The translations under genes were made by a program, and so were the position numbers. Positions 1 through 64,000 of a stretch of DNA of 64,000 nucleotides are shown here, in pieces. The notes under the pieces were generated by a model. That model searched no databases. It saw only the letters and a program-made list of their open reading frames with translations, and was not told the origin of the DNA. The DNA is from Microscilla marina ATCC 23134 (GTDB taxonomy: Bacteria > Bacteroidota > Bacteroidia > Cytophagales > Microscillaceae). Position 1 is the first letter of the stretch. Each line of letters opens with the position of its first letter. The stretch covers positions 1 through 64,000 of the forward strand of contig NZ_AAWS01000025.1 of assembly GCF_000169175.1 (NCBI RefSeq), read 5' to 3'.

Positions 1-184
1 TTAAGATAATAAGGTCTTGTTTGGTTTTAGTGAGAAGTTGTTTTGTACTTCTCTCTAATTGTCTGTTACAAAGGTAGCAGATTTTATAATACCAGTAAAT
101 AGGTTGTTTTTGGGAAATGATATGGGGTAAATGATAGGGGTAATAGGTAAAACCCCTATTCAACAAGCAAAAACCCTCAAAAAA

Positions 185-811
185 CTATACCAGCTTATGT
201 TCGAGGGCAAATCTTACGAGCTGTACGTTGTTTTTGAGATTCAATTTTTTCAGAATATTTGCCCGATGGTTGTCTACAGTTTTGGAGCTAATAAATAGTT
301 TATCGGCTATCTCTTTGTTCGACAATCCTTCTACCAAAAAGTGTAGCACTTCTTTTTCACGGGCAGACAATTGAGGAATAGAGGGTTTATCGCCGTTGAC
401 AAAACTGTTGATAATGATTTGAGAAATGTCTTGGCTATAAAAGTTTCCTCCTTGATTGACCCTTTTGATTGCCTCTATTAATTCGTTTTCGAGCACATCC
501 TTATGCAAAAACCCGTCAGCTTTGGCTTCCACTGCTTTCAATACATAAAACTCTTCTTTGTGCGAACTTAGCATAATTACCTTCAGGTCGGGATGCTTGC
601 TTTTGGCTTTTTTAGTAAACTCTATACCATCCATTTCGGGCAGACTAATGTCGCATAATACCAAATCTGGTTTTACATGGTCTAATTGCTCCAGTGCTTC
701 GGCCGCACTGCTAAAGTCTGATAAAATTTTAATCTCATCAAATCTGGATAAAATCTTTTTCAACCCAAGTCTTACAAGGGCGTGATCGTCAATAAGGTAT
801 AGTGTTATCAT
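185..811 (-). CDS. LuxR/NarL-type response regulator
   Basis: Cytoplasmic two-component response regulator, 208 aa. The receiver domain spans about residues 1-120, with the acidic pair D8-D9 and the expected phospho-acceptor D54 in LCDISLPEMDG. A LuxR-type DNA-binding helix-turn-helix follows at about 143-205 (LSAREKEVLHFLVEGLSNKE, then SSKTVDNHRANILKKL). Length and order match the NarL/FixJ family. No sensor kinase is adjacent, so it is probably served by a kinase elsewhere, perhaps a 7TMR or TPR kinase of the kind found further along. The ATG is the only sensible start because the receiver begins at once. The target genes are unknown. Confidence 0.93.
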   Translation of the reverse strand: MITLYLIDDHALVRLGLKKILSRFDEIKILSDFSSAAEALEQLDHVKPDLVLCDISLPEMDGIEFTKKAKSKHPDLKVIMLSSHKEEFYVLKAVEAKADGFLHKDVLENELIEAIKRVNQGGNFYSQDISQIIINSFVNGDKPSIPQLSAREKEVLHFLVEGLSNKEIADKLFISSKTVDNHRANILKKLNLKNNVQLVRFALEHKLV

Positions 812-1425
812 AATTCGTAAGTTGTGTTTTTTGATAAAAGTATAACAGGCTTCATAATTAGGGGGTTAGATATTGAACTTATTTTGTATCATTTTCTTGA
901 TTTTTATGGGGTTAACTTTGCTTTCCCTCAAAGGTGATAACCACGATAAGTTTGGATGATTTTAATACCACAACATGGTGTAAATTAAAACCATACTTAC
1001 TAAAAGTTGGGAGATTGTTTGTTATGAACTCCCTTGTTGGAAACTAATATAGAATAGTTTAAAAAAAAATAATATATAAGGTTTAAGGTAAAAATGTGTG
1101 GCAATATTACAAAAATCCTATCAAATGAAATATTTGTTTGATTTTTATTACTCCTTACCCTTTTTAATAAGATATTACTGATCGATTTGTATGAGTATAA
1201 AAAAAGTTATAGGATTTATTAAGTAAAGCTACTCAATAAGAAGCATTTAAAACACAGATATGTTTCTTAAAAATAAAAAAAATGCAGTGAAACTCCATAA
1301 ATTCAAAGGCAAATAATTTAAACAATAGCCTTTCTTAGTATTTTTGCCGTAAATTGCGGATTACTAATGTAGATATAATATATCAGACCAATGTAAGGTA
1401 CTGTGTCTGAGTTGTTTTAGCGTTT
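812..1425. other. AT-rich intergenic gap
   Basis: I see no coding region or strong repeat here. It separates two divergently transcribed genes, so it should hold both promoters. One match to the Bacteroidota -7 consensus TAnnTTTG lies at 1339-1346, about 80 bp before the DUF3800 gene. No clear -33 TTTG sits at the right distance, so this match alone is not persuasive. Confidence 0.4.
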
Positions 1426-2142
1426 ATGACAGATTACTGGGCATTTTTAGATGAAAGCGGCAATAGTAATTTAAACTTTGACCGTAGTAAAACCTCTTCG
1501 CATTTTATAATTAATGCGATGATTATAAAATGTGAGGAGGTAGAAGAAGTAGAACAGGGGGTAAAAAAAATTATAAGTGAGATAAAACCTATCAGTGACG
1601 TAACCCCCAACCAAATGCCTTTATTTACTCCCCAAAGCCCTCAAAACATTCTTACTTCACTGGAAAACAACCACGATGCCCGCATTAATTTGTTACAAAA
1701 GTTGAGTGAGCTACCGTTTCTGATTCACTACATTGTGATTGACAAAAAAAAATTATCAAAAGAAGAGGTAAACCATTGGGTAAGGTTTTATAAGCTGCTC
1801 AATACTGTGGCAGATGAAGAGTTTTTTACCCGGTTTCCCCAATTAAAGCTGGTGGCTCCCCCCAGCAACCGTTCCAGTAAGTTTATCCCCAAGTTTGCCC
1901 GCTATATCAAAGGTAAGTATGTTCCTAACTTATTTTCAGACGCGCACTTTAGGTTTGTGCCTAAAGATGCAGGTTTGCTGGCGCAACTGGCTTTTTTTCT
2001 GACCGAAACCCTTGCCTATAGCTACGAAGAAAAACTCAAAACAGAGATTACCAAGTTGTTTGTACAAATGCTCAAACCCAAAGTAATCCAAAGCTTCTCT
2101 TATACGCCCGATTACAACCCTTTTGAAGATTTTCTGTTATAA
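1426..2142 (+). CDS. DUF3800 domain protein
   Basis: 238 aa. The N-terminal signature WAFLDESGNSNLNF, followed by a hydrophobic strand (HFIINAMII), is the hallmark of DUF3800. That family is thought to have an RNase H-like fold, with the early Asp/Glu pair (DES) as likely metal ligands. A later HIHYIVIDKKKL-like strand and the C-terminal LLAQLADFL-like helix (here AQLAFFLTETLAYSY) also fit. DUF3800 proteins often occur in mobile or defence-associated contexts, but here the neighbours are ordinary signalling genes. The biochemical function is not established. Confidence 0.75.
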   Translation: MTDYWAFLDESGNSNLNFDRSKTSSHFIINAMIIKCEEVEEVEQGVKKIISEIKPISDVTPNQMPLFTPQSPQNILTSLENNHDARINLLQKLSELPFLIHYIVIDKKKLSKEEVNHWVRFYKLLNTVADEEFFTRFPQLKLVAPPSNRSSKFIPKFARYIKGKYVPNLFSDAHFRFVPKDAGLLAQLAFFLTETLAYSYEEKLKTEITKLFVQMLKPKVIQSFSYTPDYNPFEDFLL

Positions 2143-2213
2143 AAAACTTTGTCAAGTATGAAATTAACCAGTTATTGCAGCCAAAAGATATTCACCCTAG
2201 CCCTGTTTTACCA

Positions 2214-3107
2214 ATGCCTAAAAGTATCTTATTAGCTGACGATGACCCTAATACCCTGAAGGTCGTCATCCATTTTTTTAAGGAGTTTAAAAAAAACTAC
2301 GAGGTATACCATGCACCCAACGGACAAATAGCTTGCAGCATAGCCATGCAAAAATGCCCCGACCTGATTATGATGGACTGGGACATGCCTATCATGAATG
2401 GCTTAGAAGCTACCACTTATCTTAAGGTTCAACCCGAAACCCAACATATACCTATAGTAATGATTACTGGGCAAATGCTCAAAGACCACCACTTAGAAAA
2501 GGCTTTTGAGGCAGGCGTGGTAGATTATATTCGTAAGCCGTTCAATTCTACAGAACTCATTGCCCGGATCAACTCGGCACTTACGCTTGCCGAATCTTTT
2601 AAGAGAAACTATGCCCAAAAGCTTGAGATAGAGGAAAAAAATCAGAGTTTAACCACTTTGTACAAAAAAGAAAAGGAGTTGTTAAAAACAATCATTGATC
2701 ATAAAGCGAGGGAGTTGTCGGTGTTGGCAATGCAAATTTCACAAAAGAACGAATTACTCCACCAAGTGAAGTGCAGTTTAAAACAAGCCACCCACAAAGA
2801 TGATATCATAGAAGCCATTAAAAGTATAGAAAAACATTTGAGCAAAGGGGATGACTGGAAGCTGTTCAGAACCCACTTTGAAAGTGTTCACCCTGATTTT
2901 TTTAAGGTACTGGGGCAACGGTATCCACAACTTAATGAAAATGAATTGAGGCTTTGTGCCTACGTAAAAATGCACTTAAGCAACAAAGAAATTGCCCACT
3001 TACTCAACCTCTCTGCCAAGGGAATGGAATCGGCACGTTACCGACTCAAGAAAAGGTTGAGGCTGAGGGCTTCGCAAGACCTTAATCAGTTTGTGGCAAA
3101 TATTTAA
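2214..3107 (+). CDS. Response regulator with C-terminal LuxR-like helix-turn-helix
   Basis: 297 aa from the ATG at 2214. A longer reading from a TTG at 2175 adds 13 residues ahead of the receiver and is less likely. The receiver domain (about 1-125) has the acidic cluster D9-D11, phospho-acceptor D55 (MMDWDMP) and the conserved Lys of YIRKPFN. A coiled-coil linker of about 60 residues follows. The C-terminus (about 235-295) resembles the HTH seen in Bacteroidota regulators related to LuxR/GerE, with LNENELRLCAYVKM and LSNKEIAHLLNLS. It is probably a DNA-binding regulator whose coiled coil mediates dimerisation. Its kinase partner is not evident. Confidence 0.85.
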   Translation: MPKSILLADDDPNTLKVVIHFFKEFKKNYEVYHAPNGQIACSIAMQKCPDLIMMDWDMPIMNGLEATTYLKVQPETQHIPIVMITGQMLKDHHLEKAFEAGVVDYIRKPFNSTELIARINSALTLAESFKRNYAQKLEIEEKNQSLTTLYKKEKELLKTIIDHKARELSVLAMQISQKNELLHQVKCSLKQATHKDDIIEAIKSIEKHLSKGDDWKLFRTHFESVHPDFFKVLGQRYPQLNENELRLCAYVKMHLSNKEIAHLLNLSAKGMESARYRLKKRLRLRASQDLNQFVANI

Positions 3108-3528
3108 CACTTCCATATTCCCCTTTTTACTTTTTACTCTTTTTACCTAAAGGGTAGACAAAGCACATACCATGTCAGTTTTTAAACTCCTGTGTTTCAA
3201 AAGTTTATATTCAAAACCCTCTACAGTACAATTTTATGCAGGGGTTTTGAAGGGGTGCCCCCTCCCTAGAAAAAACACCATTCAATGAAGAACAATGGTT
3301 TACCATTGATTGTTCGAGTATTTCTACTTGAATAAGATCCGAAAAACATTTTAAATATAATTTTAGCCATAACACTTATAACAATACAAAGAGGGTATTA
3401 TTGGGGTAATGATGTTTGTAAACATGAGTAGAGACTAATTACATTTGACCTGTACGAATTAGCAACACATAGAGAAGTGCACTAACAAAGAGCCACTTCC
3501 ATTGTAATTAGAAAACTATATTTTATTT
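3108..3528. other. Intergenic gap before the giant surface protein
   Basis: I see no gene or strong repeat. The stretch is AT-rich, with a T-rich run near 3124-3148 that could help end transcription of the upstream regulator, but no convincing hairpin. The promoter of the large surface protein is presumably in its second half. Confidence 0.35.
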
Positions 3529-6500
3529 ATGAAACAAACAGACAATTTTCAATTTAATCTAACCAGCTTAGCACCTAAGCATCCTATAGCCAAATATTGG
3601 TGGTTGAGGGCAATGTGTAGCTGGTTGGTTTGTTTTGGGCTCATGCTACCACAGGCACAGGCACAAAGCCCAGGGGGTGTTACTACAGCTTTTAACCTTT
3701 GGCTCAAAGCCAATATAGGAATAACGGCTACCAGTGGACAAGTAACTACTTGGGCAGATCAAGTAGGGACTTCTATCACTACACAGGCAACAGCTACAGC
3801 ATCGGCAGACATTACCCTCAATGCCAGCGAAGCCAATTTTAATCCTACCATTAAGTTTACAGGAACTTCGGGTAAAGAGCTTGAGGGCTTTGCGTCGTCA
3901 GACTGGAGCACTGCAGCCTTGACTATGTTCATTGTTGCCAAAGACGAAGGCACTACCGAAAACATTGCAGGTTTGTTTGCCACTGGCGCTCCTGGACCAG
4001 GAGTGGTATGGGTTACGGGTGGTACTTACCAACTAGATGGTAATGGTTGTACCTCGGCAGCCACTGTAGGGGCTTTGGGGCAGTACCGCATCATTAGAGC
4101 AACTTACACCACGGCTAACAATACCAATGGTGGTACTATGTGGGTAGATGGTAAACAAACAGGTACTGGTATAAACTGTGGTACTGTAGGAGGCAATAGA
4201 TTTGAAGTTGGTGGAAGAATTAATGGAAGTTTGCCTGACCGAGTTTTTAAGGGAGGCATAGCCGAGGTATTGGCGGCAAAGCAAAGCTTTACTACTGCCG
4301 AATTGCAACGTATAGAGTCTTACCTTGCCCTCAAATATGGCATTACTCTAGACCAGACCGCAGCCACTGATTACCTTGCCTCGGATGGCACCACCAAAAT
4401 GTGGGATGCTGCTACCGGTGCTACCTTCAATAACGACATTGCGGGCATTGGTAGAGACGACGGGTCGGCTTTGAACCAAAAGCAGGCAAAAAGCGCCAGC
4501 CCTGATGCGATTATTAGCATGGGCTTGGGTACGATTGCTACTGACAATGCCAGCAACGCCAATGCTTTTGGAACCGATAAAACTTTCTTTTCGTGGGCAA
4601 ACGACAACGCCGCTGCTGACATTACCAATGCTGCTACTAGTGGGCTGCCCTCTACGGCAATGAATGTACGCATGACACGAGTTTGGAAAGTACAAGAACC
4701 TCAAGCCGATGTGGGCAACCTTAGCATACAATTTAACTTGAAGGGCTTAAGCTATACTATAGATGCTAAAGAAAAAGCTTTCTTATTGATTAGTAGCAGT
4801 GCTACCGATTTTAGCGGAGCTACTGTTGTAAACGCGACGAGCTTTGCCAACGGTGTGGCTACCTTTGACAATGTAAACCTAAGCAATGGGCAGTTTATTA
4901 CGTTGGGTGCACTAGTAACCGCACCAGGTGGGGTAACTGCCAATATTGCTTTGTGGGTAAAAGCTAATACTGGCGTAACTGCTACTGGTAACAATGTAAG
5001 CAGTTGGATAGACCAAACCAACAACAATAGTCTTACTTTGAACGGTGACCCTCAAACTGGAGCAACTGCCATGAACTTTAACAATGTACTGGATCTGGAC
5101 GGAGAAGGCGATTTCTTTGTTGGAGATCGTGAAATCACTTTTACAGAGGCATTTGCGAGTGTGTCACACGATGGTCCTAAGGGACGAGTTCTTGGAGGAG
5201 ATTTAACTCTTGGAGGTTGTGGTGCTTATTTCTTTGGTTCAGTAGCTCCCAAAATGTTCATTGGAGATGGAGATTTTAATTCTGATTATGTGAGTATTCC
5301 TTCAGTGACTGGGTTCAATATATTGAATGGTGAACTCAAAGGAGGCGCCAACACTGACAGCCGAATAGCGGTGAACGGATTGGATGGAACAGTAACTAAC
5401 TTGCCTGCCGCCAATAACGGGCTGACTCCTTTTACCGCACGACCTGTGTTAGGAAGTTGTAACCTTCGAGTAGGAGATTTGAAGGGTAACCTGGGAGAAA
5501 TCATCGTGTATAGCAGTGGGCTATCAGCCGCTGACCGTCAAAAAGTAAACAGTTATCTTGCCCTCAAATATGGAATTACCCTAGACCAAACCACCGCCAC
5601 CGATTACCTTGCCTCTGATGGTACCACCAAGATGTGGGATGGTACAGTCTCAGTTGCTTATAAGAATAACATTGCAGGGATAGGGCGAGACGATGCTTCG
5701 GCGTTGAACCAAACCCAATCTAAGTCTATCAATAGTGGTAGTGTGGTAGCCATGGGGTTGGGTATAATTGCAGCAAGTAGTGCCAGCAACACCAATACCT
5801 TTGCTACTGACAAAATGTTTTTGGCTTGGTCTGACAATGGCGGTTCTACCGATTTTGCCAATGTAACCACTACCAACTTACCTGGGGAAGTAGACGCTTT
5901 GATGGCAAGAGTATGGAGGGTAGAAGAAAACAACGGCGATGTGGGCAATACCCAGGTCAAGGTTGATTTGAGCGGTTTAAACTTTCCTGGTGCTGCCAAA
6001 GAGAACTATGTATTTTTGGTAAGTGCTGATGGTGCCAATTTTAGCAGTGCTACCAAAATAAGGGCGGCAAGTTTTGCCTCCAATGTAGTTACTTTTGACA
6101 ATATAAACCTTGCAGATGGTCAGTTTTTTACCGTTGGGTACATTTGTACTCCTATGCTGGCAGGCACCCTAAGTAGTGCTCAAATCATTTGTAGTGGCAA
6201 CACGCCCAATCAGTTTACGTCGGTGGTGGATGCAAGTGGTGATGGTACCATTACTTATCAGTGGCAGTCGTCTACCGACAATGCTACCTGGGCAGATATT
6301 GCAGGAGCCACGAGTAAAGATTATCAGGCAGGTGCTTTGACGGCGGTTACTTACTTCCGTAGAGTGGCTACTTCATCAATTGCCTTTTGTGGGTCGGTCA
6401 ATTCTGAGGTAATCAAGGTAGACATTACCAGCCAGGTGGCGCCAAGTGTGGCTATCAGCGCCAACGTTGCCGATGGCATTATTTGCGAGGGGACTTCTGT

Positions 6501-7827
6501 CACATTTACTGCCGCTACTACTACTGGGGGGACTTCGCCTACTTATCAATGGCAGGTAAACAATGCCAATGTGAGCGGAGAAACCAATGCGGCCTTTACC
6601 TCCACTACCTTGAAAAACGGTGATGTAGTGTCGGTGGTGATGACCAGTAGTTTGACTTGCGTGAGCAGTGCTACGGCCAACTCTAACACGTTGGCAATGG
6701 TGGTAAATCCTACCGCTACTCCAGCGGTGACTATCACGGGCGACAATACATTGTGTAGTGGTACTACGGTTACTTATACGGCCAACCCTTCGGCTGGGGG
6801 TACCAATCCTGCTTATCAGTGGAAACTGAACGGGGTTGATATTGCGGGAGCCACCAGTAGCACCTATACCAGCAACACACTGGCAAATGGCGATAAGTTA
6901 TCGGTAATGATGACGTCAAGCCTGACTTGTTTGACAGATAAAACGGCTACTTCTGAGGAGTTAACCTTATCGGTAGGTACCACAACAGCGGCGGCAGTAA
7001 CCGTAGGTTCAAATTTGCCCAACAATACCGCTTGTGGCAATGGTAACCTTGCCATATTTACGGCGTTTCCTTCGGCAGGGGGTAGCAACCCTACTTTTCA
7101 ATGGAAGGTAAACAGTACTGATGTAACTGGCGAAACTAATCGTACTTTTGCCATAGGAACACTGAGCAGTGGCGACAAGGTGACGGTAGCGATGACCTCA
7201 AGTGCTACTTGTGTAACTAATAAAACAGCCACTGCGACTGAGGTTACTTTCAATATTGCCACCAAAGAGGTGCCAGCGGTAACTGTGGCGGCATCGGTTA
7301 CTACCATTACCCAAGGGCAAAGTATTACGTTTACGGCTACTCCGGTAAACGGAGGAGCTACCCCAGCCTATCAATGGCAAGTAAACGGTACGGCTGTAGC
7401 AGGAGAAACCAATGCTACTTTTACCACTACTAGTTTGGCAGACCAAAACAAGGTAACGGTGGTAATGACCAGTGCTGCTACCTGTTTAACTACCCAACTG
7501 GCTATTTCTGAGGCTATTACTGTTACAGTAGTGCCTGAGTTGGTGCTGAACATGCCTAATTTGTTTACCCCCAACAGCGATGGCAATAATGATATGTTTT
7601 ATGTGATTATGAATGCCGCTCCCGCAAGTGTTGATTTCAGAATTTTGAACGTACAAAACCAAACCTTGTACGAAACCAAAGACGTGAGCAATGCCCTCAC
7701 TATTGGTTGGGATGGACGCTTTAATGGCAAACCACAGCCTAACGGTAGGTATGTGTGGTTTATTAAGTATAAGTCACTTGATGGCAAAGAAGTAAGAAAA
7801 AAAGGGTTCATCATTTTGGCAAGATAA
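3529..7827 (+). CDS. Giant T9SS type B surface protein with LamG-like and Ig-like repeats
   Basis: 1432 aa exported protein. An N-terminal signal peptide ends near residue 46 (MLPQAQAQ). Two similar modules of about 425 aa follow. Each starts with a LamG-like segment (NLWLKANIGITAT near 56, ALWVKANTGVTAT near 475) and contains the shared block YLALKYGITLDQ (near 265 and 675) of a DUF8202-like region. From about 870 to 1330 come five Ig/PKD-like repeats with the recurring pattern TYQWQ...T..L..GD.VSV.MTSS.TC. The last 95 residues are a gliding-motility-associated CHU_C domain (NLFTPNSDGNNDMFYV), which marks T9SS type B cargo. It is probably a cell-surface adhesin. The next gene encodes a PorP/SprF protein, the known partner class for type B cargo. 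Confidence 0.9.
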   Translation: MKQTDNFQFNLTSLAPKHPIAKYWWLRAMCSWLVCFGLMLPQAQAQSPGGVTTAFNLWLKANIGITATSGQVTTWADQVGTSITTQATATASADITLNASEANFNPTIKFTGTSGKELEGFASSDWSTAALTMFIVAKDEGTTENIAGLFATGAPGPGVVWVTGGTYQLDGNGCTSAATVGALGQYRIIRATYTTANNTNGGTMWVDGKQTGTGINCGTVGGNRFEVGGRINGSLPDRVFKGGIAEVLAAKQSFTTAELQRIESYLALKYGITLDQTAATDYLASDGTTKMWDAATGATFNNDIAGIGRDDGSALNQKQAKSASPDAIISMGLGTIATDNASNANAFGTDKTFFSWANDNAAADITNAATSGLPSTAMNVRMTRVWKVQEPQADVGNLSIQFNLKGLSYTIDAKEKAFLLISSSATDFSGATVVNATSFANGVATFDNVNLSNGQFITLGALVTAPGGVTANIALWVKANTGVTATGNNVSSWIDQTNNNSLTLNGDPQTGATAMNFNNVLDLDGEGDFFVGDREITFTEAFASVSHDGPKGRVLGGDLTLGGCGAYFFGSVAPKMFIGDGDFNSDYVSIPSVTGFNILNGELKGGANTDSRIAVNGLDGTVTNLPAANNGLTPFTARPVLGSCNLRVGDLKGNLGEIIVYSSGLSAADRQKVNSYLALKYGITLDQTTATDYLASDGTTKMWDGTVSVAYKNNIAGIGRDDASALNQTQSKSINSGSVVAMGLGIIAASSASNTNTFATDKMFLAWSDNGGSTDFANVTTTNLPGEVDALMARVWRVEENNGDVGNTQVKVDLSGLNFPGAAKENYVFLVSADGANFSSATKIRAASFASNVVTFDNINLADGQFFTVGYICTPMLAGTLSSAQIICSGNTPNQFTSVVDASGDGTITYQWQSSTDNATWADIAGATSKDYQAGALTAVTYFRRVATSSIAFCGSVNSEVIKVDITSQVAPSVAISANVADGIICEGTSVTFTAATTTGGTSPTYQWQVNNANVSGETNAAFTSTTLKNGDVVSVVMTSSLTCVSSATANSNTLAMVVNPTATPAVTITGDNTLCSGTTVTYTANPSAGGTNPAYQWKLNGVDIAGATSSTYTSNTLANGDKLSVMMTSSLTCLTDKTATSEELTLSVGTTTAAAVTVGSNLPNNTACGNGNLAIFTAFPSAGGSNPTFQWKVNSTDVTGETNRTFAIGTLSSGDKVTVAMTSSATCVTNKTATATEVTFNIATKEVPAVTVAASVTTITQGQSITFTATPVNGGATPAYQWQVNGTAVAGETNATFTTTSLADQNKVTVVMTSAATCLTTQLAISEAITVTVVPELVLNMPNLFTPNSDGNNDMFYVIMNAAPASVDFRILNVQNQTLYETKDVSNALTIGWDGRFNGKPQPNGRYVWFIKYKSLDGKEVRKKGFIILAR

Positions 7828-7836
7828 ATTGCAAAT

Positions 7837-7943
7837 AAGTACCAAGGCAGAATTAAATATACCTAATGAGTAGGTGTAACAACCATATTATGAATGAGTT
7901 ACCCTTACTTGTCGCTTATAGCTAATTACTTGCTGCTACTTAC
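7837..7943. repeat. Dispersed ~107-bp repeat, copy 1
   Basis: Begins AAGTACCAAGGCAG and ends TTGCTGCTACTTAC. It is closely similar to 21366-21472 and 27732-27864. The two ends form an imperfect inverted repeat (TAAGTAnCCG type), as in a MITE. This copy lies 10 bp after the stop of the giant surface protein. Confidence 0.75.
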
Positions 7944-8129
7944 TGGGTGCCTGTTTTCAGGTATCCAGTCCATTTTCTTGACAAACAAACCTGAAGGCAA
8001 GGTTAGTTGGGCAGGATCATTTCAGGCAAACCACTGGTTTTTGCCTGGATGGGGACTTGTCGCTTGAAACTAATCACACTGAGATGCCTCACAAAACTTA
8101 CTACTTATCACCAACACAATTGAACTCAA

Positions 8130-9842
8130 ATGAAAAAGATACAAATATTTAGTTATATATATATACTGGGCATGTTGCTTAGTGTAGGGGTTGCCAAAGC
8201 GCAAAACCAACAGTACGCCCAGTTTCACCACAGCCCTTTGCTTACCAATCCGGCGATGGTGGCTTCAGACAACGACCTGAAAGCATTGTTTCATTACCGC
8301 CACGAAAACCTCAGCAATGGCTTCAGTTATTCTAATCCTATGTTGTCAGTGGTGTATCCGCTGATAACACAACAACTGGATGCCAACGGGCAGGTAACCG
8401 CCAAAAAACGTTGGGGAGGCGTTGGGCTGGGGCTAATGCAAGACCAGACTGCGGCCGGAAACGGGGGTGCTTTGCAAACCTTGGGGTTTTCGGGCACTTA
8501 TGCCCACAACCTTCAGCTTGCCGACAATCATTTTATTAGTTTTGGGGCACAAGGTACTTATTACCGCAAAAGTCTTAATTCAAGTAATTTGACTACAGCA
8601 AGCCAAATCCTGAACACGGGCAACCAAGAGGCTTTGCTTGCCAACGATGGGGCAAATGGCTACTTTTCGTTAGGGTTAGGGGCAATGTGGTACCAGTCGA
8701 ATGCTATAGGTGGAGTCAAAAACTACTTCAGTGTATCGGCAAACCACCTCAATCAGCCCAATTATAATTTTAGAGACATAGGCAACACAAACCGTTTGCC
8801 TTATGGTTGGGTGTTTTCGGGAGGTTATGAGGTTTGGAACAACGGTACTATCTCAATACAACCCAATTTTCGCTGGACTTATAACGAAAACGATAACCAG
8901 TTTAACATAGGGGCGTTGGGGCACTATGCGCTCAATAGCAACCACCACCTGGGAGCTGGAGTATGGGCTACCCGCAAGGCGTTTGTGGGGTCTATAGAGT
9001 ATACTTACAAAAACTTGTTGATTGGTATTAGTTCGGACTTGTCTTATGTAAGTGAAAGTAGGGGCACCGTACCAGAAATTGTAATTGGCTACCGTAAAAC
9101 CTTGGGTGGGCGCAAAAAGAAGAAAAAAGAACCGAAGAAGGTTGTACAGCAAAACACTGAAGAAACCATTACCAGCGAAACCCCTACGGCAAAGTATACC
9201 ATCAAAATAGTAAAAGATGCCGCTGGGAATGTGATTAGCAGAGATACAATTAAAACTGAAAGTCTGACTACTGAAGAGTTAACCTCCAGCGAAACCCCTA
9301 CGCATAGTTATAAAATCAAGTTGATTAAAGACAAGAATGGCAATGTAGTAAGAAGAGATACACTGGAGGCCAAAATGAAAGATAAGGATGGTGACGGAGT
9401 AGCTGATGTAAACGATAACTGTCCCGACGAAGCAGGAACTTTGGCTAATAAGGGTTGCCCTGAAACCATCAGTAAGGCAAAACTAAGTGACATACAAAAG
9501 GAACTTGCCCGACACGCCCATAGTTTGCACTTTGCCTCAGGCAAAACTACCATCAACGATGAGTCTATTCCAGACCTGAAGGCGATTCTTGCCATTATGA
9601 AAAAGTACCCCAAAAACAAGTTTAACATTGAGGGACACTCAGATAATGTAGGTAACGCTGCCAATAACTTGCGACTGTCGCAACAAAGGGCTAATAGTGT
9701 AAGACAGTACTTTGTAAACAATGGTATTGCTGCATCGCGATTGATAGCCAAGGGGTATGGACAAACCAGACCAGAAGTAAGCAATGCTACTGCCGCAGGA
9801 CGCAAGAAAAACCGTCGTATTGAGGTGTTGGTAGTACAATAA
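8130..9842 (+). CDS. PorP/SprF-type T9SS outer-membrane protein fused to OmpA
   Basis: 570 aa. A signal peptide (ends near VGVAKAQ) precedes a PorP/SprF beta-barrel at about 25-325, recognisable from YAQFHHSPLLTNPAM and the later RLPYGWVFSGGYE. A Lys-rich linker with two copies of a YTIKIVKDAAGN-like unit follows. Then comes a calcium-binding thrombospondin type 3 repeat (DKDGDGVADVNDNCPDEAGT, near 417) and an OmpA peptidoglycan-binding domain at about 455-570 (FNIEGHSDNVGNAANNLRLS). PorP/SprF proteins help export and anchor type B T9SS cargo, so this is probably the dedicated partner of the adhesin encoded 300 bp upstream. The OmpA tail would tie the pair to the cell wall. Confidence 0.92.
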   Translation: MKKIQIFSYIYILGMLLSVGVAKAQNQQYAQFHHSPLLTNPAMVASDNDLKALFHYRHENLSNGFSYSNPMLSVVYPLITQQLDANGQVTAKKRWGGVGLGLMQDQTAAGNGGALQTLGFSGTYAHNLQLADNHFISFGAQGTYYRKSLNSSNLTTASQILNTGNQEALLANDGANGYFSLGLGAMWYQSNAIGGVKNYFSVSANHLNQPNYNFRDIGNTNRLPYGWVFSGGYEVWNNGTISIQPNFRWTYNENDNQFNIGALGHYALNSNHHLGAGVWATRKAFVGSIEYTYKNLLIGISSDLSYVSESRGTVPEIVIGYRKTLGGRKKKKKEPKKVVQQNTEETITSETPTAKYTIKIVKDAAGNVISRDTIKTESLTTEELTSSETPTHSYKIKLIKDKNGNVVRRDTLEAKMKDKDGDGVADVNDNCPDEAGTLANKGCPETISKAKLSDIQKELARHAHSLHFASGKTTINDESIPDLKAILAIMKKYPKNKFNIEGHSDNVGNAANNLRLSQQRANSVRQYFVNNGIAASRLIAKGYGQTRPEVSNATAAGRKKNRRIEVLVVQ

Positions 9843-9915
9843 ACAGGTTATTTTTTAGCTATTGGTATCAATCAACTACCTGATATAAAGGAATGGTTGA
9901 TTGCCAATATATCCC

Positions 9916-9957
9916 AAAGTAAAGGTAAACTGCCTGCAGGTGGTTGCCTTTACTTTT
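9916..9957 (+). terminator. Intrinsic terminator of the PorP-OmpA gene
   Basis: A perfect 10-bp stem (AAAGTAAAGG / CCTTTACTTT) ends in a T run. It lies between the PorP-OmpA stop and the kinase ATG at 9986. It also argues against an upstream TTG start at 9944 for the kinase, since that codon falls inside the hairpin. Confidence 0.75.
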
Positions 9958-9985
9958 TACATTCAACAGCATTTTATTCATTGCC

Positions 9986-12319
9986 ATGAAACATTTTCTA
10001 TGCTTTTGCATTATATGTTTTTTACTGAGTTTTTCCGGAGCTGCTCAACATATTAGACTGGAAAGCAAAGAAGCATTGCAAACCAAGCTCAAAGCCCTGA
10101 ACGATACTGATACATCTAAAGTAAGTATACTTTGCGCATTGGCACGCAAAACAAAAAATGATACCAGTAGCCTTAGTCTCGACTATGCCAAGCAAGCCTT
10201 GAAAACTGCAACATTGCAAAAGAGTAAGACAAAAAAGATTCAAGCATATATTCAGCTTATCAACACTTGTTTGTCCAAGAGAAAGCTCAAAGAAGCATAC
10301 GAGTATAAAGATCAGGGAGAAAAAGTATTACAAGGAGTTGATGATGTTTACCAGAAAGCAATGTTTTGGGCGACTCTCCAGAAATTACATAGCCGTAACG
10401 GACCAATAAGCAACCCAAACAAGGGCATGGAATACGCCCAAAAAGCCTTGAAATTACTGGATTCTGTTGATGTAAATCATCCATTCAAAATTCAACTTTA
10501 TAATAATATTACGATTTTCTTTGGTACAGTAAGCAAGCAAGATTTTTTTTACCTAAAAAAGGCAGTAGAAATTGGCAAAAAATATAAAGTACCTCCTGTA
10601 AGCTTGGCAAGAACCTATTTTTTGCTGGGAGGAGCCTATACCAACTTGTATATGGGAGGGGATTTAGAAAAGTCTTTTCGGTGCTTTAAGAAATCATTGA
10701 GTATCTGCGACCAATTGCTCACCAAGTACCCCAATCATCCCAAGCTTCTGGAAATTCAGGCAGATTCCTGGCATTTGTTAAGCCATGTATACACAGTGAG
10801 ACAGTCTCCCAACCTGGACTCTGCTTTGTATTACTGTAGACAAGCAATCAATTTCCGCAAACAAATGCGTGACCCCATTATATTTGAAAGTTACCTGGCA
10901 TTGGCAGCTATACAACAACAACAAGGTAAGCCAACAATGGCCCTGGAGACTCTACTGATGGCAAAAAAACTGACAGTTGACCCCAATTACCAATCGGCTG
11001 TTGATTTCAGATTATTTCAGCTTTATAAAAGTCGGAAGGATTATAAAACAGCCTTGTATTATGCCAACGAGAGCTTTAAAAGCCACGCCAAGCAAGTAAC
11101 GCAAAGAATTGAATCGATAGACGAGGAATTATCAATTAAATATAAAACCGAACTTAAAGACAAGGAAATAGAAATAGCCAACGCCAAAAGCAAAGCTCAA
11201 GCAAAAGAAATTCAACAAAAAAATACGCTCAACCTGCTGTTTGCGCTGGGTGCCTTACTCATGTTGTTGTTTGTTCTGTATGCAGTGTATGTAAACCGTC
11301 GGACAAAAAAGCAAAACCAGCTTTTGAGTAATCAAAAAGAAGAAATAGCCACCCAAGCCGAAGAGCTACAGGTAGTCAATAATCGCTTGCTTGAACTGAG
11401 CCAGTTTAAGACCGACCTAAGCAGTATGTTGGTGCACGACCTCAAAAACCCACTCAATACCATCATAGGGTTGGCATCGGGCATGCTTATCACCAAAACC
11501 CAGCAAGCTACTATACATCAGGCAGGGAAAAGCATGCTCCACATCGTGAATAATATGCTGGATGTACACCGGTTAGAAGAGGCAGAGCTAGTGCCAGCTT
11601 TACAAAGTTGTGAGCTAAACCAGTTGGTAACTGAGGCTTTAGACAATGTACGCTTTGTGGCTCAACAAAAAGGTGTGGTGTTGCGACAAAACATGACTAC
11701 TTCGTTATGGATAAAAGCAGATCCGGACTTAATGCTGAGGGTATTGATCAATCTACTCACCAATGCAGTCAAACACAGTACTGTGAACACTCAAGTATGG
11801 GTAAACGCCTCTAGTGTAGACCAACAGATGGTAGAGGTTTGTGTAAAAGATGAAGGGGTAGGCATACAACTGGAAAAGCAGCAAGTGATATTTGAAAAAT
11901 TTAAAGGAGCCAATCCCATGTATGGCAAAGGAAGTACTGGTTTGGGGCTGGCTTTTGTAGCACTGGTAGCAAAAGCCCATGGGGGAAAAGTAAGTGTGCG
12001 TTCAGAAGAAAATAAAGGGGCTACGTTTTCGGTTGTAGTGCCAGTAGCCCCTGCTCAAGAGGTAGAGAAAATAGTTGGCAAACGTCTTAGACCAACTCCA
12101 ATCACCCAAGGCAGGGCATTGCCCCCAATTGTACTTCAATGCAGGCAAAACCTGAAAAACACGGAAATATATGAGGCAAGCAAAATACTATCGATCTTAC
12201 AAAAAATTGATGAGACGTCGCCTCGTGAAGCACAAATCTGGAAAGAACAAATAGCCCAGACAGTGTACAATTACAATGAAAAAAAATATCAGGAGCTTAT
12301 CAAGTTAGCTAAAGAGTAG
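9986..12319 (+). CDS. TPR-containing sensor histidine kinase
   Basis: 777 aa from the ATG at 9986, which gives a clean signal peptide (FLLSFSGAAQH). The periplasmic part (about 30-410) is alpha-helical with TPR-like repeats. One membrane helix lies near 415-440 (LLFALGALLMLLFVLYAVYV) and a coiled coil follows. The HisKA domain carries the phospho-acceptor His at about 484 in MLVHDLKNPLNTI. The HATPase domain has the N box (NLLTNAVKHS), G1 (DEGVGIQ) and G2 (GKGSTGLGLAF). A tail of about 90 residues after the ATPase is not recognised. It probably senses an envelope signal through the TPRs. No receiver gene is directly adjacent, so its partner is unknown. Confidence 0.9.
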   Translation: MKHFLCFCIICFLLSFSGAAQHIRLESKEALQTKLKALNDTDTSKVSILCALARKTKNDTSSLSLDYAKQALKTATLQKSKTKKIQAYIQLINTCLSKRKLKEAYEYKDQGEKVLQGVDDVYQKAMFWATLQKLHSRNGPISNPNKGMEYAQKALKLLDSVDVNHPFKIQLYNNITIFFGTVSKQDFFYLKKAVEIGKKYKVPPVSLARTYFLLGGAYTNLYMGGDLEKSFRCFKKSLSICDQLLTKYPNHPKLLEIQADSWHLLSHVYTVRQSPNLDSALYYCRQAINFRKQMRDPIIFESYLALAAIQQQQGKPTMALETLLMAKKLTVDPNYQSAVDFRLFQLYKSRKDYKTALYYANESFKSHAKQVTQRIESIDEELSIKYKTELKDKEIEIANAKSKAQAKEIQQKNTLNLLFALGALLMLLFVLYAVYVNRRTKKQNQLLSNQKEEIATQAEELQVVNNRLLELSQFKTDLSSMLVHDLKNPLNTIIGLASGMLITKTQQATIHQAGKSMLHIVNNMLDVHRLEEAELVPALQSCELNQLVTEALDNVRFVAQQKGVVLRQNMTTSLWIKADPDLMLRVLINLLTNAVKHSTVNTQVWVNASSVDQQMVEVCVKDEGVGIQLEKQQVIFEKFKGANPMYGKGSTGLGLAFVALVAKAHGGKVSVRSEENKGATFSVVVPVAPAQEVEKIVGKRLRPTPITQGRALPPIVLQCRQNLKNTEIYEASKILSILQKIDETSPREAQIWKEQIAQTVYNYNEKKYQELIKLAKE

Positions 12320-12488
12320 GTGTTTTGTCTCTTAATCGTCCCGTTGCCTGCTCCTCCAATTGCAGAGAGTAGTAAACCAACGATTGCCTGTAAGTACCCC
12401 ACCATAAAGCAGGCACCAAGTGAACAGCTTATTTTGCCAGACAGCAGTTTACCAAAACTTCTTTGGCGATGTAGTTTAGTAATGGTTG

Positions 12489-12613
12489 AAAAATAAGATA
12501 TCCATTTGGAGATAGAGATTTACCACTGAGGCGAGGCATTTTTTGCGTTCGTAGCAGCGCTACGAGCAATAAAAATAACGAAGTATCAGTAGTAAAGATC
12601 ATTTCCTAAATCG
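12489..12613. repeat. Hairpin element related to the photolyase insertion
   Basis: The gap 12320-12670 holds no gene but carries this element. It aligns with 26362-26504 over its whole length: AAAATAAG at one end, CTAAAnCGrA at the other, and a central hairpin CGTAGC-AGC-GCTACG flanked by T and A runs. It is probably a second copy of the same small mobile repeat. Confidence 0.6.
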
Positions 12614-12757
12614 AAAGATTATTTTTTGTCCATTACTTAAGACCAAATTTTTGTTATCTTGGCATAGTCAATGTTTGAATATACAAACCTGGTAAGCACT
12701 TGCCTGGAGATGAGTGTATGGAGACTAAAGGGATTAATAAAAATAAAGGTTTTGATC

Positions 12758-14884
12758 ATGAAGAGGTTCAAAGTACTTTGTATAGCTTTATGGGTAGTAG
12801 TCCTGATTATAACAGAGAGTGTTCCTGCGCTGGCTCAAAAAACCTTGTACCTCGACGGAAGCGACAGAATCATTGATGTGACCCCTTATGTGGGCTTTTT
12901 TACTGATACTACTCACCAAATTACCCTTCAGAAAATACGAACCCCTGAGATACAAAAGCGCTTTAAGCTGAATAAGCAAAATAATGTCAATTATGGCTCA
13001 AACGGAGGCACTGTATGGTTTAAACTGGTACTACAAGGCAACCCTGGGCAATATGTGCTAGAGCTCACCAATACTTCGTTGCAAGACCTTAAGTTTTATA
13101 CGCCTATACCCAATGGGCATTATCACGAAGCCAAACGGGGCACTTACGACGAGCGCGCAATCAAAGCTACCAGTTTGTTGTTTAAAGTAAGCTTGCTTGA
13201 TAACGAACCTCACACTTTTTATATGCGTTGCCATAGTCAAAAGGTGTTAATGGCGCCTTTGTATATAGGTACTGCCGTTGCTTTTATAGAAAAAAACCAC
13301 ACCAAAGACCTGATGCATGGGATGTATTTTGGGCTCATGATCATCATGATTCTTTACAACTTATTTATTTATGTCAGTACCCGCGAGGTAGCTTATTTGT
13401 ACTATGTATGTTATGTAGTCAGCCTTACCTTGCTCACTGCTACCATGGCAGGGCATTCGCAAGAGTTTTTGTGGCCCAACCACCCTACCCTGGATGAATA
13501 CAATTTTTTGTTGCTGGTTTTGATCGGTTATTTCTCGATCTTATTTGCCAACCGTTTTTTGCATACCAAACGCTACGCACCCCGCCTCAGAACTGCTTCT
13601 TATTGGTTACACCCTTGTTTTACGGTGGTAGCGGTGATTAGCTTTTTTGACCTCAATATTGCGCTCAAACTAGGGCAAGTGTTTATTCTTATTACTTCTC
13701 TACTACTGATTGCAATGGGGGTAAAAGTAGCACTAAAAAAATATGCACCTGCCCGGCTTTACCTGCTGGGTTGGGGGAGTATATTTGTGACCTCTTCGGT
13801 AGCTTCGTTGAGCTATGCCAACCTGTTGCCAATCAATATAGACAATATTTTTTTTATAGAAATGGGCGCCACTGGCGAAGTTTTACTGTTTTCGCTGGCA
13901 CTTGCCAACCGTCTCAATTTTTACCGCAAAGAGCAGGAACGCACCCAACAAGAAAATGAACGCCTTGTAAAAGAACAAAACGAACACCTTGAAAAGGAGG
14001 TAGAACGCCGCACCAGCGAAATAGAGCACCAAAAAGAAGAAATTATAGCCCAGGCTCAGGTGCTCGAAGAATCAATCCAACACCTGCACCTTGCCCACAA
14101 TAATATTAAAAGCAGTATTCAATACGCCAAACGTATTCAGCTGGCGTTGTTACCCCCGCAAACAGTATTGACAAAACAAGGGCTGAACTTTTTCATATTG
14201 TATAAACCCCGTGACATTGTCAGTGGTGATTTTTACTGGTTTGCAGAGGTAGAAAAAGCCGGACGCAAGCAATTGATTATAGCGGTGGCAGATTGTACCG
14301 GACACGGGGTGCCAGGGGCTTTTATGACCATTATGGGCAATGATTTGCTCAACCAATTGGTAAAAGAGCGAGGGATGACTGACCCAGCCAAGATATTGTC
14401 GGCGTTGGATCATGGGGTAATGAACGCCCTGGGGATAACAAGTTACCCTACCAAGGGGCACAAAAAAAACCAAATTCAAGACGGTATGGATATGGCGCTG
14501 TGTCTGATTGATTTTGAGACCGAGAAAATTACCTTTGCTGGAGCCAAGCGTCCGTTGTATTTTTTTCACAAACATCAAATGCAGGTAATTAAGGGCAGCA
14601 AATACCCCATAGGCAGTACGCAATATGCCCAAAAAAGCTTTGAAAAACACTTCCTGACTTTTACCAAGGGTGATGCGTTATACATGTTGTCAGACGGCTA
14701 TGTCGACCAATTTGGCGGGGAAAACAATACCAAGTTTATGGTCAAAAAATTCAAGAATTTACTGAAAGAAATAGAACATTTGACTATGCCTGCCCAAAAA
14801 GAATTTCTGGAACGTAGCCTGGAAGACTGGAAAGGTTTCGGTAAGCAAACTGATGACGTATTGGTTTTAGGGTTAAGGTTTTAA
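12758..14884 (+). CDS. 7TMR-DISM receptor with SpoIIE-type PP2C phosphatase
   Basis: 708 aa from the ATG at 12758; the longer ORF from 12671 adds 29 residues ahead of an obvious signal peptide (VPALAQ). The extracytoplasmic 7TMR-DISMED2-like domain occupies about 30-180. It is followed by seven membrane helices (about 185-390, starting MYFGLMIIMILYNLFIYV) and a coiled coil (about 395-465). The C-terminal SpoIIE/PP2C domain (about 480-705) has the metal-binding blocks IVSGDFYWF, VADCTGHGVPGAFM and LYMLSDGYVDQFGG. It should dephosphorylate a protein, typically an anti-sigma-factor antagonist, in response to an outside ligand. No partner-switch genes are adjacent. It follows the TPR kinase on the same strand. 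Confidence 0.92.
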   Translation: MKRFKVLCIALWVVVLIITESVPALAQKTLYLDGSDRIIDVTPYVGFFTDTTHQITLQKIRTPEIQKRFKLNKQNNVNYGSNGGTVWFKLVLQGNPGQYVLELTNTSLQDLKFYTPIPNGHYHEAKRGTYDERAIKATSLLFKVSLLDNEPHTFYMRCHSQKVLMAPLYIGTAVAFIEKNHTKDLMHGMYFGLMIIMILYNLFIYVSTREVAYLYYVCYVVSLTLLTATMAGHSQEFLWPNHPTLDEYNFLLLVLIGYFSILFANRFLHTKRYAPRLRTASYWLHPCFTVVAVISFFDLNIALKLGQVFILITSLLLIAMGVKVALKKYAPARLYLLGWGSIFVTSSVASLSYANLLPINIDNIFFIEMGATGEVLLFSLALANRLNFYRKEQERTQQENERLVKEQNEHLEKEVERRTSEIEHQKEEIIAQAQVLEESIQHLHLAHNNIKSSIQYAKRIQLALLPPQTVLTKQGLNFFILYKPRDIVSGDFYWFAEVEKAGRKQLIIAVADCTGHGVPGAFMTIMGNDLLNQLVKERGMTDPAKILSALDHGVMNALGITSYPTKGHKKNQIQDGMDMALCLIDFETEKITFAGAKRPLYFFHKHQMQVIKGSKYPIGSTQYAQKSFEKHFLTFTKGDALYMLSDGYVDQFGGENNTKFMVKKFKNLLKEIEHLTMPAQKEFLERSLEDWKGFGKQTDDVLVLGLRF

Positions 14885-14958
14885 CCTTGGTGAGTTGGTA
14901 CACACCGCAAGTCAGCAATTGCTCCTCCCAAACAGTCTGCCCCCCAACAAAGAACAGG

Positions 14959-14998
14959 GAAAAGAACTTTACCTTCAAACGTTCTTTTCTCTTTTTTC
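14959..14998 (+). terminator. Probable intrinsic terminator after the 7TMR/SpoIIE gene
   Basis: A perfect 9-bp stem (GAAAAGAAC / GTTCTTTTC) with a 13-nt loop is followed by a CTTTTTTC tract. It lies 75 bp after the stop codon. The rest of the gap to 15458 shows no gene that I believe in. Confidence 0.6.
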
Positions 14999-15458
14999 AT
15001 AAGTGATTCCTACTCTCTTACAACACGATGTTCCTTCTCTTTTTGCTCAACTTTAAATATTAATTTTCAAAGGCAATACAGGCTCACAAACCCGTACTCA
15101 TCCCTGGAAGGCTTATAGGTTTGGTTTGCCAAATCCTGACAAAAAGCTCATCAAAAAACTTCCCAAACACAGACACTTCACACAGGTATTTAACCTGTCG
15201 CTTCAAAAAGCCTTGTTTAGATAGCATGTACATTTTGCTTTGTTGTAAAAATGCGACAACTTATTCAAAAAGTACAATTACCATGATGCAAAAGTATTAT
15301 AAAAGGTACAAGCAAGTAATTATATATATCATTTCAAATACCTTTGTCACAGGATAATTGAGAGTTAATATATAAATCGGCTAAAACAGAAATTGAATTA
15401 GTGATCTTTCAGCATGCTAGATGTTCTTTATTTATTACAATACTGATTAATTTATTTA

Positions 15459-16169
15459 ATGAAAACAAGCATAGAAGTAATCAAAACAAATTGTATTGCC
15501 CCTGACTCATCGCTTGAGCAAAGAATTTATCGTTTATTTTCTTTAACCGCAGATGAGAGGTTTAACCTTCATTATTTTAGAAAAACGTATGAAGGCTGTG
15601 ATCAAATAGACATCTTGCTTATCAAAAATGAGCAAGGAGAAGATATAGGCTTTGGTTCATACTCTTACCGTAAAATCAAAGGCAAAAAAAATCTCTACGT
15701 GGCACGTCCTGCCATGGGCATTGATAAAAGTAAAAGAGGAAGTTCATTTCCTACTGGTCTTTACTCTAAACTCTTGATAGAGTTTAAACTCAAGCATTTT
15801 CTTTCAGAAGTAATCTTGCTTGGTATTACGCTCAACCCCCTTGTGTATAGTGGAGGCTGTCGTTATTGGAAAAAACTCTATCCCAGACCCAACCTGCGTT
15901 ACAATAGCCACATGCAAGGTATTAGACAACTTGTAATAGACACCTACAACCTCAATATGATAAGTGAAAATATTGTATCATTGCCTTATGCACCCCGCCT
16001 TACCGAAGAGGATGTAGCAAGGTTTGATAAAGCGGCAAAAACCAATGAATACATACAAGAGTTTATGCGGCTAAACCCTCACTATCTCAATAGTGAAGGT
16101 TTGCTTACGCTCATTCCTGTCAACTTAAGTAACCTATGGAATGGTATGCTAAAAATGATCAAAAAGTAA
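15459..16169 (+). CDS. Uncharacterised GNAT-like protein
   Basis: 236 aa cytoplasmic protein with no signal or membrane segment. Its order of strands (IDILLIKNEQGEDIGFGSYS, then LYVARPAMGIDKSKRGSSFP, then EVILLGITLNPLVYSGG) recalls an acyltransferase of the GNAT superfamily, but I cannot place it in a named family. It is 34 bp upstream of the flavoprotein on the same strand and is probably co-transcribed, so the pair may act on one small molecule. The function is inferred only from the fold-like pattern and the neighbour. Confidence 0.6.
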   Translation: MKTSIEVIKTNCIAPDSSLEQRIYRLFSLTADERFNLHYFRKTYEGCDQIDILLIKNEQGEDIGFGSYSYRKIKGKKNLYVARPAMGIDKSKRGSSFPTGLYSKLLIEFKLKHFLSEVILLGITLNPLVYSGGCRYWKKLYPRPNLRYNSHMQGIRQLVIDTYNLNMISENIVSLPYAPRLTEEDVARFDKAAKTNEYIQEFMRLNPHYLNSEGLLTLIPVNLSNLWNGMLKMIKK

Positions 16170-16203
16170 GAACTTTTCTAAGCATACAAGTGCTTTACAT
16201 CAA

Positions 16204-17712
16204 ATGAACAGCGAGAAAACCATTTCTATTCAAGGCTTATTTGAAGAACCAGGCAAGGTATTGTCTGACAACGAAACCCTCGAAAACTATGCAGTAAGCC
16301 TTACAGGTACTACTGTATACCCTTGTTGTGTAGTGCTGCCTGACTCTATCAATGATTTGCAAAAATTATTGGTATGGGCAAAAAACACAGGGGCAGCGCT
16401 TTACCCTATATGCAAGGGTAAAAACTGGGGGTATGGAAGTGCTCAGGGCACCAAGCCAAACCAGGTAATTGTGGAATTGTCTAAAATGGACAATATTGTT
16501 GAGGTAAACGAGCAACTGGGCTATGTAACCATACAGCCTGGCGTTACCCAGGGGCAATTATCGGCTCACTTGGAACACACCGGGTCAAGGCTGCAAATGG
16601 ATGTAACGGCTGGTCCGGTAACTTCAAGTGTATTGGCCAACTTTCTCGAAAGGGGTTTTGGGCATACCGACTATGGCAACCGATACAATAGCATCATCAG
16701 CCTTAAAGTATTACTACCCAACGGACAAATCGTGCAAACTGGTTTTGGCGCTTTTCAGCAAAAAAACCACGACAGGAATATATTTCGTCAAGGCGTTGGT
16801 CCTTGTCTCGATGGTATGTTCTTACAGTCTAACCTGGGCATAGTACTAGAGATGACTCTAGAGCTGATGCCCAAACCCGACCATTTTTGTATGTTTGCTG
16901 TGGCTACCAAACACGAAAGCGACTTGGGCAACCTGGTAGAGGTAATGAGGGAACTTCGCCTCAAAGGCATTGTAAATAGTGCGGTGCATATTACAAATAA
17001 GTCGCGGGCGTCGGGCAATGAAAAAGAAAATGTGACGGGTGCCTGGAGCCTTACCGGGTCGGTATCTAGTGAAAAAGGAGTTGCACACGCCCGCAAAAAA
17101 GCGGTAAAAAAAGCCTTTAAAAAAGGGGTAAAGGGGTGCAAAATACACTTTGTAACCGATGCTTTTCTAAACAGGTTGCACTGGATAGATAAAAACCTTA
17201 AAAAGTTGCCATTCCTGCATACATTTCAGTTTGTAGTGGGGCTACAAAAAGGGATTCCGAGCAATCGCCCCATTAGCATACTACTCAACAAGCCCAATGT
17301 AGATCATATCAAATATGCCAAAGATTTTGATGGGCGGTTTCGTTGGTTAAACGCTACTTGCAATGCTACACAAACTAATATAGAAAAGCTCTATGCTTTG
17401 GTTACTGCCTTGTGTGATAAGTACCACTACGAGCTTAAGGTAACTTTTACCTTTATTACTCCTCGTACTTTGGTAATGATTGCCAACACCGATTGTAGCG
17501 ACGCTCCTGAGGAAGTGCAAAAAGCCGAAGCATTTTACAAAGAAGGAGCTAAAGCTTTGGTAGCACAAGGGTTTTATCCCTACCGTGGTGGCATAGGAGC
17601 TTTTGAAGGTTATAAAGAGGGTTTACAACCTGAGTATGTAGATTTGCTTGGTGCGTTAAAAACCAGCTTTGACCCTGAAAACATATTGGCACCAGGCAAG
17701 TACAATATGTAA
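16204..17712 (+). CDS. FAD-linked oxidase of the vanillyl-alcohol oxidase family
   Basis: 502 aa flavoprotein. The N-terminal FAD-binding (PCMH) domain covers about 40-225, with the pyrophosphate-binding loop seen in LYPICKGKNWGYGSAQG and later TAGPVTSSVLANFLERGFGH. The C-terminal half is the substrate cap typical of 4-cresol dehydrogenase/vanillyl-alcohol oxidase-like enzymes, ending in ALKTSFDPENILAPGKYN. It probably oxidises an alcohol or phenol, cytoplasmically, since no signal peptide is seen. The true substrate is unknown. It follows the GNAT-like gene closely and is closed by a strong hairpin at 17747-17789. Confidence 0.85.
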   Translation: MNSEKTISIQGLFEEPGKVLSDNETLENYAVSLTGTTVYPCCVVLPDSINDLQKLLVWAKNTGAALYPICKGKNWGYGSAQGTKPNQVIVELSKMDNIVEVNEQLGYVTIQPGVTQGQLSAHLEHTGSRLQMDVTAGPVTSSVLANFLERGFGHTDYGNRYNSIISLKVLLPNGQIVQTGFGAFQQKNHDRNIFRQGVGPCLDGMFLQSNLGIVLEMTLELMPKPDHFCMFAVATKHESDLGNLVEVMRELRLKGIVNSAVHITNKSRASGNEKENVTGAWSLTGSVSSEKGVAHARKKAVKKAFKKGVKGCKIHFVTDAFLNRLHWIDKNLKKLPFLHTFQFVVGLQKGIPSNRPISILLNKPNVDHIKYAKDFDGRFRWLNATCNATQTNIEKLYALVTALCDKYHYELKVTFTFITPRTLVMIANTDCSDAPEEVQKAEAFYKEGAKALVAQGFYPYRGGIGAFEGYKEGLQPEYVDLLGALKTSFDPENILAPGKYNM

Positions 17713-17746
17713 TTATTTTAGAGTATCTATACTAACCTTAAAAAAT

Positions 17747-17789
17747 AAAGAGCCTTACTTTGCGAATGTTTAGCAAAGTAAGGCTCTTT
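17747..17789. terminator. Bidirectional terminator
   Basis: A 17-bp perfect stem (AAAGAGCCTTACTTTGC and its complement) with a 9-nt loop, A-rich on one side and T-rich on the other. It lies between convergent genes and can serve both. Confidence 0.9.
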
Positions 17790-17811
17790 TGTATATTCTG
17801 TCAAGTGGGCT

Positions 17812-18525
17812 TTATTCGCCCCCTTTTACTGTTTTCTTTTTCTCGACTTTTTTCTCTGTTTCTTGTGATTTGGATTTGGTCTTGTCAGTCACTTTAAACC
17901 CTTTAGGAAGCTTAAAAGCATCTTTAGGCACGTTGGTATCCACTTCCTGAGCAGTCATTTCTATGGCAGCTTTGCCACTGGGGTGCAACAATACCAAAGC
18001 CAGTATGACTTGGTTTTTCAGGTCTTTAAAACTCCCTTCCAGCAACATGCCTTTTACTTTATAAGGGTGGTCTTTTAAATTCCAATAATACTCATCGCTC
18101 AGCCACACCTCTACTTGTTTTTTGTCGCCACTGTAGAGCTCTATATGGTGGGTTTTGATCCCTGCTATAATTTTTACCTTGCCCGTTTTCTTAGCAGTTA
18201 CCTTGCGGTCGCGGGTAGACTTTGCTCTTAAACTATTTTTGGTGATGGTTTCTTTTTTAGTATCAATACTATAAAACACGTTCTTTCCTGCTTCAAAGAT
18301 AAATTCACTGTTTCTCATTCCTCCGTCTATATAATACCTGAACTTTTTGCCATCGCTGACCACTTCGGTGGTGGTTCCCAGAAAAAGCTTGGCTTGCTCT
18401 ATTAGTTTTTCATCGCCCGAAAAAGTCGTTTTATAGGTAATCTTTCCTTTAAAAATTTGCTGTGCATGTAGCTGAGCCACACACAAAGCCAAGCCAATAA
18501 TGGTTATAAAAATATTTTTTTTCAT
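17812..18525 (-). CDS. Secreted DUF4412/GLPGLI-like protein
   Basis: 237 aa. A signal peptide (ALCVAQLHAQQ) is followed by a beta-rich domain with the pattern GKITYKTTFSG, then MRNSEFIFEAGKNVFYSID and HIELYSGDKKQVEVWLSDE. This resembles the DUF4412/GLPGLI-type periplasmic proteins common in Bacteroidota. The C-terminal 30 residues are a charged, Lys-rich tail (KKVEKKKTVKGG). The role is unknown. It is divergent from the endonuclease V gene. Confidence 0.6.
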   Translation of the reverse strand: MKKNIFITIIGLALCVAQLHAQQIFKGKITYKTTFSGDEKLIEQAKLFLGTTTEVVSDGKKFRYYIDGGMRNSEFIFEAGKNVFYSIDTKKETITKNSLRAKSTRDRKVTAKKTGKVKIIAGIKTHHIELYSGDKKQVEVWLSDEYYWNLKDHPYKVKGMLLEGSFKDLKNQVILALVLLHPSGKAAIEMTAQEVDTNVPKDAFKLPKGFKVTDKTKSKSQETEKKVEKKKTVKGGE

Positions 18526-18641
18526 AAATTATATAAGTATTTGATTATTAGTTGATACGAAATACAAGCATTTTTGAACATAAAAAAAGTTTTTTATGTG
18601 AAATCAATCTATGCTTTTATACAAATACCTATTTTAGTAAT

Positions 18642-19349
18642 ATGAATGATATAGAAACTCAATGGGCAAACGAACAACGCTTGATGGCAGCTCAAGTACA
18701 AATACCCACGCTGGGGCAAGGATATCAGCCACAAGACAATGACGTAATCTTAGGTTTAGACATTCAATACGAGAGCGACAAAGCCTATATTGCCGGAGAC
18801 TTGCAGCACTATAATGGCCACCATTTGGGTACCTACAGTGGTGTAACAGCGGTGATGGCTCCGTATGTACCAGGCTTTTTTTGTTTTCGCGAAGGCCCCC
18901 CATTATTTGCGCTGGTAAACCACTTGCTCAATGATGCTACATTGCCACGTCCTGATTTACTGGTGGTTGATGGGCACGGTATTGCACATCCACGTACTTT
19001 TGGTGTAGCTTGCTGGCTGGGAGTAAAAACTGGTTTGCCCACTATAGGTATAGCAAAAAAAAGCTTGTTAAAATTTTCGGGGCAAGTAGGCAACGAGCAA
19101 GGAAGTATACTTGATATTGCCCATAAAGGGCAAGTCGTAGGCTACGCCTTGCGTACTCAAACAGGTATAAAACCCGAATATGTAAGCCCTGGACATTTGG
19201 TAGCACTGGATACTGCCAAAACAGTGGCATTGAACCTAGTAAGCGAATACCGTATTCCTGATGTACTGCGAAGGGCTGACCAAATGGCACGCCTCCACAG
19301 CAAAGACGAACAAACTAATGATTGGATAAATGTAGGAACTTTGGGGTAG
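18642..19349 (+). CDS. nfi: Endonuclease V (deoxyinosine 3'-endonuclease)
   Basis: 235 aa from the ATG at 18642; the upstream reading from 18552 adds residues outside the family. Endonuclease V nicks DNA (or RNA) at the second phosphodiester 3' of inosine and is used in repair of deaminated adenine. The catalytic blocks are present: the first Asp at about 40 in LGLDIQYE, the wedge motif PYVPGFFCFREGP with the Glu, and VDGHGIAHPRTFGVACWLG with the second Asp. IGIAKKSLL and the C-terminal YRIPDVLRRADQ also match. Length agrees with the family (220-240 aa). It stands alone, divergent from the DUF4412-like gene. Confidence 0.95.
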   Translation: MNDIETQWANEQRLMAAQVQIPTLGQGYQPQDNDVILGLDIQYESDKAYIAGDLQHYNGHHLGTYSGVTAVMAPYVPGFFCFREGPPLFALVNHLLNDATLPRPDLLVVDGHGIAHPRTFGVACWLGVKTGLPTIGIAKKSLLKFSGQVGNEQGSILDIAHKGQVVGYALRTQTGIKPEYVSPGHLVALDTAKTVALNLVSEYRIPDVLRRADQMARLHSKDEQTNDWINVGTLG

Positions 19350-19436
19350 ACAACCCGCAATATATTTGGAGATAGACCAACTCTTGGTGTAGTTTTGGCG
19401 TTTATTTTAACAAAACAAATTGCATCAGTTGTATCT

Positions 19437-19835
19437 ATGAAATATTCGTTCATTCTTTTTTGGGCAGTGTTTTTTCTGTGGGTGTTGCCCAATAAAAGTC
19501 AGGCACAACAACAAGCGGCTCAAAACGAAGCAGATAAAAAGCTCAAACGTGCCCTACAGATTATATGCCCCCAAAGTGATGATATATGTAAGTTGCTCAA
19601 AGAGCTACAAATAAAAGTGACCCGATTTCGCAAACAAGAAGTAATGGAAGATACCGAAGGTTTGTTTGCCATTGTAGAAGGAATAAAATATGTGTTTAGC
19701 CTGATAGAGAAGCGTCACACTGCCATGACAGTAAAACCATGTGAACTTACTCATTTTCTTCAGTCAAAGTATAGTTTTATTGTGATATACCTGCATAGCT
19801 ACCTTGACGAGTACCGCAAAACACTCATTGCTTAA
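19437..19835 (+). CDS. Small secreted protein of unknown function
   Basis: 132 aa from the ATG at 19437, which opens a signal peptide (FFLWVLPNKSQAQ). The mature part is helical with Cys residues (ICPQSDDICKLLKEL) that could form a disulphide. I recognise no family. A start at 19395 would place 14 residues ahead of the signal peptide and is unlikely. It is followed by an open frame with no start (19858-20145). Confidence 0.6.
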   Translation: MKYSFILFWAVFFLWVLPNKSQAQQQAAQNEADKKLKRALQIICPQSDDICKLLKELQIKVTRFRKQEVMEDTEGLFAIVEGIKYVFSLIEKRHTAMTVKPCELTHFLQSKYSFIVIYLHSYLDEYRKTLIA

Positions 19836-19857
19836 CATACATCAATGCTGGCTCTAA

Positions 19858-20145
19858 CGCAGACAACTATTTGCCAGCATAATATCAAGTAATCTGCCCA
19901 CGCTCGACCCCTACCAAGAACGGCTGACTACCCACACGGGCAAATTGGTAAAAGCTTACCAAAAACTGATCAAACAAAACCTGGAACTCAAAGACCTGTA
20001 CGAAACCCTCGTACCTGTATATACTGAGCTTGCCACCCAAGCGCCCAATGTAAAACAAAACCTGAAAATGCTGAATGAGCAAATAGCCACACAAACATTT
20101 TTGTTGCGTAAGCTAAAACAAGACCTGGAGCGGATTCCAAGGTAA
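19858..20145 (+). pseudogene. Open frame without a start, coiled-coil-like, probable gene remnant
   Basis: The frame is open from a stop at 19855-19857 to the stop at 20143-20145. It encodes about 95 residues of heptad-rich helix (LIKQNLELKDLYETL, LKMLNEQIATQTFLL). There is no ATG or GTG; the first possible start is a TTG at 19945, well inside. The frame differs from that of the secreted gene upstream. It could be a decayed gene, or a piece of the upstream gene separated by a frameshift. Confidence 0.35.
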
Positions 20146-20168
20146 GCCCAAGTACTTTAGGCACATGA

Positions 20169-20666
20169 TTAACCCCTCCCTTGTTCAAAATCTATCAATA
20201 ATTGGTGTAACTGCTGGTTCCAAAGGGCGTCGTTTAGGGCGTTGTGTTTGTTATGGGCACGGGGTATTTCGTTTTTTGGAAATTTGAGGCGGGCTATTTC
20301 CTGACGCAAGTCGTTGCAATATTTGGGATAATGGGCAGGCATGGCATTCATATCTTGCATAATCCACGAAAAAATCACCCAATCGAAGCTGGCATAATAT
20401 GCCCAAAATTCGGGAGTTCGATGCGCCAAAAACAGGAGAATTTCTTCGCGTATTTGGGCAATGGCTTTTGGGGTGATTTCGGGCTCAAGCAGGGCTATTA
20501 CGTTTTCTTTGACCCAAGGCTTGGCATTGTTGGGGTCAAACTCTGATGATATGGCATAATAGGTTTTGCCATCTTCGCGTACCATGCCTATTGAAATAAG
20601 TTCTAAATGAAAAGGCTTGGCAATAAACTCAGTATCAAAATATACTTTTACGCGATCGTCTTTCAT
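20169..20666 (-). CDS. DEDD 3'-5' exoribonuclease (Rv2179c-like)
   Basis: 165 aa, cytoplasmic. The RNase T-like fold is recognisable from the first acidic motif YFDTEFI, the middle FWAYYASFDWVIFSWIM with the second conserved Asp, and the last motif HNALNDALWNQQL with His and Asp of the DEDDh type. This matches the Rv2179c-like exoribonuclease family (DUF5051), which trims 3' ends of RNA with a divalent metal. It ends 11 bp after the next gene's frame (20678) on the same strand, so the two may share a transcript. Confidence 0.85.
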   Translation of the reverse strand: MKDDRVKVYFDTEFIAKPFHLELISIGMVREDGKTYYAISSEFDPNNAKPWVKENVIALLEPEITPKAIAQIREEILLFLAHRTPEFWAYYASFDWVIFSWIMQDMNAMPAHYPKYCNDLRQEIARLKFPKNEIPRAHNKHNALNDALWNQQLHQLLIDFEQGRG

Positions 20667-20677
20667 TCTCCTCCCCC

Positions 20678-21343
20678 CTATTCATGTCCATGATAAATAT
20701 CAAACCTTTGAACACGCCCGTCGGGATAGCGGCAAAAATACCCTCCACGACACGACATAGTAGTGGTAATTTCATAAAGTTTGTTTTGCCCCGGAAACCT
20801 ATACTTTGGGTTGGCACCGTCAGAATTTGACACTTTTGTTAGCTTGATTTTACGCTGCTTATTTAAATTGGTATAATACCAGAAAAATTTACCATCTTTT
20901 GACTTCTCCAGAAATTCTGTCAAGCCTTTTTTTACAAAATTTTTGCTATAAAATACCGCTGGTGAAGATGTAAAGAGTTGCACTTTGCCATTGGCGTGAA
21001 TACAAGTTAGTTTGTGTATTGTTTCGTCTGACAACCCATAATATTTTGTATGAATCAAATGATATTTTGCCTTGGCTCCAGGAAAACTTACCCAATAGTG
21101 CGAAATGCTTTTACCATCAAACGAAACATGCTTCGTGTCTTTTATTATCAAAGTCACAGGTTTCTTGTTGTAACCTGTCCAATACAAAACTGGGCTACCT
21201 TCCGCTATTTCTAAGTATTCGGTTACCCCTGAATTCTCAAAGCCCTTGCTCTGAAAAAAAGACGACCTTATCTGAGCCTGGGTTTGTAAACTCATCAAGT
21301 ATAAAAAACATAAAATAAGGCCTGATTTTTTTATGGTTTTCAT
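20678..21343 (-). CDS. Secreted repeat protein with two WYYT-type modules
   Basis: 221 aa with a signal peptide (YLMSLQTQAQ). The mature part holds two copies of a module of about 95 aa: SKGFENSGVTEYLE...YWTGYN...YHLIHT...CIHANGKVQLF, then KNFVKKGLTEFLEK...WYYTNLNKQ...FPGQNKLYEI...CRYPDGRVQRFD. Each ends in Cys-x-[HY]-x-[ND]-G-[KR]-x-Q-x-F. I do not know the family. The gene at 21563-22030 is a paralogue that lacks the beginning. Both are on the minus strand. Confidence 0.75.
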   Translation of the reverse strand: MKTIKKSGLILCFLYLMSLQTQAQIRSSFFQSKGFENSGVTEYLEIAEGSPVLYWTGYNKKPVTLIIKDTKHVSFDGKSISHYWVSFPGAKAKYHLIHTKYYGLSDETIHKLTCIHANGKVQLFTSSPAVFYSKNFVKKGLTEFLEKSKDGKFFWYYTNLNKQRKIKLTKVSNSDGANPKYRFPGQNKLYEITTTMSCRGGYFCRYPDGRVQRFDIYHGHE

Positions 21344-21365
21344 AAGTTTAATATTTTTATACAGT

Positions 21366-21472
21366 AAGTACCGGGGCAGAATTAAATATATCTAATGAGT
21401 AAGTGTAACAGCATTATGATGAGTGAGTTACCCTTACTTGTAGCTTATGGCTAATTACTTGCGGCTACTTAA
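21366..21472. repeat. Dispersed ~107-bp repeat, copy 2
   Basis: Same element as at 7837 and 27732, here between the two paralogous secreted-repeat genes. It begins AAGTACCGGGGCAG and ends CTTGCGGCTACTTAA. Confidence 0.75.
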
Positions 21473-21562
21473 GTTAGCTAAGGTCACCTTTTTGTAAGCC
21501 CTCAAGTGAAAAACAAGCCTGAACCAATTGTTCAAACTTGCTTTTGTTGATACACAAAAAGC

Positions 21563-22030
21563 TTACTTATTCCAACGATAATATTCAAATACTTGTTTGC
21601 GTCCATTGGGGTGCAGGCAAGTAATATCGCTATCACACATAGGCTGATAACTTAGCCAGTAAGTAGCCTTTTGCCCGGGGAACTTCACCTGAAAGCGGAA
21701 CTTTTTACCGTCTCGCCTCAAAGTTTGCAGTTTAATTTTATTGCGAGGATTTTGACTGGTATAATACCAATAGGTTGTAAAGTCTCCTGAGGATTCTAAA
21801 TATTCAATCACTCCAGCCTGCTCAAACCCTTTACTTCTGTAAGTAGTGGGCAGTAACTTAAAAAACTGCTTTTTACCATTGGGGTGGGTGCACCATAAAC
21901 CACCTTGGGTAGTTTTAAGGCTATAAATGGCATTGCTGCCCGGAAACTTCACCTTGCCTATTTGCATGGGGGTAGTACTTAACGACCTAAGCTCAATGTA
22001 TTTTGTATTGGTGCTTGTCCAATAGCCCAC
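21563..22030 (-). pseudogene. 5'-truncated paralogue of the secreted repeat protein
   Basis: 155 aa if the GTG at 22028-22030 is used. It aligns with the 221-aa neighbour from about residue 53 onward (GYWTSTNTKY, CTHPNGKKQFF, SKGFEQAGVIEYLES, YWYYTSQNPRNK, CLHPNGRKQVF). It lacks the signal peptide and most of the first module. The frame stays open upstream into a 135-bp tandem repeat array to a stop near 22139, with no ATG. Without a signal peptide it can hardly be exported, so it is probably a decayed copy whose 5' end was replaced by repeats. Confidence 0.65.
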
Positions 22031-22040
22031 ACTGCCCAGC

Positions 22041-22432
22041 GAGCTCCCTATGGTCGGTTCGTAATTGATCCATTCGTCTATTATTCCGGAGTTAGTAGTC
22101 TGTAGACCATATTGGCTTCGCTTTAATTCGTAATTTCCTCATTCGTAATTGAACCATTCGTAATTAGCTAAAGCAGAGCTCCCTATGGTCGGTTCGTAAT
22201 TGATCCATTCGTCTATTATTCCAGAGTTAGTAGTCTGTAGACCATATTGGCTTCGCTTTAATTCGTAATTTCCTCATTCGTAATTGAACCATTCGTAATT
22301 AGCTAAAGCAGAGCTCCCTATGGTCGGTTCGTAATTGATCCATTCGTCTATTATTCCAGAGTTAGTAGTCTGTAGACCATAGTTGCTTCGCCTTCATTCG
22401 TAATTCGTAATTCCCTCATTCGTAATTAATCT
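22041..22432. repeat. Three tandem copies of a 135-bp unit
   Basis: Unit starts at 22041, 22176 and 22311, each beginning GAGCTCCCTATGGTCGG. Each unit contains ATTCGTA repeats and a heptadic stretch GGAGTTA-GTAGTCT-GTAGACC. The last copy is slightly diverged and runs to the stop of the lipoprotein gene. This fills the gap between the two minus-strand genes. Confidence 0.9.
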
Positions 22433-23237
22433 ATTTAAATATTTTGTAACCCACCCAACTACGTTCACCAATGTCAAACAACCAGATATAATCATTGGCA
22501 TACCCAAAGCGGTACTCTTTACTAGTGACAGTGTTTTCGGGCAAATCTATGGTATTGGCAAACTTGTGCGTTTTTTTGTCAAACAAATGCACCTTTTTAT
22601 TCTTATAGTCAAGCAAGCCTATTTCCATACCAGGCTTACTTGTATAAATCATGCTGTTGGCATTCAAGTTGTCGCCATCAGTAGGTAAGCCTATCAGGTA
22701 ATAACTGCTAATGAGTTGGGCATCTTTACGGCTATACCGATATATTTTTTCATAGCTATAATACAAAATCTCGTCAGCGTCAAGGTCATACACGCCACAT
22801 GAGTTGCCATTGGGTTGGTGTAAATCAGCCTTTAATATCACCTTCAGGTCATCGCTTGTAGCATAACCATCTTGGTTGAGTTGTGTTGCGGCAATTCCTT
22901 TTTTTACATTGCGTTCCAGTTGCTTGGTTTGGGGGTTCCACCACATGCCACGGGTGCTCATACCTGCCCTTGCCTGATAAATAGACTTGCCCTGGCTGTC
23001 AAATGTTTCAAGTGGATAACGATAGCTACCCGCAATGACCGAGTAATACATTTGTTTGTTGGGGTGATATACCACCGAACTTGCATTAGAGCCCCGACTG
23101 CCTTTGAAAGTAAGCTTAAGCGATGCTTTGGGGGCAATATCTACTTTTACTTTTTTGCTGCTTGCCTGGTTTGTTTTGCACTGCCAAAGCAGACACACGA
23201 TGCCAAGAAAAAATATCCTCTTGAGGTTTTTTTGCAT
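22431..23237 (-). CDS. Lipoprotein with a beta-propeller-like domain
   Basis: 268 aa. The N-terminus has a signal with lipobox (GIVCLLWQC), giving a lipidated Cys at about 20. The mature part has repeated short strands with aromatic-Tyr patterns (VVYHPNKQMYYSVI, SNKVHLFDKKTHKF-like, YANDYIWLFDIGERSW) that suggest a WD/NHL-type propeller. I cannot name the family. It would sit on the periplasmic or outer face of a membrane. The 3' end abuts the 135-bp repeat array. Confidence 0.65.
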   Translation of the reverse strand: MQKNLKRIFFLGIVCLLWQCKTNQASSKKVKVDIAPKASLKLTFKGSRGSNASSVVYHPNKQMYYSVIAGSYRYPLETFDSQGKSIYQARAGMSTRGMWWNPQTKQLERNVKKGIAATQLNQDGYATSDDLKVILKADLHQPNGNSCGVYDLDADEILYYSYEKIYRYSRKDAQLISSYYLIGLPTDGDNLNANSMIYTSKPGMEIGLLDYKNKKVHLFDKKTHKFANTIDLPENTVTSKEYRFGYANDYIWLFDIGERSWVGYKIFK

Positions 23238-23406
23238 TGTTTATTGATTTGTAGGTGAATAAGCACACTTGTTATGCTTGGTAACATCTTTTTTTACTTC
23301 AAAGATACACTGTAAACAAGCTTTAAGTAAAACTACAAAAATAACCTACTTTACCAAACGTCATCTCTCATCGATGCACTTGTTCACCAAACAGGTATTT
23401 TGTTCC

Positions 23407-23435
23407 CTTGGGGCATTTTATTTTTTCTGTTTTAC
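23407..23435 (+). promoter_or_regulatory. CTTGG-N17-GTTTTAC motif, copy B
   Basis: Shares CTTGG and GTTTTAC at exactly the same spacing as 51666-51694 and 25439-25411, with a T-rich TTTATTTTyTCyG between them. It points toward the terminator at 23555, with no convincing gene between. A spurious-looking 91-aa ORF covers it. Confidence 0.45.
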
Positions 23436-23439
23436 CAAT

Positions 23440-23593
23440 AGGGGATATGCTTTTTACTCTTCTTTAAACTTTGATGAAAATACACAAATAATAGAAAAAC
23501 GCCAAAGTAGTTTGGCTTGTTTGAAAAAACTTGGCAATGATTGATTATCGAACTAAAAAAGCCGAATGTTGTTTGTAAACATTCGGCTTTTTT
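23440..23593 (+). ncRNA. Possible small RNA between motif and terminator
   Basis: The stretch is bounded upstream by the CTTGG-N17-GTTTTAC motif and downstream by a strong hairpin. ATG codons inside give only 5-6 codon frames. If the motif is a promoter, the transcript would be about 110-150 nt. This is inference from layout only. Confidence 0.2.
23555..23593. terminator. Strong bidirectional terminator
   Basis: A 16-bp stem (AAAAAAGCCGAATGTT with its complement) and a 7-nt loop, with A and T runs at the two ends. It ends the minus-strand DUF2254-like gene and anything arriving from the left. Confidence 0.9.
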
Positions 23594-23620
23594 ATAGTCT
23601 TTTAAAATATAACGAATGGT

Positions 23621-25348
23621 TTATGTCTCGTCGTTTTGATCGGTCGGTTGGTCGCTGTCTTTGGCTTTGTTTTGCAACTTAGATGGGTTGTAAGCCAGGG
23701 CGTGGTTGAGGTGTTTGTTAAACATTGTAATAAACTCAGATAAAAACTCTTTATCTTCTGAAAAATATAAGTTGGCGTTGCCTCGGTCGGTGTCTTCCCA
23801 AAACGTAGGACTTGAGCTTTCCAAACGTTTACAGATTGCAATAATGTCTTGCCCCAATGCTTCGGCACCTATGAATTGGTGGTCTTCCAAAATATCTTCA
23901 ATAATTGCTTCTACCAACGATTTTTTATCTACCCGTAGGTAATACAATGCCATAGCAATATGGAACAACCGAATATTTTGGTTGAAGCGGCGTTTGTGGT
24001 CAAGGTCTTGCTCGAAGCCTGCCAGGTTGTCTATTTGTAAAAATATATCCAGCAATTCTTCTTGCAATGAAATGGGCAACTCAGTTTTGCTTACCTCTAC
24101 CAATATCTTTTTCATTTCCCAGGTAAACACATCTACCAAAAACGCAAACGAAGGCTCTTTGAGGCTATGGCGGTAAATTTCGCTCACATAAATTTTAAGG
24201 TAAAAGAAACTCTTTTTGGTGTGTTGCAAAAAGCGTTGATGTACCATAGCTTTAATAAAGTCGCTATAATGAAAAATAGCATTATAAAGGTTACGGGCTT
24301 CGCCGTTACGCAAGCCGTGCTTGATGCCAAATCTCAAAAAAGTATTGAAACGAATAATGGTGGCGTTGATGAGTGGGTCGTCTTTTTGCTCAATGGCAGT
24401 TTTGCCACAGCTGGCAAGCTCTGAGGCGCACAACGATGCCAGGTCAAAAAAATCTTTGTCTAACAACTTAAGGTAAGCATTGCCAAACAGGCGATACCCT
24501 TTTTGCTCGTAAAAAGTGCGTTCTTTCTCTATGTCATCAAATTGCCCAGTCATTGTTTTAAACGATACATCGTTGCGGATAGAAGGGCTTATTTTGAAAA
24601 AGGTGGGATTGACCTGGTCTTTGATTTTGATGTAAGATCGGATAGTTTCGCCCATTTTATTGATTACGTCGCCTTTGGGTTCTTTAAACGACACATACTC
24701 CAGCAAATCGTCTAATTGGTTGAGTGATTCGAATAAACGATGCTGATAACTTGCCACAGTTTTACTGCTTTCGAGCAACGATTGATTGGCAGGATGAATG
24801 AGGCGCTCAAGGCGAATCATATTATCGGCAAAAATCTTTTCTATGACGTTACTGGTTTTGGTATAACGCAATATATACAACACATAAGGAATGGCAAGCA
24901 ATAGGGCAATGGGCAGCATTACGTAGGTGTTGAGCAGTATGTTGACTTTGTATGCCTGGTTGTTTACCAACTCTATTTGCAAAAACAAGTTATGCACCGA
25001 GCCTGAGGTAATGTACCATACATATAATAAACTGGTTTGGTCGCTAATGTAAAGGTCAATTAGTTTGGGGGTGCTTTGCGAAGCAATAGAAATAACAATA
25101 ATCAGTGTACCCAGCACCAGTCCTAACAAGGTAAGCCATATTTCGGGGGCAAAATCTATGATCAAGCGACTTTGCGATTTTAGAAAAGTTTCTAATACCG
25201 GAATTTTGTTGGCAGGAATGAAAGTACTAAAGAAGAGATCGGCAAGGAACACACAAAATAGTACAAACAAAAAGGTGAGCCCTGATTGATATTTTCGGAA
25301 GAAACTATCTAAAGTAATAGAAAAATGTAAATATCTGTCGCTTTTCAT
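23621..25348 (-). CDS. DUF2254-like multi-pass membrane protein
   Basis: 575 aa. Four membrane helices occupy the first 180 residues: FLFVLFCVFLADLFF, WLTLLGLVLGTLIIVISIAS, a segment around 108-125, and MLPIALLLAIPYVLYIL. The segment IASQSTPKLIDLYISDQ corresponds to the conserved SLxSSQFSPRLLxxF block of DUF2254 proteins. The remaining 390 residues are a large cytoplasmic helical region, longer than usual, without motifs that I recognise. The function of DUF2254 is unknown. The CTTGG-N17-GTTTTAC motif lies 63-91 bp upstream of the ATG. Confidence 0.6.
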   Translation of the reverse strand: MKSDRYLHFSITLDSFFRKYQSGLTFLFVLFCVFLADLFFSTFIPANKIPVLETFLKSQSRLIIDFAPEIWLTLLGLVLGTLIIVISIASQSTPKLIDLYISDQTSLLYVWYITSGSVHNLFLQIELVNNQAYKVNILLNTYVMLPIALLLAIPYVLYILRYTKTSNVIEKIFADNMIRLERLIHPANQSLLESSKTVASYQHRLFESLNQLDDLLEYVSFKEPKGDVINKMGETIRSYIKIKDQVNPTFFKISPSIRNDVSFKTMTGQFDDIEKERTFYEQKGYRLFGNAYLKLLDKDFFDLASLCASELASCGKTAIEQKDDPLINATIIRFNTFLRFGIKHGLRNGEARNLYNAIFHYSDFIKAMVHQRFLQHTKKSFFYLKIYVSEIYRHSLKEPSFAFLVDVFTWEMKKILVEVSKTELPISLQEELLDIFLQIDNLAGFEQDLDHKRRFNQNIRLFHIAMALYYLRVDKKSLVEAIIEDILEDHQFIGAEALGQDIIAICKRLESSSPTFWEDTDRGNANLYFSEDKEFLSEFITMFNKHLNHALAYNPSKLQNKAKDSDQPTDQNDET

Positions 25349-25932
25349 TTGTGAGATATTGGGAGAAATAGCTTTGTTAAAATGATCAACTACTGAGTGA
25401 TTTTATCTAAGTAAAACGGAAAAAATAAAGTATTCCAAGAGAAGACAATATCAGGATGTTAGACGGTGAAAAAAACCGAGGCTACAGTTGTACTGTGCCG
25501 AGCTCTGCTTCAGCTAATCTTTGCGTAGCCAAGACTACGGAAAACTCCTTGCAGGACAGGTTTTTGAAGAAGTATAACATTCAGAGATACGGTTCCATGG
25601 ATTAGGTTATTTTTGTAGTTTTACTAAAAGTAGACATTAAAGCAAACATTTGACCTAAATAGTGATTATTAAGTTGCTTTAAAATCTAAGCTTGGATTTC
25701 GATTCGTTAAATTAGTTATTATTTGGCTTAATTCAAATAAAAATAAGGCAGTAGCTACGCGCTGTTTCTTGCTACCTTGGCTTAAGTTAAGATAAAGAGG
25801 GACAAGTTTGTTGTATCGCTTAGAGTAAGTAAAAGAAATTTAAGCTAGTAGAGACTTTTTACCCTGATTTTACTTGATTAATAAACAAACGGCTTTGACA
25901 AGTATTTATCAAGACTAAAAAGATACAATGCT
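25349..25932. other. Intergenic gap with motif C and a degenerate hairpin region
   Basis: No gene seen. The first 90 bp carry the CTTGG-N17-GTTTTAC motif on the minus strand. Around 25540-25560 a hairpin GTAG...CTAC beside TTTGC recalls the small hairpin elements at 12.5 and 26.4 kb, but the match is weak. The right part is AT-rich and should hold the promoter for the DUF2256 gene. Confidence 0.4.
25411..25439 (-). promoter_or_regulatory. CTTGG-N17-GTTTTAC motif, copy C
   Basis: On the minus strand, reading toward the DUF2254-like gene. CTTGG and GTTTTAC are spaced exactly as in the copies at 23407 and 51666. A GATATTG block also precedes it by 13 nt, as in copy A (14 nt). It may be a promoter or operator. 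It does not match the usual Bacteroidota TTTG/TAnnTTTG spacing. Confidence 0.5.
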
Positions 25933-26070
25933 ATGAAAAAGCAACATCTACCTGTAAAAGATTGTAAAGTATGCGGCAGGCCGTTTACCTGGCGCAAAAA
26001 ATGGGCTAAGGTATGGGATGAGGTCAAGTATTGTAGCCAACGTTGTCGGTCTAACCGGGGCAGTAAGTAG
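25933..26070 (+). CDS. DUF2256 zinc-ribbon mini-protein
   Basis: 45 aa. It has the pattern [20 protein letters not shown] followed by VKYCSQRCR, i.e. two CxxC-type pairs of a small zinc ribbon. This is the DUF2256 family, which is frequently encoded next to cryptochrome/photolyase genes; the photolyase start here lies 28 bp downstream. The molecular role is unknown. Confidence 0.9.
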
Positions 26071-26098
26071 CCCTGTTGAAAAAAATATCATAGAAGAA

Positions 26099-27768
26099 AT
26101 GCATACAGCCAATATTGTTTTCCCTCATCAATTGTTTGCCCAAAGCCCCTTGCCTCTGCGCCAACACCCAGTATACATAGTAGAAGAGTGGCTGTTTTTT
26201 CGGCAATACCCATTTCACCAACAAAAAATAGCTTTCCATAGAGCCAGCATGCGGTTTTATGCCCATTATTTAGAGACTAAAGGTTGCGAGGTGCACTACA
26301 TTTCTTCTCAGGATGAATTGTCAGACATTCGCAAGTTAGTTGTGTACTTAGGAACATGTTCAAAATAAGTGTCGAGATTGAGGGCGTATACTCGAGGCTG
26401 GCTGAGGCACTTTTTGCAGTCGTAGCCATAGCTACGGCGAAAAAAGTAACGAAAGTCAGTAAAGAGGATATGTTCTAAACCGGACAGTTATTGCGATCAT
26501 GTTCCTTAAAGTCTCAGGGTGTACAAAGCATTCAGTGTATAGAGGTTGCTGACAACTGGCTTGAGAAAAGAATAAGGACTACTTCTGCAGAACAAAACAT
26601 AGAAGTTTGCTTTCTTGCCAGCCCGCTTTTTTTAAATACCCTGACGGACTTAGAGGCTTTTTTTCAAACCAAGAAGAAGAAGTTTTTTCAAACCAAGTTT
26701 TATATTGAAGAACGCAAAAAGCGTAGAATCCTGGTAGAAGAAGACCTGACCCCGGTGGGTGGTAAGTGGAGCTTTGACACTGAAAACCGTAAAAAATACC
26801 CTCGCAAAAAAGTACCACCACCTATCCGGTTTCCTGCTACCAACCCCTTTTATGAAGAAGCCAAACGTTATACCAAACAACACTTTGGCACCCACCCTGG
26901 CTGGCTTGGAGACACCCCTTTGTATGCCACCAACTTTGCCGATGCTGAGGCTTGGCTTCAGGCGTTTTTAACGGAACGACTTGCCGAGTTTGGTACTTAC
27001 GAAGATGCCATTGTTCAAGAAGAAGTAATTTTGAATCATAGCGTGTTGACGCCTATGCTCAATGTGGGCTTGCTTACTCCCCGGCAAGTAATAGACAACA
27101 CCTTAGCGTTTAGCCAGGCCCAACAGGTGCCCCTAAATTCTTTAGAAGGTTTTGTGCGGCAAATTATTGGCTGGCGAGAGTTTATCAGAGGAGTATACCA
27201 ATACAAAGGTACCGAAGAACGCACCAAAAACTATTGGGGCTTTACCCGCAAAATACCTCCTTCGTTTTATGAAGGAACCACAGGAATAACCCCAGTAGAT
27301 GTGACCATTAAAAAAGTACTGAAAACGGGGTACTGCCACCACATAGAGCGATTGATGGTGTTGGGCAATTTTATGGTATTGTGCGAGTTTGATCCTGATG
27401 AAGTGTATCGTTGGTTTATGGAGTTGTTTGTTGATGCCTACGACTGGGTAATGGTACCCAATGTATACGGTATGAGCCAGTTTGCCGACGGAGGGCTAAT
27501 GTCTACCAAGCCCTATATCAGTGGGAGTAACTATTTAATGAAAATGAGTAATTATAAAAAAAGCGATTGGCAAGCCACCTGGGATGCCTTATTTTGGCGC
27601 TTTATGCACACACACCGCAGTTTTTTTCAACAAAACCCCCGCCTGGGCATGTTGGTGAAAAGCTTTGATAAGATGGACGAAGCAAAACAACAACAGTTAT
27701 TGAGTACGGCAGAAGGATTCTTGGGTAAATTAAGTACCGAGGCAGAATTAAATATACCTAATGAGTAG
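26099..27768 (+). pseudogene. Cryptochrome/photolyase (PhrB/CryB-like, COG3046), interrupted by a 143-bp insertion
   Basis: Two frames make up one gene. The first (26099-26368) encodes the N-terminal PHR-like segment NIVFPHQLFAQSPLP to VVYLGTC, then stops. The second (from 26491) continues with SLKSQGVQSIQCIEVADNWL and runs to the C-terminus with the FAD-domain blocks VLTPMLNVGLLTP, GWREFIRGVYQYKG, CHHIERLMVLGNFMVLC and VPNVYGMSQFADGG. A 143-bp element flanked by CATGTTC duplications separates them, and its removal gives an in-frame protein of 508 aa, the normal size. The C-terminal region lacks the CxxC...C cluster ligands of classical FeS photolyases (it reads MKMSNYKKSDW). The last 13 codons come from a dispersed repeat. 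It is probably inactive as it stands. Confidence 0.88.
26362..26504. mobile_element. 143-bp hairpin insertion element in the photolyase gene
   Basis: CATGTTC occurs at 26355-26361 and again at 26498-26504, the signature of a 7-bp target duplication. In between, CTTTTTGC...CGTAGC-CATA-GCTACG...GAAAAAAG forms a long hairpin. The element has no coding capacity and resembles 12489-12613. It is a MITE-like non-autonomous element; the enzyme that moves it is not in this window as far as I can tell. Confidence 0.75.
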
Positions 27769-27864
27769 GTGTAACAGCCATATTATGCATGAGTTATCCT
27801 TACTTGTAGCACCGATATACATCGGTATCTAAGGACTTATAGCTAATTACTTGCGGCTACTTAC
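27732..27864. repeat. Dispersed ~107-bp repeat, copy 3, with 27-bp internal insert
   Basis: Same element as at 7837 and 21366, but with an extra internal hairpin ACCGAT-ATAC-ATCGGT and flanking TCTAAGGAC (27-bp insert). Its left end overlaps the photolyase reading frame and supplies its stop codon. The TCCTTAGATACCGA block of the insert recurs at about 45760 and 61140. Confidence 0.75.
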
Positions 27865-28081
27865 CTGACTTAAATCATCGTTATTTTTATAAAACTTGCC
27901 TATAAATCAACAAAAAATCAGTGCTCCAAACATAATTGCCTCACATCTTGATCAAAATACCCAAGCCTTCGATTTATTTTAAAGGTTTTTTACTAGCTTT
28001 AAACCCTCAAGCGGATGTTAAAAAACCGCAAAAAGAGTGTAAAGAAAATAATTGCTCACCAACTTTAATAAAGAACCCTCC

Positions 28082-29620
28082 ATGTTAGCCAAAACCTACG
28101 GAAGTGCGGTGTATGGTGTCAATGCTTACCTGATCACCATAGAAGTAAACGTAAGTAAGGGAACCAAATACTTTATGGTAGGGCTCCCCGATAATGCAGT
28201 AAAAGAAAGCCAACAACGCATAGAAGCCGCCATTAAATACTTGGGTTATAAAATGCCCCGCCAAAAAATAGTGATTAATATGGCGCCCGCTGATATTCGC
28301 AAAGAGGGGGCTGCGTATGACTTGCCCATTGCTATGGGAATAATGGCAGCCTCTGGGCAAATCAGCCCTGACTTGTTAGACCAATATGTAATCATGGGTG
28401 AGCTCTCGCTCGATGGCAGTTTGCGTCCAGTCAAAGGAGTATTGCCTATAGCTATAGAAGCCCGCCGCCAAGGCTATAAAGGTTTTATTTTACCCAAAAT
28501 AAATGCTAAAGAAGCCGCCATTGTAAACAACCTGGAGGTAATAGGCATAGAAAGCATGCAGGAGGCAATTGATTTTTTGGAGGGTAATTCTCAGATTAAA
28601 CCTGTGGAAAGTAACACCCGTGAAGTGTTTTTTGATACGTTGAACGACTACGAGGCAGATTTTGAACACGTACAAGGGCAAGAAAACATCAAACGCGCCC
28701 TGGAGATAGCTGCTGCCGGAGGGCACAATGTGATTATGATAGGACCTCCGGGGGCGGGCAAAACGATGCTTGCCAAACGGCTACCGTCTATACTGCCTCC
28801 ACTTACCCTGCACGAAGCCCTCGAAACCACCAAAATACATTCGGTAGCGGGTAAAATGCCTGCTAACTCGGCACTTATTTCTGTTCGCCCTTTTAGGTCG
28901 CCCCACCATACCATCAGCGATGTGGCTTTGGTAGGAGGGGGAGGCATTCCTCAACCGGGCGAAATATCTTTGTCGCACCATGGTGTGCTGTTCTTAGACG
29001 AATTGCCTGAGTTTAAGCGTACCGTGCTAGAGGTATTGCGCCAACCTTTGGAAGAACGTCAGGTAACCATTTCGCGGGCAAAGTTGTCGGTAGATTTCCC
29101 TGCCAATTTTATGCTGATTGCCAGTATGAACCCTTGTCCTTGTGGCTATTACAACCATCCCGAAAAAGAGTGCGTGTGTGGCCCCGGAGTGGTACAACGC
29201 TACCTCAACAAGGTAAGTGGTCCTTTGCTCGACCGTATCGACCTGCACGTAGAGGTAACTCCAGTATCGTTTGACGAAATGACAGCCATGCGCAAGAGCG
29301 AAACCAGTGCCGGTATAAGGGAAAGGGTAATAAAGGCACGCGAAATACAAACTGATAGATTTAAAGACCAAAAAAAGATACATTCTAATGCCATGATGCC
29401 CCCTGCGATGGTCAAGCAATTGTGCAGCATTAGTCCGTCAGGAAAAACTTTGCTCAAAACGGCGATGGAGCGTTTGGGGCTTTCGGCAAGGGCGTATGAC
29501 CGTATTTTGAAGGTGTCGCGCACTATTGCCGACCTTGCCCATAGCGAAGAAATAAAGGTAGAACATTTAGCGGAAGCGATTCAATACCGCAGCCTGGATA
29601 GGGAGAATTGGGCGGGGTAG
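28082..29620 (+). CDS. comM: YifB/ComM family Mg-chelatase-like AAA+ ATPase
   Basis: 512 aa from the ATG at 28082. The N-terminal Lon-protease-like S5 domain (about 1-165) opens LAKTYGSAVYGVNAYLITIEV and contains GLPDNAVKESQQRI. The AAA+ domain has Walker A GPPGAGKTMLAKRLP near 221, a Walker B GVLFLDELPEF near 300, and the Mg-chelatase arm SMNPCPCGYYNHPEKEC with four Cys. The C-terminal domain (ARAYDRILKVSRTIADLAHS) is typical. ComM/YifB is a helicase that extends heteroduplex in natural transformation and recombination. Upstream context is the photolyase and a repeat, so it is probably independently expressed. Confidence 0.95.
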   Translation: MLAKTYGSAVYGVNAYLITIEVNVSKGTKYFMVGLPDNAVKESQQRIEAAIKYLGYKMPRQKIVINMAPADIRKEGAAYDLPIAMGIMAASGQISPDLLDQYVIMGELSLDGSLRPVKGVLPIAIEARRQGYKGFILPKINAKEAAIVNNLEVIGIESMQEAIDFLEGNSQIKPVESNTREVFFDTLNDYEADFEHVQGQENIKRALEIAAAGGHNVIMIGPPGAGKTMLAKRLPSILPPLTLHEALETTKIHSVAGKMPANSALISVRPFRSPHHTISDVALVGGGGIPQPGEISLSHHGVLFLDELPEFKRTVLEVLRQPLEERQVTISRAKLSVDFPANFMLIASMNPCPCGYYNHPEKECVCGPGVVQRYLNKVSGPLLDRIDLHVEVTPVSFDEMTAMRKSETSAGIRERVIKAREIQTDRFKDQKKIHSNAMMPPAMVKQLCSISPSGKTLLKTAMERLGLSARAYDRILKVSRTIADLAHSEEIKVEHLAEAIQYRSLDRENWAG

Positions 29621-29856
29621 TTTTCATGATTGTTTTATAGTTATATGGCTTTATGGTTCGCGAAGCGGGGCTAAAAATTATCCTTCTGTACAAAATTAAG
29701 TGATGGTTTAACAAGTGTTGAACTTCAGTAAATATCAGTACTTCACTTAAGCTTGTAACATAGATTTATATTGCGCTTAAAACACTCTAAATAGACTATC
29801 ACTAGATTTTGTACAGGAACAAAATTATTGTCCCAACTACGGACTCCCAATTTTTA

Positions 29857-30222
29857 ACTATCATACTTGCAAAAATATTAATGTTGCCTAAATTAGACCA
29901 AGGGCTAGGTAAATTAGGAAAGCTCCTGACTACTGACTAAAAAACTATTGACTATCATACTTGCAAAAATATTAATGTTGCCTAAGTTAGACCAAGGGCT
30001 AGGTAAATTGGGAAAGCTCCTGACTACTGACTAAAAAACTATTGACTATCATACTTGCAAAAATATTGGTGTTACCTAAATTACACTGAGGGCTAGGTAA
30101 ATCGAGAAAGCTCCTGACTACTGACTAAAAAACTATTGACTAAATTACACCAAGGGCTAGGTAAATCGAGAAAGCTCCCGACTACTGACTGCTGACTAAA
30201 AAACTATTAACTAAATAAACAA
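29857..30222. repeat. 94-bp tandem repeat array (3 copies plus one partial)
   Basis: Units start at 29857, 29951 and 30045; a shortened fourth starts at 30139. Each contains CTTGCAAAAATATT, AGGGCTAGGTAAAT and a heptadic TGACTAC/TGACTAA end. The array ends about 9 bp before the ATG of the next gene, so it could affect transcription or mRNA structure. The earlier part of the gap (29621-29856) shows nothing else. Confidence 0.9.
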
Positions 30223-30230
30223 TTATAATA

Positions 30231-30995
30231 ATGGAAGAAGAAGTGCAAGAACATTGGGACTCATACATTGCCAGTTATGAAGAAGGCAAGCCAGGGCTCA
30301 CTACTTTGAGGATGGATTTGATAGAAACTGCGCCAGAGGCAGACTATCCTTTTGCGCTGATTACAGGATTTAATTTTGGAGGCGAACGTGAAGATGGTTT
30401 TCCGGAAGAGCGCGACTTGCAGGCAGTGCACGATACCAGTGATGCTATAGTAGGTTTTATGGAGCAAAATTTTGATTGCATTCATGTAGCTTCATTTATG
30501 TATGACTTTCAGCGCATGGAGTATTTTTATCTGAAGGAAAAAAATAATGTAGAACAAGGGCTCAATAAGTTATACGAAAGCCAACTACCTGGCTATGAGT
30601 GCTACATTAGCATAGAAGAAGACAAAGACTGGGCGTTGTACCAAGAGTTTTTGTTTCCTACTGATGAGATTATGCACCACATGTATGACCAAAAAGTAGT
30701 GTTGCACCTAGAAGAAGCCGGAGACAATTTGTTAGCTTCCCGAAGAATTGACCATTGGGTGTTTTTTGCCCATCAAGACGATTTGGAACGCTTCTCTGGT
30801 GAGGTAGCCAAGCAAGGGTTCAAGGTAGAGGGCACCTCTGAGAGTGACGACAAAGAGCTCCCTTTGCAAGTACAGGTATGGCGCAACGATGTACCCGAGC
30901 TAGACACTATATTTCCGGTAACTTCTGGCTTACGCCAACTTGCCGAAGATTTTAATGGATCGTATGATGGTTGGGAAACCGTGGTAACCAAATAA
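30231..30995 (+). CDS. DUF695 plus RraB-like protein
   Basis: 254 aa, cytoplasmic, strongly acidic. The first half (about 1-140) matches DUF695 (HWDSYIASYEEGKPGLTTLR, EADYPFALITGFNF). The second half (about 165-250) matches RraB/DUF1260 (RRIDHWVFFAHQDDLERFSG, then VAKQGFKVEG). In gammaproteobacteria RraB binds and inhibits RNase E; in Bacteroidota the target, if any, is not known. It lies 9 bp before the next gene and is probably translated in the same operon. The 94-bp repeat array ends just before its ATG. Confidence 0.8.
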   Translation: MEEEVQEHWDSYIASYEEGKPGLTTLRMDLIETAPEADYPFALITGFNFGGEREDGFPEERDLQAVHDTSDAIVGFMEQNFDCIHVASFMYDFQRMEYFYLKEKNNVEQGLNKLYESQLPGYECYISIEEDKDWALYQEFLFPTDEIMHHMYDQKVVLHLEEAGDNLLASRRIDHWVFFAHQDDLERFSGEVAKQGFKVEGTSESDDKELPLQVQVWRNDVPELDTIFPVTSGLRQLAEDFNGSYDGWETVVTK

Positions 30996-31007
30996 CAACA
31001 GCAGATG

Positions 31008-32015
31008 ATGAAAGTAGGTGAGCTAAGGGAAAAACTAGCTAACTATAAAAAAGAAGAGCTGATAAAAATAGCAGCTGAATTTTATAAGCAATTGCCTAAA
31101 GCAAAGAAAGAAGCCTTACAGAATTTGATAGAAAACCCCGCTGCCAAGCCTACTTCGGTGCGCAAGGCGGGGCTTACTTTGGCGGAGCTAAAAGATGAAA
31201 CCGAAGTTTTTATTCTCAATGCCAAGGAAGGAAACTATATAAAACCCAACCAGATGGTGCCCAAAAAAGATCGAAGTAAGTGGCGTTTTTTGGTGAAACA
31301 ATTGTACAAAGCATTGAGTAAACACAACCGCCCTGACAAAGACCTGGGGCTTCAGGTACAATTGCTTTCGGGGTTGTATGGGGTGCTGTGCCAAGCAGAA
31401 AGCTTGAGCTATTTTACTACCCAAAGCCCTTTTAATTCGGTGGGCATCAACAAAGACCAGTTTTTTGAAAGTATACTGTTTTTGATAGAACTCAACGAGG
31501 GCAAAGCTGCTGTAGTAGACAAGGGCATTGACCTGATGTATGCACATAGTTTTGGCGGTTATTCAGAGTACAAGAGTTTACAAGCGGCATTTGAAGAGTT
31601 TTTGACCATTCCTGACCTTAAATATCAGGCCATAGAAAAAGCTACGCAATTACTCAAAATCAATGGTTTTGCACCTCCCAAAAAAAACGCAAAAAAAAGT
31701 TATTACAGTTACAAACGGGAGGGAAAAATAAAGGAAAACAAGAACAACAACCTGACTACATTGGGTTTTGCTATGCACCTTAGCTTGTTTGAGTACGACG
31801 AAGCCATTGCCTTTTTTCATCAACACTATTACGCAGATCAAGAAGATGTAAAGTTGTATGTATTGGTAAAGCTGCTTTTTGATGCAGGGCTCAAAGATCA
31901 AATCAAACAACAGGTGAAGCAAGCCGTCAAGCGGGGGGTTCAACCCCGACCACGGGTAATGGATTTGCTCAAAATAATTTTGAATGACGATGAGCTGCCA
32001 ATTTATTTTAGTTAA
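31008..32015 (+). CDS. Uncharacterised helical protein
   Basis: 335 aa from the second ATG (31008); the ATG at 31005 would add one Met. It lacks a signal peptide. The N-terminus (VGELREKLANYKKEELIKIA) resembles a SAP-like helix pair, and the remainder is largely helical and Lys-rich. I do not recognise a family. It follows the DUF695/RraB-like gene by about 10 bp and is probably co-expressed. Confidence 0.7.
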   Translation: MKVGELREKLANYKKEELIKIAAEFYKQLPKAKKEALQNLIENPAAKPTSVRKAGLTLAELKDETEVFILNAKEGNYIKPNQMVPKKDRSKWRFLVKQLYKALSKHNRPDKDLGLQVQLLSGLYGVLCQAESLSYFTTQSPFNSVGINKDQFFESILFLIELNEGKAAVVDKGIDLMYAHSFGGYSEYKSLQAAFEEFLTIPDLKYQAIEKATQLLKINGFAPPKKNAKKSYYSYKREGKIKENKNNNLTTLGFAMHLSLFEYDEAIAFFHQHYYADQEDVKLYVLVKLLFDAGLKDQIKQQVKQAVKRGVQPRPRVMDLLKIILNDDELPIYFS

Positions 32016-32110
32016 GGGTTTCTGATAGTGGAATATTTGTTGTATTCGAGTGCTCAAAATTTTAAAAACCTCCTTTTTGAGTCTTACTATATTTCTTCTA
32101 TCTTGACCAC

Positions 32111-33337
32111 ATGCAAAAGTTTATACATTACCTATACTTTGTAGTGGTTGGTTTGGCAGCTTGTCAAAGCCCACCCAAAGACCGAAGCATTGTGGTTGCG
32201 TTTGATGTTTATTGCGAAATGGTAGCCAACGATGCCAAACCTATGAGCCTTCATTACCCAATGGAAAAGGCAGTACTGGATGAGTGGTGGAAAGAGTTTG
32301 TATTGGTGGCCAAACGATACCCAGTACAGCTTTATCGCGAAACAGACTTTCCGGTAACGCTGCTTTTTCCGGCAAAGTTGACCAAAGGCAAGACAGTGGT
32401 GTTGATTTATAGAGGTAAGAGACTGGAGCAATATCAACAACTAAAAGCTGACCTGAAACGCTATAAAGGCAATGATCTGGCAGTTAGGGAAGCTTTTGCC
32501 CGACGTTTGGGGCGTTTGTTGGGCTATAGCCCTCAGGGAGTGAATATGTTATTGAGTAAAAACGCTGACTATCGCAACCTGGCTTTTTTGGGGGTAACCC
32601 AGCAAGTAACCCACCTATATTATGAAAATGTGACCGAAGCCCTGCAGTTTTATACCCATACTTTAGGCTTGGCCAAAGCAGATTCGACAAAGTTTTGGAT
32701 AAGCGCTGATGCTGCCATTGAACTACACCCACTGAACGAACACCACCCCAAAGGGCAAACCAAATCTACGGCAGTAGCCTTTCTGACGGATCAATTGCCG
32801 GACTGGTACGCCCACCTACAGGTCAACAAAGTACCCATCAAGTATACTTACAAACCCCAGGAGGGAGGTGCTCATGATGGTTTTGTGGCTATAGACCCTG
32901 GGGGATATTTGCTGGAGTTTGAACAGTTTAAACAACACCCCGAAAACGAATTGCTGATGGCAGTACTTGCCCAGGCTCCCCGCAAAACAACTCGCATCAA
33001 TCAATTAAATTTTTATGGAGCCATCACCTGGACTTACCACCAAGACTTGCTCAAAATGCAGCGTTTTTATGAAGAAACTCTGGGGTATCGTTTGGTAGCC
33101 GACCAAGGCTGGACAAAAATTTATCAGACTTCGCCCACTGGTTTTATTGGTTTGGTAGACGAGCAACGGGGAATGGAAGATTATGCCGATGCTAAAGCAA
33201 TAGAGATAGCCTGGACAGTCAAAAACAAAGCTGGCTTTGAGGCTTACGCCCAACAACGTTTGCAAAGCCATCAGTACCAAAACAAGGTTTTTAAAGGGCC
33301 GGAAAAATATGTTTATAGGCTTGACTATGCCAAGTAG
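32111..33337 (+). CDS. VOC/glyoxalase-fold lipoprotein
   Basis: 408 aa. The N-terminus has a lipobox (VVVGLAAC, Cys about 18), so the protein should be lipidated. After an alpha-helical N-terminal region, a vicinal-oxygen-chelate domain is visible at about 160-275 (VTHLYYENVTEALQFYTHTLG, then GYLLEFEQF) and a second at about 295-400 (YHQDLLKMQRFYEETLGYRL). VOC proteins are usually cytoplasmic enzymes, so a lipidated two-VOC protein is unusual. Metal ligands are not certain. The substrate is unknown. Confidence 0.75.
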   Translation: MQKFIHYLYFVVVGLAACQSPPKDRSIVVAFDVYCEMVANDAKPMSLHYPMEKAVLDEWWKEFVLVAKRYPVQLYRETDFPVTLLFPAKLTKGKTVVLIYRGKRLEQYQQLKADLKRYKGNDLAVREAFARRLGRLLGYSPQGVNMLLSKNADYRNLAFLGVTQQVTHLYYENVTEALQFYTHTLGLAKADSTKFWISADAAIELHPLNEHHPKGQTKSTAVAFLTDQLPDWYAHLQVNKVPIKYTYKPQEGGAHDGFVAIDPGGYLLEFEQFKQHPENELLMAVLAQAPRKTTRINQLNFYGAITWTYHQDLLKMQRFYEETLGYRLVADQGWTKIYQTSPTGFIGLVDEQRGMEDYADAKAIEIAWTVKNKAGFEAYAQQRLQSHQYQNKVFKGPEKYVYRLDYAK

Positions 33338-33386
33338 CCTCGATATAACTCAGCTTGGAGATAGTCGATGAATATTGAAGGTTTTT

Positions 33387-33463
33387 ATGGCTCTTTTGAC
33401 GAAGCAATTGGTTTTGACAGGAGCTACTTGATAGCTCAAGTGCGAAGTCGCTAAAAGAGCCAT
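33387..33463. repeat. Nested inverted repeat
   Basis: Outer arms ATGGCTCTTTT (33387-33397) and AAAAGAGCCAT (33453-33463), with an inner hairpin GAGCTA-CTTGA-TAGCTC at 33421-33437. It may be a terminator for the VOC lipoprotein gene or a solitary mobile hairpin. Confidence 0.6.
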
Positions 33464-33593
33464 GCATCGTGGTGTTTTGTAACTTTATTTGGTACAACTG
33501 GCACTTATTCAAGAGTTGTTTTTATAAATGCAAATACTATGATGTGTTTTTTGTTATTTAGAATTAGATTAAATAAACTTAAGTTATTAATTT

Positions 33594-34565
33594 ATGGCTA
33601 AATGCCTGATTTTTAAACTATTTGATCTAATGCAATCAACATTTCAATCTGTCTTCGACCAAATTGCCCCCTTTTTCTTGCCCATTGTTTTTACCCTTAT
33701 TATAGTAGAATTGCTCCTGCTTTGGGTAGGCAAAAAAATAAAGCTAAAAAAAGAAAGTTGGGTAAGTCTGCTTTGTTATTCACTGGGAAGCTTGCCCTAT
33801 TTTTTGTTTTTTGCTGTGTTGCAGCTCAAAATAATGTTTTGGCTTTATGAAAATGCCCGACTACTTACCTTGGGCAATGAATGGTATGTGTGGGTACTTG
33901 CTTTTGTCTGTTTCGACTTTGTCTGGTGGGTAGTTCATTTTGCGGCACACAAAGTGCGGTTTTTTTGGTGCATTCATGGGGTACACCATACTCCCAAAGA
34001 AATGAACATGAGTGTATCTATCAGGGGCTCGGTGTTTGACTTTGTGCAATACATTCACTTGATGATCTGGCTGCCTTTGTTGGGTTTTCACCCTTACATT
34101 ATTTTTATAATGAATGGTTTATCGCGTATTTATGCCGTGTTTACCCATTTAAACGAGCGGCACCTCAAACATACCCCTTTGCTTGACAAATTTCTGATCA
34201 CTCCTTCGTTGCACAGGGTACACCATTCGAGCAATCACCTCTATATCGATACCAATTTTGCCAATACATTGTCGATATGGGATAGAATATTTAAGACCTA
34301 CCAAAGCGAAGTAGCCCAGGTAAAGCCAGTTTTTGGGGTCATGGACAAAGACCTGAACACAGAAAGTGTTTTGAGTAGTCAGTTTGATTTATGGAAATCG
34401 TTGATCAAAGACATAAAAGCCACTCCAAAAATTATTGACAAAATAAAGTATTTGGTAATGCCTCCTGGCTGGCATCCACAAAACAAAGGGAAAACTGCCA
34501 AAACTTATAGAGACAGTGCCCTGAAAACACTTGATACTGCCGATAAAGTCAAGGTGGAGCTTTGA
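33594..34565 (+). CDS. Sterol desaturase/fatty acid hydroxylase family membrane protein
   Basis: 323 aa. Several membrane helices surround the di-iron histidine motifs of the family: HFAAH near 118, HGVHH near 131, and HRVHH near 207. These ligands bind two irons that use oxygen to hydroxylate or desaturate a lipid. The C-terminal 80 residues are soluble. The enzyme sits in the inner membrane; the lipid substrate is unknown. An internal ATG at 33630 is possible but the first is chosen. The gene stands alone. Confidence 0.9.
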   Translation: MAKCLIFKLFDLMQSTFQSVFDQIAPFFLPIVFTLIIVELLLLWVGKKIKLKKESWVSLLCYSLGSLPYFLFFAVLQLKIMFWLYENARLLTLGNEWYVWVLAFVCFDFVWWVVHFAAHKVRFFWCIHGVHHTPKEMNMSVSIRGSVFDFVQYIHLMIWLPLLGFHPYIIFIMNGLSRIYAVFTHLNERHLKHTPLLDKFLITPSLHRVHHSSNHLYIDTNFANTLSIWDRIFKTYQSEVAQVKPVFGVMDKDLNTESVLSSQFDLWKSLIKDIKATPKIIDKIKYLVMPPGWHPQNKGKTAKTYRDSALKTLDTADKVKVEL

Positions 34566-34582
34566 GGCGTTGGTAAGAAAAC

Positions 34583-34631
34583 AATGCGGTGTATGTAAGC
34601 CCAGACAATGAGTATATACACACACCGCATT
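34583..34631. terminator. Inverted repeat, probable terminator
   Basis: A 10-bp perfect stem (AATGCGGTGT / ACACCGCATT) between convergent genes. There is no long T run, so the confidence is moderate. Confidence 0.45.
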
Positions 34632-34681
34632 ATACAAACTTCTCAAATCAAGTACATCCAGTAATCAAACAAAGAGAAACG

Positions 34682-35497
34682 CTATTGCTCTGCAATGACC
34701 AAATGCTTGGTTTTGATAGATACCGCACTGAATACGCCCAAGGCACCACTTACATTGCCTGTAGGGTTGGCAGGTGGCGGACTAAACATGCCTCCGTCGT
34801 TAAACAAAAGCTCATCGAGTGCCCGGTAATATTCATAAGTAGCCTTGGGGATGGCAAGCATCGAAAAACTTACCTTGTCGTTGGGTTTGAGCGCATAAGG
34901 TGCTTGAAAACCCTCAATATTCTCTTGAATCCAGGCATCATCTGCCACTGCCAAATCTTCGGGCTTGTCACGAATGGTATCGTTGATGGTAAAGCGCCAT
35001 TGATAAAAATTTACCTCATCTTGCGGGTCAGTTGCGTACATTTGCAAATAATATCCTGCACCTTTCGACGCATCTCCCTCAAAGTAAGCGGTTTGCTCTA
35101 CCTTAAAATCCAGCAACTCGTTGGGCATAGTACTTTGGGCGCTATAGGTGGTTTCACCCACAATTACCTTTAGTACATAAGTAGCTCCTGGCGTGCCCAC
35201 AAAAGCATTGGTTTGATAAGTGCCGGACTGTTCAGTATTTTCCTGCAGCGTATAAGTACGCTTGCCATCGCTGATGGTTACCATTGCCCCACTTACTTTG
35301 GGTGGCACTTCGTTGCCCATATAGTCTCCCGTGCGACTCACCTTTACCCGGTAAGGCTCAGCACGGTCGGTTACCTCCCCCTCAATCACCAGCTGGGGGG
35401 CGGCACTGTTCAAATCTACTTCAATTATTTTGGTGCAGCTGGCAAAAACCGTGAATGCCAATACACTATATATCAATTTATTAAGTATTTTTCTCAT
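34682..35497 (-). CDS. DUF4249 lipoprotein
   Basis: 271 aa with a lipobox (TVFASC, Cys about 21). The opening KIIEVDLNSAAPQLVIEGEV is the DUF4249 signature, and the ordering of strands (VSRTGDY, SGAMVTISDG, YVLKVIVG) fits. DUF4249 proteins are surface-lipidated partners of TonB-dependent receptors in Bacteroidota. Here the TonB receptor is immediately upstream on the same strand. It probably helps capture the substrate. The two are separated by a repeat array. Confidence 0.85.
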   Translation of the reverse strand: MRKILNKLIYSVLAFTVFASCTKIIEVDLNSAAPQLVIEGEVTDRAEPYRVKVSRTGDYMGNEVPPKVSGAMVTISDGKRTYTLQENTEQSGTYQTNAFVGTPGATYVLKVIVGETTYSAQSTMPNELLDFKVEQTAYFEGDASKGAGYYLQMYATDPQDEVNFYQWRFTINDTIRDKPEDLAVADDAWIQENIEGFQAPYALKPNDKVSFSMLAIPKATYEYYRALDELLFNDGGMFSPPPANPTGNVSGALGVFSAVSIKTKHLVIAEQ

Positions 35498-35511
35498 TGT
35501 TTGTTTAGTTA

Positions 35512-35965
35512 ATAGTCGAAACTTAGTAGCCTCTACAGCCTTTAGCCTTTGTTTGGCTGTTTGTATAGAGCTTTTAGCCTTTTTGTTCTCTGTGTAGCTT
35601 TAGCCCTTAGCCTTTTTGTTCTCTGTATAGCTTTAGCCATTAGCTTTTAGCCTTTTTTTGACCGTTTGTATTGGGCTTTTAGCCTTTAGCTTTTTCTTGA
35701 ACTACGATTGGCTTTTAGCCTTTTTTTGACCGTTTGTATTGAGCCCTTAGCTTTTAGCTTTTAGCCTCGCTTCGCGCTCATTCGTAATTGTTTAACTGTT
35801 TGTATTAAGCTCTTAGCCTTGAGTTATCATATTTGCGAATTATTTAGGAATTGGTAACCCGCAGTTTTAGCTGCGCTTCGCGCCAATTCGTAATTGATCC
35901 ATTCGTAATTCGTAATTGATCCATTCGTAATTAATCAATTCGTAATTGAAAAACTCGTAATTAAC
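35512..35965. repeat. Low-complexity heptad array (TTAGCTT and ATTCGTA)
   Basis: The left part repeats TTAGCTT/TTTAGCC many times; the right part repeats ATTCGTA with occasional octamers such as ATTGATCC. It fills the gap between the TonB receptor stop and the DUF4249 start. There is no gene here. Confidence 0.85.
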
Positions 35966-35972
35966 CCACCAT

Positions 35973-38333
35973 TTAAAACTTAAAATTATAAGATATCGAA
36001 GGCATAATGCCAAAGAGGTAAGTCATCTCTGCCTGAGTTTTGCCAGGGTTGTTTTCGTTTTCTCTAAACTGGATAGAAAACGGGTTTTTGCGGGCATACG
36101 CATTGTATATAGACAGGTTCCATTCGCCTTGAAACTTCTTGCCAAACAACCGCTTTTGGGGGCGTTTCCAGGTAAGTGATAAGTCCATACGGTGATAGGC
36201 AGGCATACGATAACCGTTGCGTTCGGTATAATAAGGCACCGTTTTATTGTCGATTATGTAGCGCCCTGCGGGCATTGTTACCGAGGCACCCGTAGCATAA
36301 GTAAAATTAAGCGCCAGGCTCAAACGTGGGCTAAACTCGTGGTTTACAATCAAGTTAAAGCTATGACGGCGGTCGTGGCGTGGGGCATACGGATTGCCAT
36401 TGTTTATTCCAGCTGCTTTACGTTCTGTTTTCGATAAGGTATAACTCACCCAACCCGTAGTGTTCCCCTTGTTTTTACGTAGCATGAGTTCCACCCCGCT
36501 TGCCCAACCTTCGCCAGGGCGTAGCTCTTGCGAAATGGCTTCGTTGAGCAATAGGTTGGCATTGTCTCTAAAGTCTATTTGGTTTTGCATCCATTTGTAA
36601 TACCCCTCTACCGAAAACTCATACATATTGTCGTGGAAGTTTCTAAAATAGCCTACACCTACCTGATCGGCAATCTGAGGCTTGATGTTCGGGTCGCTCG
36701 GAACCCATACATCAGACGGAAATCCTGCCGAACTGTTAGAGGCTAAATGAATGTACTGGCGGGTACGGTTATAAGACACCTTGACCGAACTGCGGGCATT
36801 GAGCAAAAGCCGGGCACCTATGCGCGGTTCAAACCCCATTTGAGTATGGTATAGTTCGCCACTGCCATAGTGGGTGGTATCGGTTGCCACCGAATTGCCT
36901 TGAGCGTCTTTGGTGTAAGTAAAGATGCGGTCTTTGCCTATATTAGAAAAAGCCGAAAACCTTAAGCCGTATTGCAACGACAAAGCTGGGGTGAGCTTAT
37001 GGTCGATGCTGATATAACCTGCTTGCTCCAGGGCGTATTTTTGAGGCACTTCCAGTTTTTTGAAAATAGACGTTCCCTTTGGTTCTAGTTTACCTGGCGA
37101 AAACGTGTGATAAATATTGTGGTAACCAAAATCTACCTGTAGCTCTGGTGCAACAAAATAAGAAAAATCGAATTTGCCACTCACATTTTGTAGTTGCGAC
37201 GTCCACTCAAAATTTTGTACCCCTTCGTTTACAAACAACGAATAGTTAAAACGACTGTACAACAAAGTGGTGCTCATAAACAAGCGTGAGTTAAACACGT
37301 GGTTCCAGCGCAAAGTAGAGGTAGCATTGCCCCACGAAAACCCAAAGTTATTGCCTACACTTAGCACGTCTTGCCCAAAGTATCCAGAAAGAAACAAGCG
37401 ATCGTTTTCACCCAGTTTTACATTGGTTTTGGCGTTGAGGTCATAAAAATACAAACGGTTGTCCTTGATTTCCTTATCGTTTGACAACCGCAAAAACATA
37501 TCGGCATAAGTGCGCCTGCCCGATACCACAAACGAGGCTTTGTCTTTGGCAATGGGACCTTCCAAAGTCAGGCGACTGGAAATCAATCCTATGCCTCCCG
37601 AACCCGAAAACTGTTTGGAGTTGCCCTCGTTCATTTTAATGTCTACCACCGAAGACAACCGCCCTCCGTAGCGGGCAGGCATCCCACCTTTGTATACTTC
37701 TACATCTTTGATGGCATCTGAATTAAAAACCGAGAAAAAACCCATCAGGTGCGAAGCATTGTATACAGGTGCTTGGTCGAGTAAAATGAGGTTTTGGTCG
37801 GCAGAACCTCCCCGTACAAACAACCCCGTAGTACCTTCGCCCACGCTCTGAATGCCTGGGGTCATTTGCAGTACTTTGATAATGTCGGACTCACCACCAA
37901 AAGTAGGGATAGATTTTATTTGCTTGGCGCTGATTTTTTGTACACTCATTTGCATGCTTTGCACATTTTTGTCCAGCTTTTCGGCAGTAATCACCACCTC
38001 GTCGGTTTGTGCTACTTCTTCGGCAAGTTCCACGTGGAGGGTTTGTTGGGTTTGCAGGTTTACTTTTTGGGTTTGGGCAACATAGCCTATGTACGAAAAA
38101 CTCACCGTGTATTTGCCCTTGGGCAGGCTCAACGAATAAAACCCGTAGGTATTGGTTACCGTCCCCGAAGCCAGTTCTTTTACAAAAACAGTGGCACCGA
38201 TCAAACCTTCACCAGTTTGGGCGTCTTTGAGATAGCCACTCAGGGTTACTTTGCGGCTTTGGGCATGTGCCTGGTTTCCTACAATGCCCCCTATCCAAGT
38301 AGCCAGCAATAATAAAAACTTTAAGTTGTTCAT
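35973..38333 (-). CDS. TonB-dependent receptor with carboxypeptidase-like N-terminal domain
   Basis: 786 aa from the ATG at 38333, chosen because the signal peptide (GGIVGNQAHAQS) then begins correctly. Residues about 25-110 form a carboxypeptidase regulatory-like domain (VTLSGYLKDAQTGEGLIGAT). A plug domain follows (about 130-230; GTTGLFVRGGSADQNLILLD), then a 22-strand-type barrel ending in ITYLFGIMPSISYNFKF-like sequence with a terminal Phe. It imports a substrate, perhaps a siderophore or oligomer, at the outer membrane using TonB energy. The DUF4249 lipoprotein downstream is its probable partner. Confidence 0.92.
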   Translation of the reverse strand: MNNLKFLLLLATWIGGIVGNQAHAQSRKVTLSGYLKDAQTGEGLIGATVFVKELASGTVTNTYGFYSLSLPKGKYTVSFSYIGYVAQTQKVNLQTQQTLHVELAEEVAQTDEVVITAEKLDKNVQSMQMSVQKISAKQIKSIPTFGGESDIIKVLQMTPGIQSVGEGTTGLFVRGGSADQNLILLDQAPVYNASHLMGFFSVFNSDAIKDVEVYKGGMPARYGGRLSSVVDIKMNEGNSKQFSGSGGIGLISSRLTLEGPIAKDKASFVVSGRRTYADMFLRLSNDKEIKDNRLYFYDLNAKTNVKLGENDRLFLSGYFGQDVLSVGNNFGFSWGNATSTLRWNHVFNSRLFMSTTLLYSRFNYSLFVNEGVQNFEWTSQLQNVSGKFDFSYFVAPELQVDFGYHNIYHTFSPGKLEPKGTSIFKKLEVPQKYALEQAGYISIDHKLTPALSLQYGLRFSAFSNIGKDRIFTYTKDAQGNSVATDTTHYGSGELYHTQMGFEPRIGARLLLNARSSVKVSYNRTRQYIHLASNSSAGFPSDVWVPSDPNIKPQIADQVGVGYFRNFHDNMYEFSVEGYYKWMQNQIDFRDNANLLLNEAISQELRPGEGWASGVELMLRKNKGNTTGWVSYTLSKTERKAAGINNGNPYAPRHDRRHSFNLIVNHEFSPRLSLALNFTYATGASVTMPAGRYIIDNKTVPYYTERNGYRMPAYHRMDLSLTWKRPQKRLFGKKFQGEWNLSIYNAYARKNPFSIQFRENENNPGKTQAEMTYLFGIMPSISYNFKF

Positions 38334-38605
38334 TTGATTGTTGTATAAAAGTGTTTTTGTGGACATTACCCATTGTGCACGATAGGTAATTTTTATGTTG
38401 GTATTGCAATACTTGGAATCTGTGGGGGAAGACCAGCGTTGATAAAGAAGGGTTGCCTTGAGTGTTTTTTTTATGGAAGATTAGCTCGACTTTGCCTGAT
38501 TGACGCAGGGTAGCCTTTGATGATTTGTTTTGACTGCGAAAAGTGTTTGGTACACTCTAAAGGTGAGCAAGTAATAGGGAATACATAGGTGGTGAAGTGA
38601 AGGTT

Positions 38606-39457
38606 TCAAAAACGTATTGTTTGCTCATGCACAATGCAATGAACGAGGTTGTTTAGGGTGTGTCGGGTTACCTCTGATGAAATATTTACCATCCATGAGT
38701 GCATTTGCTTACTCAGTGCCTTCCAAAGGTAATGTCGTTGGTTAAAATTGGTTTGCCCTAGTAAAAAAGGTGCTTTTAAAAGTTGAGGGTTCATGTGCTG
38801 GGCGCGATACTCGTTATAAAAAGGGGGAATATTTTTGGCGTCTTTTTCGGTATCTATTACCCATGCTGTCACTCGGTCAATGTCTTGTACATCGGCTTGA
38901 TTATACACCAATAAAAGCAGCAAACCATAAATAAAAAAATCGTTGGCGGCTATTTCATCTATATAAGCTTGGCTTTCTTTGTCTGCCATGTATGCGCTCT
39001 TCTCTTCTTCATAATCGGTCAAAATTCTCCAGGCAATCAATTGCTGGGCAGACTTGGCGCCCATTTGCAATGCAACAATGCTGTCGATCAATGCCACCAG
39101 GGTTTCGTTCTCATCGCTGATACTGGTATAGTCAGATATTTTTTCGAGCATAAGTAACAATGCTGTACTAAAAGCACGTGCCAGGTGTGTTGCCCTGGTG
39201 TCAGGCTCAGTCCAACGGGTCAACTCCAGGCATTCGGTCAGGGCAAAGCTGACTTTGGAAGGCAACTGGTAGGTGGTCACTATTTGTTGCAGGTCACGCA
39301 AGCATTCATCAACCCCCATGCCATAGTCAGCAAGGGCAATTTGTTCAAGTACTTCGGTAGTCATTTGTTCTGCCAATACCTTGAGCAAGGCTTCATAAGA
39401 TGGATCAAGGCGTTGGAGCAACTCTATAGGAATCTCAGGGGATGGATGGATATTCAT
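38606..39457 (-). CDS. Uncharacterised soluble helical protein
   Basis: 283 aa with no signal peptide or membrane segment. It is acidic and almost entirely helical (LLQRLDPSYEALLKVLAEQM, LVNALVYNQADVQDIDRV-like). I do not recognise a family. It is a single gene, divergent from the membrane protein at 39726. Confidence 0.7.
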   Translation of the reverse strand: MNIHPSPEIPIELLQRLDPSYEALLKVLAEQMTTEVLEQIALADYGMGVDECLRDLQQIVTTYQLPSKVSFALTECLELTRWTEPDTRATHLARAFSTALLLMLEKISDYTSISDENETLVALIDSIVALQMGAKSAQQLIAWRILTDYEEEKSAYMADKESQAYIDEIAANDFFIYGLLLLLVYNQADVQDIDRVTAWVIDTEKDAKNIPPFYNEYRAQHMNPQLLKAPFLLGQTNFNQRHYLWKALSKQMHSWMVNISSEVTRHTLNNLVHCIVHEQTIRF

Positions 39458-39725
39458 GGATGTTTTTTGTTAAAAAATGAGTCAATCGTGATAGGTAATA
39501 CAAATAATAGATACGTTGAGGAGACATACAGCGTAGCCAAAATAAGCTTTTTCTGAACTGCACAGAACCATCAGTAGGGTATGTTGTAAGTGGGTTAATT
39601 TTTATAACATTTGTTTATAATTTTGCGTATGATGTAAAAAAATAGCTCATCGTTTGGATAAAAAGAGCTTATGGAAAATAATCGAATGTTACTCATTCGA
39701 TGGATCAACTTAAACATGAAAAAAA

Positions 39726-41090
39726 ATGAATGAATTACTTTGGAACAAAATCGTTGCATTCGATTTTGACAACCCACCTGCCGAATACAGTTTTACACTT
39801 AGGCTGGCAAAAGAAAATAACTGGACTAAAAACTTTACCACTGAAGCAATCTTAGAGTACAAAAAGTTTATGTACCTGGCAGCTACTTCGCAAGGTATGG
39901 TGTCCCCTTCAAAGATCGTAGACATTGTCTGGCATCAACACCTTATTTTCACCCAATCTTACTGCAGTTTTTGTCAAATATTAGGCAAAAACGTCCAACA
40001 CATTCCTTCTACACACGACAAAAAAGATTTTCAGAAATTTCAAGAAGCCGCCAGTCGTACCAAACACCTTTATACCCAAACTTTTGGCAAACAACCCAAA
40101 GCCTTTTGGACCTATGACGATATGTTTGGTAGCTTGAACCTACGCAAGTCAACCGTGAATTTATCGTCTTTTATATTTTTGGGCATACTGGGTATTTTGG
40201 CGTTTATTCTACCTTTTAGGGCATTGATGGAGCCTATTTACCTCAGCATTGAAGGGGCTGACTTTATATGGGTCTTTATAGCTGCAGTGTTATTTATCTT
40301 TATGATTCTGGAAGCATACAACCAACAAGCACTTAGCAAAATCATAAAAAAAGCGGACAAAGATGCGTTTATTTATCAACTGAAGCCCTCAGAAGTGATT
40401 TACCTCAAAACCCAAAACATAGTAAAAGTAATCAATGGTTTTGTAAGCAAATTGATAGGTCTTGGAGCCATTCATATTGGCTTTGATTACAAAATGAAAT
40501 TGAACCACAAGTCACACGATAACTCACAGGAACAAACGCAAATAGTAAGTGTATTGGAAGGTTTAGGTGAAACACATTATCCTTCTATTTGGCCAGTACT
40601 TGCTACCAAGCCAGTATTTGCCAATACTACACAGGCAATGGATGAACTAAAAAAGTATATTACAAATAGTATCGGGTTTAGGGTCGTGTTTTATATCAAC
40701 TTTGTTCTACTTTCGCTATTGACTCTGTTGGGGGTAGGTAGAATCATTACTGGATTATACACAGAAAAACCAGTTACATTTTTGGTAGTGTTGACTGCTG
40801 TCGTTGTTTACTTTAGTGTAATGTATCTTTACCGACTTTGCCGCTTGATTTTCACAAGTACGGTCAGTAATTTGTATAAAAAAATGTTAACCCAACAACC
40901 CAGCAAAGAACAGAGGGCATCTTGGAAGTGGGACTACTTTTTAAGGGGAGATGTGGCGTTAGATACTGCTTTTATGTCTATTTCAGGCTATATAGACAAA
41001 AACAGCAACGGAGGCACGACCTGTGGTACTTCGTGCGGCAGTTCTTGCGGAGGAGGTTGTGGCGGAGGCTGTGGTGGTTGCGGTGGGTGA
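39726..41090 (+). CDS. GRDP-like/TIGR04222-type membrane protein with Cys-Gly tail
   Basis: 454 aa. The N-terminal region has VDIVWHQHLIFTQSYCSFC, the WHxH block of the glycine-rich-domain (GRDP-like) family. Membrane helices follow (SSFIFLGILGILAFIL, FIWVFIAAVLFIFMIL, later VVFYINFVLLSLLTLLGV and FLVVLTAVVVYFSVMYLY). The last 20 residues are a Cys-Gly tail with CGTSCGSSCGGGCGGGCGG, as in TIGR04222 membrane proteins. The tail may bind metal or be a processing or anchoring signal. The function is unknown. A terminator follows. Confidence 0.75.
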   Translation: MNELLWNKIVAFDFDNPPAEYSFTLRLAKENNWTKNFTTEAILEYKKFMYLAATSQGMVSPSKIVDIVWHQHLIFTQSYCSFCQILGKNVQHIPSTHDKKDFQKFQEAASRTKHLYTQTFGKQPKAFWTYDDMFGSLNLRKSTVNLSSFIFLGILGILAFILPFRALMEPIYLSIEGADFIWVFIAAVLFIFMILEAYNQQALSKIIKKADKDAFIYQLKPSEVIYLKTQNIVKVINGFVSKLIGLGAIHIGFDYKMKLNHKSHDNSQEQTQIVSVLEGLGETHYPSIWPVLATKPVFANTTQAMDELKKYITNSIGFRVVFYINFVLLSLLTLLGVGRIITGLYTEKPVTFLVVLTAVVVYFSVMYLYRLCRLIFTSTVSNLYKKMLTQQPSKEQRASWKWDYFLRGDVALDTAFMSISGYIDKNSNGGTTCGTSCGSSCGGGCGGGCGGCGG

Positions 41091-41114
41091 GCCCAGACAA
41101 CACTTATGTATAAC

Positions 41115-41142
41115 AAAAAAAGCGACTGTGGTCGCTTTTTTT
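41115..41142 (+). terminator. Intrinsic terminator
   Basis: A stem AAAAAAAGCGAC with its complement GTCGCTTTTTTT around a TGTG loop, 25 bp after the stop of the membrane protein. Confidence 0.85.
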
Positions 41143-41151
41143 GCTTTAGTT

Positions 41152-41574
41152 ACTGACCTTTCGCAGGTTAAAAATTTGTTCTTTTGTATACTTTAGCAGT
41201 GTATCAAGATTCGTTTAAACATCCAAGAACTGAGTTTTTGTAAGCCGTTCCTTTTGCTCCAGGTCAAAAGGAACCAAAACCCCGCAGCTGTATTTTGTGG
41301 TTGCTAAAATTTGTTTCATTCCGCCGAACCGCAGCCCGTAAGGGCAAGCTCTGCCTTTTCGGCTAAACAGCTCAAACATTCCCTCGTACCTCGGTCAGTG
41401 ATCTGTTTTTACGGCTTCATTACTCAAACCGATAGCTACAGCTTCGCTGTGCTGAGCTCACCGAAGGTAATTTCTTAACGCCCACAAAATAAGGCTGAGT
41501 CCAGCTGACGCACTTATAAAACAACGCTGTATTTTTTCTGAATTAACCAAAAATGTCCATTGCGAAAGGTCAGT
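41152..41574. repeat. 423-bp element bounded by 14-bp inverted repeats
   Basis: ACTGACCTTTCGCA at 41152-41165 and its exact complement TGCGAAAGGTCAGT at 41561-41574 bound the element. Inside is a perfect hairpin GTTCCTTTTG / CAAAAGGAAC (41247-41274). The only reading frame is short (35 codons, minus strand). It looks like a non-autonomous mobile element. Confidence 0.65.
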
Positions 41575-41588
41575 TAGTTAATTACAAT

Positions 41589-41672
41589 GCCCAATCACTG
41601 TGGCTTAGGCCTGAACAAAACCTTGTTTTATTTCAGTTTTTGAGCAAACCATTGACTAGCTTCAGTCACTGC
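41589..41672. repeat. 84-bp exact duplicate of the hydrolase gene 3' end, distal copy
   Basis: Identical, base for base, to 41863-41946. It includes the last 13 codons and stop of the hydrolase gene. It lies just beyond the 423-bp IR element. Confidence 0.9.
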
Positions 41673-41862
41673 CATTACCCTTACACTAAATTCTTTGTCT
41701 ACATCTAAAAGCCACCACCAAGCTTGTCCCCTCCTCTTGGTCTTAAGCGCAGCTGACCAAGAGAGCGGGTAACGATAGCGAAGAACTTGGTCTTGCCAAA
41801 AAAAGACCACTACAAGTGAGTTTGTATGGGTTTTCAATCAGACTTGGTATTAGACCTGAATA

Positions 41863-41946
41863 GCCCAATCACTGTGGCTTAGGCCTGAACAAAACCTTGT
41901 TTTATTTCAGTTTTTGAGCAAACCATTGACTAGCTTCAGTCACTGC
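41863..41946. repeat. 84-bp exact duplicate, resident copy at the hydrolase 3' end
   Basis: Partner of 41589-41672. The 190 bp between the two copies is not recognised, except that it yields a false ORF that ends in the duplicated residues. Confidence 0.9.
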
Positions 41947-42855
41947 TTCTTTCATTTCGTCGGCTTGGTCGTAGTAACTAAACTGGTGAAAAGGCGACTC
42001 CAGTTCTGTATCCATCCAATGCAGTTTTTTATCAGTAGTAGCAATTTTTGTAAAATAATTTTTAGTGTATTGAGGTAATACTGCCCCATCTGAGTGAATC
42101 ATCAAGGTGGGTACTTTAAGGTGAGCAGCTGTAGGCATAGGGTCGGTTGTAAGCCAATCTTCCCACGACATGACCGCAAACTTATCGGCACTCCATTGGC
42201 TAACGGCTCCTCTTTGAGGGTTGAGGTAATAATCGTAAGCGCCATACATGGCAGCTGTTTCGTCCTCAGTCGAAATCGTGGGTATATACCTGACTGTACC
42301 ATTGTCGGCATACATTTGTTTGGCAGTTTGGGCAGCTTTTATCTTGGCTTTTACGCCTTCTTCACCCCCATAAAATAGCTTTACTGCTTCGGCATCGTGG
42401 AGCCAGGAGGCTACCGTCACTACCGCTCTGATCTTGTCGTTTTCTGCCGCCGCCATCAAGGTGTACATTGCCCCAGCGCAAACTCCTAAAGCCCCTATTT
42501 TTGTTGGGTCTACTTCTGGAAGGCTCGCCAGGTAAGCTACTGCGTTTTGTATATCTACCTGCTTTAACGCTGGGCTCTCATAAAAACGGGGGGCTCCTTC
42601 GCTTTCGCCAAAATTTCTGAAATCGAATGCCAGGGTAATAAAGCCTTGCGCTGCCAGTTGTTGCGCATAGCTTCCCGCCATTTGTTCTTTGACAGTAGTC
42701 CAACTACCCGATACCACAATGGCGGGCAGCGTTTGGTCAGGAGTAAAGTTTGGAGGGTAGTAAAGGTGACCAACCAGTTGGGCGCCTTCGCTCTGAAAGC
42801 GCACTTTTTTGATGCTTGTCTGGTGGGTGGTGGGTTTTGAGTGTACAGTTTTCAT
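41902..42855 (-). CDS. Alpha/beta hydrolase (dienelactone-hydrolase-like)
   Basis: 317 aa. The fold is shown by LPAIVVSGSWTTVKEQMAGS, FDFRNFGESEG, and the nucleophile elbow GVCAGAMYTLM (a Cys nucleophile, GxCxG, as in dienelactone hydrolases). The later VPTLMIHSDGAVLP supplies the Asp and the final His is near the C-terminus (SPFHQFSYYDQ). It hydrolyses an ester or lactone; the substrate is unknown. The AraC regulator gene lies upstream on the same strand. The 3' end is duplicated at 41589-41672. Confidence 0.82.
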   Translation of the reverse strand: MKTVHSKPTTHQTSIKKVRFQSEGAQLVGHLYYPPNFTPDQTLPAIVVSGSWTTVKEQMAGSYAQQLAAQGFITLAFDFRNFGESEGAPRFYESPALKQVDIQNAVAYLASLPEVDPTKIGALGVCAGAMYTLMAAAENDKIRAVVTVASWLHDAEAVKLFYGGEEGVKAKIKAAQTAKQMYADNGTVRYIPTISTEDETAAMYGAYDYYLNPQRGAVSQWSADKFAVMSWEDWLTTDPMPTAAHLKVPTLMIHSDGAVLPQYTKNYFTKIATTDKKLHWMDTELESPFHQFSYYDQADEMKEAVTEASQWFAQKLK

Positions 42856-43028
42856 ATTTCCTTTTTTTGAGTTGTTGCCTATAAATAAATATGTGATTAC
42901 ACTGTTTGAAGTGATACTTTGAACAGGATAAAAAACCGTTTTTAGATTTTAATCTTTGTATCGCTTTGCGCAACCATTTAACCATTAAGCGCAGCGGAAC
43001 AATGAGCGGAGCGACAACCATTGGAATC

Positions 43029-43096
43029 ACTAGTGCATTAGGGATTAAATAAGTCGCCAAATAATATGTGAGTAACTTAGTACCTGATGCACTAGT
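43029..43096. repeat. Inverted-repeat element between hydrolase and AraC genes
   Basis: ACTAGTGCAT at 43029-43038 and its perfect complement ATGCACTAGT at 43087-43096. The rest of the gap (42856-43201) has GCGCAACCATT-like direct repeats near 42970-43015 but no gene. Confidence 0.55.
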
Positions 43097-43201
43097 TTTC
43101 GGTTAACCAGGCCGTTCAAAGTATATCATTACTTTGTTTGCCCAAAGTTCTGTAAAACATTATAAGGAAACCTGGTGATTTCAAACGAAGGAGTATGAAT
43201 T

Positions 43202-44122
43202 TCAAAGGTGGGTCTTTTGGCGGTATTCCAAAGGAGTTTTGCCAGTGCGTTTCTTGAAAAAAGAACTAAAATTATTAGGACTGTCAAAATACAACGTGTA
43301 GGCAATCTCTTTGATGCTCCAGGTAGTTTGGGCAAGGTAAGCCTTTGCCAGCATCAATAGGTGATGGTGTATATGGTTTAACGCAGTAATGCCGGTGAGC
43401 TTTTTTACTACGGCGTTCAAATGGTTGGGGTGTATGTGTAGTTGGTTGGAATAGTAGCTGGTAGAATGCAGGTTGGCAGAGGGGGTGGGAGGAGTGTCTT
43501 GATAAAAACTAGTTTGAATAAGGGTTTGGTAACGAGACAATAATTGCAGGTTTGTTGTCTTGAGGCCAATGCTGCTCATTTTGTCGTCTACTTGTTGTTC
43601 AAACAAGCGCTTTATGAGCGATAGCAACAGATAAACGTGGGCTTCTATAATTTGGAATTTATCGGCAGCTGTACCATTGTATTCGTTCCAAATATTTTGG
43701 TAAACAGACAAGATGACAGGCAGTTCGCTGGGGGGCACTTCAAAAGGGATAGATTGCTCTATTTTGAGAAAAGGAAACAGCTTTAGTATTTGTGAAAGAA
43801 TGTGAGACTGTGCCACAAAATCCTGGCTAAACATCAAATAATAGCCTTGCCAGTTGGGTACTATGTTCCACGAAAGGAGCTGAAAAGGAGTATTGAAAAA
43901 CACCGTGGTTCCTTCTGGAAAGTCGGCAAAGTGCCCTGTCATTGCTTTGCCATCACCCCCCGCTTTGATGGCAATGGCGTAAAACTCATGCCGAAATACA
44001 GACATTTGAGGGGCCACTGTGGTCATGTTTTCCTCAAAGCTTCTAATGTCGAAGTGGGGATGTTTGGGAGCACTTATATTGATTCCTTTACAATAGGCTG
44101 AAATGGTCTTGAAGTGTTTCAT
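43202..44122 (-). CDS. AraC-family transcriptional regulator
   Basis: 306 aa. The C-terminal 100 residues hold two helix-turn-helix units (YYSNQLHIHPNHLNAVVKKL and IKEIAYTLYFDSPNNFSSFF) that define the AraC family. The N-terminal part is a cupin-like ligand domain. It is probably a regulator of the hydrolase gene downstream, but this is inferred from position only. NAD synthase lies 21 bp upstream on the same strand and may be in the same operon. Confidence 0.9.
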   Translation of the reverse strand: MKHFKTISAYCKGINISAPKHPHFDIRSFEENMTTVAPQMSVFRHEFYAIAIKAGGDGKAMTGHFADFPEGTTVFFNTPFQLLSWNIVPNWQGYYLMFSQDFVAQSHILSQILKLFPFLKIEQSIPFEVPPSELPVILSVYQNIWNEYNGTAADKFQIIEAHVYLLLSLIKRLFEQQVDDKMSSIGLKTTNLQLLSRYQTLIQTSFYQDTPPTPSANLHSTSYYSNQLHIHPNHLNAVVKKLTGITALNHIHHHLLMLAKAYLAQTTWSIKEIAYTLYFDSPNNFSSFFKKRTGKTPLEYRQKTHL

Positions 44123-44143
44123 AGAAGGGTTTCTTTGATGGCA

Positions 44144-45133
44144 TTAGGTGATCATTATGCATTGTTGCCCCTCGTTCAATACCCTTTTGTGGGCAGATAC
44201 TTTGTAGCGGTTTTGCATGAGCAGGGCAAAATCAAGGCTTGCACCATACTTTGCTTGTATTTGGGTAGGCGTCAGGTTTTTTTCAAATAAGAGGTAAGTA
44301 AATATATCTTGCTCTTCAATGCTGGCTCCCAGCTCACCCTCGTGGGTTTGCCCTTCAAAGTAGCCGGTAGTAGGCGGGGTATCTATGATTACCTGTGGTA
44401 CCTCCAACACTTTAGCCATTTCATAAATGTCAATTTTGTACAATTGGTTAAACAACCCAAAATCGTAAGACAGTGGAGTGCCGTATTTGGTGCCATACCC
44501 CTGGCACAACTCGGTTTTGTTGCCCGTGCCCAACACCCTACCCCTGATTGCCCGCTTAAAATCATACAAAATAGCGATTCTGATGCGTGAACCAAAATTA
44601 CCACTTCTGAAACGCTGTTCGGTGTTTTGTGCCAAGTGCCCGGCATTGAGCCCCAATTCGGCAAGGTGGGTTTGATTCATCACCTCACGGTGGGCTTGTA
44701 CAATGGGCGAAATATCAACAATGGTGGGCACCTGTTCATTGTTGGTGGGTAGTTCAAGCGCTTGCCTTACCAACTTGGCGTGTGCCAAACTCTGAAAATC
44801 GTCGGGACGGGCAGGCATTGATACTGCCAACACGTTGGCTTTGCCTACTGCCCGTACAGCCAAATAAGTCGCCACGGTGCTATCAATGCCTCCCGATAGC
44901 CCCAGCATAAGCTTGGGTCTAATCAAATAGGAGTCTTCTTTATTATCAAACCTGGAGTGTCCTGACGTAGGGTCGGCATCGGGAAACTGTGCCTGAAAGT
45001 AATGCTTGATTTGAGCAATGACCTTGTTGGTCAGGGCTGTATATCCAAAAGCGTACCTTTGTTTAATTTCTGCAATAAGCATCAGCACTGTTTGCTGATC
45101 TTTGAAGTGTCGATATCGGGGTGCGTTTGCCAT
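44144..45133 (-). CDS. nadE: NAD(+) synthase
   Basis: 329 aa. It makes NAD from deamido-NAD, ATP and ammonia in the last step of NAD synthesis. The ATP pyrophosphatase P-loop LGLSGGIDSTVATYL lies near residue 78, and the second conserved block GTGNKTELCQGYGTKYG lies further on, with the metal- and substrate-binding stretch FGLFNQLYKIDIYEMAKVL. There is no glutaminase domain, so ammonia should be the nitrogen source or come from a partner. Length is slightly above that of E. coli NadE (275 aa). Confidence 0.95.
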   Translation of the reverse strand: MANAPRYRHFKDQQTVLMLIAEIKQRYAFGYTALTNKVIAQIKHYFQAQFPDADPTSGHSRFDNKEDSYLIRPKLMLGLSGGIDSTVATYLAVRAVGKANVLAVSMPARPDDFQSLAHAKLVRQALELPTNNEQVPTIVDISPIVQAHREVMNQTHLAELGLNAGHLAQNTEQRFRSGNFGSRIRIAILYDFKRAIRGRVLGTGNKTELCQGYGTKYGTPLSYDFGLFNQLYKIDIYEMAKVLEVPQVIIDTPPTTGYFEGQTHEGELGASIEEQDIFTYLLFEKNLTPTQIQAKYGASLDFALLMQNRYKVSAHKRVLNEGQQCIMIT

Positions 45134-45296
45134 TATAATAAAGCATCAAAGGGTTTACCCAATATATTAGTTTTGGTAGGCATACGCAATTTTATAGAGT
45201 AGAATTAGGTGAAGAAAACCCCCAGGCTTATCAAGTCATTGACTCTGACAGAGGCTTAAGAGGTTTGCCCTTAAGAACGGTTAGTGAATGTTTAGG

Positions 45297-45641
45297 TTAA
45301 TTAGCCAATAGCTCTTCTACTTTATCAATGGGTCTGCCAATCACTGCTTTGTCGCCCTTTACTACTATGGGGCGCTCTATAAGCTTGGGGTGTTGTACCA
45401 TGGCATCAATCCATTCTTCTTCGCTAAGCTCTTTGCCTTTATAGTTTTCTTTGTACACCGCTTCTCCCTTTCTTATCAGGTCTTTGGCAGGCATATTTAG
45501 TTTTACAAGTAAATTGGTGATTTCTGCTTTATTGGGAGGTGTTTTGAGGTATTCTATAGTTTCAAAATCTACCCCCTTGCTTTGCAAAAGCTTGAAACTG
45601 TCCCGGCTTTTAGCGCAACGGTTATTATGGTATATTTTCAT
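45297..45641 (-). CDS. ArsC-family reductase (arsenate reductase-like)
   Basis: 114 aa with the thioredoxin-like ArsC fold. The catalytic Cys9 is in YHNNRCAKSR, with the KTPPN turn and the Arg-rich VVKGDKAVIGRP stretch that lines the active site. It may reduce arsenate with glutathione or another thiol, or be an ArsC/Spx-related protein of other function. No arsenic-resistance genes are adjacent. Single gene. Confidence 0.85.
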   Translation of the reverse strand: MKIYHNNRCAKSRDSFKLLQSKGVDFETIEYLKTPPNKAEITNLLVKLNMPAKDLIRKGEAVYKENYKGKELSEEEWIDAMVQHPKLIERPIVVKGDKAVIGRPIDKVEELLAN

Positions 45642-45934
45642 TTAATAAAGTCGTTTTTTGAAAATTGCATTGAGTCACAAAAGTAATCAAATTTTATAAA
45701 GTTAAACATGGATTATTAGTGAGTGAAGACGAGTTGGTGGTTATTACAGTCTTAAGTCCTTAGATGCCGAATGCATATTGGAGGCTATGCTGACATGCCG
45801 CCTTCCTAGCCTTGGGTTTTTACCTGAAACAAGTACATGGGGCAACAGTCACTTACAATGAGAGGAAATAATGGCGGGTTTATTTTTTTCCGGCTAATTT
45901 TTATGTTTTTTTGACCTGACAAAACCCCGTACCT

Positions 45935-46327
45935 ATGAAAAAATCTGATTACCAAACTTTTCAAACTTTTTTTAGTCAAGACGAAGCGCAGGCGTTTATT
46001 GATTTTTTTGAAGAAAACAACATCCGCCATATTTTTGAACGAAACTACACCATAGAACCCAACGCAGAGCAAGCGGCCTCTATTCTTATCAAGCCAGGGG
46101 AGTCGTTGCAAAACGAATGGGTGTTGAAAATACATGCGGCAGATGTTGTCAAAGCGGACTATTTGCTTCAGCAAGAAGTTGAAAAAGTTACTGAGGTGCC
46201 CAAAGAACACTACCTACATCAGTTTGACAACCAGGAACTCAAGGATATTGTACAGAAACCCAACGAGTGGAACCGACAAGATGTACACTTTGCCCAGTTG
46301 TTGCTCAAACAGCGTAACAGGAGTTAA
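45935..46327 (+). CDS. DUF2007-like small protein
   Basis: 130 aa. The N-terminal half (EAQAFIDFFEENNIRHIFER, then VLKIHAADVVKADYLLQQE) has the short beta-alpha layout of DUF2007, described as a putative signal-transducing protein. The C-terminal tail is helical. The gene is convergent with the SDR gene and separated from it by a hairpin at 46334-46365. Confidence 0.6.
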   Translation: MKKSDYQTFQTFFSQDEAQAFIDFFEENNIRHIFERNYTIEPNAEQAASILIKPGESLQNEWVLKIHAADVVKADYLLQQEVEKVTEVPKEHYLHQFDNQELKDIVQKPNEWNRQDVHFAQLLLKQRNRS

Positions 46328-46333
46328 CACGAA

Positions 46334-46365
46334 AAAAGCCTTCTCCAACTGAATGGACAAGGCTT
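46334..46365. terminator. Probable bidirectional terminator
   Basis: Stem AAAGCCTT / AAGGCTTT with imperfect pairing in between, flanked by an A run on the left. It lies between convergent genes. Confidence 0.6.
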
Positions 46366-46395
46366 TGTGAGCAAAATGATTGGCTGTAAGCGTAA

Positions 46396-47379
46396 CTATA
46401 CCTCAAAAGTGCCTACTGCTTTTTCGCATCCTTCCCAGTTGGTGCGCAGGTTGGCTTCATCTACCAGCAACTCTTCAGGAGTAAGCGCTTCAGGAAAGCC
46501 TTTCCAACCTTGACCAGAAGGGCCAAAAAAATCGCCTGGCTTTGCTTTGGGATCCATGGCTGCCCTTATAATACCAGTGGCACCGTCTTCGGCCGATTGT
46601 GCCATATTCATGAGTTCAGCTTTGTTGTCCATACCACCAGCTGTGGCACTGGTTACCTGAAGCTGCGTTTTGGCGAGCCCAGGGTGAGCCAACAAAGGAA
46701 TGACATGGTTGATATTGGCTTCTTCCAGTTTCTTTTTTAGCCCATAAGTAAAAGTAGCATTGGCCAACTTGGTTTGGTGATAACGCTCCCAGCGGGGACC
46801 CTGAAAACTCAAGTTTTGTTCCTCAGTGCCATCACCGCCCAAATCGCCGCCTTTTTTCTCAAAATACTCGGTCACTAGAGGGCCTCCCAAACGTGCCATA
46901 GAAGAGTGGTTGACAACACGTGCTTCAGGGCTTTTTTTAAGCAAAGGAAACAACTCTTTGGTAAGCAGAAAGTGCGAAATAACATTGGTTTGCATTTGTA
47001 CATCGTAGCCATCTTTGGTGGCTTTGTCCTCCAGTGCCATTACGCCCGCGTTGTTTACCAATACATCAATTACTTCATGTTTTGCCTTGATGGTGTCTAT
47101 GGCGTTTCGTACGCTGTCAAAGTCTTGTAAGTCGCAAGTGACTGCTTCGAATTTTCCGTTGGGAACTTCATTTTGTAGTTGCTTGAGTGCCTGCTCGGCG
47201 CGTTCGCTTTGGCGGTTGAGCAACAGTACTTTCGCCCCTTTTTTGGCTACTTCGCGGGCACATACAAAGCCAGTGCCGCTGGTGGTTCCAGTAATGGCGA
47301 CTACCTTACCAGTCATATCCTGGGCGTGGTTGTTGAGTACTGTCTCTAGGTGTAGAGTTTCTATGGTGTTTGTAATCAT
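46396..47379 (-). CDS. Short-chain dehydrogenase/reductase
   Basis: 327 aa from the ATG at 47379; the extra N-terminal residues of the longer frame are not typical. The Rossmann motif TGTTSGTG lies at about 26-33, NNAG at about 102, and the catalytic YHQTK further on (Tyr and Lys). It uses NAD(P) to interconvert an alcohol and a ketone. The substrate is unknown; the profile is close to WWOX/retinol-dehydrogenase-like members. Alone on its strand. Confidence 0.92.
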   Translation of the reverse strand: MITNTIETLHLETVLNNHAQDMTGKVVAITGTTSGTGFVCAREVAKKGAKVLLLNRQSERAEQALKQLQNEVPNGKFEAVTCDLQDFDSVRNAIDTIKAKHEVIDVLVNNAGVMALEDKATKDGYDVQMQTNVISHFLLTKELFPLLKKSPEARVVNHSSMARLGGPLVTEYFEKKGGDLGGDGTEEQNLSFQGPRWERYHQTKLANATFTYGLKKKLEEANINHVIPLLAHPGLAKTQLQVTSATAGGMDNKAELMNMAQSAEDGATGIIRAAMDPKAKPGDFFGPSGQGWKGFPEALTPEELLVDEANLRTNWEGCEKAVGTFEV

Positions 47380-47502
47380 CTGTTTTGTTTTTTTAAGTGT
47401 AGAGTTGAACAATTCAAAGTTCGTAATTAAGATAATGATATACTTATACAAAATCCAGATTGACTAACACAAATTCCGGTAATTTTTAGCTTTGAAGGTT
47501 TT

Positions 47503-47552
47503 AACCCTCCCTGGCGTAGGTTTTCTAAGCCCAATTTGAACTAGGGAGGGTT
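47503..47552 (-). terminator. Probable terminator of the T9SS type A protein gene
   Basis: A 10-bp perfect stem (AACCCTCCCT / AGGGAGGGTT) downstream of the T9SS protein on the minus strand. Confidence 0.45.
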
Positions 47553-47586
47553 TTAAACTTGAACCAAACAACCTCCTGCTCAGCAA

Positions 47587-50127
47587 TTATTTTACTACCA
47601 ACAAACGTTTTACCTTGCTGTAGTTGTCTACTTGCAGAGTATAAAAATACATTCCCGGTTTGAGCTCACTGGTATCAAAGGTTACCTGGTGTTGCCCTTG
47701 GTTGTTTACTTGCGAAGCCACCAATATTTTTACCATACGGGCATTTACATCCGACAAATACATATATACCTTGCCTCCGTTGGTGCCTACCTGGTAGTCA
47801 ATAGTTACTTGTCCATTGGTAGGGTTGGGGTAGGCATCAAAGAGCTGATTGCCCAGCTCCTTGGCAGGGGTGGCTACTTGTGCTTCAGTAGTTCTGGCGG
47901 TGGCGTTGAGGTTATAACAGTCCAGGCTATTATCAAAAGCAGTAATTTGCCCCGGATCGCCACAATCAGGCAATGCATAACCAAAATCGGTGATTTTAGC
48001 GTTAAACTCTGCCCCCAGAGGTACCTTAAAGCCCGGCTTGAGAGTTACTTCCACCCCAGCTTCTACCTCATAAGACTTAGAGGCATTTACAGGATTCCTG
48101 CCATCATACGTGATGCTCACGTTGGCTTTGTTTAACCGTGCCCAACTCAGGCGACTGTCATACATCTTAAAGCGATCATTGATAGTAGCACTCTGGTTAG
48201 CAAAAGGAGGAACGTGGTGGATCCACTGTCGGTACTTGCTCAGGTTAAAATCAGCCGTGATGTCGTTTACATCCAATGCATAATCTTTGATAAACAAGAT
48301 AGGTGCATCGTTGCCCCCATCACTTCGTTTAAGTACCGCCTTTACCCTTATATATACTTTTCCCCCATGGCTTACATTGAAAGTCATGCCTTTAAAGCAG
48401 TCAACATTTACATAGGGAGTTTGCACCTGTACAAAAGGTCTCTTTTGTTTGTCTATAGGTTGCCCAGCGGGTGGTGCAATGTCGTTATTGGGGTTGTCAT
48501 CATTGTTGGGGTTTGTGTCGGGGTTGTAATAGGCAATACGGTACTGACCTCTTTGCACCCGAAACAAGAAAGGGTTGAACCTGTATTCATTATTACGTTC
48601 CACGTGTTTACTCAACATAGAGGCGTGATTGAACTCAGCAATAAAAGCTATCTGGGCTGATACCAAGTCCAGCCCTGCTTTTTTGTTGTATTCGGCCAGC
48701 ACATCATTCGTTATTTTGTATGATTTTGTGCTTAGGTGTCTAGGTTCATACTCGCCGTAATCATCATAATAATCATAAAACTCTTTCAACCCAATGTAAT
48801 TAGAGTAGGCTACCATATCGGCTTTTGGCGTATTTTTGAGGTTAAAAATACCCAAAGGACAAGTAAAGTAAGTTTCATTGCCCCCGCTCCCCTGTTGGGT
48901 GCCCGGTAGGCGTACAATGATGTTGTCAAGCGGCAAAGAAGTTTCTATAGTACCCGTGAGTGTTTCATTTACTTTGGTAATGGTAGGGGTAAAGGGTGGT
49001 TTAGCTGCTGCACCTTCCTTTTTGGGTGCCAAAAAACCAATCACTTGCCCAACAACACCAATGGCTCCCAGAAACTTAGAAGCTCCACCCGCTATTTTTT
49101 GCACGCTACCAAACAGCTTGGCAAACTTATTTTCTCTCTCTTTGTTGTCCAATAAATTGATGGCAAGCTGAGTACCATAAGAGAGAAGAGGACCTAACCC
49201 TCCACTAGTAGGAAGTGGTGGGTATAGCTTATCTTTGTCAGTAATAAAATCATTTACCTCTTTGGCTAGTTTATCAGCATCTAGGTCGGTCACATTTTTC
49301 AAGAACTTTTTGCCCGAAGCAGCAAACTCGATGATGTCTTTTGAGTCTACTTTCTTGGGTTTTTGAATCTCGCTTTTATTCCCTGTGATAGAATACTCTT
49401 CGGTAATATTTTCGCCCGAAATTTTTGCCTTTACATTAGACGTTGTCACCCCATGTACGGCAAACTGCAACGACGCCCCGTTGTACTTGTTATTACTAAT
49501 GTTAGGGTCATACATCATGCGGTACTCTGCCACTACCCAATGGCGGTTAGAGTTGGTTTTGGAGGTAACATAAGAAATAGACTCGTTGTTGATCTCCTGA
49601 TCGTTTACTGCATCAAGGTATTTGTCCGGAGCTTTTACCAGGTGGTTGGCGTGCCCTAAAACCGCTGGCTTACTGCCACCTGTAGTATGGCTCATCGTAA
49701 CTACATACTGTTGGTGGTTGTTTGTGTTATTGAACCAAATAAACAGGCGTAACAATGCCCTGTATTTATTATACAGCACAAAGTAGGGGTGGGCAACAAT
49801 CCCGTTTGCTCCCAGGTTTACCGCCATTACTTCCCAACCATTTGCTTTTTTGTAATCTTCTTGTTGGTTGATCACGTCTAACTTGGGGTCTTTGGCGTTT
49901 AAAAAAGGAGAGCCAACCCGTATCACTCCGTTCGATGGTGTGTAGGCAGTCCATACTTTGCAGTAGTCTGGGCTCAGTTCGTCTACCACTTCATACTTGT
50001 TGGCAAACTCTTGCATATACTTGATCATTTCGTCTTGGGTCGAGGGGCATTGTCCCCAACCTACTTCTCCAAAAGACAGTATTATTCCAACAATGAATAA
50101 TAACTGAACCTTAAGCATTTTTTTCAT
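47587..50127 (-). CDS. T9SS type A cargo protein, secreted
   Basis: 846 aa. A signal peptide (LSFGEVGWGQ) opens the protein. The last 75 residues form a T9SS type A sorting domain (FDAYPNPTNGQVTIDYQ, then MYFYTLQVDNYSK and KRLLVVK). The central region has no family that I recognise; one stretch (about 330-385) is Gly/Ala-rich with possible helix (LFGSVQKIAGGASKFLGAIG). It should be exported across the outer membrane by T9SS and end at the surface or outside. The 281-aa coiled-coil gene lies 38 bp upstream, so they may be co-transcribed. Confidence 0.88.
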   Translation of the reverse strand: MKKMLKVQLLFIVGIILSFGEVGWGQCPSTQDEMIKYMQEFANKYEVVDELSPDYCKVWTAYTPSNGVIRVGSPFLNAKDPKLDVINQQEDYKKANGWEVMAVNLGANGIVAHPYFVLYNKYRALLRLFIWFNNTNNHQQYVVTMSHTTGGSKPAVLGHANHLVKAPDKYLDAVNDQEINNESISYVTSKTNSNRHWVVAEYRMMYDPNISNNKYNGASLQFAVHGVTTSNVKAKISGENITEEYSITGNKSEIQKPKKVDSKDIIEFAASGKKFLKNVTDLDADKLAKEVNDFITDKDKLYPPLPTSGGLGPLLSYGTQLAINLLDNKERENKFAKLFGSVQKIAGGASKFLGAIGVVGQVIGFLAPKKEGAAAKPPFTPTITKVNETLTGTIETSLPLDNIIVRLPGTQQGSGGNETYFTCPLGIFNLKNTPKADMVAYSNYIGLKEFYDYYDDYGEYEPRHLSTKSYKITNDVLAEYNKKAGLDLVSAQIAFIAEFNHASMLSKHVERNNEYRFNPFLFRVQRGQYRIAYYNPDTNPNNDDNPNNDIAPPAGQPIDKQKRPFVQVQTPYVNVDCFKGMTFNVSHGGKVYIRVKAVLKRSDGGNDAPILFIKDYALDVNDITADFNLSKYRQWIHHVPPFANQSATINDRFKMYDSRLSWARLNKANVSITYDGRNPVNASKSYEVEAGVEVTLKPGFKVPLGAEFNAKITDFGYALPDCGDPGQITAFDNSLDCYNLNATARTTEAQVATPAKELGNQLFDAYPNPTNGQVTIDYQVGTNGGKVYMYLSDVNARMVKILVASQVNNQGQHQVTFDTSELKPGMYFYTLQVDNYSKVKRLLVVK

Positions 50128-50165
50128 TGCTATATCTTCTTTTTAAGGTTTGATACTAATACCAC

Positions 50166-51011
50166 TTATTTGTTTTTCTTCATTGCTTTTTCCAACTGCT
50201 CCAAACGCTGGGCGAGTGCCTCGTATTTTTTCATTTGTTGCTTCAAAGCTTTATTTTCTTTTTGTAATTGAATGGTATACAAGGTCAGTTCTTCTACTTT
50301 CTGCAAAAGGGTCATGCTAAACTTGCCCAACTCTAACCCGTTTGTTTCCATCACTAGTGCAGGGGCTACTTCGGGCAAGTGCTTGTGTTGCTTAATAAAA
50401 GCTTCTACTTGCTCCAGAGGCATCAAATGGTAGTTATTTTGAAAAACAATGTCTTTGCCAGCGTCAATGTGTACCCTCAGCTCGCGTACGTTGGCTTTGC
50501 CAGCTACAGTAAGCATCGCGTCTACGTCAAAGTTAGCAGAGCCCACCGCAAGCTTGCCACTGGTAGATACTTCATTGTCAGACGAGTTTACATGCAACAA
50601 AGCATTGTTTCCCAGACTCACGTTGCCGTTTACCGATAGTTTATAGTCGCTTACGGCATCAGTGCCAATGCCCACGTCTCCGTCTCTTGAGATGGTCATC
50701 ACCTTGCCGTTTACAAAATCACCATGGGTGAAAGTTCTTGGAAAGTTTCCGGTGCTTTTGTGCACAATAAAATTAAATCCTCCATTGTTGGGGATAAGAA
50801 TAGCCTGAGCGTCGTTGGCACCAATACGGTTGACCGTCCAACGCGATTGGGTGTTGTCCCAAAGTGCGTTATGCGAAAACACTGCGCGTACATAGTTGGT
50901 GGTAGGATTGGTAATATTTTCGCCTTGTACTATGGCATTGCCCGACGTTAACTGAGCTTGGGCAAAAAATGAAACTAATACGAATAAACAGGTGAGTTTT
51001 AGAACTTTCAT
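50166..51011 (-). CDS. Secreted tail-fibre-like coiled-coil protein
   Basis: 281 aa. Signal peptide (VSFFAQAQ) followed by beta-repeat segments (GDVGIGTDAVSDYKLSVNG, SSGKLAVGS-like) and the typical Bacteroidota block MPLEQVEAFIKQHKHLPEVA then GLELGKFSMTLLQKVEELTL. It ends in a coiled coil of Lys and Gln/Leu heptads. Such proteins resemble phage tail-fibre/cell-wall-anchor proteins and probably form trimeric fibres at the surface. The function is unknown. Confidence 0.75.
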   Translation of the reverse strand: MKVLKLTCLFVLVSFFAQAQLTSGNAIVQGENITNPTTNYVRAVFSHNALWDNTQSRWTVNRIGANDAQAILIPNNGGFNFIVHKSTGNFPRTFTHGDFVNGKVMTISRDGDVGIGTDAVSDYKLSVNGNVSLGNNALLHVNSSDNEVSTSGKLAVGSANFDVDAMLTVAGKANVRELRVHIDAGKDIVFQNNYHLMPLEQVEAFIKQHKHLPEVAPALVMETNGLELGKFSMTLLQKVEELTLYTIQLQKENKALKQQMKKYEALAQRLEQLEKAMKKNK

Positions 51012-51329
51012 GAGTAAAAGTATAAGGTTAATTTGATTTAAAAATGATTATTTGAGTTAGCACTCATTACTATACATTCACAGTAAAACAGGGGTGAAGA
51101 GCCTCCGTTAATTGGCTGCAAATAACTTGAAAACTTTCTGGGCAAACTTGGACATATCTGGAAAATACTTGGTGATATAGGGCTTTTGGGGCAGGTGTAG
51201 ACGTATAGTGAAAATACTTGGCGATATAGTGAAAAAAGAGGGAGGGGTTTGTTTAGCTTCTTCACAGGAAATCGTTTATCAAGAGGAGTGGCAAGCCAAG
51301 ACAATTCAATCCCAAAAACAACCTCCTCG

Positions 51330-51360
51330 TATTGGTCTTCAGGCTTCAGCCAGACCAATA
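51330..51360. repeat. Nested hairpin
   Basis: TATTGGTCT-TCA-GGCT-TC-AGCC-AGACCAATA: outer 9-bp and inner 4-bp stems. No associated gene. Confidence 0.6.
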
Positions 51361-51665
51361 CCCAACCCAAAAACTCATACACAAGTTGTTTTTCAAAGCT
51401 TGGGGTGAGCATTGCTTAGGTCACCCTGCGGTAAGATGGTTTAATTACGAATGGGTCAATTACGAACCGACCAGAGGGAGCTCTTCGAAGCTTCGCAGGG
51501 CTTTGAGGCAAGCCTCCTGTGGTTAAACTTTAGCATTGAGAGTAATTTCTGATGAATTTTATGCTCCACTGACCCAACATCTACCAGGTGTTGCCTGATA
51601 ACCCTTGCTTGAAAATCAAAAAACTTCAACAAGTTTATCGCTTACCTACAAGATATTGCTCCACA

Positions 51666-51694
51666 CTTGGGGCAATTTATTTTCTCCGTTTTAC
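51666..51694 (+). promoter_or_regulatory. CTTGG-N17-GTTTTAC motif, copy A
   Basis: Same spacing as copies at 23407 and 25439, with a GATATTG block 14 nt upstream. It lies 58 bp before the ATG of the PLP-enzyme gene and points at it. It may be its promoter or operator. Confidence 0.5.
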
Positions 51695-51751
51695 TAACTT
51701 TACCGCCCTTATCCTACTCAACAAAAACACTTTTTTTAAAAAAAATGCTGA

Positions 51752-53596
51752 ATGAAAATGACACAACACAATCATACACTCGACTATATTAAAGGGGTAA
51801 TAGAAAATATGCCTGCCGACTGGTTGAAACTCACCACGCACCGACTGGATATTTATGAGGAAGAACTGGCTAAAACTCAATTTTTAGAACACCTTGAAAA
51901 CCTGTTCAATGCCAATAACTTTGAATCGAAGGCATTGAACGAGTTGCCCACAGCATACGACTATATCAGATTAGGTCACCCTTTGTCTTGTGTGCTAGAA
52001 TGGACGATTGCCAAACTACACAATCAGCCACCAGAAAATGTCATTAGCTTTTCATCAAAGATAGCCCCTGTGTTAGCTGTGCTAAGAAAGAACTTGTTAG
52101 CGAATAAAAACACCCAAATTATTTATAAAGGCGAATTGCCTGCATATTTCGACGCGGATGTGCTTCGACGGGTTTATGGTTATCAATTTGAGCTGAAGCA
52201 AGCCGGAGATGCTACTGGGTTTGATGGCAGCACTGTTTTTATTGCCGCACAAGACAATATTGTTGATTTTGACCTCTCTCAAGGTGTTGACTTTTTTGTG
52301 AATACACACGCCCACTTTGGCAGTGTTTTATTGGTAAATGGGGAACAAAATGCGGGTTATATCTCAGAAATTCAACACGTAAGAAGGCGAGAAACCATTG
52401 CCATGACACCAGCCAATGTGCTTACTGTTTTAAAAACTTTATTGGCGCCATCTTCTATTGAAAATAAGCAAGACAATACCGAGGCAGACAAAACGCTTGT
52501 GTTGGATGCCATCAAAGAAATTACGAATACCAATATACCCGCATTGGTGGGCTCTAGCGGGCTCTCTATGCAATATGCCATTGTAATGGGGCTGGTACAC
52601 GAGGCGCTTGACACCCATCAGGGGAAAGCCATCAAAATTGTGGTGCCGCCCAACTGCTACGGAGGCACCAACGACCAGGCAAGGCGCGTGGCTGCCTGTA
52701 GCGACCATATCGAGGTAGTAGATTTACCCGTAGATGGCGGCAAAGATATGGCGCAGGGCATTGATACTGTGTTGGATAAAATTGCGGATGAAGATGCCGT
52801 GCCTTACATCATTGTTGAGATTCCGACCAACCCCAGGGTAGAAGTGCCCAATTTGGTGAAATTGAAGGAGGCATTGAGCAAAGTACGTAAAACCAGGGGA
52901 GGGGGAGCAGCCGTTGATCCTGTGTTTATTTTAGACCAAACGTTTTGCCCTAATGTATACTTTTTGGGCGAAAACGACATGCTGTCAACCGTGCGAACCA
53001 TTGCCTACGTGAGTGGGTCTAAGTTTCCGAGCGGGGGTTTGTGTACGGCGGGATACTGCACCGCCAACAAAAAAGCGGAGCCTTTGATGGAAAAAATAGC
53101 CTTGCACCTCAAGATTGCTGACAATGAGGCTACTGCCCTTCAACTGGAAATATTGGCAAAGCAACTACCCTCTATGAATCAACGAATTAAGGGAGCCTAT
53201 GAGAATGCACGAAAGTTTGTGAATTTTATTGAGGAGACTTTGCCTGAGGCAAAAATCAACTTTGTGTCGGAAGAACTAGCCGCTCAAGGGTTTACACCCT
53301 CCGTTTTTTCGCTCGACCTGCCCACTAAAGGCAACTCTGACGAAGAAAAGGAGGCTTATAAAAGAGACTTGAACCTCCAATTGATCAATCGAATGATTGG
53401 TGAAATACCCCACGAAAGTAAGTTTTGTGTGAGCTATGGGCAGCTAAAGGGTTGTTATTGGACCATACCTGCCACCTCTACCCAAGGCACCACCAAAGAA
53501 GACGACAAAGACTATATTGTCCGCGTAGCACTTTCTGCCAATTTAGATTTGGAACGGCACAAAAAAGTCTTTTCAGATTTTGTAGCAAGTATTTGA
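51752..53596 (+). CDS. PLP-dependent enzyme of the Cys/Met metabolism type, enlarged
   Basis: 614 aa. The middle (about 245-480) has a PLP aspartate-aminotransferase fold I pattern: ALVGSSGLSMQYAIVMGLVH near the cofactor phosphate loop, VVPPNCYGGTNDQARR, the D of FILDQTF, and a candidate Schiff-base Lys in YVSGSKFPSGGLCTAGY. This is like cystathionine gamma-synthase/lyase enzymes but about 200 aa longer at the N-terminus. The N-terminal 240 residues are of unknown function and contain another strand-rich unit. The substrate is unknown. The first ATG of two (51752, 51758) is kept. Confidence 0.75.
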   Translation: MKMTQHNHTLDYIKGVIENMPADWLKLTTHRLDIYEEELAKTQFLEHLENLFNANNFESKALNELPTAYDYIRLGHPLSCVLEWTIAKLHNQPPENVISFSSKIAPVLAVLRKNLLANKNTQIIYKGELPAYFDADVLRRVYGYQFELKQAGDATGFDGSTVFIAAQDNIVDFDLSQGVDFFVNTHAHFGSVLLVNGEQNAGYISEIQHVRRRETIAMTPANVLTVLKTLLAPSSIENKQDNTEADKTLVLDAIKEITNTNIPALVGSSGLSMQYAIVMGLVHEALDTHQGKAIKIVVPPNCYGGTNDQARRVAACSDHIEVVDLPVDGGKDMAQGIDTVLDKIADEDAVPYIIVEIPTNPRVEVPNLVKLKEALSKVRKTRGGGAAVDPVFILDQTFCPNVYFLGENDMLSTVRTIAYVSGSKFPSGGLCTAGYCTANKKAEPLMEKIALHLKIADNEATALQLEILAKQLPSMNQRIKGAYENARKFVNFIEETLPEAKINFVSEELAAQGFTPSVFSLDLPTKGNSDEEKEAYKRDLNLQLINRMIGEIPHESKFCVSYGQLKGCYWTIPATSTQGTTKEDDKDYIVRVALSANLDLERHKKVFSDFVASI

Positions 53597-53611
53597 TTTA
53601 AATACTCCGCC

Positions 53612-53635
53612 ATTGCTTGTGTCTCCACAAGCAAT
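53612..53635. repeat. REP hairpin a
   Basis: ATTGCTTGTG-TCTC-CACAAGCAAT with the CGCC guide-like tetranucleotide before it. Sixteen bp after the stop of the PLP-enzyme gene. Confidence 0.85.
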
Positions 53636-53706
53636 TCGTAGGGAGACTTCTTATAATCAACCGTGTCACGTTGCCCTGCGGAAGACTTGACACAACTAGC
53701 TCCGCC

Positions 53707-53730
53707 ATTGCTTGTGTCTTTACAAGCAAT
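53707..53730. repeat. REP hairpin b
   Basis: ATTGCTTGTG-TCTT-TACAAGCAAT, preceded by CGCC, same orientation as a. Between a and b is a possible weak stem GTGTCA / TGACAC. Confidence 0.85.
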
Positions 53731-53855
53731 TCGTGGGTCTATGCTAAAATAGTATAAAGCCATTCTGGATAAGCATAACCAAATGTGTAAAGATTCTTTC
53801 TGCCTGTGTAATTTTGACACATAAGATTATATTTTATCAAATAACTCAAAACGTT

Positions 53856-54068
53856 ATGAATTTTAAGAGCAAAAAGATTAAACTAAAAAATCAGGGCTTT
53901 ACACAGTTATCAAAACAACAACTGATCACAATTACAGGCGGCAATGCTGGCAATACCAAGGACGATAAAGATAAAAATGATTGTGGCAATAACAATCAAA
54001 AAAATGGTCCTATTACCAGCCCAATCAATCCAAATGGTACAGAAATATGTATTGATGGAAATGGTTAA
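53856..54068 (+). CDS. GG-leader peptide precursor, Asn/Gly/Cys-rich
   Basis: 70 aa from the ATG at 53856. The leader KNQGFTQLSKQQLITITGG has the double-glycine ending and the LS..QL.xIxGG pattern of Bacteroidota natural-product precursors exported by C39-peptidase ABC transporters. The core (about 37 residues) is Asn, Asp and Gly rich with two Cys and no homologue that I recognise. No modifying enzyme or transporter gene is nearby. A strong terminator follows. It may be an unmodified bacteriocin or a RiPP made by distant enzymes. Confidence 0.6.
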   Translation: MNFKSKKIKLKNQGFTQLSKQQLITITGGNAGNTKDDKDKNDCGNNNQKNGPITSPINPNGTEICIDGNG

Positions 54069-54093
54069 TCTTAGATGATTTTCACATATTCTA

Positions 54094-54129
54094 AAAAAGC
54101 CCTGTTCTAGCATTAGAACAGGGCTTTTT
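54094..54129. terminator. Strong bidirectional terminator
   Basis: Stem AAAAAGCCCTGTTCTA with its complement, loop GCAT, with a T5 tract, between convergent genes. Confidence 0.9.
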
Positions 54130-54197
54130 GCTTTGTAAATTGCCGAGTGTTTCGCTGGCTTAAGCTTTTTCAATTAGTAGAGTTTCAAAACACGGGG

Positions 54198-54683
54198 CTA
54201 TATCAAGTGTAAATTGTGCACAATCAAAGCTTGTTTGGCTTCATTGAAAGCTCCCCAAATAGGGTAGGGGTATTGGTCAAGCTCGTTGAGCGTGCAGTAT
54301 ATCACCAAATAAACATCGTCTTTGTGCTTTTTTACCTCAAAGTTGCTCAACCCTCTAGCTTTTGCCAAACGAGTAGCCTTTGCCATACTATCAATGGCAG
54401 GGCGCCACAAACAAGGGCGTATTGCCAAATCGCTTTCATAAGGAGGTAATAACGGAGGGGGATTAAATTGTACATCTACCCCTTGCAAGTCTTGAGCGAT
54501 GGCTTGCTTTAGCTTTCTTATCAGGTCATAGTCACACACTCTATGGCTTGCAAGCTGATGCACGCCTGCATAAGCCCAAACAAGCCGCTCCAGTAATTTG
54601 TCCAAATAGCTCATAAAACCCTCAAAACTGGTAAAATGATTAGCAGCAAGTGCTTGTGTGGCTGTTTTATTGGCTGTCTTCAT
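54198..54683 (-). CDS. Uncharacterised protein, member of a paralogous pair (A)
   Basis: 161 aa, no signal peptide. It shares the layout of the 164-aa protein encoded just upstream: an N-terminal helical part ending DYDLIRKLKQAIAQDLQGV (compare DYDFIYQLKQALKADLQNV), a Pro-rich hinge (PPPLLPPY), then a small alpha-beta domain (AKATRLAKARGLSNFEVKKH, compare AQAMQIAEAKGIRDFRAVKL). The start overlaps the preceding stop by 17 bp, a sign of translational coupling. The family is not recognised. Confidence 0.75.
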   Translation of the reverse strand: MKTANKTATQALAANHFTSFEGFMSYLDKLLERLVWAYAGVHQLASHRVCDYDLIRKLKQAIAQDLQGVDVQFNPPPLLPPYESDLAIRPCLWRPAIDSMAKATRLAKARGLSNFEVKKHKDDVYLVIYCTLNELDQYPYPIWGAFNEAKQALIVHNLHLI

Positions 54684-55161
54684 CTTGCATCAAGTGTAAA
54701 AAACGAATCATAAAAACACCTTCATCCGAAAAACTACCCCAAAGCTTGCCCACAGATGCTTGGTAGGCGCTTACCTCGCTTTGTGTCCAATCGGTCAACA
54801 ATACATATTCATCGTTGAGTTTTACTGCCCTAAAGTCGCGTATGCCTTTGGCTTCAGCTATTTGCATGGCTTGAGCTATGCTACTTACCTTGGGAGGGGT
54901 AGCAAGCGAGGGCGTATTGCCATAATAAGGCGCTTGAGCATAAGGCAAAGCCACATTTTGTAAATCTGCTTTGAGGGCTTGCTTTAGTTGGTAAATAAAA
55001 TCATAGTCACCCACCAAATGATAATTTTCTTGGGCGCTGCCCGAATAAGCCGAAGTAATACGAGCCAATAGGTGATCAAATAGCTCCAGTAGTTCGTCCA
55101 TACTGCCAAAGGTTTCAGCAAACTGTTGTACAGCGCTTGGGTTGTTCTTTATCGTTGTCAT
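54667..55161 (-). CDS. Uncharacterised protein, member of a paralogous pair (B)
   Basis: 164 aa, paralogue of the downstream 161-aa protein (see shared DYDxIxxLKQAxxxDLQ block). The tail YLLTDWTQSEVSAYQASV and KLWGSFSDEGVFMIRFLHLM suggest a small alpha-beta domain. It lies 15 bp after the KilA-N gene and is probably in the same operon. The function is unknown. Confidence 0.75.
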   Translation of the reverse strand: MTTIKNNPSAVQQFAETFGSMDELLELFDHLLARITSAYSGSAQENYHLVGDYDFIYQLKQALKADLQNVALPYAQAPYYGNTPSLATPPKVSSIAQAMQIAEAKGIRDFRAVKLNDEYVLLTDWTQSEVSAYQASVGKLWGSFSDEGVFMIRFLHLMQDEDSQ

Positions 55162-55176
55162 AAGTTGTCAGGGGTT

Positions 55177-55671
55177 TTAAAGTTCGGGAGTGTCTTTATT
55201 TTCATCAGGGCGTTGGTAAAGCCTCAACTCTTCAAAAAGTTTGTCATACTTTTCTTCAAGTTTTTCAAAATCTTTCTGCATTTCTTGTTGCAATCCTTTA
55301 TGCCTAATTTCTACTCTACCAGCTAATATTTGCTTTATGATGGCATCACACCATACCGCAAACTTAGGGTTTATCCATCGGGCAAACAGTACCACAAAGT
55401 CAGGGTGTATGTAAGTACCTTGATCGCTTACATAATTTCTGGAAGCGATATTTTTAACGTTACCACCTACCACAACTTTTACAACATCTTCTCTTGATAC
55501 ATCATAAAAATTGCAATAAGCATTTAGGTATTCATTGAAATACTTTGAGTTAATAAAACCGTCTAATCTTTTTTCTCCTAAAGCTTTTATAGTTTGAGTA
55601 GCATTTATCCAACCATCAGGAGTAAACACTATGTCTTTGCCTAAGTAGGTTTTTTGCAATTGATTATCCAT
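55177..55671 (-). CDS. KilA-N domain protein
   Basis: 164 aa. The KilA-N domain covers about 1-115: GWINATQTIKALGEKRLDGF, SKYFNEYLNAYC and the typical end GTYIHPDFVVLFARWINPKFA. The domain is known from phage and viral DNA-associated proteins. The C-terminal 50 residues are a charged coiled coil (QQEMQKDFEKLEEKYDKLFE). It heads an operon with the two paralogous genes. The divergent XRE gene is 206 bp away, with a shared promoter region. A role in phage control or DNA binding is inferred. Confidence 0.88.
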   Translation of the reverse strand: MDNQLQKTYLGKDIVFTPDGWINATQTIKALGEKRLDGFINSKYFNEYLNAYCNFYDVSREDVVKVVVGGNVKNIASRNYVSDQGTYIHPDFVVLFARWINPKFAVWCDAIIKQILAGRVEIRHKGLQQEMQKDFEKLEEKYDKLFEELRLYQRPDENKDTPEL

Positions 55672-55883
55672 TGATTAAAAGTTTTTGTCGTGGTACGATG
55701 AAGCTCATTTTTAAGGGCTTATGGGTGTAGTTTAAATACCCGTTAATTTTCTTTGAAATATGAATCATAATGTAAAATTTTACTTAAAAATGTTTTATTC
55801 TGCATAAAATTGATTAAAAATACTTATTAAAGCAAATAAGAGTCTAAAAATTAAAGATTACGCAAGTTTAAGTAAATTTGTGT

Positions 55884-56522
55884 ATGAGTATTTCAAAGAG
55901 AATAAAGGACATAAGAGAGCAAAAGGGGTACACCCAAAAATACATGGCAGGAAAGCTCAGTATTGATCAGACTAATTATGGTAGGTTTGAAAAAAGAGGT
56001 AAGAAACTAACCATTGAACAGTTAGAAAGTATTGCAGCGGCTTTAGGGGTAAGCCTCAAAGACATTCTTTTTGGTGAAGCCGAACAAACCAACCCTGATT
56101 TGTCAAAACTGGAGATTGCCTTGCTTCAGTGCAAAACCCAAAACCTGTACTTTGTAGACAATGCCCTCAAGTTTATTCTCAATATTGATACATTGCTACA
56201 AAAGCCCTTAGTAAAATATGCCATAGGCGAAATACTCCACCCCAAGCAAAAAGACCATCAAGCATTTGTAAGGTGCTATTGTGAGCTAAACAACGAGGTA
56301 TTTACCCTTGCCACCTGGCAAAAACCCATCAGCCAAGAAGCTTCACATTTTGCCCACTTCGAACAAAACGGAGAACACCTGTTTAGTGATCACCAACGCA
56401 AAGAAGCCAGTCAGTACAAAGACGCGGCTTTTGCCAACATTCAGCAAAACCACCACCAGTGGACAATCAACTTTTTCAATTTGACGGGGTTTTTTAGGGC
56501 GGCTTTTGGTGGGGTTGGTTAG
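55884..56522 (+). CDS. XRE-family HTH regulator with extra C-terminal domain
   Basis: 212 aa from the ATG at 55884. The HTH_XRE domain is at about 3-65 (RIKDIREQKGYTQKYMAGKL, then TIEQLESIAAALGVSLKDIL). The remaining 140 residues include EIALLQCKTQNLYFVDNAL and are of unknown fold. It is divergent from the KilA-N operon and may repress it. The 206-bp intergenic region should hold both promoters; I saw no clear operator palindrome. Confidence 0.9.
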   Translation: MSISKRIKDIREQKGYTQKYMAGKLSIDQTNYGRFEKRGKKLTIEQLESIAAALGVSLKDILFGEAEQTNPDLSKLEIALLQCKTQNLYFVDNALKFILNIDTLLQKPLVKYAIGEILHPKQKDHQAFVRCYCELNNEVFTLATWQKPISQEASHFAHFEQNGEHLFSDHQRKEASQYKDAAFANIQQNHHQWTINFFNLTGFFRAAFGGVG

Positions 56523-56537
56523 CTCCACCATCTAGTG

Positions 56538-56561
56538 GTTGCTTGTGGAGACACAAGCAAC
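56538..56561. repeat. REP hairpin c (reverse orientation)
   Basis: GTTGCTTGTG-GAGA-CACAAGCAAC followed by GGCG, the complement of CGCC. Sixteen bp after the stop of the XRE gene. Confidence 0.85.
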
Positions 56562-57080
56562 GGCGTAGGATATATCTGAATTGGGCTTTATTTTATTTAC
56601 CCGCTATATTTTGCTTACGCAATGGAAGCTACAAGCTTCCTCAATGATGGGTACAAGTTACGCTGCGCTAAACTTGCACCAGTGGGTATATCTGAATTGG
56701 GCTTTATTTTATTTAGGGAAGCGAAAAAAATAACTTCCTTGACTTCTATTTTTGGCATACGGAATTAGGGTTGTGCGAAGTTTTTAAAATTATTGATATA
56801 CAAACATTTATGCATAAATCAAGAGGTTTATTGTAGGGGCAATCCCTTGCTGTAATGCAATGGAAGTTCGCGATTTATCGGAATGGTCGCCCTAGCGAAG
56901 GAGTGCATACGCCGGCGGAAAGAAAGGCGCTGTTGGTCAGACACGACGCAAATGAGTATACTGTTTCAAAGTACAAGTGTGTATGCCATTTTTTTAAGTT
57001 GGGTAATTAATTACTTTCTTATCCCTTACTCGCTATATTTTGCTTACGCAATGGAAGCTACAAGCTTCCTCAATGATGGG

Positions 57081-57353
57081 TACAAGTTACGCTGTGCTAA
57101 ACTTGCACCAGTGGGGGAACATTTACTCGAATCAGCTATGGACTATCGACTAAATACTATGGACTATTGTGTACAAGTTACGCTGCGCTAAACTTGCACC
57201 AGTGGGGGAACATTTACTCGAATCAGCTATGGACTATCGACTAAATACTATGGACTATTGTGTACAAGTTACGCTGCGCTAAACTTGCACCAGTGGGGGA
57301 ACATTTACTCGAATCAGCTATGGACTATCGACTAAATACTATGGACTATTGTG
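57081..57353. repeat. 91-bp tandem repeat, 3 copies
   Basis: Units begin at 57081, 57172 and 57263. Each has TACAAGTTACGCTGCGCTAA, AACTTGCACCAGTG and a heptadic ACTATGG-ACTATCG-ACTAAAT-ACTATGG end. The units match part of the block at 58.1-58.4 kb. Confidence 0.9.
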
Positions 57354-57439
57354 GTAAGTTTTACAAACAATTAACCGTTATTAAGAGTAAACTAATATTT
57401 CGGGTCTAGAAACCTTCATATCATTTTAAACGAGTAATT

Positions 57440-57880
57440 ATGGGATTAAATCGATATTTACGGGCATTTGCCTTCATTTTTGCCATTACTTCCTTCACTC
57501 AATTGCAGGCTCAATCGGCTAAAAAATTACTTACCAGAACTTGGGTATTCTCTTTTGATGAAATGATGAAAGTGCTATCACCAGAGCAAAAGAAAGTGAT
57601 AGAAGCCATGCCTGCCGATCAATTAAAATTGGTCAAGAAGGAAATGTCTCAAAGTTACCTGGTTTTTAAATCCAGAGGTATTTTTAAAGGTGTTATGAAT
57701 GGCAAAAAGGAGAAGATGGAGTGGAAGCTTTCTGAGGATGGTAAAACCTTGATAACCATCGATGAATTTGGGATAGAGGAAAAAATAAAAATCATAGAGC
57801 TTACCAAAAAACGATTAGTGATTCAGCTTCCAAACGATGGAGAAGAAGCACCTCCATTGGTTTTTGTATCTAAGAGATAA
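57440..57880 (+). CDS. Small secreted lipocalin-like protein
   Basis: 146 aa with a signal peptide (FTQLQAQS). The mature domain starts LLTRTWVFSFDEM and continues with KGVMNGKKEKMEWKLSEDGK then IKIIELTKKRLVIQL, the short-strand order of the lipocalin-like proteins that are common in Bacteroidota. The role is unknown. It is surrounded by repeat arrays and is transcribed alone. Confidence 0.65.
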   Translation: MGLNRYLRAFAFIFAITSFTQLQAQSAKKLLTRTWVFSFDEMMKVLSPEQKKVIEAMPADQLKLVKKEMSQSYLVFKSRGIFKGVMNGKKEKMEWKLSEDGKTLITIDEFGIEEKIKIIELTKKRLVIQLPNDGEEAPPLVFVSKR

Positions 57881-58048
57881 ATATTTCTTTAATAGGCTTT
57901 ATATAAAACAATATTTGTGTGTATTAGAATCTTGGTAATTGAGGATTAAACTCCCTTCTCTGGCGTAAGCGCCCCTCGCCCCGAAGAAAAATCGGGATTT
58001 ATAAACTTGTGCTTTTTTATTGCGGAAGCATCTTGCCCTGAAGAAAAG

Positions 58049-58404
58049 TCGGGATTTTGAAACTTCCATGTTTTTGCAAAAAATAAATTATAAAAGCCCA
58101 GTTCAGGTATATCTGAATTGGGCTTTATTTACTCGCTGTATTTTGCTTACGCAATGGAAGCTACAAGCTTCCTCAATGATGGGTACAAGTTACGCTGCGC
58201 TAAACTTGCACCAGTGGGGGGAAAAATCGGGATTTTGAAACTTCCATGTTTTTGCAAAAAACAAATTATAAAAGCCCAGTTCAGGTATATCTGAATTGGG
58301 CTTTATTTACTCGCTGTATTTTGCTTACGCAATGGAAGCTACAAGCTTCCTCAATGATGGGTACAAGTTACGCTGCGCTAAACTTGCACCAGTGGGGGCA
58401 CTTC
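58049..58404. repeat. 178-bp tandem repeat, 2 copies
   Basis: Copies start at 58049 and 58227. Each contains a long hairpin AAAGCCCAGTTCAG / CTGAATTGGGCTTT, the GGAAGCT/AGCTTCC hairpin, and the TACAAGTTACGC...CTAAACTTGCACC stretch. Reading frames through it are not believable genes. Confidence 0.9.
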
Positions 58405-58409
58405 TCGCC

Positions 58410-58433
58410 ATTGCTTGTGTCCTCACAAGCAAT
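58410..58433. repeat. REP hairpin d
   Basis: ATTGCTTGTG-TCCT-CACAAGCAAT, preceded by CGCC, immediately downstream of the GG-leader peptide gene on its 3' side. Confidence 0.85.
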
Positions 58434-58448
58434 TCCTAAATTGATTAT

Positions 58449-58658
58449 TTATGCGACAATATTATCTGCTTGACACTGTAAATTACCGCTATTCCACATG
58501 TCTTGTACTCTGTCGGCTTGTGCGTGATGTCCTTTTGCTCTTAAGTGATTAATCACAACTGATACTCTGCTACACTTAATACCACCTTTAAGTGCTGACA
58601 ACTCTTCTTTTTGTAGTTTGAATGCTTTGAAAGCATGTAGGTTTGATATTTTTTTCAT
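58449..58658 (-). CDS. GG-leader peptide precursor with Cys-bearing core
   Basis: 69 aa. The leader KISNLHAFKAFKLQKEELSA ends LKGG, the classic Bacteroidota double-glycine leader (LxxEELxxLKGG). The core (43 aa, IKCSRVSVV...NLQCQADNIVA) has two Cys and no recognisable family. No C39 transporter, lanthipeptide or radical-SAM gene is within the window. It is flanked by REPs and lies in a repeat-rich zone. It may be a bacteriocin-like or signalling peptide. Confidence 0.6.
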   Translation of the reverse strand: MKKISNLHAFKAFKLQKEELSALKGGIKCSRVSVVINHLRAKGHHAQADRVQDMWNSGNLQCQADNIVA

Positions 58659-58854
58659 CTTTTATGTAATTAATAGGATTGATAAAAAATTGTATTGATT
58701 TAATATTGCAAAGGAAGCCAGTAAATGCCTGAAGAAGTTGGACATATTGAGAAAAAAGTAAGAGATATAAGTCCTGCACTGCCTTTTTATTGAAAAAACA
58801 AAAAGCCCAGTTCAGATATACCTGAATTGGGCTTTATTTTATTTACTTCCCGCC

Positions 58855-58878
58855 ATTGCTTGTGTCCTCACAAGCAAT
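58855..58878. repeat. REP hairpin e
   Basis: ATTGCTTGTG-TCCT-CACAAGCAAT preceded by CCGCC. A hairpin AAAGCCCAGTTCAG / CTGAATTGGGCTTT (58802-58836) sits just upstream. Confidence 0.85.
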
Positions 58879-58952
58879 TTCTACATTCTGTCTCCATAAT
58901 GTTTTAAAAAACCAAAATCGCCTATGCGAGTCTCATAAGTTCTCTTCTCGCC
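58879..58952 (-). pseudogene. 3' remnant of a second RAYT gene
   Basis: The 74 bp between REPs e and f translate, on the minus strand, into TYETRIGDFGFLKHYGDRM and a stop. This is nearly the C-terminus of the intact RAYT (FYETDIDDFGFLKHYKDRV). It indicates that an older copy, together with its bordering REP, was deleted apart from its end. Confidence 0.85.
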
Positions 58953-58976
58953 ATTGCTTGTGTCCTCACAAGCAAT
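58953..58976. repeat. REP hairpin f, left boundary of RAYT
   Basis: ATTGCTTGTG-TCCT-CACAAGCAAT preceded by TCGCC. It lies 5 bp from the stop codon of the RAYT gene. Confidence 0.9.
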
Positions 58977-58981
58977 TCCTC

Positions 58982-59503
58982 CTACACTCTGTCCTTGTAA
59001 TGCTTTAAAAAACCAAAATCGTCTATGTCAGTCTCATAAAATTTGGCAGAAGAATAATAATATTGAGCAGGTTCATTTGCTAACGACCATTTTTCTACAA
59101 CAGGGTTATTATGAATGTATTCCAGCTTTTGCTCCAGTACGGCAGGGGTATACAACCAAACAGGTAAGCTGTTGCGTTGCCAAAACCGATGATTTCGTGC
59201 TTGATCTGATGCTTGAAAATATGGAAGGATTTGCGGATAATAAGTGCGTGAATGTTCTAAAAATTGGTGAGCAGTGTATTTCATAAAACTGGCGTGAGGC
59301 ATTTCTTTGCCATTTTTTTCCAGCATTTCCCAAATCAAGTGAATGTGATTAGGCATGATGACAAAACCGTACACCGCGATTTTGTTTTTGGTAGACAAGT
59401 ACTGCAAGCTATCAATAATGATGTTTTTGTAATCATCTTTTTTGAGTAACCTTTTCCAATTCAATATGGTAGCAGTATAAAAGTAAATCTGGTTGAGCTC
59501 CAT
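58982..59503 (-). CDS. REP-associated tyrosine transposase (RAYT, Y1 HUH family)
   Basis: 173 aa from the ATG at 59503; the longer frame to 59551 runs into the flanking REP and is not used. It belongs to the IS200/IS605-like Y1 transposases. The HUH motif is in YGFVIMPNHIHLIWEM (H53 and H55), and the catalytic Tyr is Y129 in KLEYIHNNPV. These enzymes nick single-stranded DNA at REP hairpins. REP palindromes bound the gene 5 bp after its stop and 25 bp before its start, in inverted orientation, with a conserved CGCC beside each. The protein could mobilise the REPs spread through this zone. Confidence 0.95.
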   Translation of the reverse strand: MELNQIYFYTATILNWKRLLKKDDYKNIIIDSLQYLSTKNKIAVYGFVIMPNHIHLIWEMLEKNGKEMPHASFMKYTAHQFLEHSRTYYPQILPYFQASDQARNHRFWQRNSLPVWLYTPAVLEQKLEYIHNNPVVEKWSLANEPAQYYYSSAKFYETDIDDFGFLKHYKDRV

Positions 59504-59528
59504 GTTTTGTAATGGTTTTGCCCTGTGG

Positions 59529-59552
59529 GTTGCTTGTGGAGACACAAGCAAC
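59529..59552. repeat. REP hairpin g, right boundary of RAYT
   Basis: GTTGCTTGTG-GAGA-CACAAGCAAC followed by GGCG, inverted with respect to f. Together f and g enclose the gene. Confidence 0.9.
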
Positions 59553-59636
59553 GGCGTAAGAAGATTTTTGTATAGAAAACAATATACCCATTATCCCAAT
59601 CCAAACCCCACCCCTGCAAGGTTAAAATTTCCGCAC

Positions 59637-59670
59637 AAAAAAAGCCCCACCCAAAAAGAGTGGAGCCTCC
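59637..59670 (-). terminator. Intrinsic terminator of mnmE
   Basis: On the minus strand AGGCTCCACTC pairs with GGGTGGGGCTT (three G-U pairs), followed by a T run, 22 bp after the mnmE stop. Confidence 0.75.
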
Positions 59671-59691
59671 TAATACCTTGATTTTTAGGCG

Positions 59692-61083
59692 CTATTTCCC
59701 AATACAAAACTTACTAAAAATAAACTCCAACAAATCATTATTAGATATTTGCCCCGTGATTTCCCCCAAATGATAAATGGCGGTGCGGATGTCGCTTGCC
59801 ACCATCTCGGTAGAGAGCCCCAAGTCTAGAGTTTGTTGCACTTGGGCAAGTGCCTTGAGGGTGTCTTGCAGTGCCTCATAGTGGCGCAAGTTAGTCACAA
59901 TCACCTGGTCTTGGTTCGAGAGTTGGTGGGCTTGCACCGCCTCAATGAGTAATTGTTGGAGACGGTCTATTTGTTGGTGTTCTTTAGCCGAAATGCCACA
60001 CCCTACCACCCCATCGGGCAAAAACAAGTCAAAACGAGCGTATTCGTCTATTTTGTTCGCCACCACAATCACCTTGGTGTCGGGATGGTCAGCTTGCAAT
60101 TGAGCCACTTGCGCTTGCCAGTCTTCGCGTTTTTCTTCTACCGCATCAAACATATACAGCAATATTTGCGACTCCTTCATTTTGGCAAAAGCCCGTGCTA
60201 TGCCTATGCTCTCCACCTCGTCAGCGGTTTCGCGTAGCCCTGCCGTGTCTATAAACCTAAACCGGATGCCCTCAAGCACCACTTCGTCTTCTATAGAGTC
60301 GCGGGTAGTACCTGGTATAGCCGAAACAATCGCTTTATCTTCTTGCAGCAAGGCATTGAGTAGGGTAGACTTACCCGCATTGGGTTTGCCCACTATAGCC
60401 ACGGGCACCCCGTTTTTGATGGCGTTGCCCAAGGCAAACGACTGTGCCATGTCGGTTACTGCCGTTTTGAGGTGGTTGAGTTGGCGTTGCATTTCGTCGC
60501 GGTTGGCAAACTCCACGTCCTCTTCCGAGAAATCGAGCTCCAGCTCCAGCAAGGCGGCAAGTTTAGTAAACTCTTCGCGCAATTGGGTGATTTTTTTTGA
60601 GAAACCACCCCGCATTTGTTTCATTGCCACTTGGTGGGCGGCTTTAGAGTCAGAAGCAATCAAGTCGGCAATTGCCTCGGCTTGAGCCAAGTCCATGCGT
60701 CCGTTGAGGTAGGCACGTTGGGTAAATTCGCCCGCCTTGGCGAGGCGCGCCCCTTTGCCAATGAGCAATTGAATCACTTGCTGAATAATGTACTGCGAGC
60801 CGTGGCACGAAACCTCTATCACGTCTTCTTTGGTAAACGAACGGGGCGCTTTGAACAATGCCGCCACCACTTCGTCTATGATTTGCCCTTCGTCGTTGCG
60901 AATGGTACCAAAATGCACGGTGTGCGAGGCTTGTTCGCTCAGGGTTTTACCATAAAACACTTGATCACATACCGCAAAAGTGTCTTTGCCCGACACCCTT
61001 ATCACGCCTATAGCACCCGAACCACTGGGGGTGGAGAGTGCTACTATAGTATCTTCTTTTTGAGTAAATTGTTCTGGATTCAT
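59692..61083 (-). CDS. mnmE: tRNA uridine-5-carboxymethylaminomethyl modification GTPase
   Basis: 463 aa from the ATG at 61083. MnmE with MnmG makes the cmnm5 modification at U34 of several tRNAs. The N-terminal folate-binding domain (IVALSTPSGSGAIGVIRVSG) is followed by a helical domain. The G domain carries G1 GKPNAGKSTLL, G3 DTAGLRET and G4 NKID. The C-terminal FCIGK motif with its Cys is intact. Length is normal. It is transcribed alone, and the sequence before it is a heptad repeat array. Confidence 0.97.
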   Translation of the reverse strand: MNPEQFTQKEDTIVALSTPSGSGAIGVIRVSGKDTFAVCDQVFYGKTLSEQASHTVHFGTIRNDEGQIIDEVVAALFKAPRSFTKEDVIEVSCHGSQYIIQQVIQLLIGKGARLAKAGEFTQRAYLNGRMDLAQAEAIADLIASDSKAAHQVAMKQMRGGFSKKITQLREEFTKLAALLELELDFSEEDVEFANRDEMQRQLNHLKTAVTDMAQSFALGNAIKNGVPVAIVGKPNAGKSTLLNALLQEDKAIVSAIPGTTRDSIEDEVVLEGIRFRFIDTAGLRETADEVESIGIARAFAKMKESQILLYMFDAVEEKREDWQAQVAQLQADHPDTKVIVVANKIDEYARFDLFLPDGVVGCGISAKEHQQIDRLQQLLIEAVQAHQLSNQDQVIVTNLRHYEALQDTLKALAQVQQTLDLGLSTEMVASDIRTAIYHLGEITGQISNNDLLEFIFSKFCIGK

Positions 61084-61085
61084 TT

Positions 61086-61520
61086 TTCTTATAGTCAATA
61101 GTTGGGAGTCGGTAGTTGGGAGCTTCTACAGCCTCAAGTCCTTAGATACCGACGCATATTGGTGCTTTAAGCAACAAGTAGCAAGCAATTAGTCCAGAGT
61201 CTGGAGTCCGTAGTTTTAAGGTTCGCTTTGCGCCCATTAGGAATTACGAGTTTGAGAATTACGAATTGGGCGAAGCCATTTGTAATTTAGTCCAGAGTTA
61301 GTAGTCTGTAGACCATAGTGGCTTCGCGCCCATTAGGAATTACGAGTTTGAGAATTACGAATTACGCGAAACCATTCGTAATTTAGTTCATAGTTTAGTA
61401 GTTTGTAGACCATAGTGGCTTTGCCTTCATTCGTAATTCGTAATTGAATATTAGTCCGGAGTTAGTAGTCTGTAGATCATAGTGGCTTTGCCTTCATTCG
61501 TAATTGACTAATTCGTAATT
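61086..61520. repeat. Degenerate heptad array with TAGT core
   Basis: Starting 3 bp from the mnmE start, TATAGTC-AATAGTT-GGGAGTC-GGTAGTT repeats with a 7-bp period. Further arrays of the same kind appear at about 61195, 61290, 61400 and 61450, mixed with ATTCGTA repeats and a TCCTTAGATACCGA block near 61140. There is no gene in the gap. Confidence 0.85.
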
Positions 61521-61683
61521 AAAAAAGCCTTCTCTCAATAAGCCTGCAATATAGGCAATGTAAGCTAACTCATTAATAATTAGTGGTCAAACATTTATCA
61601 TTAAGCAAAAGTTTTTATATTTAACTTTTTGAAGGCCATATAACGCAAAACATAAGTTATTTTAACTGAAAGTGATTTGTAAA

Positions 61684-63399
61684 ATGAACACATATCTGCA
61701 CCAAAATATCAGGATACCCAACAAAACTCTCTGCTTGTTATTGTTGTTGGGTGTGTTGAGCCCAACTTTGTGGGCGCAAGGTAACCTAGACCGAGAAATA
61801 GAGGTAGTAAAGAACCGTAAAATTGTATTGCCCAAGGCCAACAAACACCACGATAAAATAAATTTGCCACCACCCACCAAAAAAGATTCAACCCAACAGT
61901 ACATTAATTTTCACGATTTTCTGAATCCTGCTTTTTCTGCCAAGAGGCATTTGCCCCTTGTAAAGCCAGCGGGAGTATTTGCCGAAGACAATCAAGCGTC
62001 CACTTTAAGCAGTCGTATGCTAGAGGGGTATATCAAAGCTGGAGGCGGAAACTTTGCCACTTCTTATGCTGAGGGAGCCGTGAGTTATCGCCCTAACTCC
62101 ACTGCATTGTATGGCATCTCATTACGGCACCATCAGTCGCGCAATGGTGCAGTGCGTGACGATCTGTCGGCTACTGCCCAAAACGATGTGCAAGTGCAAG
62201 CCCGTTATTTTGCCAATACCTTTGCTATGAGGCTCAAGGCCAATTATCAGCTGAGTCAATACCACTTTTATGGCTACGACTTGGGGCAGTCGGTAGAAAA
62301 AGATACCGTTCGGCAGCTTTTTCAACGTTTTGGACTTACTTTTAGGCAAGTGAGCACCGATGTCAAAAACCGTTTTCAGTATGATTGGGGAGTAAAGGTA
62401 AACTACCTCAAAGACGCCTTTGCTGCCAACGAAACCTTGGGCGACCTGTTTGGTAAGCTGTTGTATCGTTTAGACAGTCATAGTACTGTAAATGTACATA
62501 CCAATATTCATTTGGGGCAACGCACCGATGCCGAACAAGTGTCGCGTTTTGTATACCAACTCAAACCCTTTTATGGCTACAGCAAGGGCAACTGGCGCCT
62601 GGAGGGGGGAGTAAATATGGTGTTTGAAAACGATACACTTGGGCAACAAAACAACCTGCATTTTTACCCTCATGTGCTTGCCGAATACGCGCTGTTGCCC
62701 AACCTGTTGCTCAATGCCAGTCTCAAAGGCGATATTCAACGTACTTCGCTCAACTCTTTTACCACACAAAACCCTTTTGTAAACGCCAATGTAAATCTGG
62801 CGCATACCAACCAACGGTTTGAAGCCTTGTTGGGGGTGAACGGTACCCTTTATCAAAAAATATTTTATAAATTACAGGTGGGCTATGAACAGTTCCAAAA
62901 TTTATATTTCTTTGTTAATAGTGCTACCGATACGGCAAGGTTTGACCTGATGTACCAGACCGACAACATCAATCGCTTAAAACTAGAGGCACAATTGGGG
63001 TATGAACCCAATGCTGCATACAAGTTTTACATCAACGGAGTAGTGTACAATTATCAATTGCCTGACGCTATGGAAGCCCCCTGGCATCGTCCTTTGTTTC
63101 AGGCCGAATTAGCCGGAGTTTGGGTACCTACTCCCAAGTGGCGCCTCAACCTTAACTTTTATGGGTTAGGGGGCATTCAAGCAAAAAACTTTGCTACCAA
63201 TGAGGTTACTTCGCTCGGTTTTATTGCCGATATGAACCTAAAGGTTGATTATGTTTTTTGGGAAAAAGGCAGCAATGGCTTGCCCAACTTATCGGCTTTT
63301 GTAGCATTGAACAACATTTTTGCAAAAAATTACCAAAGATATTTATATTACCCACGGCAGGGTTTCAACTTTTTAATTGGACTAATGTATGGATTCTGA
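61684..63399 (+). CDS. Outer-membrane beta-barrel protein
   Basis: 571 aa from the ATG at 61684. A signal peptide (LLLLGVLSPTLWAQG) precedes a long region of amphipathic strands that alternate aromatic and charged residues, e.g. LRLKANYQLSQYHFYGYDL-like and FRLEGGVNMVFEN-like. It ends in FLIGLMYGF with a terminal Phe, typical of outer-membrane barrels. It lacks a TonB plug. The HU-like gene overlaps its 3' end by 11 bp, so the two are co-transcribed. The ligand is unknown. Confidence 0.75.
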   Translation: MNTYLHQNIRIPNKTLCLLLLLGVLSPTLWAQGNLDREIEVVKNRKIVLPKANKHHDKINLPPPTKKDSTQQYINFHDFLNPAFSAKRHLPLVKPAGVFAEDNQASTLSSRMLEGYIKAGGGNFATSYAEGAVSYRPNSTALYGISLRHHQSRNGAVRDDLSATAQNDVQVQARYFANTFAMRLKANYQLSQYHFYGYDLGQSVEKDTVRQLFQRFGLTFRQVSTDVKNRFQYDWGVKVNYLKDAFAANETLGDLFGKLLYRLDSHSTVNVHTNIHLGQRTDAEQVSRFVYQLKPFYGYSKGNWRLEGGVNMVFENDTLGQQNNLHFYPHVLAEYALLPNLLLNASLKGDIQRTSLNSFTTQNPFVNANVNLAHTNQRFEALLGVNGTLYQKIFYKLQVGYEQFQNLYFFVNSATDTARFDLMYQTDNINRLKLEAQLGYEPNAAYKFYINGVVYNYQLPDAMEAPWHRPLFQAELAGVWVPTPKWRLNLNFYGLGGIQAKNFATNEVTSLGFIADMNLKVDYVFWEKGSNGLPNLSAFVALNNIFAKNYQRYLYYPRQGFNFLIGLMYGF

Positions 63400-64000
63400 G
63401 AAATACCCTATACAAAAATACATTTATGAATGGTTGCTTGATCATGAGACTATCATAGTACCCGAACTCGGACAGTTTGTGGCAGAGTTTAAGGGTGCTT
63501 CTATACAGCCTACAGCTACCACCAGCAGTATGTTGCCCCCTAACAAAACGGTTATCTTTAATACAGACAACCGCGATGATGACGGAGTATTGACAGGTTT
63601 TATATGCCAACAAGAAGACCTGCCCGAAGAGGAGGTACAAAGCTATCTGAAGCAAGTAGTTACTGAGCTTAAAATCGCATTGGCATCTGATCAAAAATAT
63701 GAACTGCCCGCCTTTGGTACTTTTTCAAAAAATCCGATGGGTGAGATAGAGTTTAGTGCTGACGAAAATGTCAACTTCGAAGGGGGAAGTTTTGGTTTAC
63801 CCAAACTGTTTTACAAGCCAGTAGAGAAACAGGATGATTTAAGCTTTTTTGATCAGTTAGATGTAGACGACGAACCTGTAACGCCCCAACCAGTGGGCAA
63901 CCCAGAAGTAACTGGCCAAACAGAGGATAATCCGGCAGGTTTTGTGGCGGCGGGTGACCACAAGCCCGAAAACACTTACCAAGATGATGATGACGATGAC
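63389..64000 (+). CDS. HU-CCDC81-type and probable SPOR-domain protein, partial
   Basis: First 204 codons of a gene that runs off the window. It starts MDSEKYPIQKYIYEWLLDHE and has an HU-like fold (about 1-130; IIVPELGQFVAEFKGAS and KYELPAFGTFSKNPMGEIEF), as in HU-CCDC81 proteins of Bacteroidota. Next comes an acidic linker (DDDDDD). The known relatives continue with a membrane helix and a SPOR peptidoglycan-binding domain, which would be outside the window. It overlaps the beta-barrel gene by 11 bp. Confidence 0.85.
   Translation, partial: MDSEKYPIQKYIYEWLLDHETIIVPELGQFVAEFKGASIQPTATTSSMLPPNKTVIFNTDNRDDDGVLTGFICQQEDLPEEEVQSYLKQVVTELKIALASDQKYELPAFGTFSKNPMGEIEFSADENVNFEGGSFGLPKLFYKPVEKQDDLSFFDQLDVDDEPVTPQPVGNPEVTGQTEDNPAGFVAAGDHKPENTYQDDDDDD

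Follow-up and report, generated by a model that had tools for sequence, protein, structure and literature searches.

A RAYT gene boxed by inverted, CGCC-tagged REP hairpins in Microscilla marina: a probable REPtron of a thinly described RAYT subclass

Introduction

The stretch of DNA analysed here (the window; 64,000 nucleotides of Microscilla marina ATCC 23134) contains a gene of the RAYT (TnpAREP) type enclosed by two short hairpins. The locus raises the question whether gene and hairpins belong to one REP system, what could take the place of the GTAG guide in it, and whether the hairpins or the whole unit would move. The original prediction described a self-contained REP-mobilising unit with an invariant CGCC as a possible guide, in a phylum where such systems are little studied. 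Studies of GTAG recognition have dealt with group 2 and group 3 RAYTs.

The statement on the phylum is fair, but the lineage has already been named: it is subclass 2.6 of the TnpAY1 transposases. In the main text of Quentin et al. 2018 (PMC6006769), the motif Y---Q marks class 1, to which the IS200 enzymes belong, and Y---NP marks class 2; the canonical GT[AG]G RAYT groups are subclasses 2.2, 2.4, 2.5, 2.7 and 2.8. Subclass 2.6 (group 5 of Bertels) is described there as occurring mostly in Bacteroidetes, with proteins of ~179 aa, the motifs NH[LIV]H, WQ and YIH[QN]NP, a guide-contact region that is not conserved and a short insertion between αC and β4. Its genes are without GT[AG]G and are flanked by "atypical secondary structures" with copies elsewhere.

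The RAYT locus

The gene, the hairpins and the other REP copies of the window are as follows (match starts are those of a scan allowing 3 mismatches).

53608..53635, plus strand: REP copy with CGCC tag (match start 53613)
53703..53730, plus strand: REP copy with CGCC tag (match start 53708), one mismatch at the stem apex
56538..56565, minus strand: REP copy with CGCC tag (match start 56539), just past the end of an HTH ORF
58406..58433, plus strand: REP copy with CGCC tag (match start 58411)
58851..58878, plus strand: REP copy (match start 58856), same orientation as the 3' REP and 98 bp away from it
58881-58938, minus strand: diverged second copy of the RAYT 3' end (~58 nt, 84% identical) between two REPs, a tandem unit of RAYT tail plus REP
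58949..58976, plus strand: 3' REP (match start 58954); tag CGCC 58949-58952, 24-nt hairpin 58953-58976, loop TCCT; 5 bp from the stop codon
58982..59503, minus strand: RAYT (TnpAREP) gene, 173 aa; N52-H53-I54-H55, W108-Q109 and putative catalytic Y129 in YIHNNP
59529..59556, minus strand: 5' REP, inverted (match start 59530); hairpin 59552-59529, loop TCTC, tag CGCC 59556-59553; 25 bp from the ATG

As can be seen from the list, the sequence confirms that the gene is boxed by two REP hairpins in inverted orientation, and the predicted distances of 5 and 25 bp, with CGCC on the outer sides, are exact to the base. Both boxing hairpins have a 10-bp stem and a 4-nt loop, and their inverted arms are 89% complementary over 27 nt. 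Folded as single-stranded DNA, these two and a third copy reach about -10 kcal/mol each (0 of 200 shuffles of each were as good). Seven REP copies with at most 3 mismatches are present in the 64-kb window, for which 100 shuffles gave 0.00 on average. The CGCC that was called invariant is indeed found in all seven (7/7) and, over the whole genome, in 89 of 97 matches. The 3' hairpin is part of a small tandem array containing the second copy of the RAYT 3' end.

The window also holds other repeats. A 178-bp unit with the palindrome AAAAGCCCAGTTCAGGTATATCTGAATTGGGCTTTATTT forms two tandem copies, 99% identical, at 58043-58398, with weaker copies (63-67%) at 56511 and 56940. Short repeat families built on TTCGTAATT and TTAGTAGTCTGTAGACCATA lie at 22041-22445, 35884-35962 and 61225-61523; some repeats of this type also adjoin mnmE in a sister species of the same genus (G001).

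The RAYT protein

The ORF is intact according to the ORF list and the sequence, with the ATG at 59503 (minus strand) and the stop codon TAG at 58984-58982. The TTG start of an alternative 189-aa ORF falls within the 5' hairpin, and the alignment of homologues begins at the ATG, not at this TTG. NHIH (N52, H53, I54, H55) and Y129 are invariant in all 76 aligned sequences (76/76), as is W108, and N133 is kept in at least 90% of them. The AlphaFold model of the 173-aa protein, made with the 76 aligned sequences, has a pLDDT of 95.1. Its first-ranked Foldseek match in the PDB is 4er8, a RAYT bound to REP (E 2.4e-8, TM 0.64/0.67), followed by the TnpA proteins of ISDra2 and IS608; the PDB search by sequence alone gave one chance-level match (E 0.85). 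Two family models stayed below their cut-offs, namely NF047646 (72.5 bits vs 80, E 3.3e-20) and PF01797 (17.2 vs 23). The NF047646 cut-off is a threshold of the model and not a biological feature, and it was ranked under fold, motifs and context.

The distance from W108 to Y129 is 21 residues and that from Y129 to N133 is 4. The same spacings are found in E. coli TnpAREP for W94-Y115 and Y115-N119. The positions W94 and N119 are those given for the E. coli protein in the main text of PMC6006769. The Y---Q motif of IS200/IS605 transposases is absent from the protein, which has Y129---N133-P134. Its motifs NHIH, WQ and YIHNNP match those printed for subclass 2.6, at a length of 173 aa, and by motif it appears to fit this subclass. 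The protein is thus assigned to the RAYT/TnpAREP family (Y1/HUH) and is likely a single-strand DNA-cutting enzyme.

The genome of the window (G000) has one intact RAYT copy of this subtype. A second RAYT (L109, G000:C5:271800-274400) is 44% identical to that of the window. It sits amid an array of two other alternating long-loop hairpins, unlike the GCC/TCYY design described below: TATTGGTC...GACCAATA in 9 copies and CTTGGTC...GACCAAG in 7 copies, often 130 apart.

REP population of the genome

The search of the 9.77-Mb genome with a strict 22-nt pattern (at most 3 mismatches) gave 38 places against 2 for the reversed pattern used as a control. Hairpins of this search, read in orientation in the fetched stretches, carry CGCC in 29 of 30 cases and TGCC in one (1/30). 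A loose pattern, fixing only CC, one stem G, one stem C and the GTGTCY/CAC apex, gave 97 matches in this genome (0 in the reversed control) and 720 over 57 genomes (5 in the control). All 97 were fetched and read. The REPs are therefore not confined to the RAYT zone, and the prediction of an intact RAYT with cognate REPs holds: catalytic motifs are kept, the boxing is inverted and copies are found genome-wide.

The tag positions read CGCC in 89 matches, TACC in 3, CACC in 2, TGCC in 2 and AGCC in 1. The hairpins form at least five stem subfamilies (A 17, B 12, C 26, D 23, E 13, F 4, other 2), and CGCC holds across them though the search fixed CC only. Subfamilies C and E look bulged, with one extra base in the 5' arm. 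Subfamily A, the only one boxed with RAYT in this genome and that of the cognate REPs, has CGCC in 17/17. Direct reading found no GT[AG]G 5' of the boxing REPs; the 97-match search could not have shown it, because its pattern required CC. The tag does stand, as predicted, 5' of the REP, in the position held by GTAG in other RAYT systems.

Counting all 97 matches as free REPs was rejected: of the 23 D-type hairpins, 16 are enclosed by two terminal inverted repeats (TIRs) of a small element and 6 are next to a single one. When these 16 enclosed hairpins are set aside, CGCC is present in 76 of 81 matches.

An element inserted into the REP apex

This element, of 126-370 bp with TIRs CCATAGCCGTCAGG, was found in 18 copies in the fetched stretches (16 in G000 and 2 in G001; for example L113 488-665, L267 244-376 and L296 1132-1501). 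At such a length it is too short for a transposase gene. Exact 8-bp duplications are present at 17 of the 18 copies, and 16 of these 17 read TGTCYYCA or its complement, which is the REP apex; the element inserts into the REP apex loop. When the flanks are joined without the element, a REP-like sequence is restored, tagged CGCC in 15 of 17 rows read by eye, TGCC in one and without tag in one; the 10-bp stem is perfect in 6 and imperfect in the rest. The interrupted REPs test tag and apex fairly independently, because the stretches had been fetched for other matches, often the hairpin inside the element. Many copies carry such a REP-like hairpin (subfamily D) themselves.

REP-targeting insertion sequences, namely ISPsy8, ISPpu9/10 and ISRm22, insert at a fixed point of the REP, as stated in the available text of PMC1525189; ISRm22 sits on the axis of the palindrome and has 6-bp repeats. 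Unlike these as described there, the present element has only 126-370 bp, makes 8-bp duplications and usually has a REP-like hairpin of its own.

Hairpins flanking related RAYT genes

The best 80 of at least 278 related stretches and the window gave 81 RAYT loci with 400-bp flanks; among the fetched loci, the relatives with a named group are Bacteroidota. A total of 271 short hairpins was counted in these flanks. Ten Markov shuffles yielded 18-27, and 150 control stretches at a distance of 1.4-1.8 kb yielded 12. A TCNN loop is present on one strand of 228 of the 271. When only this loop is used for orientation, the triplet immediately 5' of the stem is NCC in 174 of the 228 (GCC 105, CCC 36, TCC 19, ACC 14), and the 3' side is without such a motif (commonest triplet 20/228). 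In the other 54 no NCC can be read in the place of the tag; in one of these a base is masked (N-CC). TCNN hairpins occur at 70 loci, at 59 of them on both sides, and are absent from 11 of the 81. Tag-outward hairpins stand on both sides at 55/81 loci and tag-inward ones at 15/81; one locus may hold both kinds.

Stem pairs 9 and 10, which the finder did not require, are formed in 198/228 (shuffle mean 96) and 168/228 (shuffle mean 66, maximum 88), and pair 11 in 25/228; therefore the stem is of 10 bp. Several pair types occur at each stem position. The consensus from the flanks of the 81 loci is GCC, a 10-bp stem and a GTG-TCYY-CAC apex. The core of the tag is GCC and not CGCC, because among 68 copies in the relative G004 (at most 2 mismatches) the leading C drifts while GCC stays (24, 3, 0 and 1 mismatches on the four letters). 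The tag varies between lineages and tends to agree inside one locus: the agreement is 58% of 355 same-locus pairs against 24% after shuffling (maximum 29%), where the copies of a locus may be of common origin. At some loci all hairpins have another tag (L025 GTT 4/4, L079 CTA 3/3, L046 GTG 3/3).

It could be supposed that the main role of the hairpins is that of an RNA or DNA structure (terminator, mRNA stabiliser or binding site), the tag being a part of that. Such functions are reported for other REPs in the main text of PMC6006769, and 42 of 43 REP copies tested in 3-kb loci are not wholly within an ORF of at least 120 aa. However, no T-run was seen behind the type-A stem in the genome copies read, a one-sided unpaired tag tied to loop orientation is needless for a terminator, and a structural role would not explain why RAYT genes of many genera are boxed. 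Such a role as the main one is improbable.

Doublets and distribution among genomes

Close pairs, defined as neighbouring REPs within 200 bp, are arranged differently in different genomes. They are tag-out in 6/6 cases in G012 (41-66 bp) and in 17/22 in G042 (mostly ~60 bp; 100 of 102 matches used), mostly tag-in in G034 (6/9) and G049 (3/4), and tag-out in 5/11 cases in G000 (71-155 bp). REPIN-like doublets thus exist in the Bacteroidota REP lineage with a lineage-specific arrangement and are not the rule in G000.

Of 57 genomes, G000 included, 12 have a RAYT of the window kind (identity of ~40% upwards, counting the G004 fragments). At least 4 pattern matches are present in 8 of these 12 and in 8 of the 45 without such a RAYT (Fisher p 0.002). 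Four of the 12 have 0 matches (G020, G028, G033, G048). REP matches with no RAYT match occur in G051 (135 matches; 3-Mb genome, 100% complete), G022 (18) and G036 (4), in these three even by profile, and in G013, which is 79% complete. REP presence was rejected as a proxy for RAYT: the association is real, yet orphan-REP genomes and RAYT genomes without the hairpin occur.

Comparison with the sister species

The RAYT of G001 is 94% identical to that of the window and has the same neighbourhood; mnmE lies ~1.4 kb beyond it, and the 297-aa ORF that intervenes there is missing from this place in the window. A second G001 copy (92% identical, with a stop codon inside) is ~6.5 kb away on the same contig and is followed by ~100 bp resembling the flank of the window gene on the mnmE side (L179 1162-1258 vs window 59614-59709). 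It looks like a segmental duplication, because this flank is copied along. Tandem arrays of RAYT 3' tail plus REP (L179 1-360 and 7190-7350; window 58851-59040) have 5 and 2 units in G001 and 2 in G000 when the end of the gene itself is included. Their junctions differ between the two genomes and indicate no single dinucleotide as a cleavage site.

The second G001 copy bears on the idea that RAYT and both REP ends transpose together as an IS-like unit. The ends are inverted with the tags outside and two close gene copies lie on one G001 contig, as such a unit might leave. Against this, G000 has a single intact copy of the window subtype, the second G001 copy looks like a segmental duplication, and the protein has the class-2 Y---NP and not the class-1 Y---Q. 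We regard an IS-like unit as very improbable; neither whole-unit transposition nor the predicted self-contained REP-mobilising unit is supported.

Single REPs do differ between the two species. At the orthologous site of the REP at G000:C34:79270, G001 has an added REP plus a few flanking bases, as well as another REP split by the TIR element and a ~106-bp repeat; this is presence/absence of a REP at one orthologous site in two species compared. It is possible that the REP of window 53613 is missing in G001. The G001 match stops at 53597, ~10 bp short of the tag, and the other flank has its matches on other contigs; in the last 327 bases of the contig there is neither such a REP nor a match to the window. 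The site comparison at G000:C17 gave scattered partial matches only. A degenerate REP, read by eye, follows the same HTH ORF in G001 too.

At the corresponding place G001 lacks a window segment of ~2.3 kb that lies between REPs. Inside this segment, at 58449-58658 (minus strand), is a small ORF whose peptide opens like a leader, up to a double glycine (ELSALKGG), and continues with a short Cys-containing core; it gives the impression of a secreted-peptide precursor.

The REPs might also be a relic spread by RAYT-independent processes (slippage, recombination of tandem copies, hitch-hiking on the TIR element), the RAYT being domesticated or idle. The tandem arrays with unlike junctions resemble slippage or unequal exchange, subfamily D resides mostly in the TIR element, and G051, G022 and G036 have REP populations without RAYT. 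In addition, premature stops are present in 5 of 80 fetched related RAYTs and in one of the two closest G001 copies. This explanation deserves attention but seems unlikely, with an intact window RAYT that keeps its catalytic residues, the stem, apex and tag retained through pair changes, and the co-occurrence of hairpin design and RAYT all speaking against it.

Tag and protein residues

Residue 122 is Val in 37 of 42 RAYTs with GCC-tagged hairpins and in 1 of 22 others. Covariation of tag and protein was not accepted as a result: across the tree there are only 5 changes of the tag label and 2 supported pairs that are independent, and the enrichment of tag association in region 108-125 is not significant when the tree is allowed for (p 0.11). 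The V122 association with the GCC tag may serve as a lead only. A draw of 395 genomes from the phylum gave 13 with a RAYT match at E ≤ 1e-40, which points to a patchy distribution of RAYTs of the window kind and is too few to settle covariation. It is conceivable, though we would not yet wager on it, that Bacteroidota RAYTs use a changeable NCC guide in place of GTAG (GCC by default, CCC, TCC or ACC elsewhere, rarely GTT or CTA), co-evolving with residues just before the catalytic tyrosine.

Discussion

The window system is a real REPtron in a named but thinly described RAYT subclass. With a probability of roughly 80%, it is the REPtron of a Bacteroidota RAYT lineage whose RAYT is a Y1 HUH single-strand endonuclease with the cognate REP hairpin as substrate. 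This reading builds on the intact catalytic motifs, the RAYT fold, the boxed architecture, the tag and stem conserved in the genome and in Bacteroidota, the dispersed population and the doublets in relatives. Speaking against it are the REP populations in genomes without a RAYT, the four RAYT genomes with 0 matches, the restriction of boxing to subfamily A in G000 (B, C, E and F are not boxed), the two family models under their cut-offs, the flank hairpins without NCC, the loci without TCNN hairpins or with tag-inward ones on both sides, and the close pairs of G000, G034 and G049 that are mixed or mostly tag-in. Binding, cleavage and mobility would proceed as follows. When a strand is single, for example as lagging-strand template, the REP would form a stem of 10 bp, on which GTG/CAC closes a TCYY loop. 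The RAYT would bind this stem-loop together with the unpaired GCC at its 5' foot. The GCC tag, for which a guide role is plausible, would be the counterpart of GTAG and position, or belong to, the cleavage site. Y129 would attack the DNA, and REPs or REP doublets would be cut and rejoined, so that REPs would spread in trans while the RAYT gene stays put.

The system resembles that of E. coli TnpAREP (4er8) in the fold, the HUH-Y core, the W-Q spacing, the inverted boxing, the unpaired 5' tag at the stem foot and, in relatives, the doublets. It differs in that the REPs carry GCC/NCC, not GTAG, and that the subfamily A stem is perfect and short; E100, H101 and R104 of the E. coli protein correspond, matched by spacing only, to P114, V115 and Y118. 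The group 3 RAYT TnpAMb also has a 5' tag, tested there as a cleavage-site guide (available text of PMC8266576). Tag sequence and host group are different, and activity was shown for TnpAMb, whereas the window RAYT is known from sequence.

Within the literature searched, only PMC6006769 and PMC3733652 join RAYT/REP with Bacteroidota; the latter, in the available part of its text, links REP with Bacteroidota once, for CGTC repeats. In comparison with subclass 2.6 as described, a consensus is here defined (GCC tag, 10-bp stem, GTG-TCYY-CAC apex), and the main text of PMC6006769 gives none. A REP consensus with a GCC/NCC tag is therefore new within the literature searched, although Additional file 2 Table S1 of that paper may list such sequences.

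A lineage with a different and equally regular tag, natural variants and a clean consensus makes the generality of the 5' guide rule directly testable. If the changeable-guide reading is true, RAYT targeting could be re-codable via three bases and one helix. That the same REP hairpins are targeted by a second, unrelated mobile element points to a layered repeat ecology in these large genomes.
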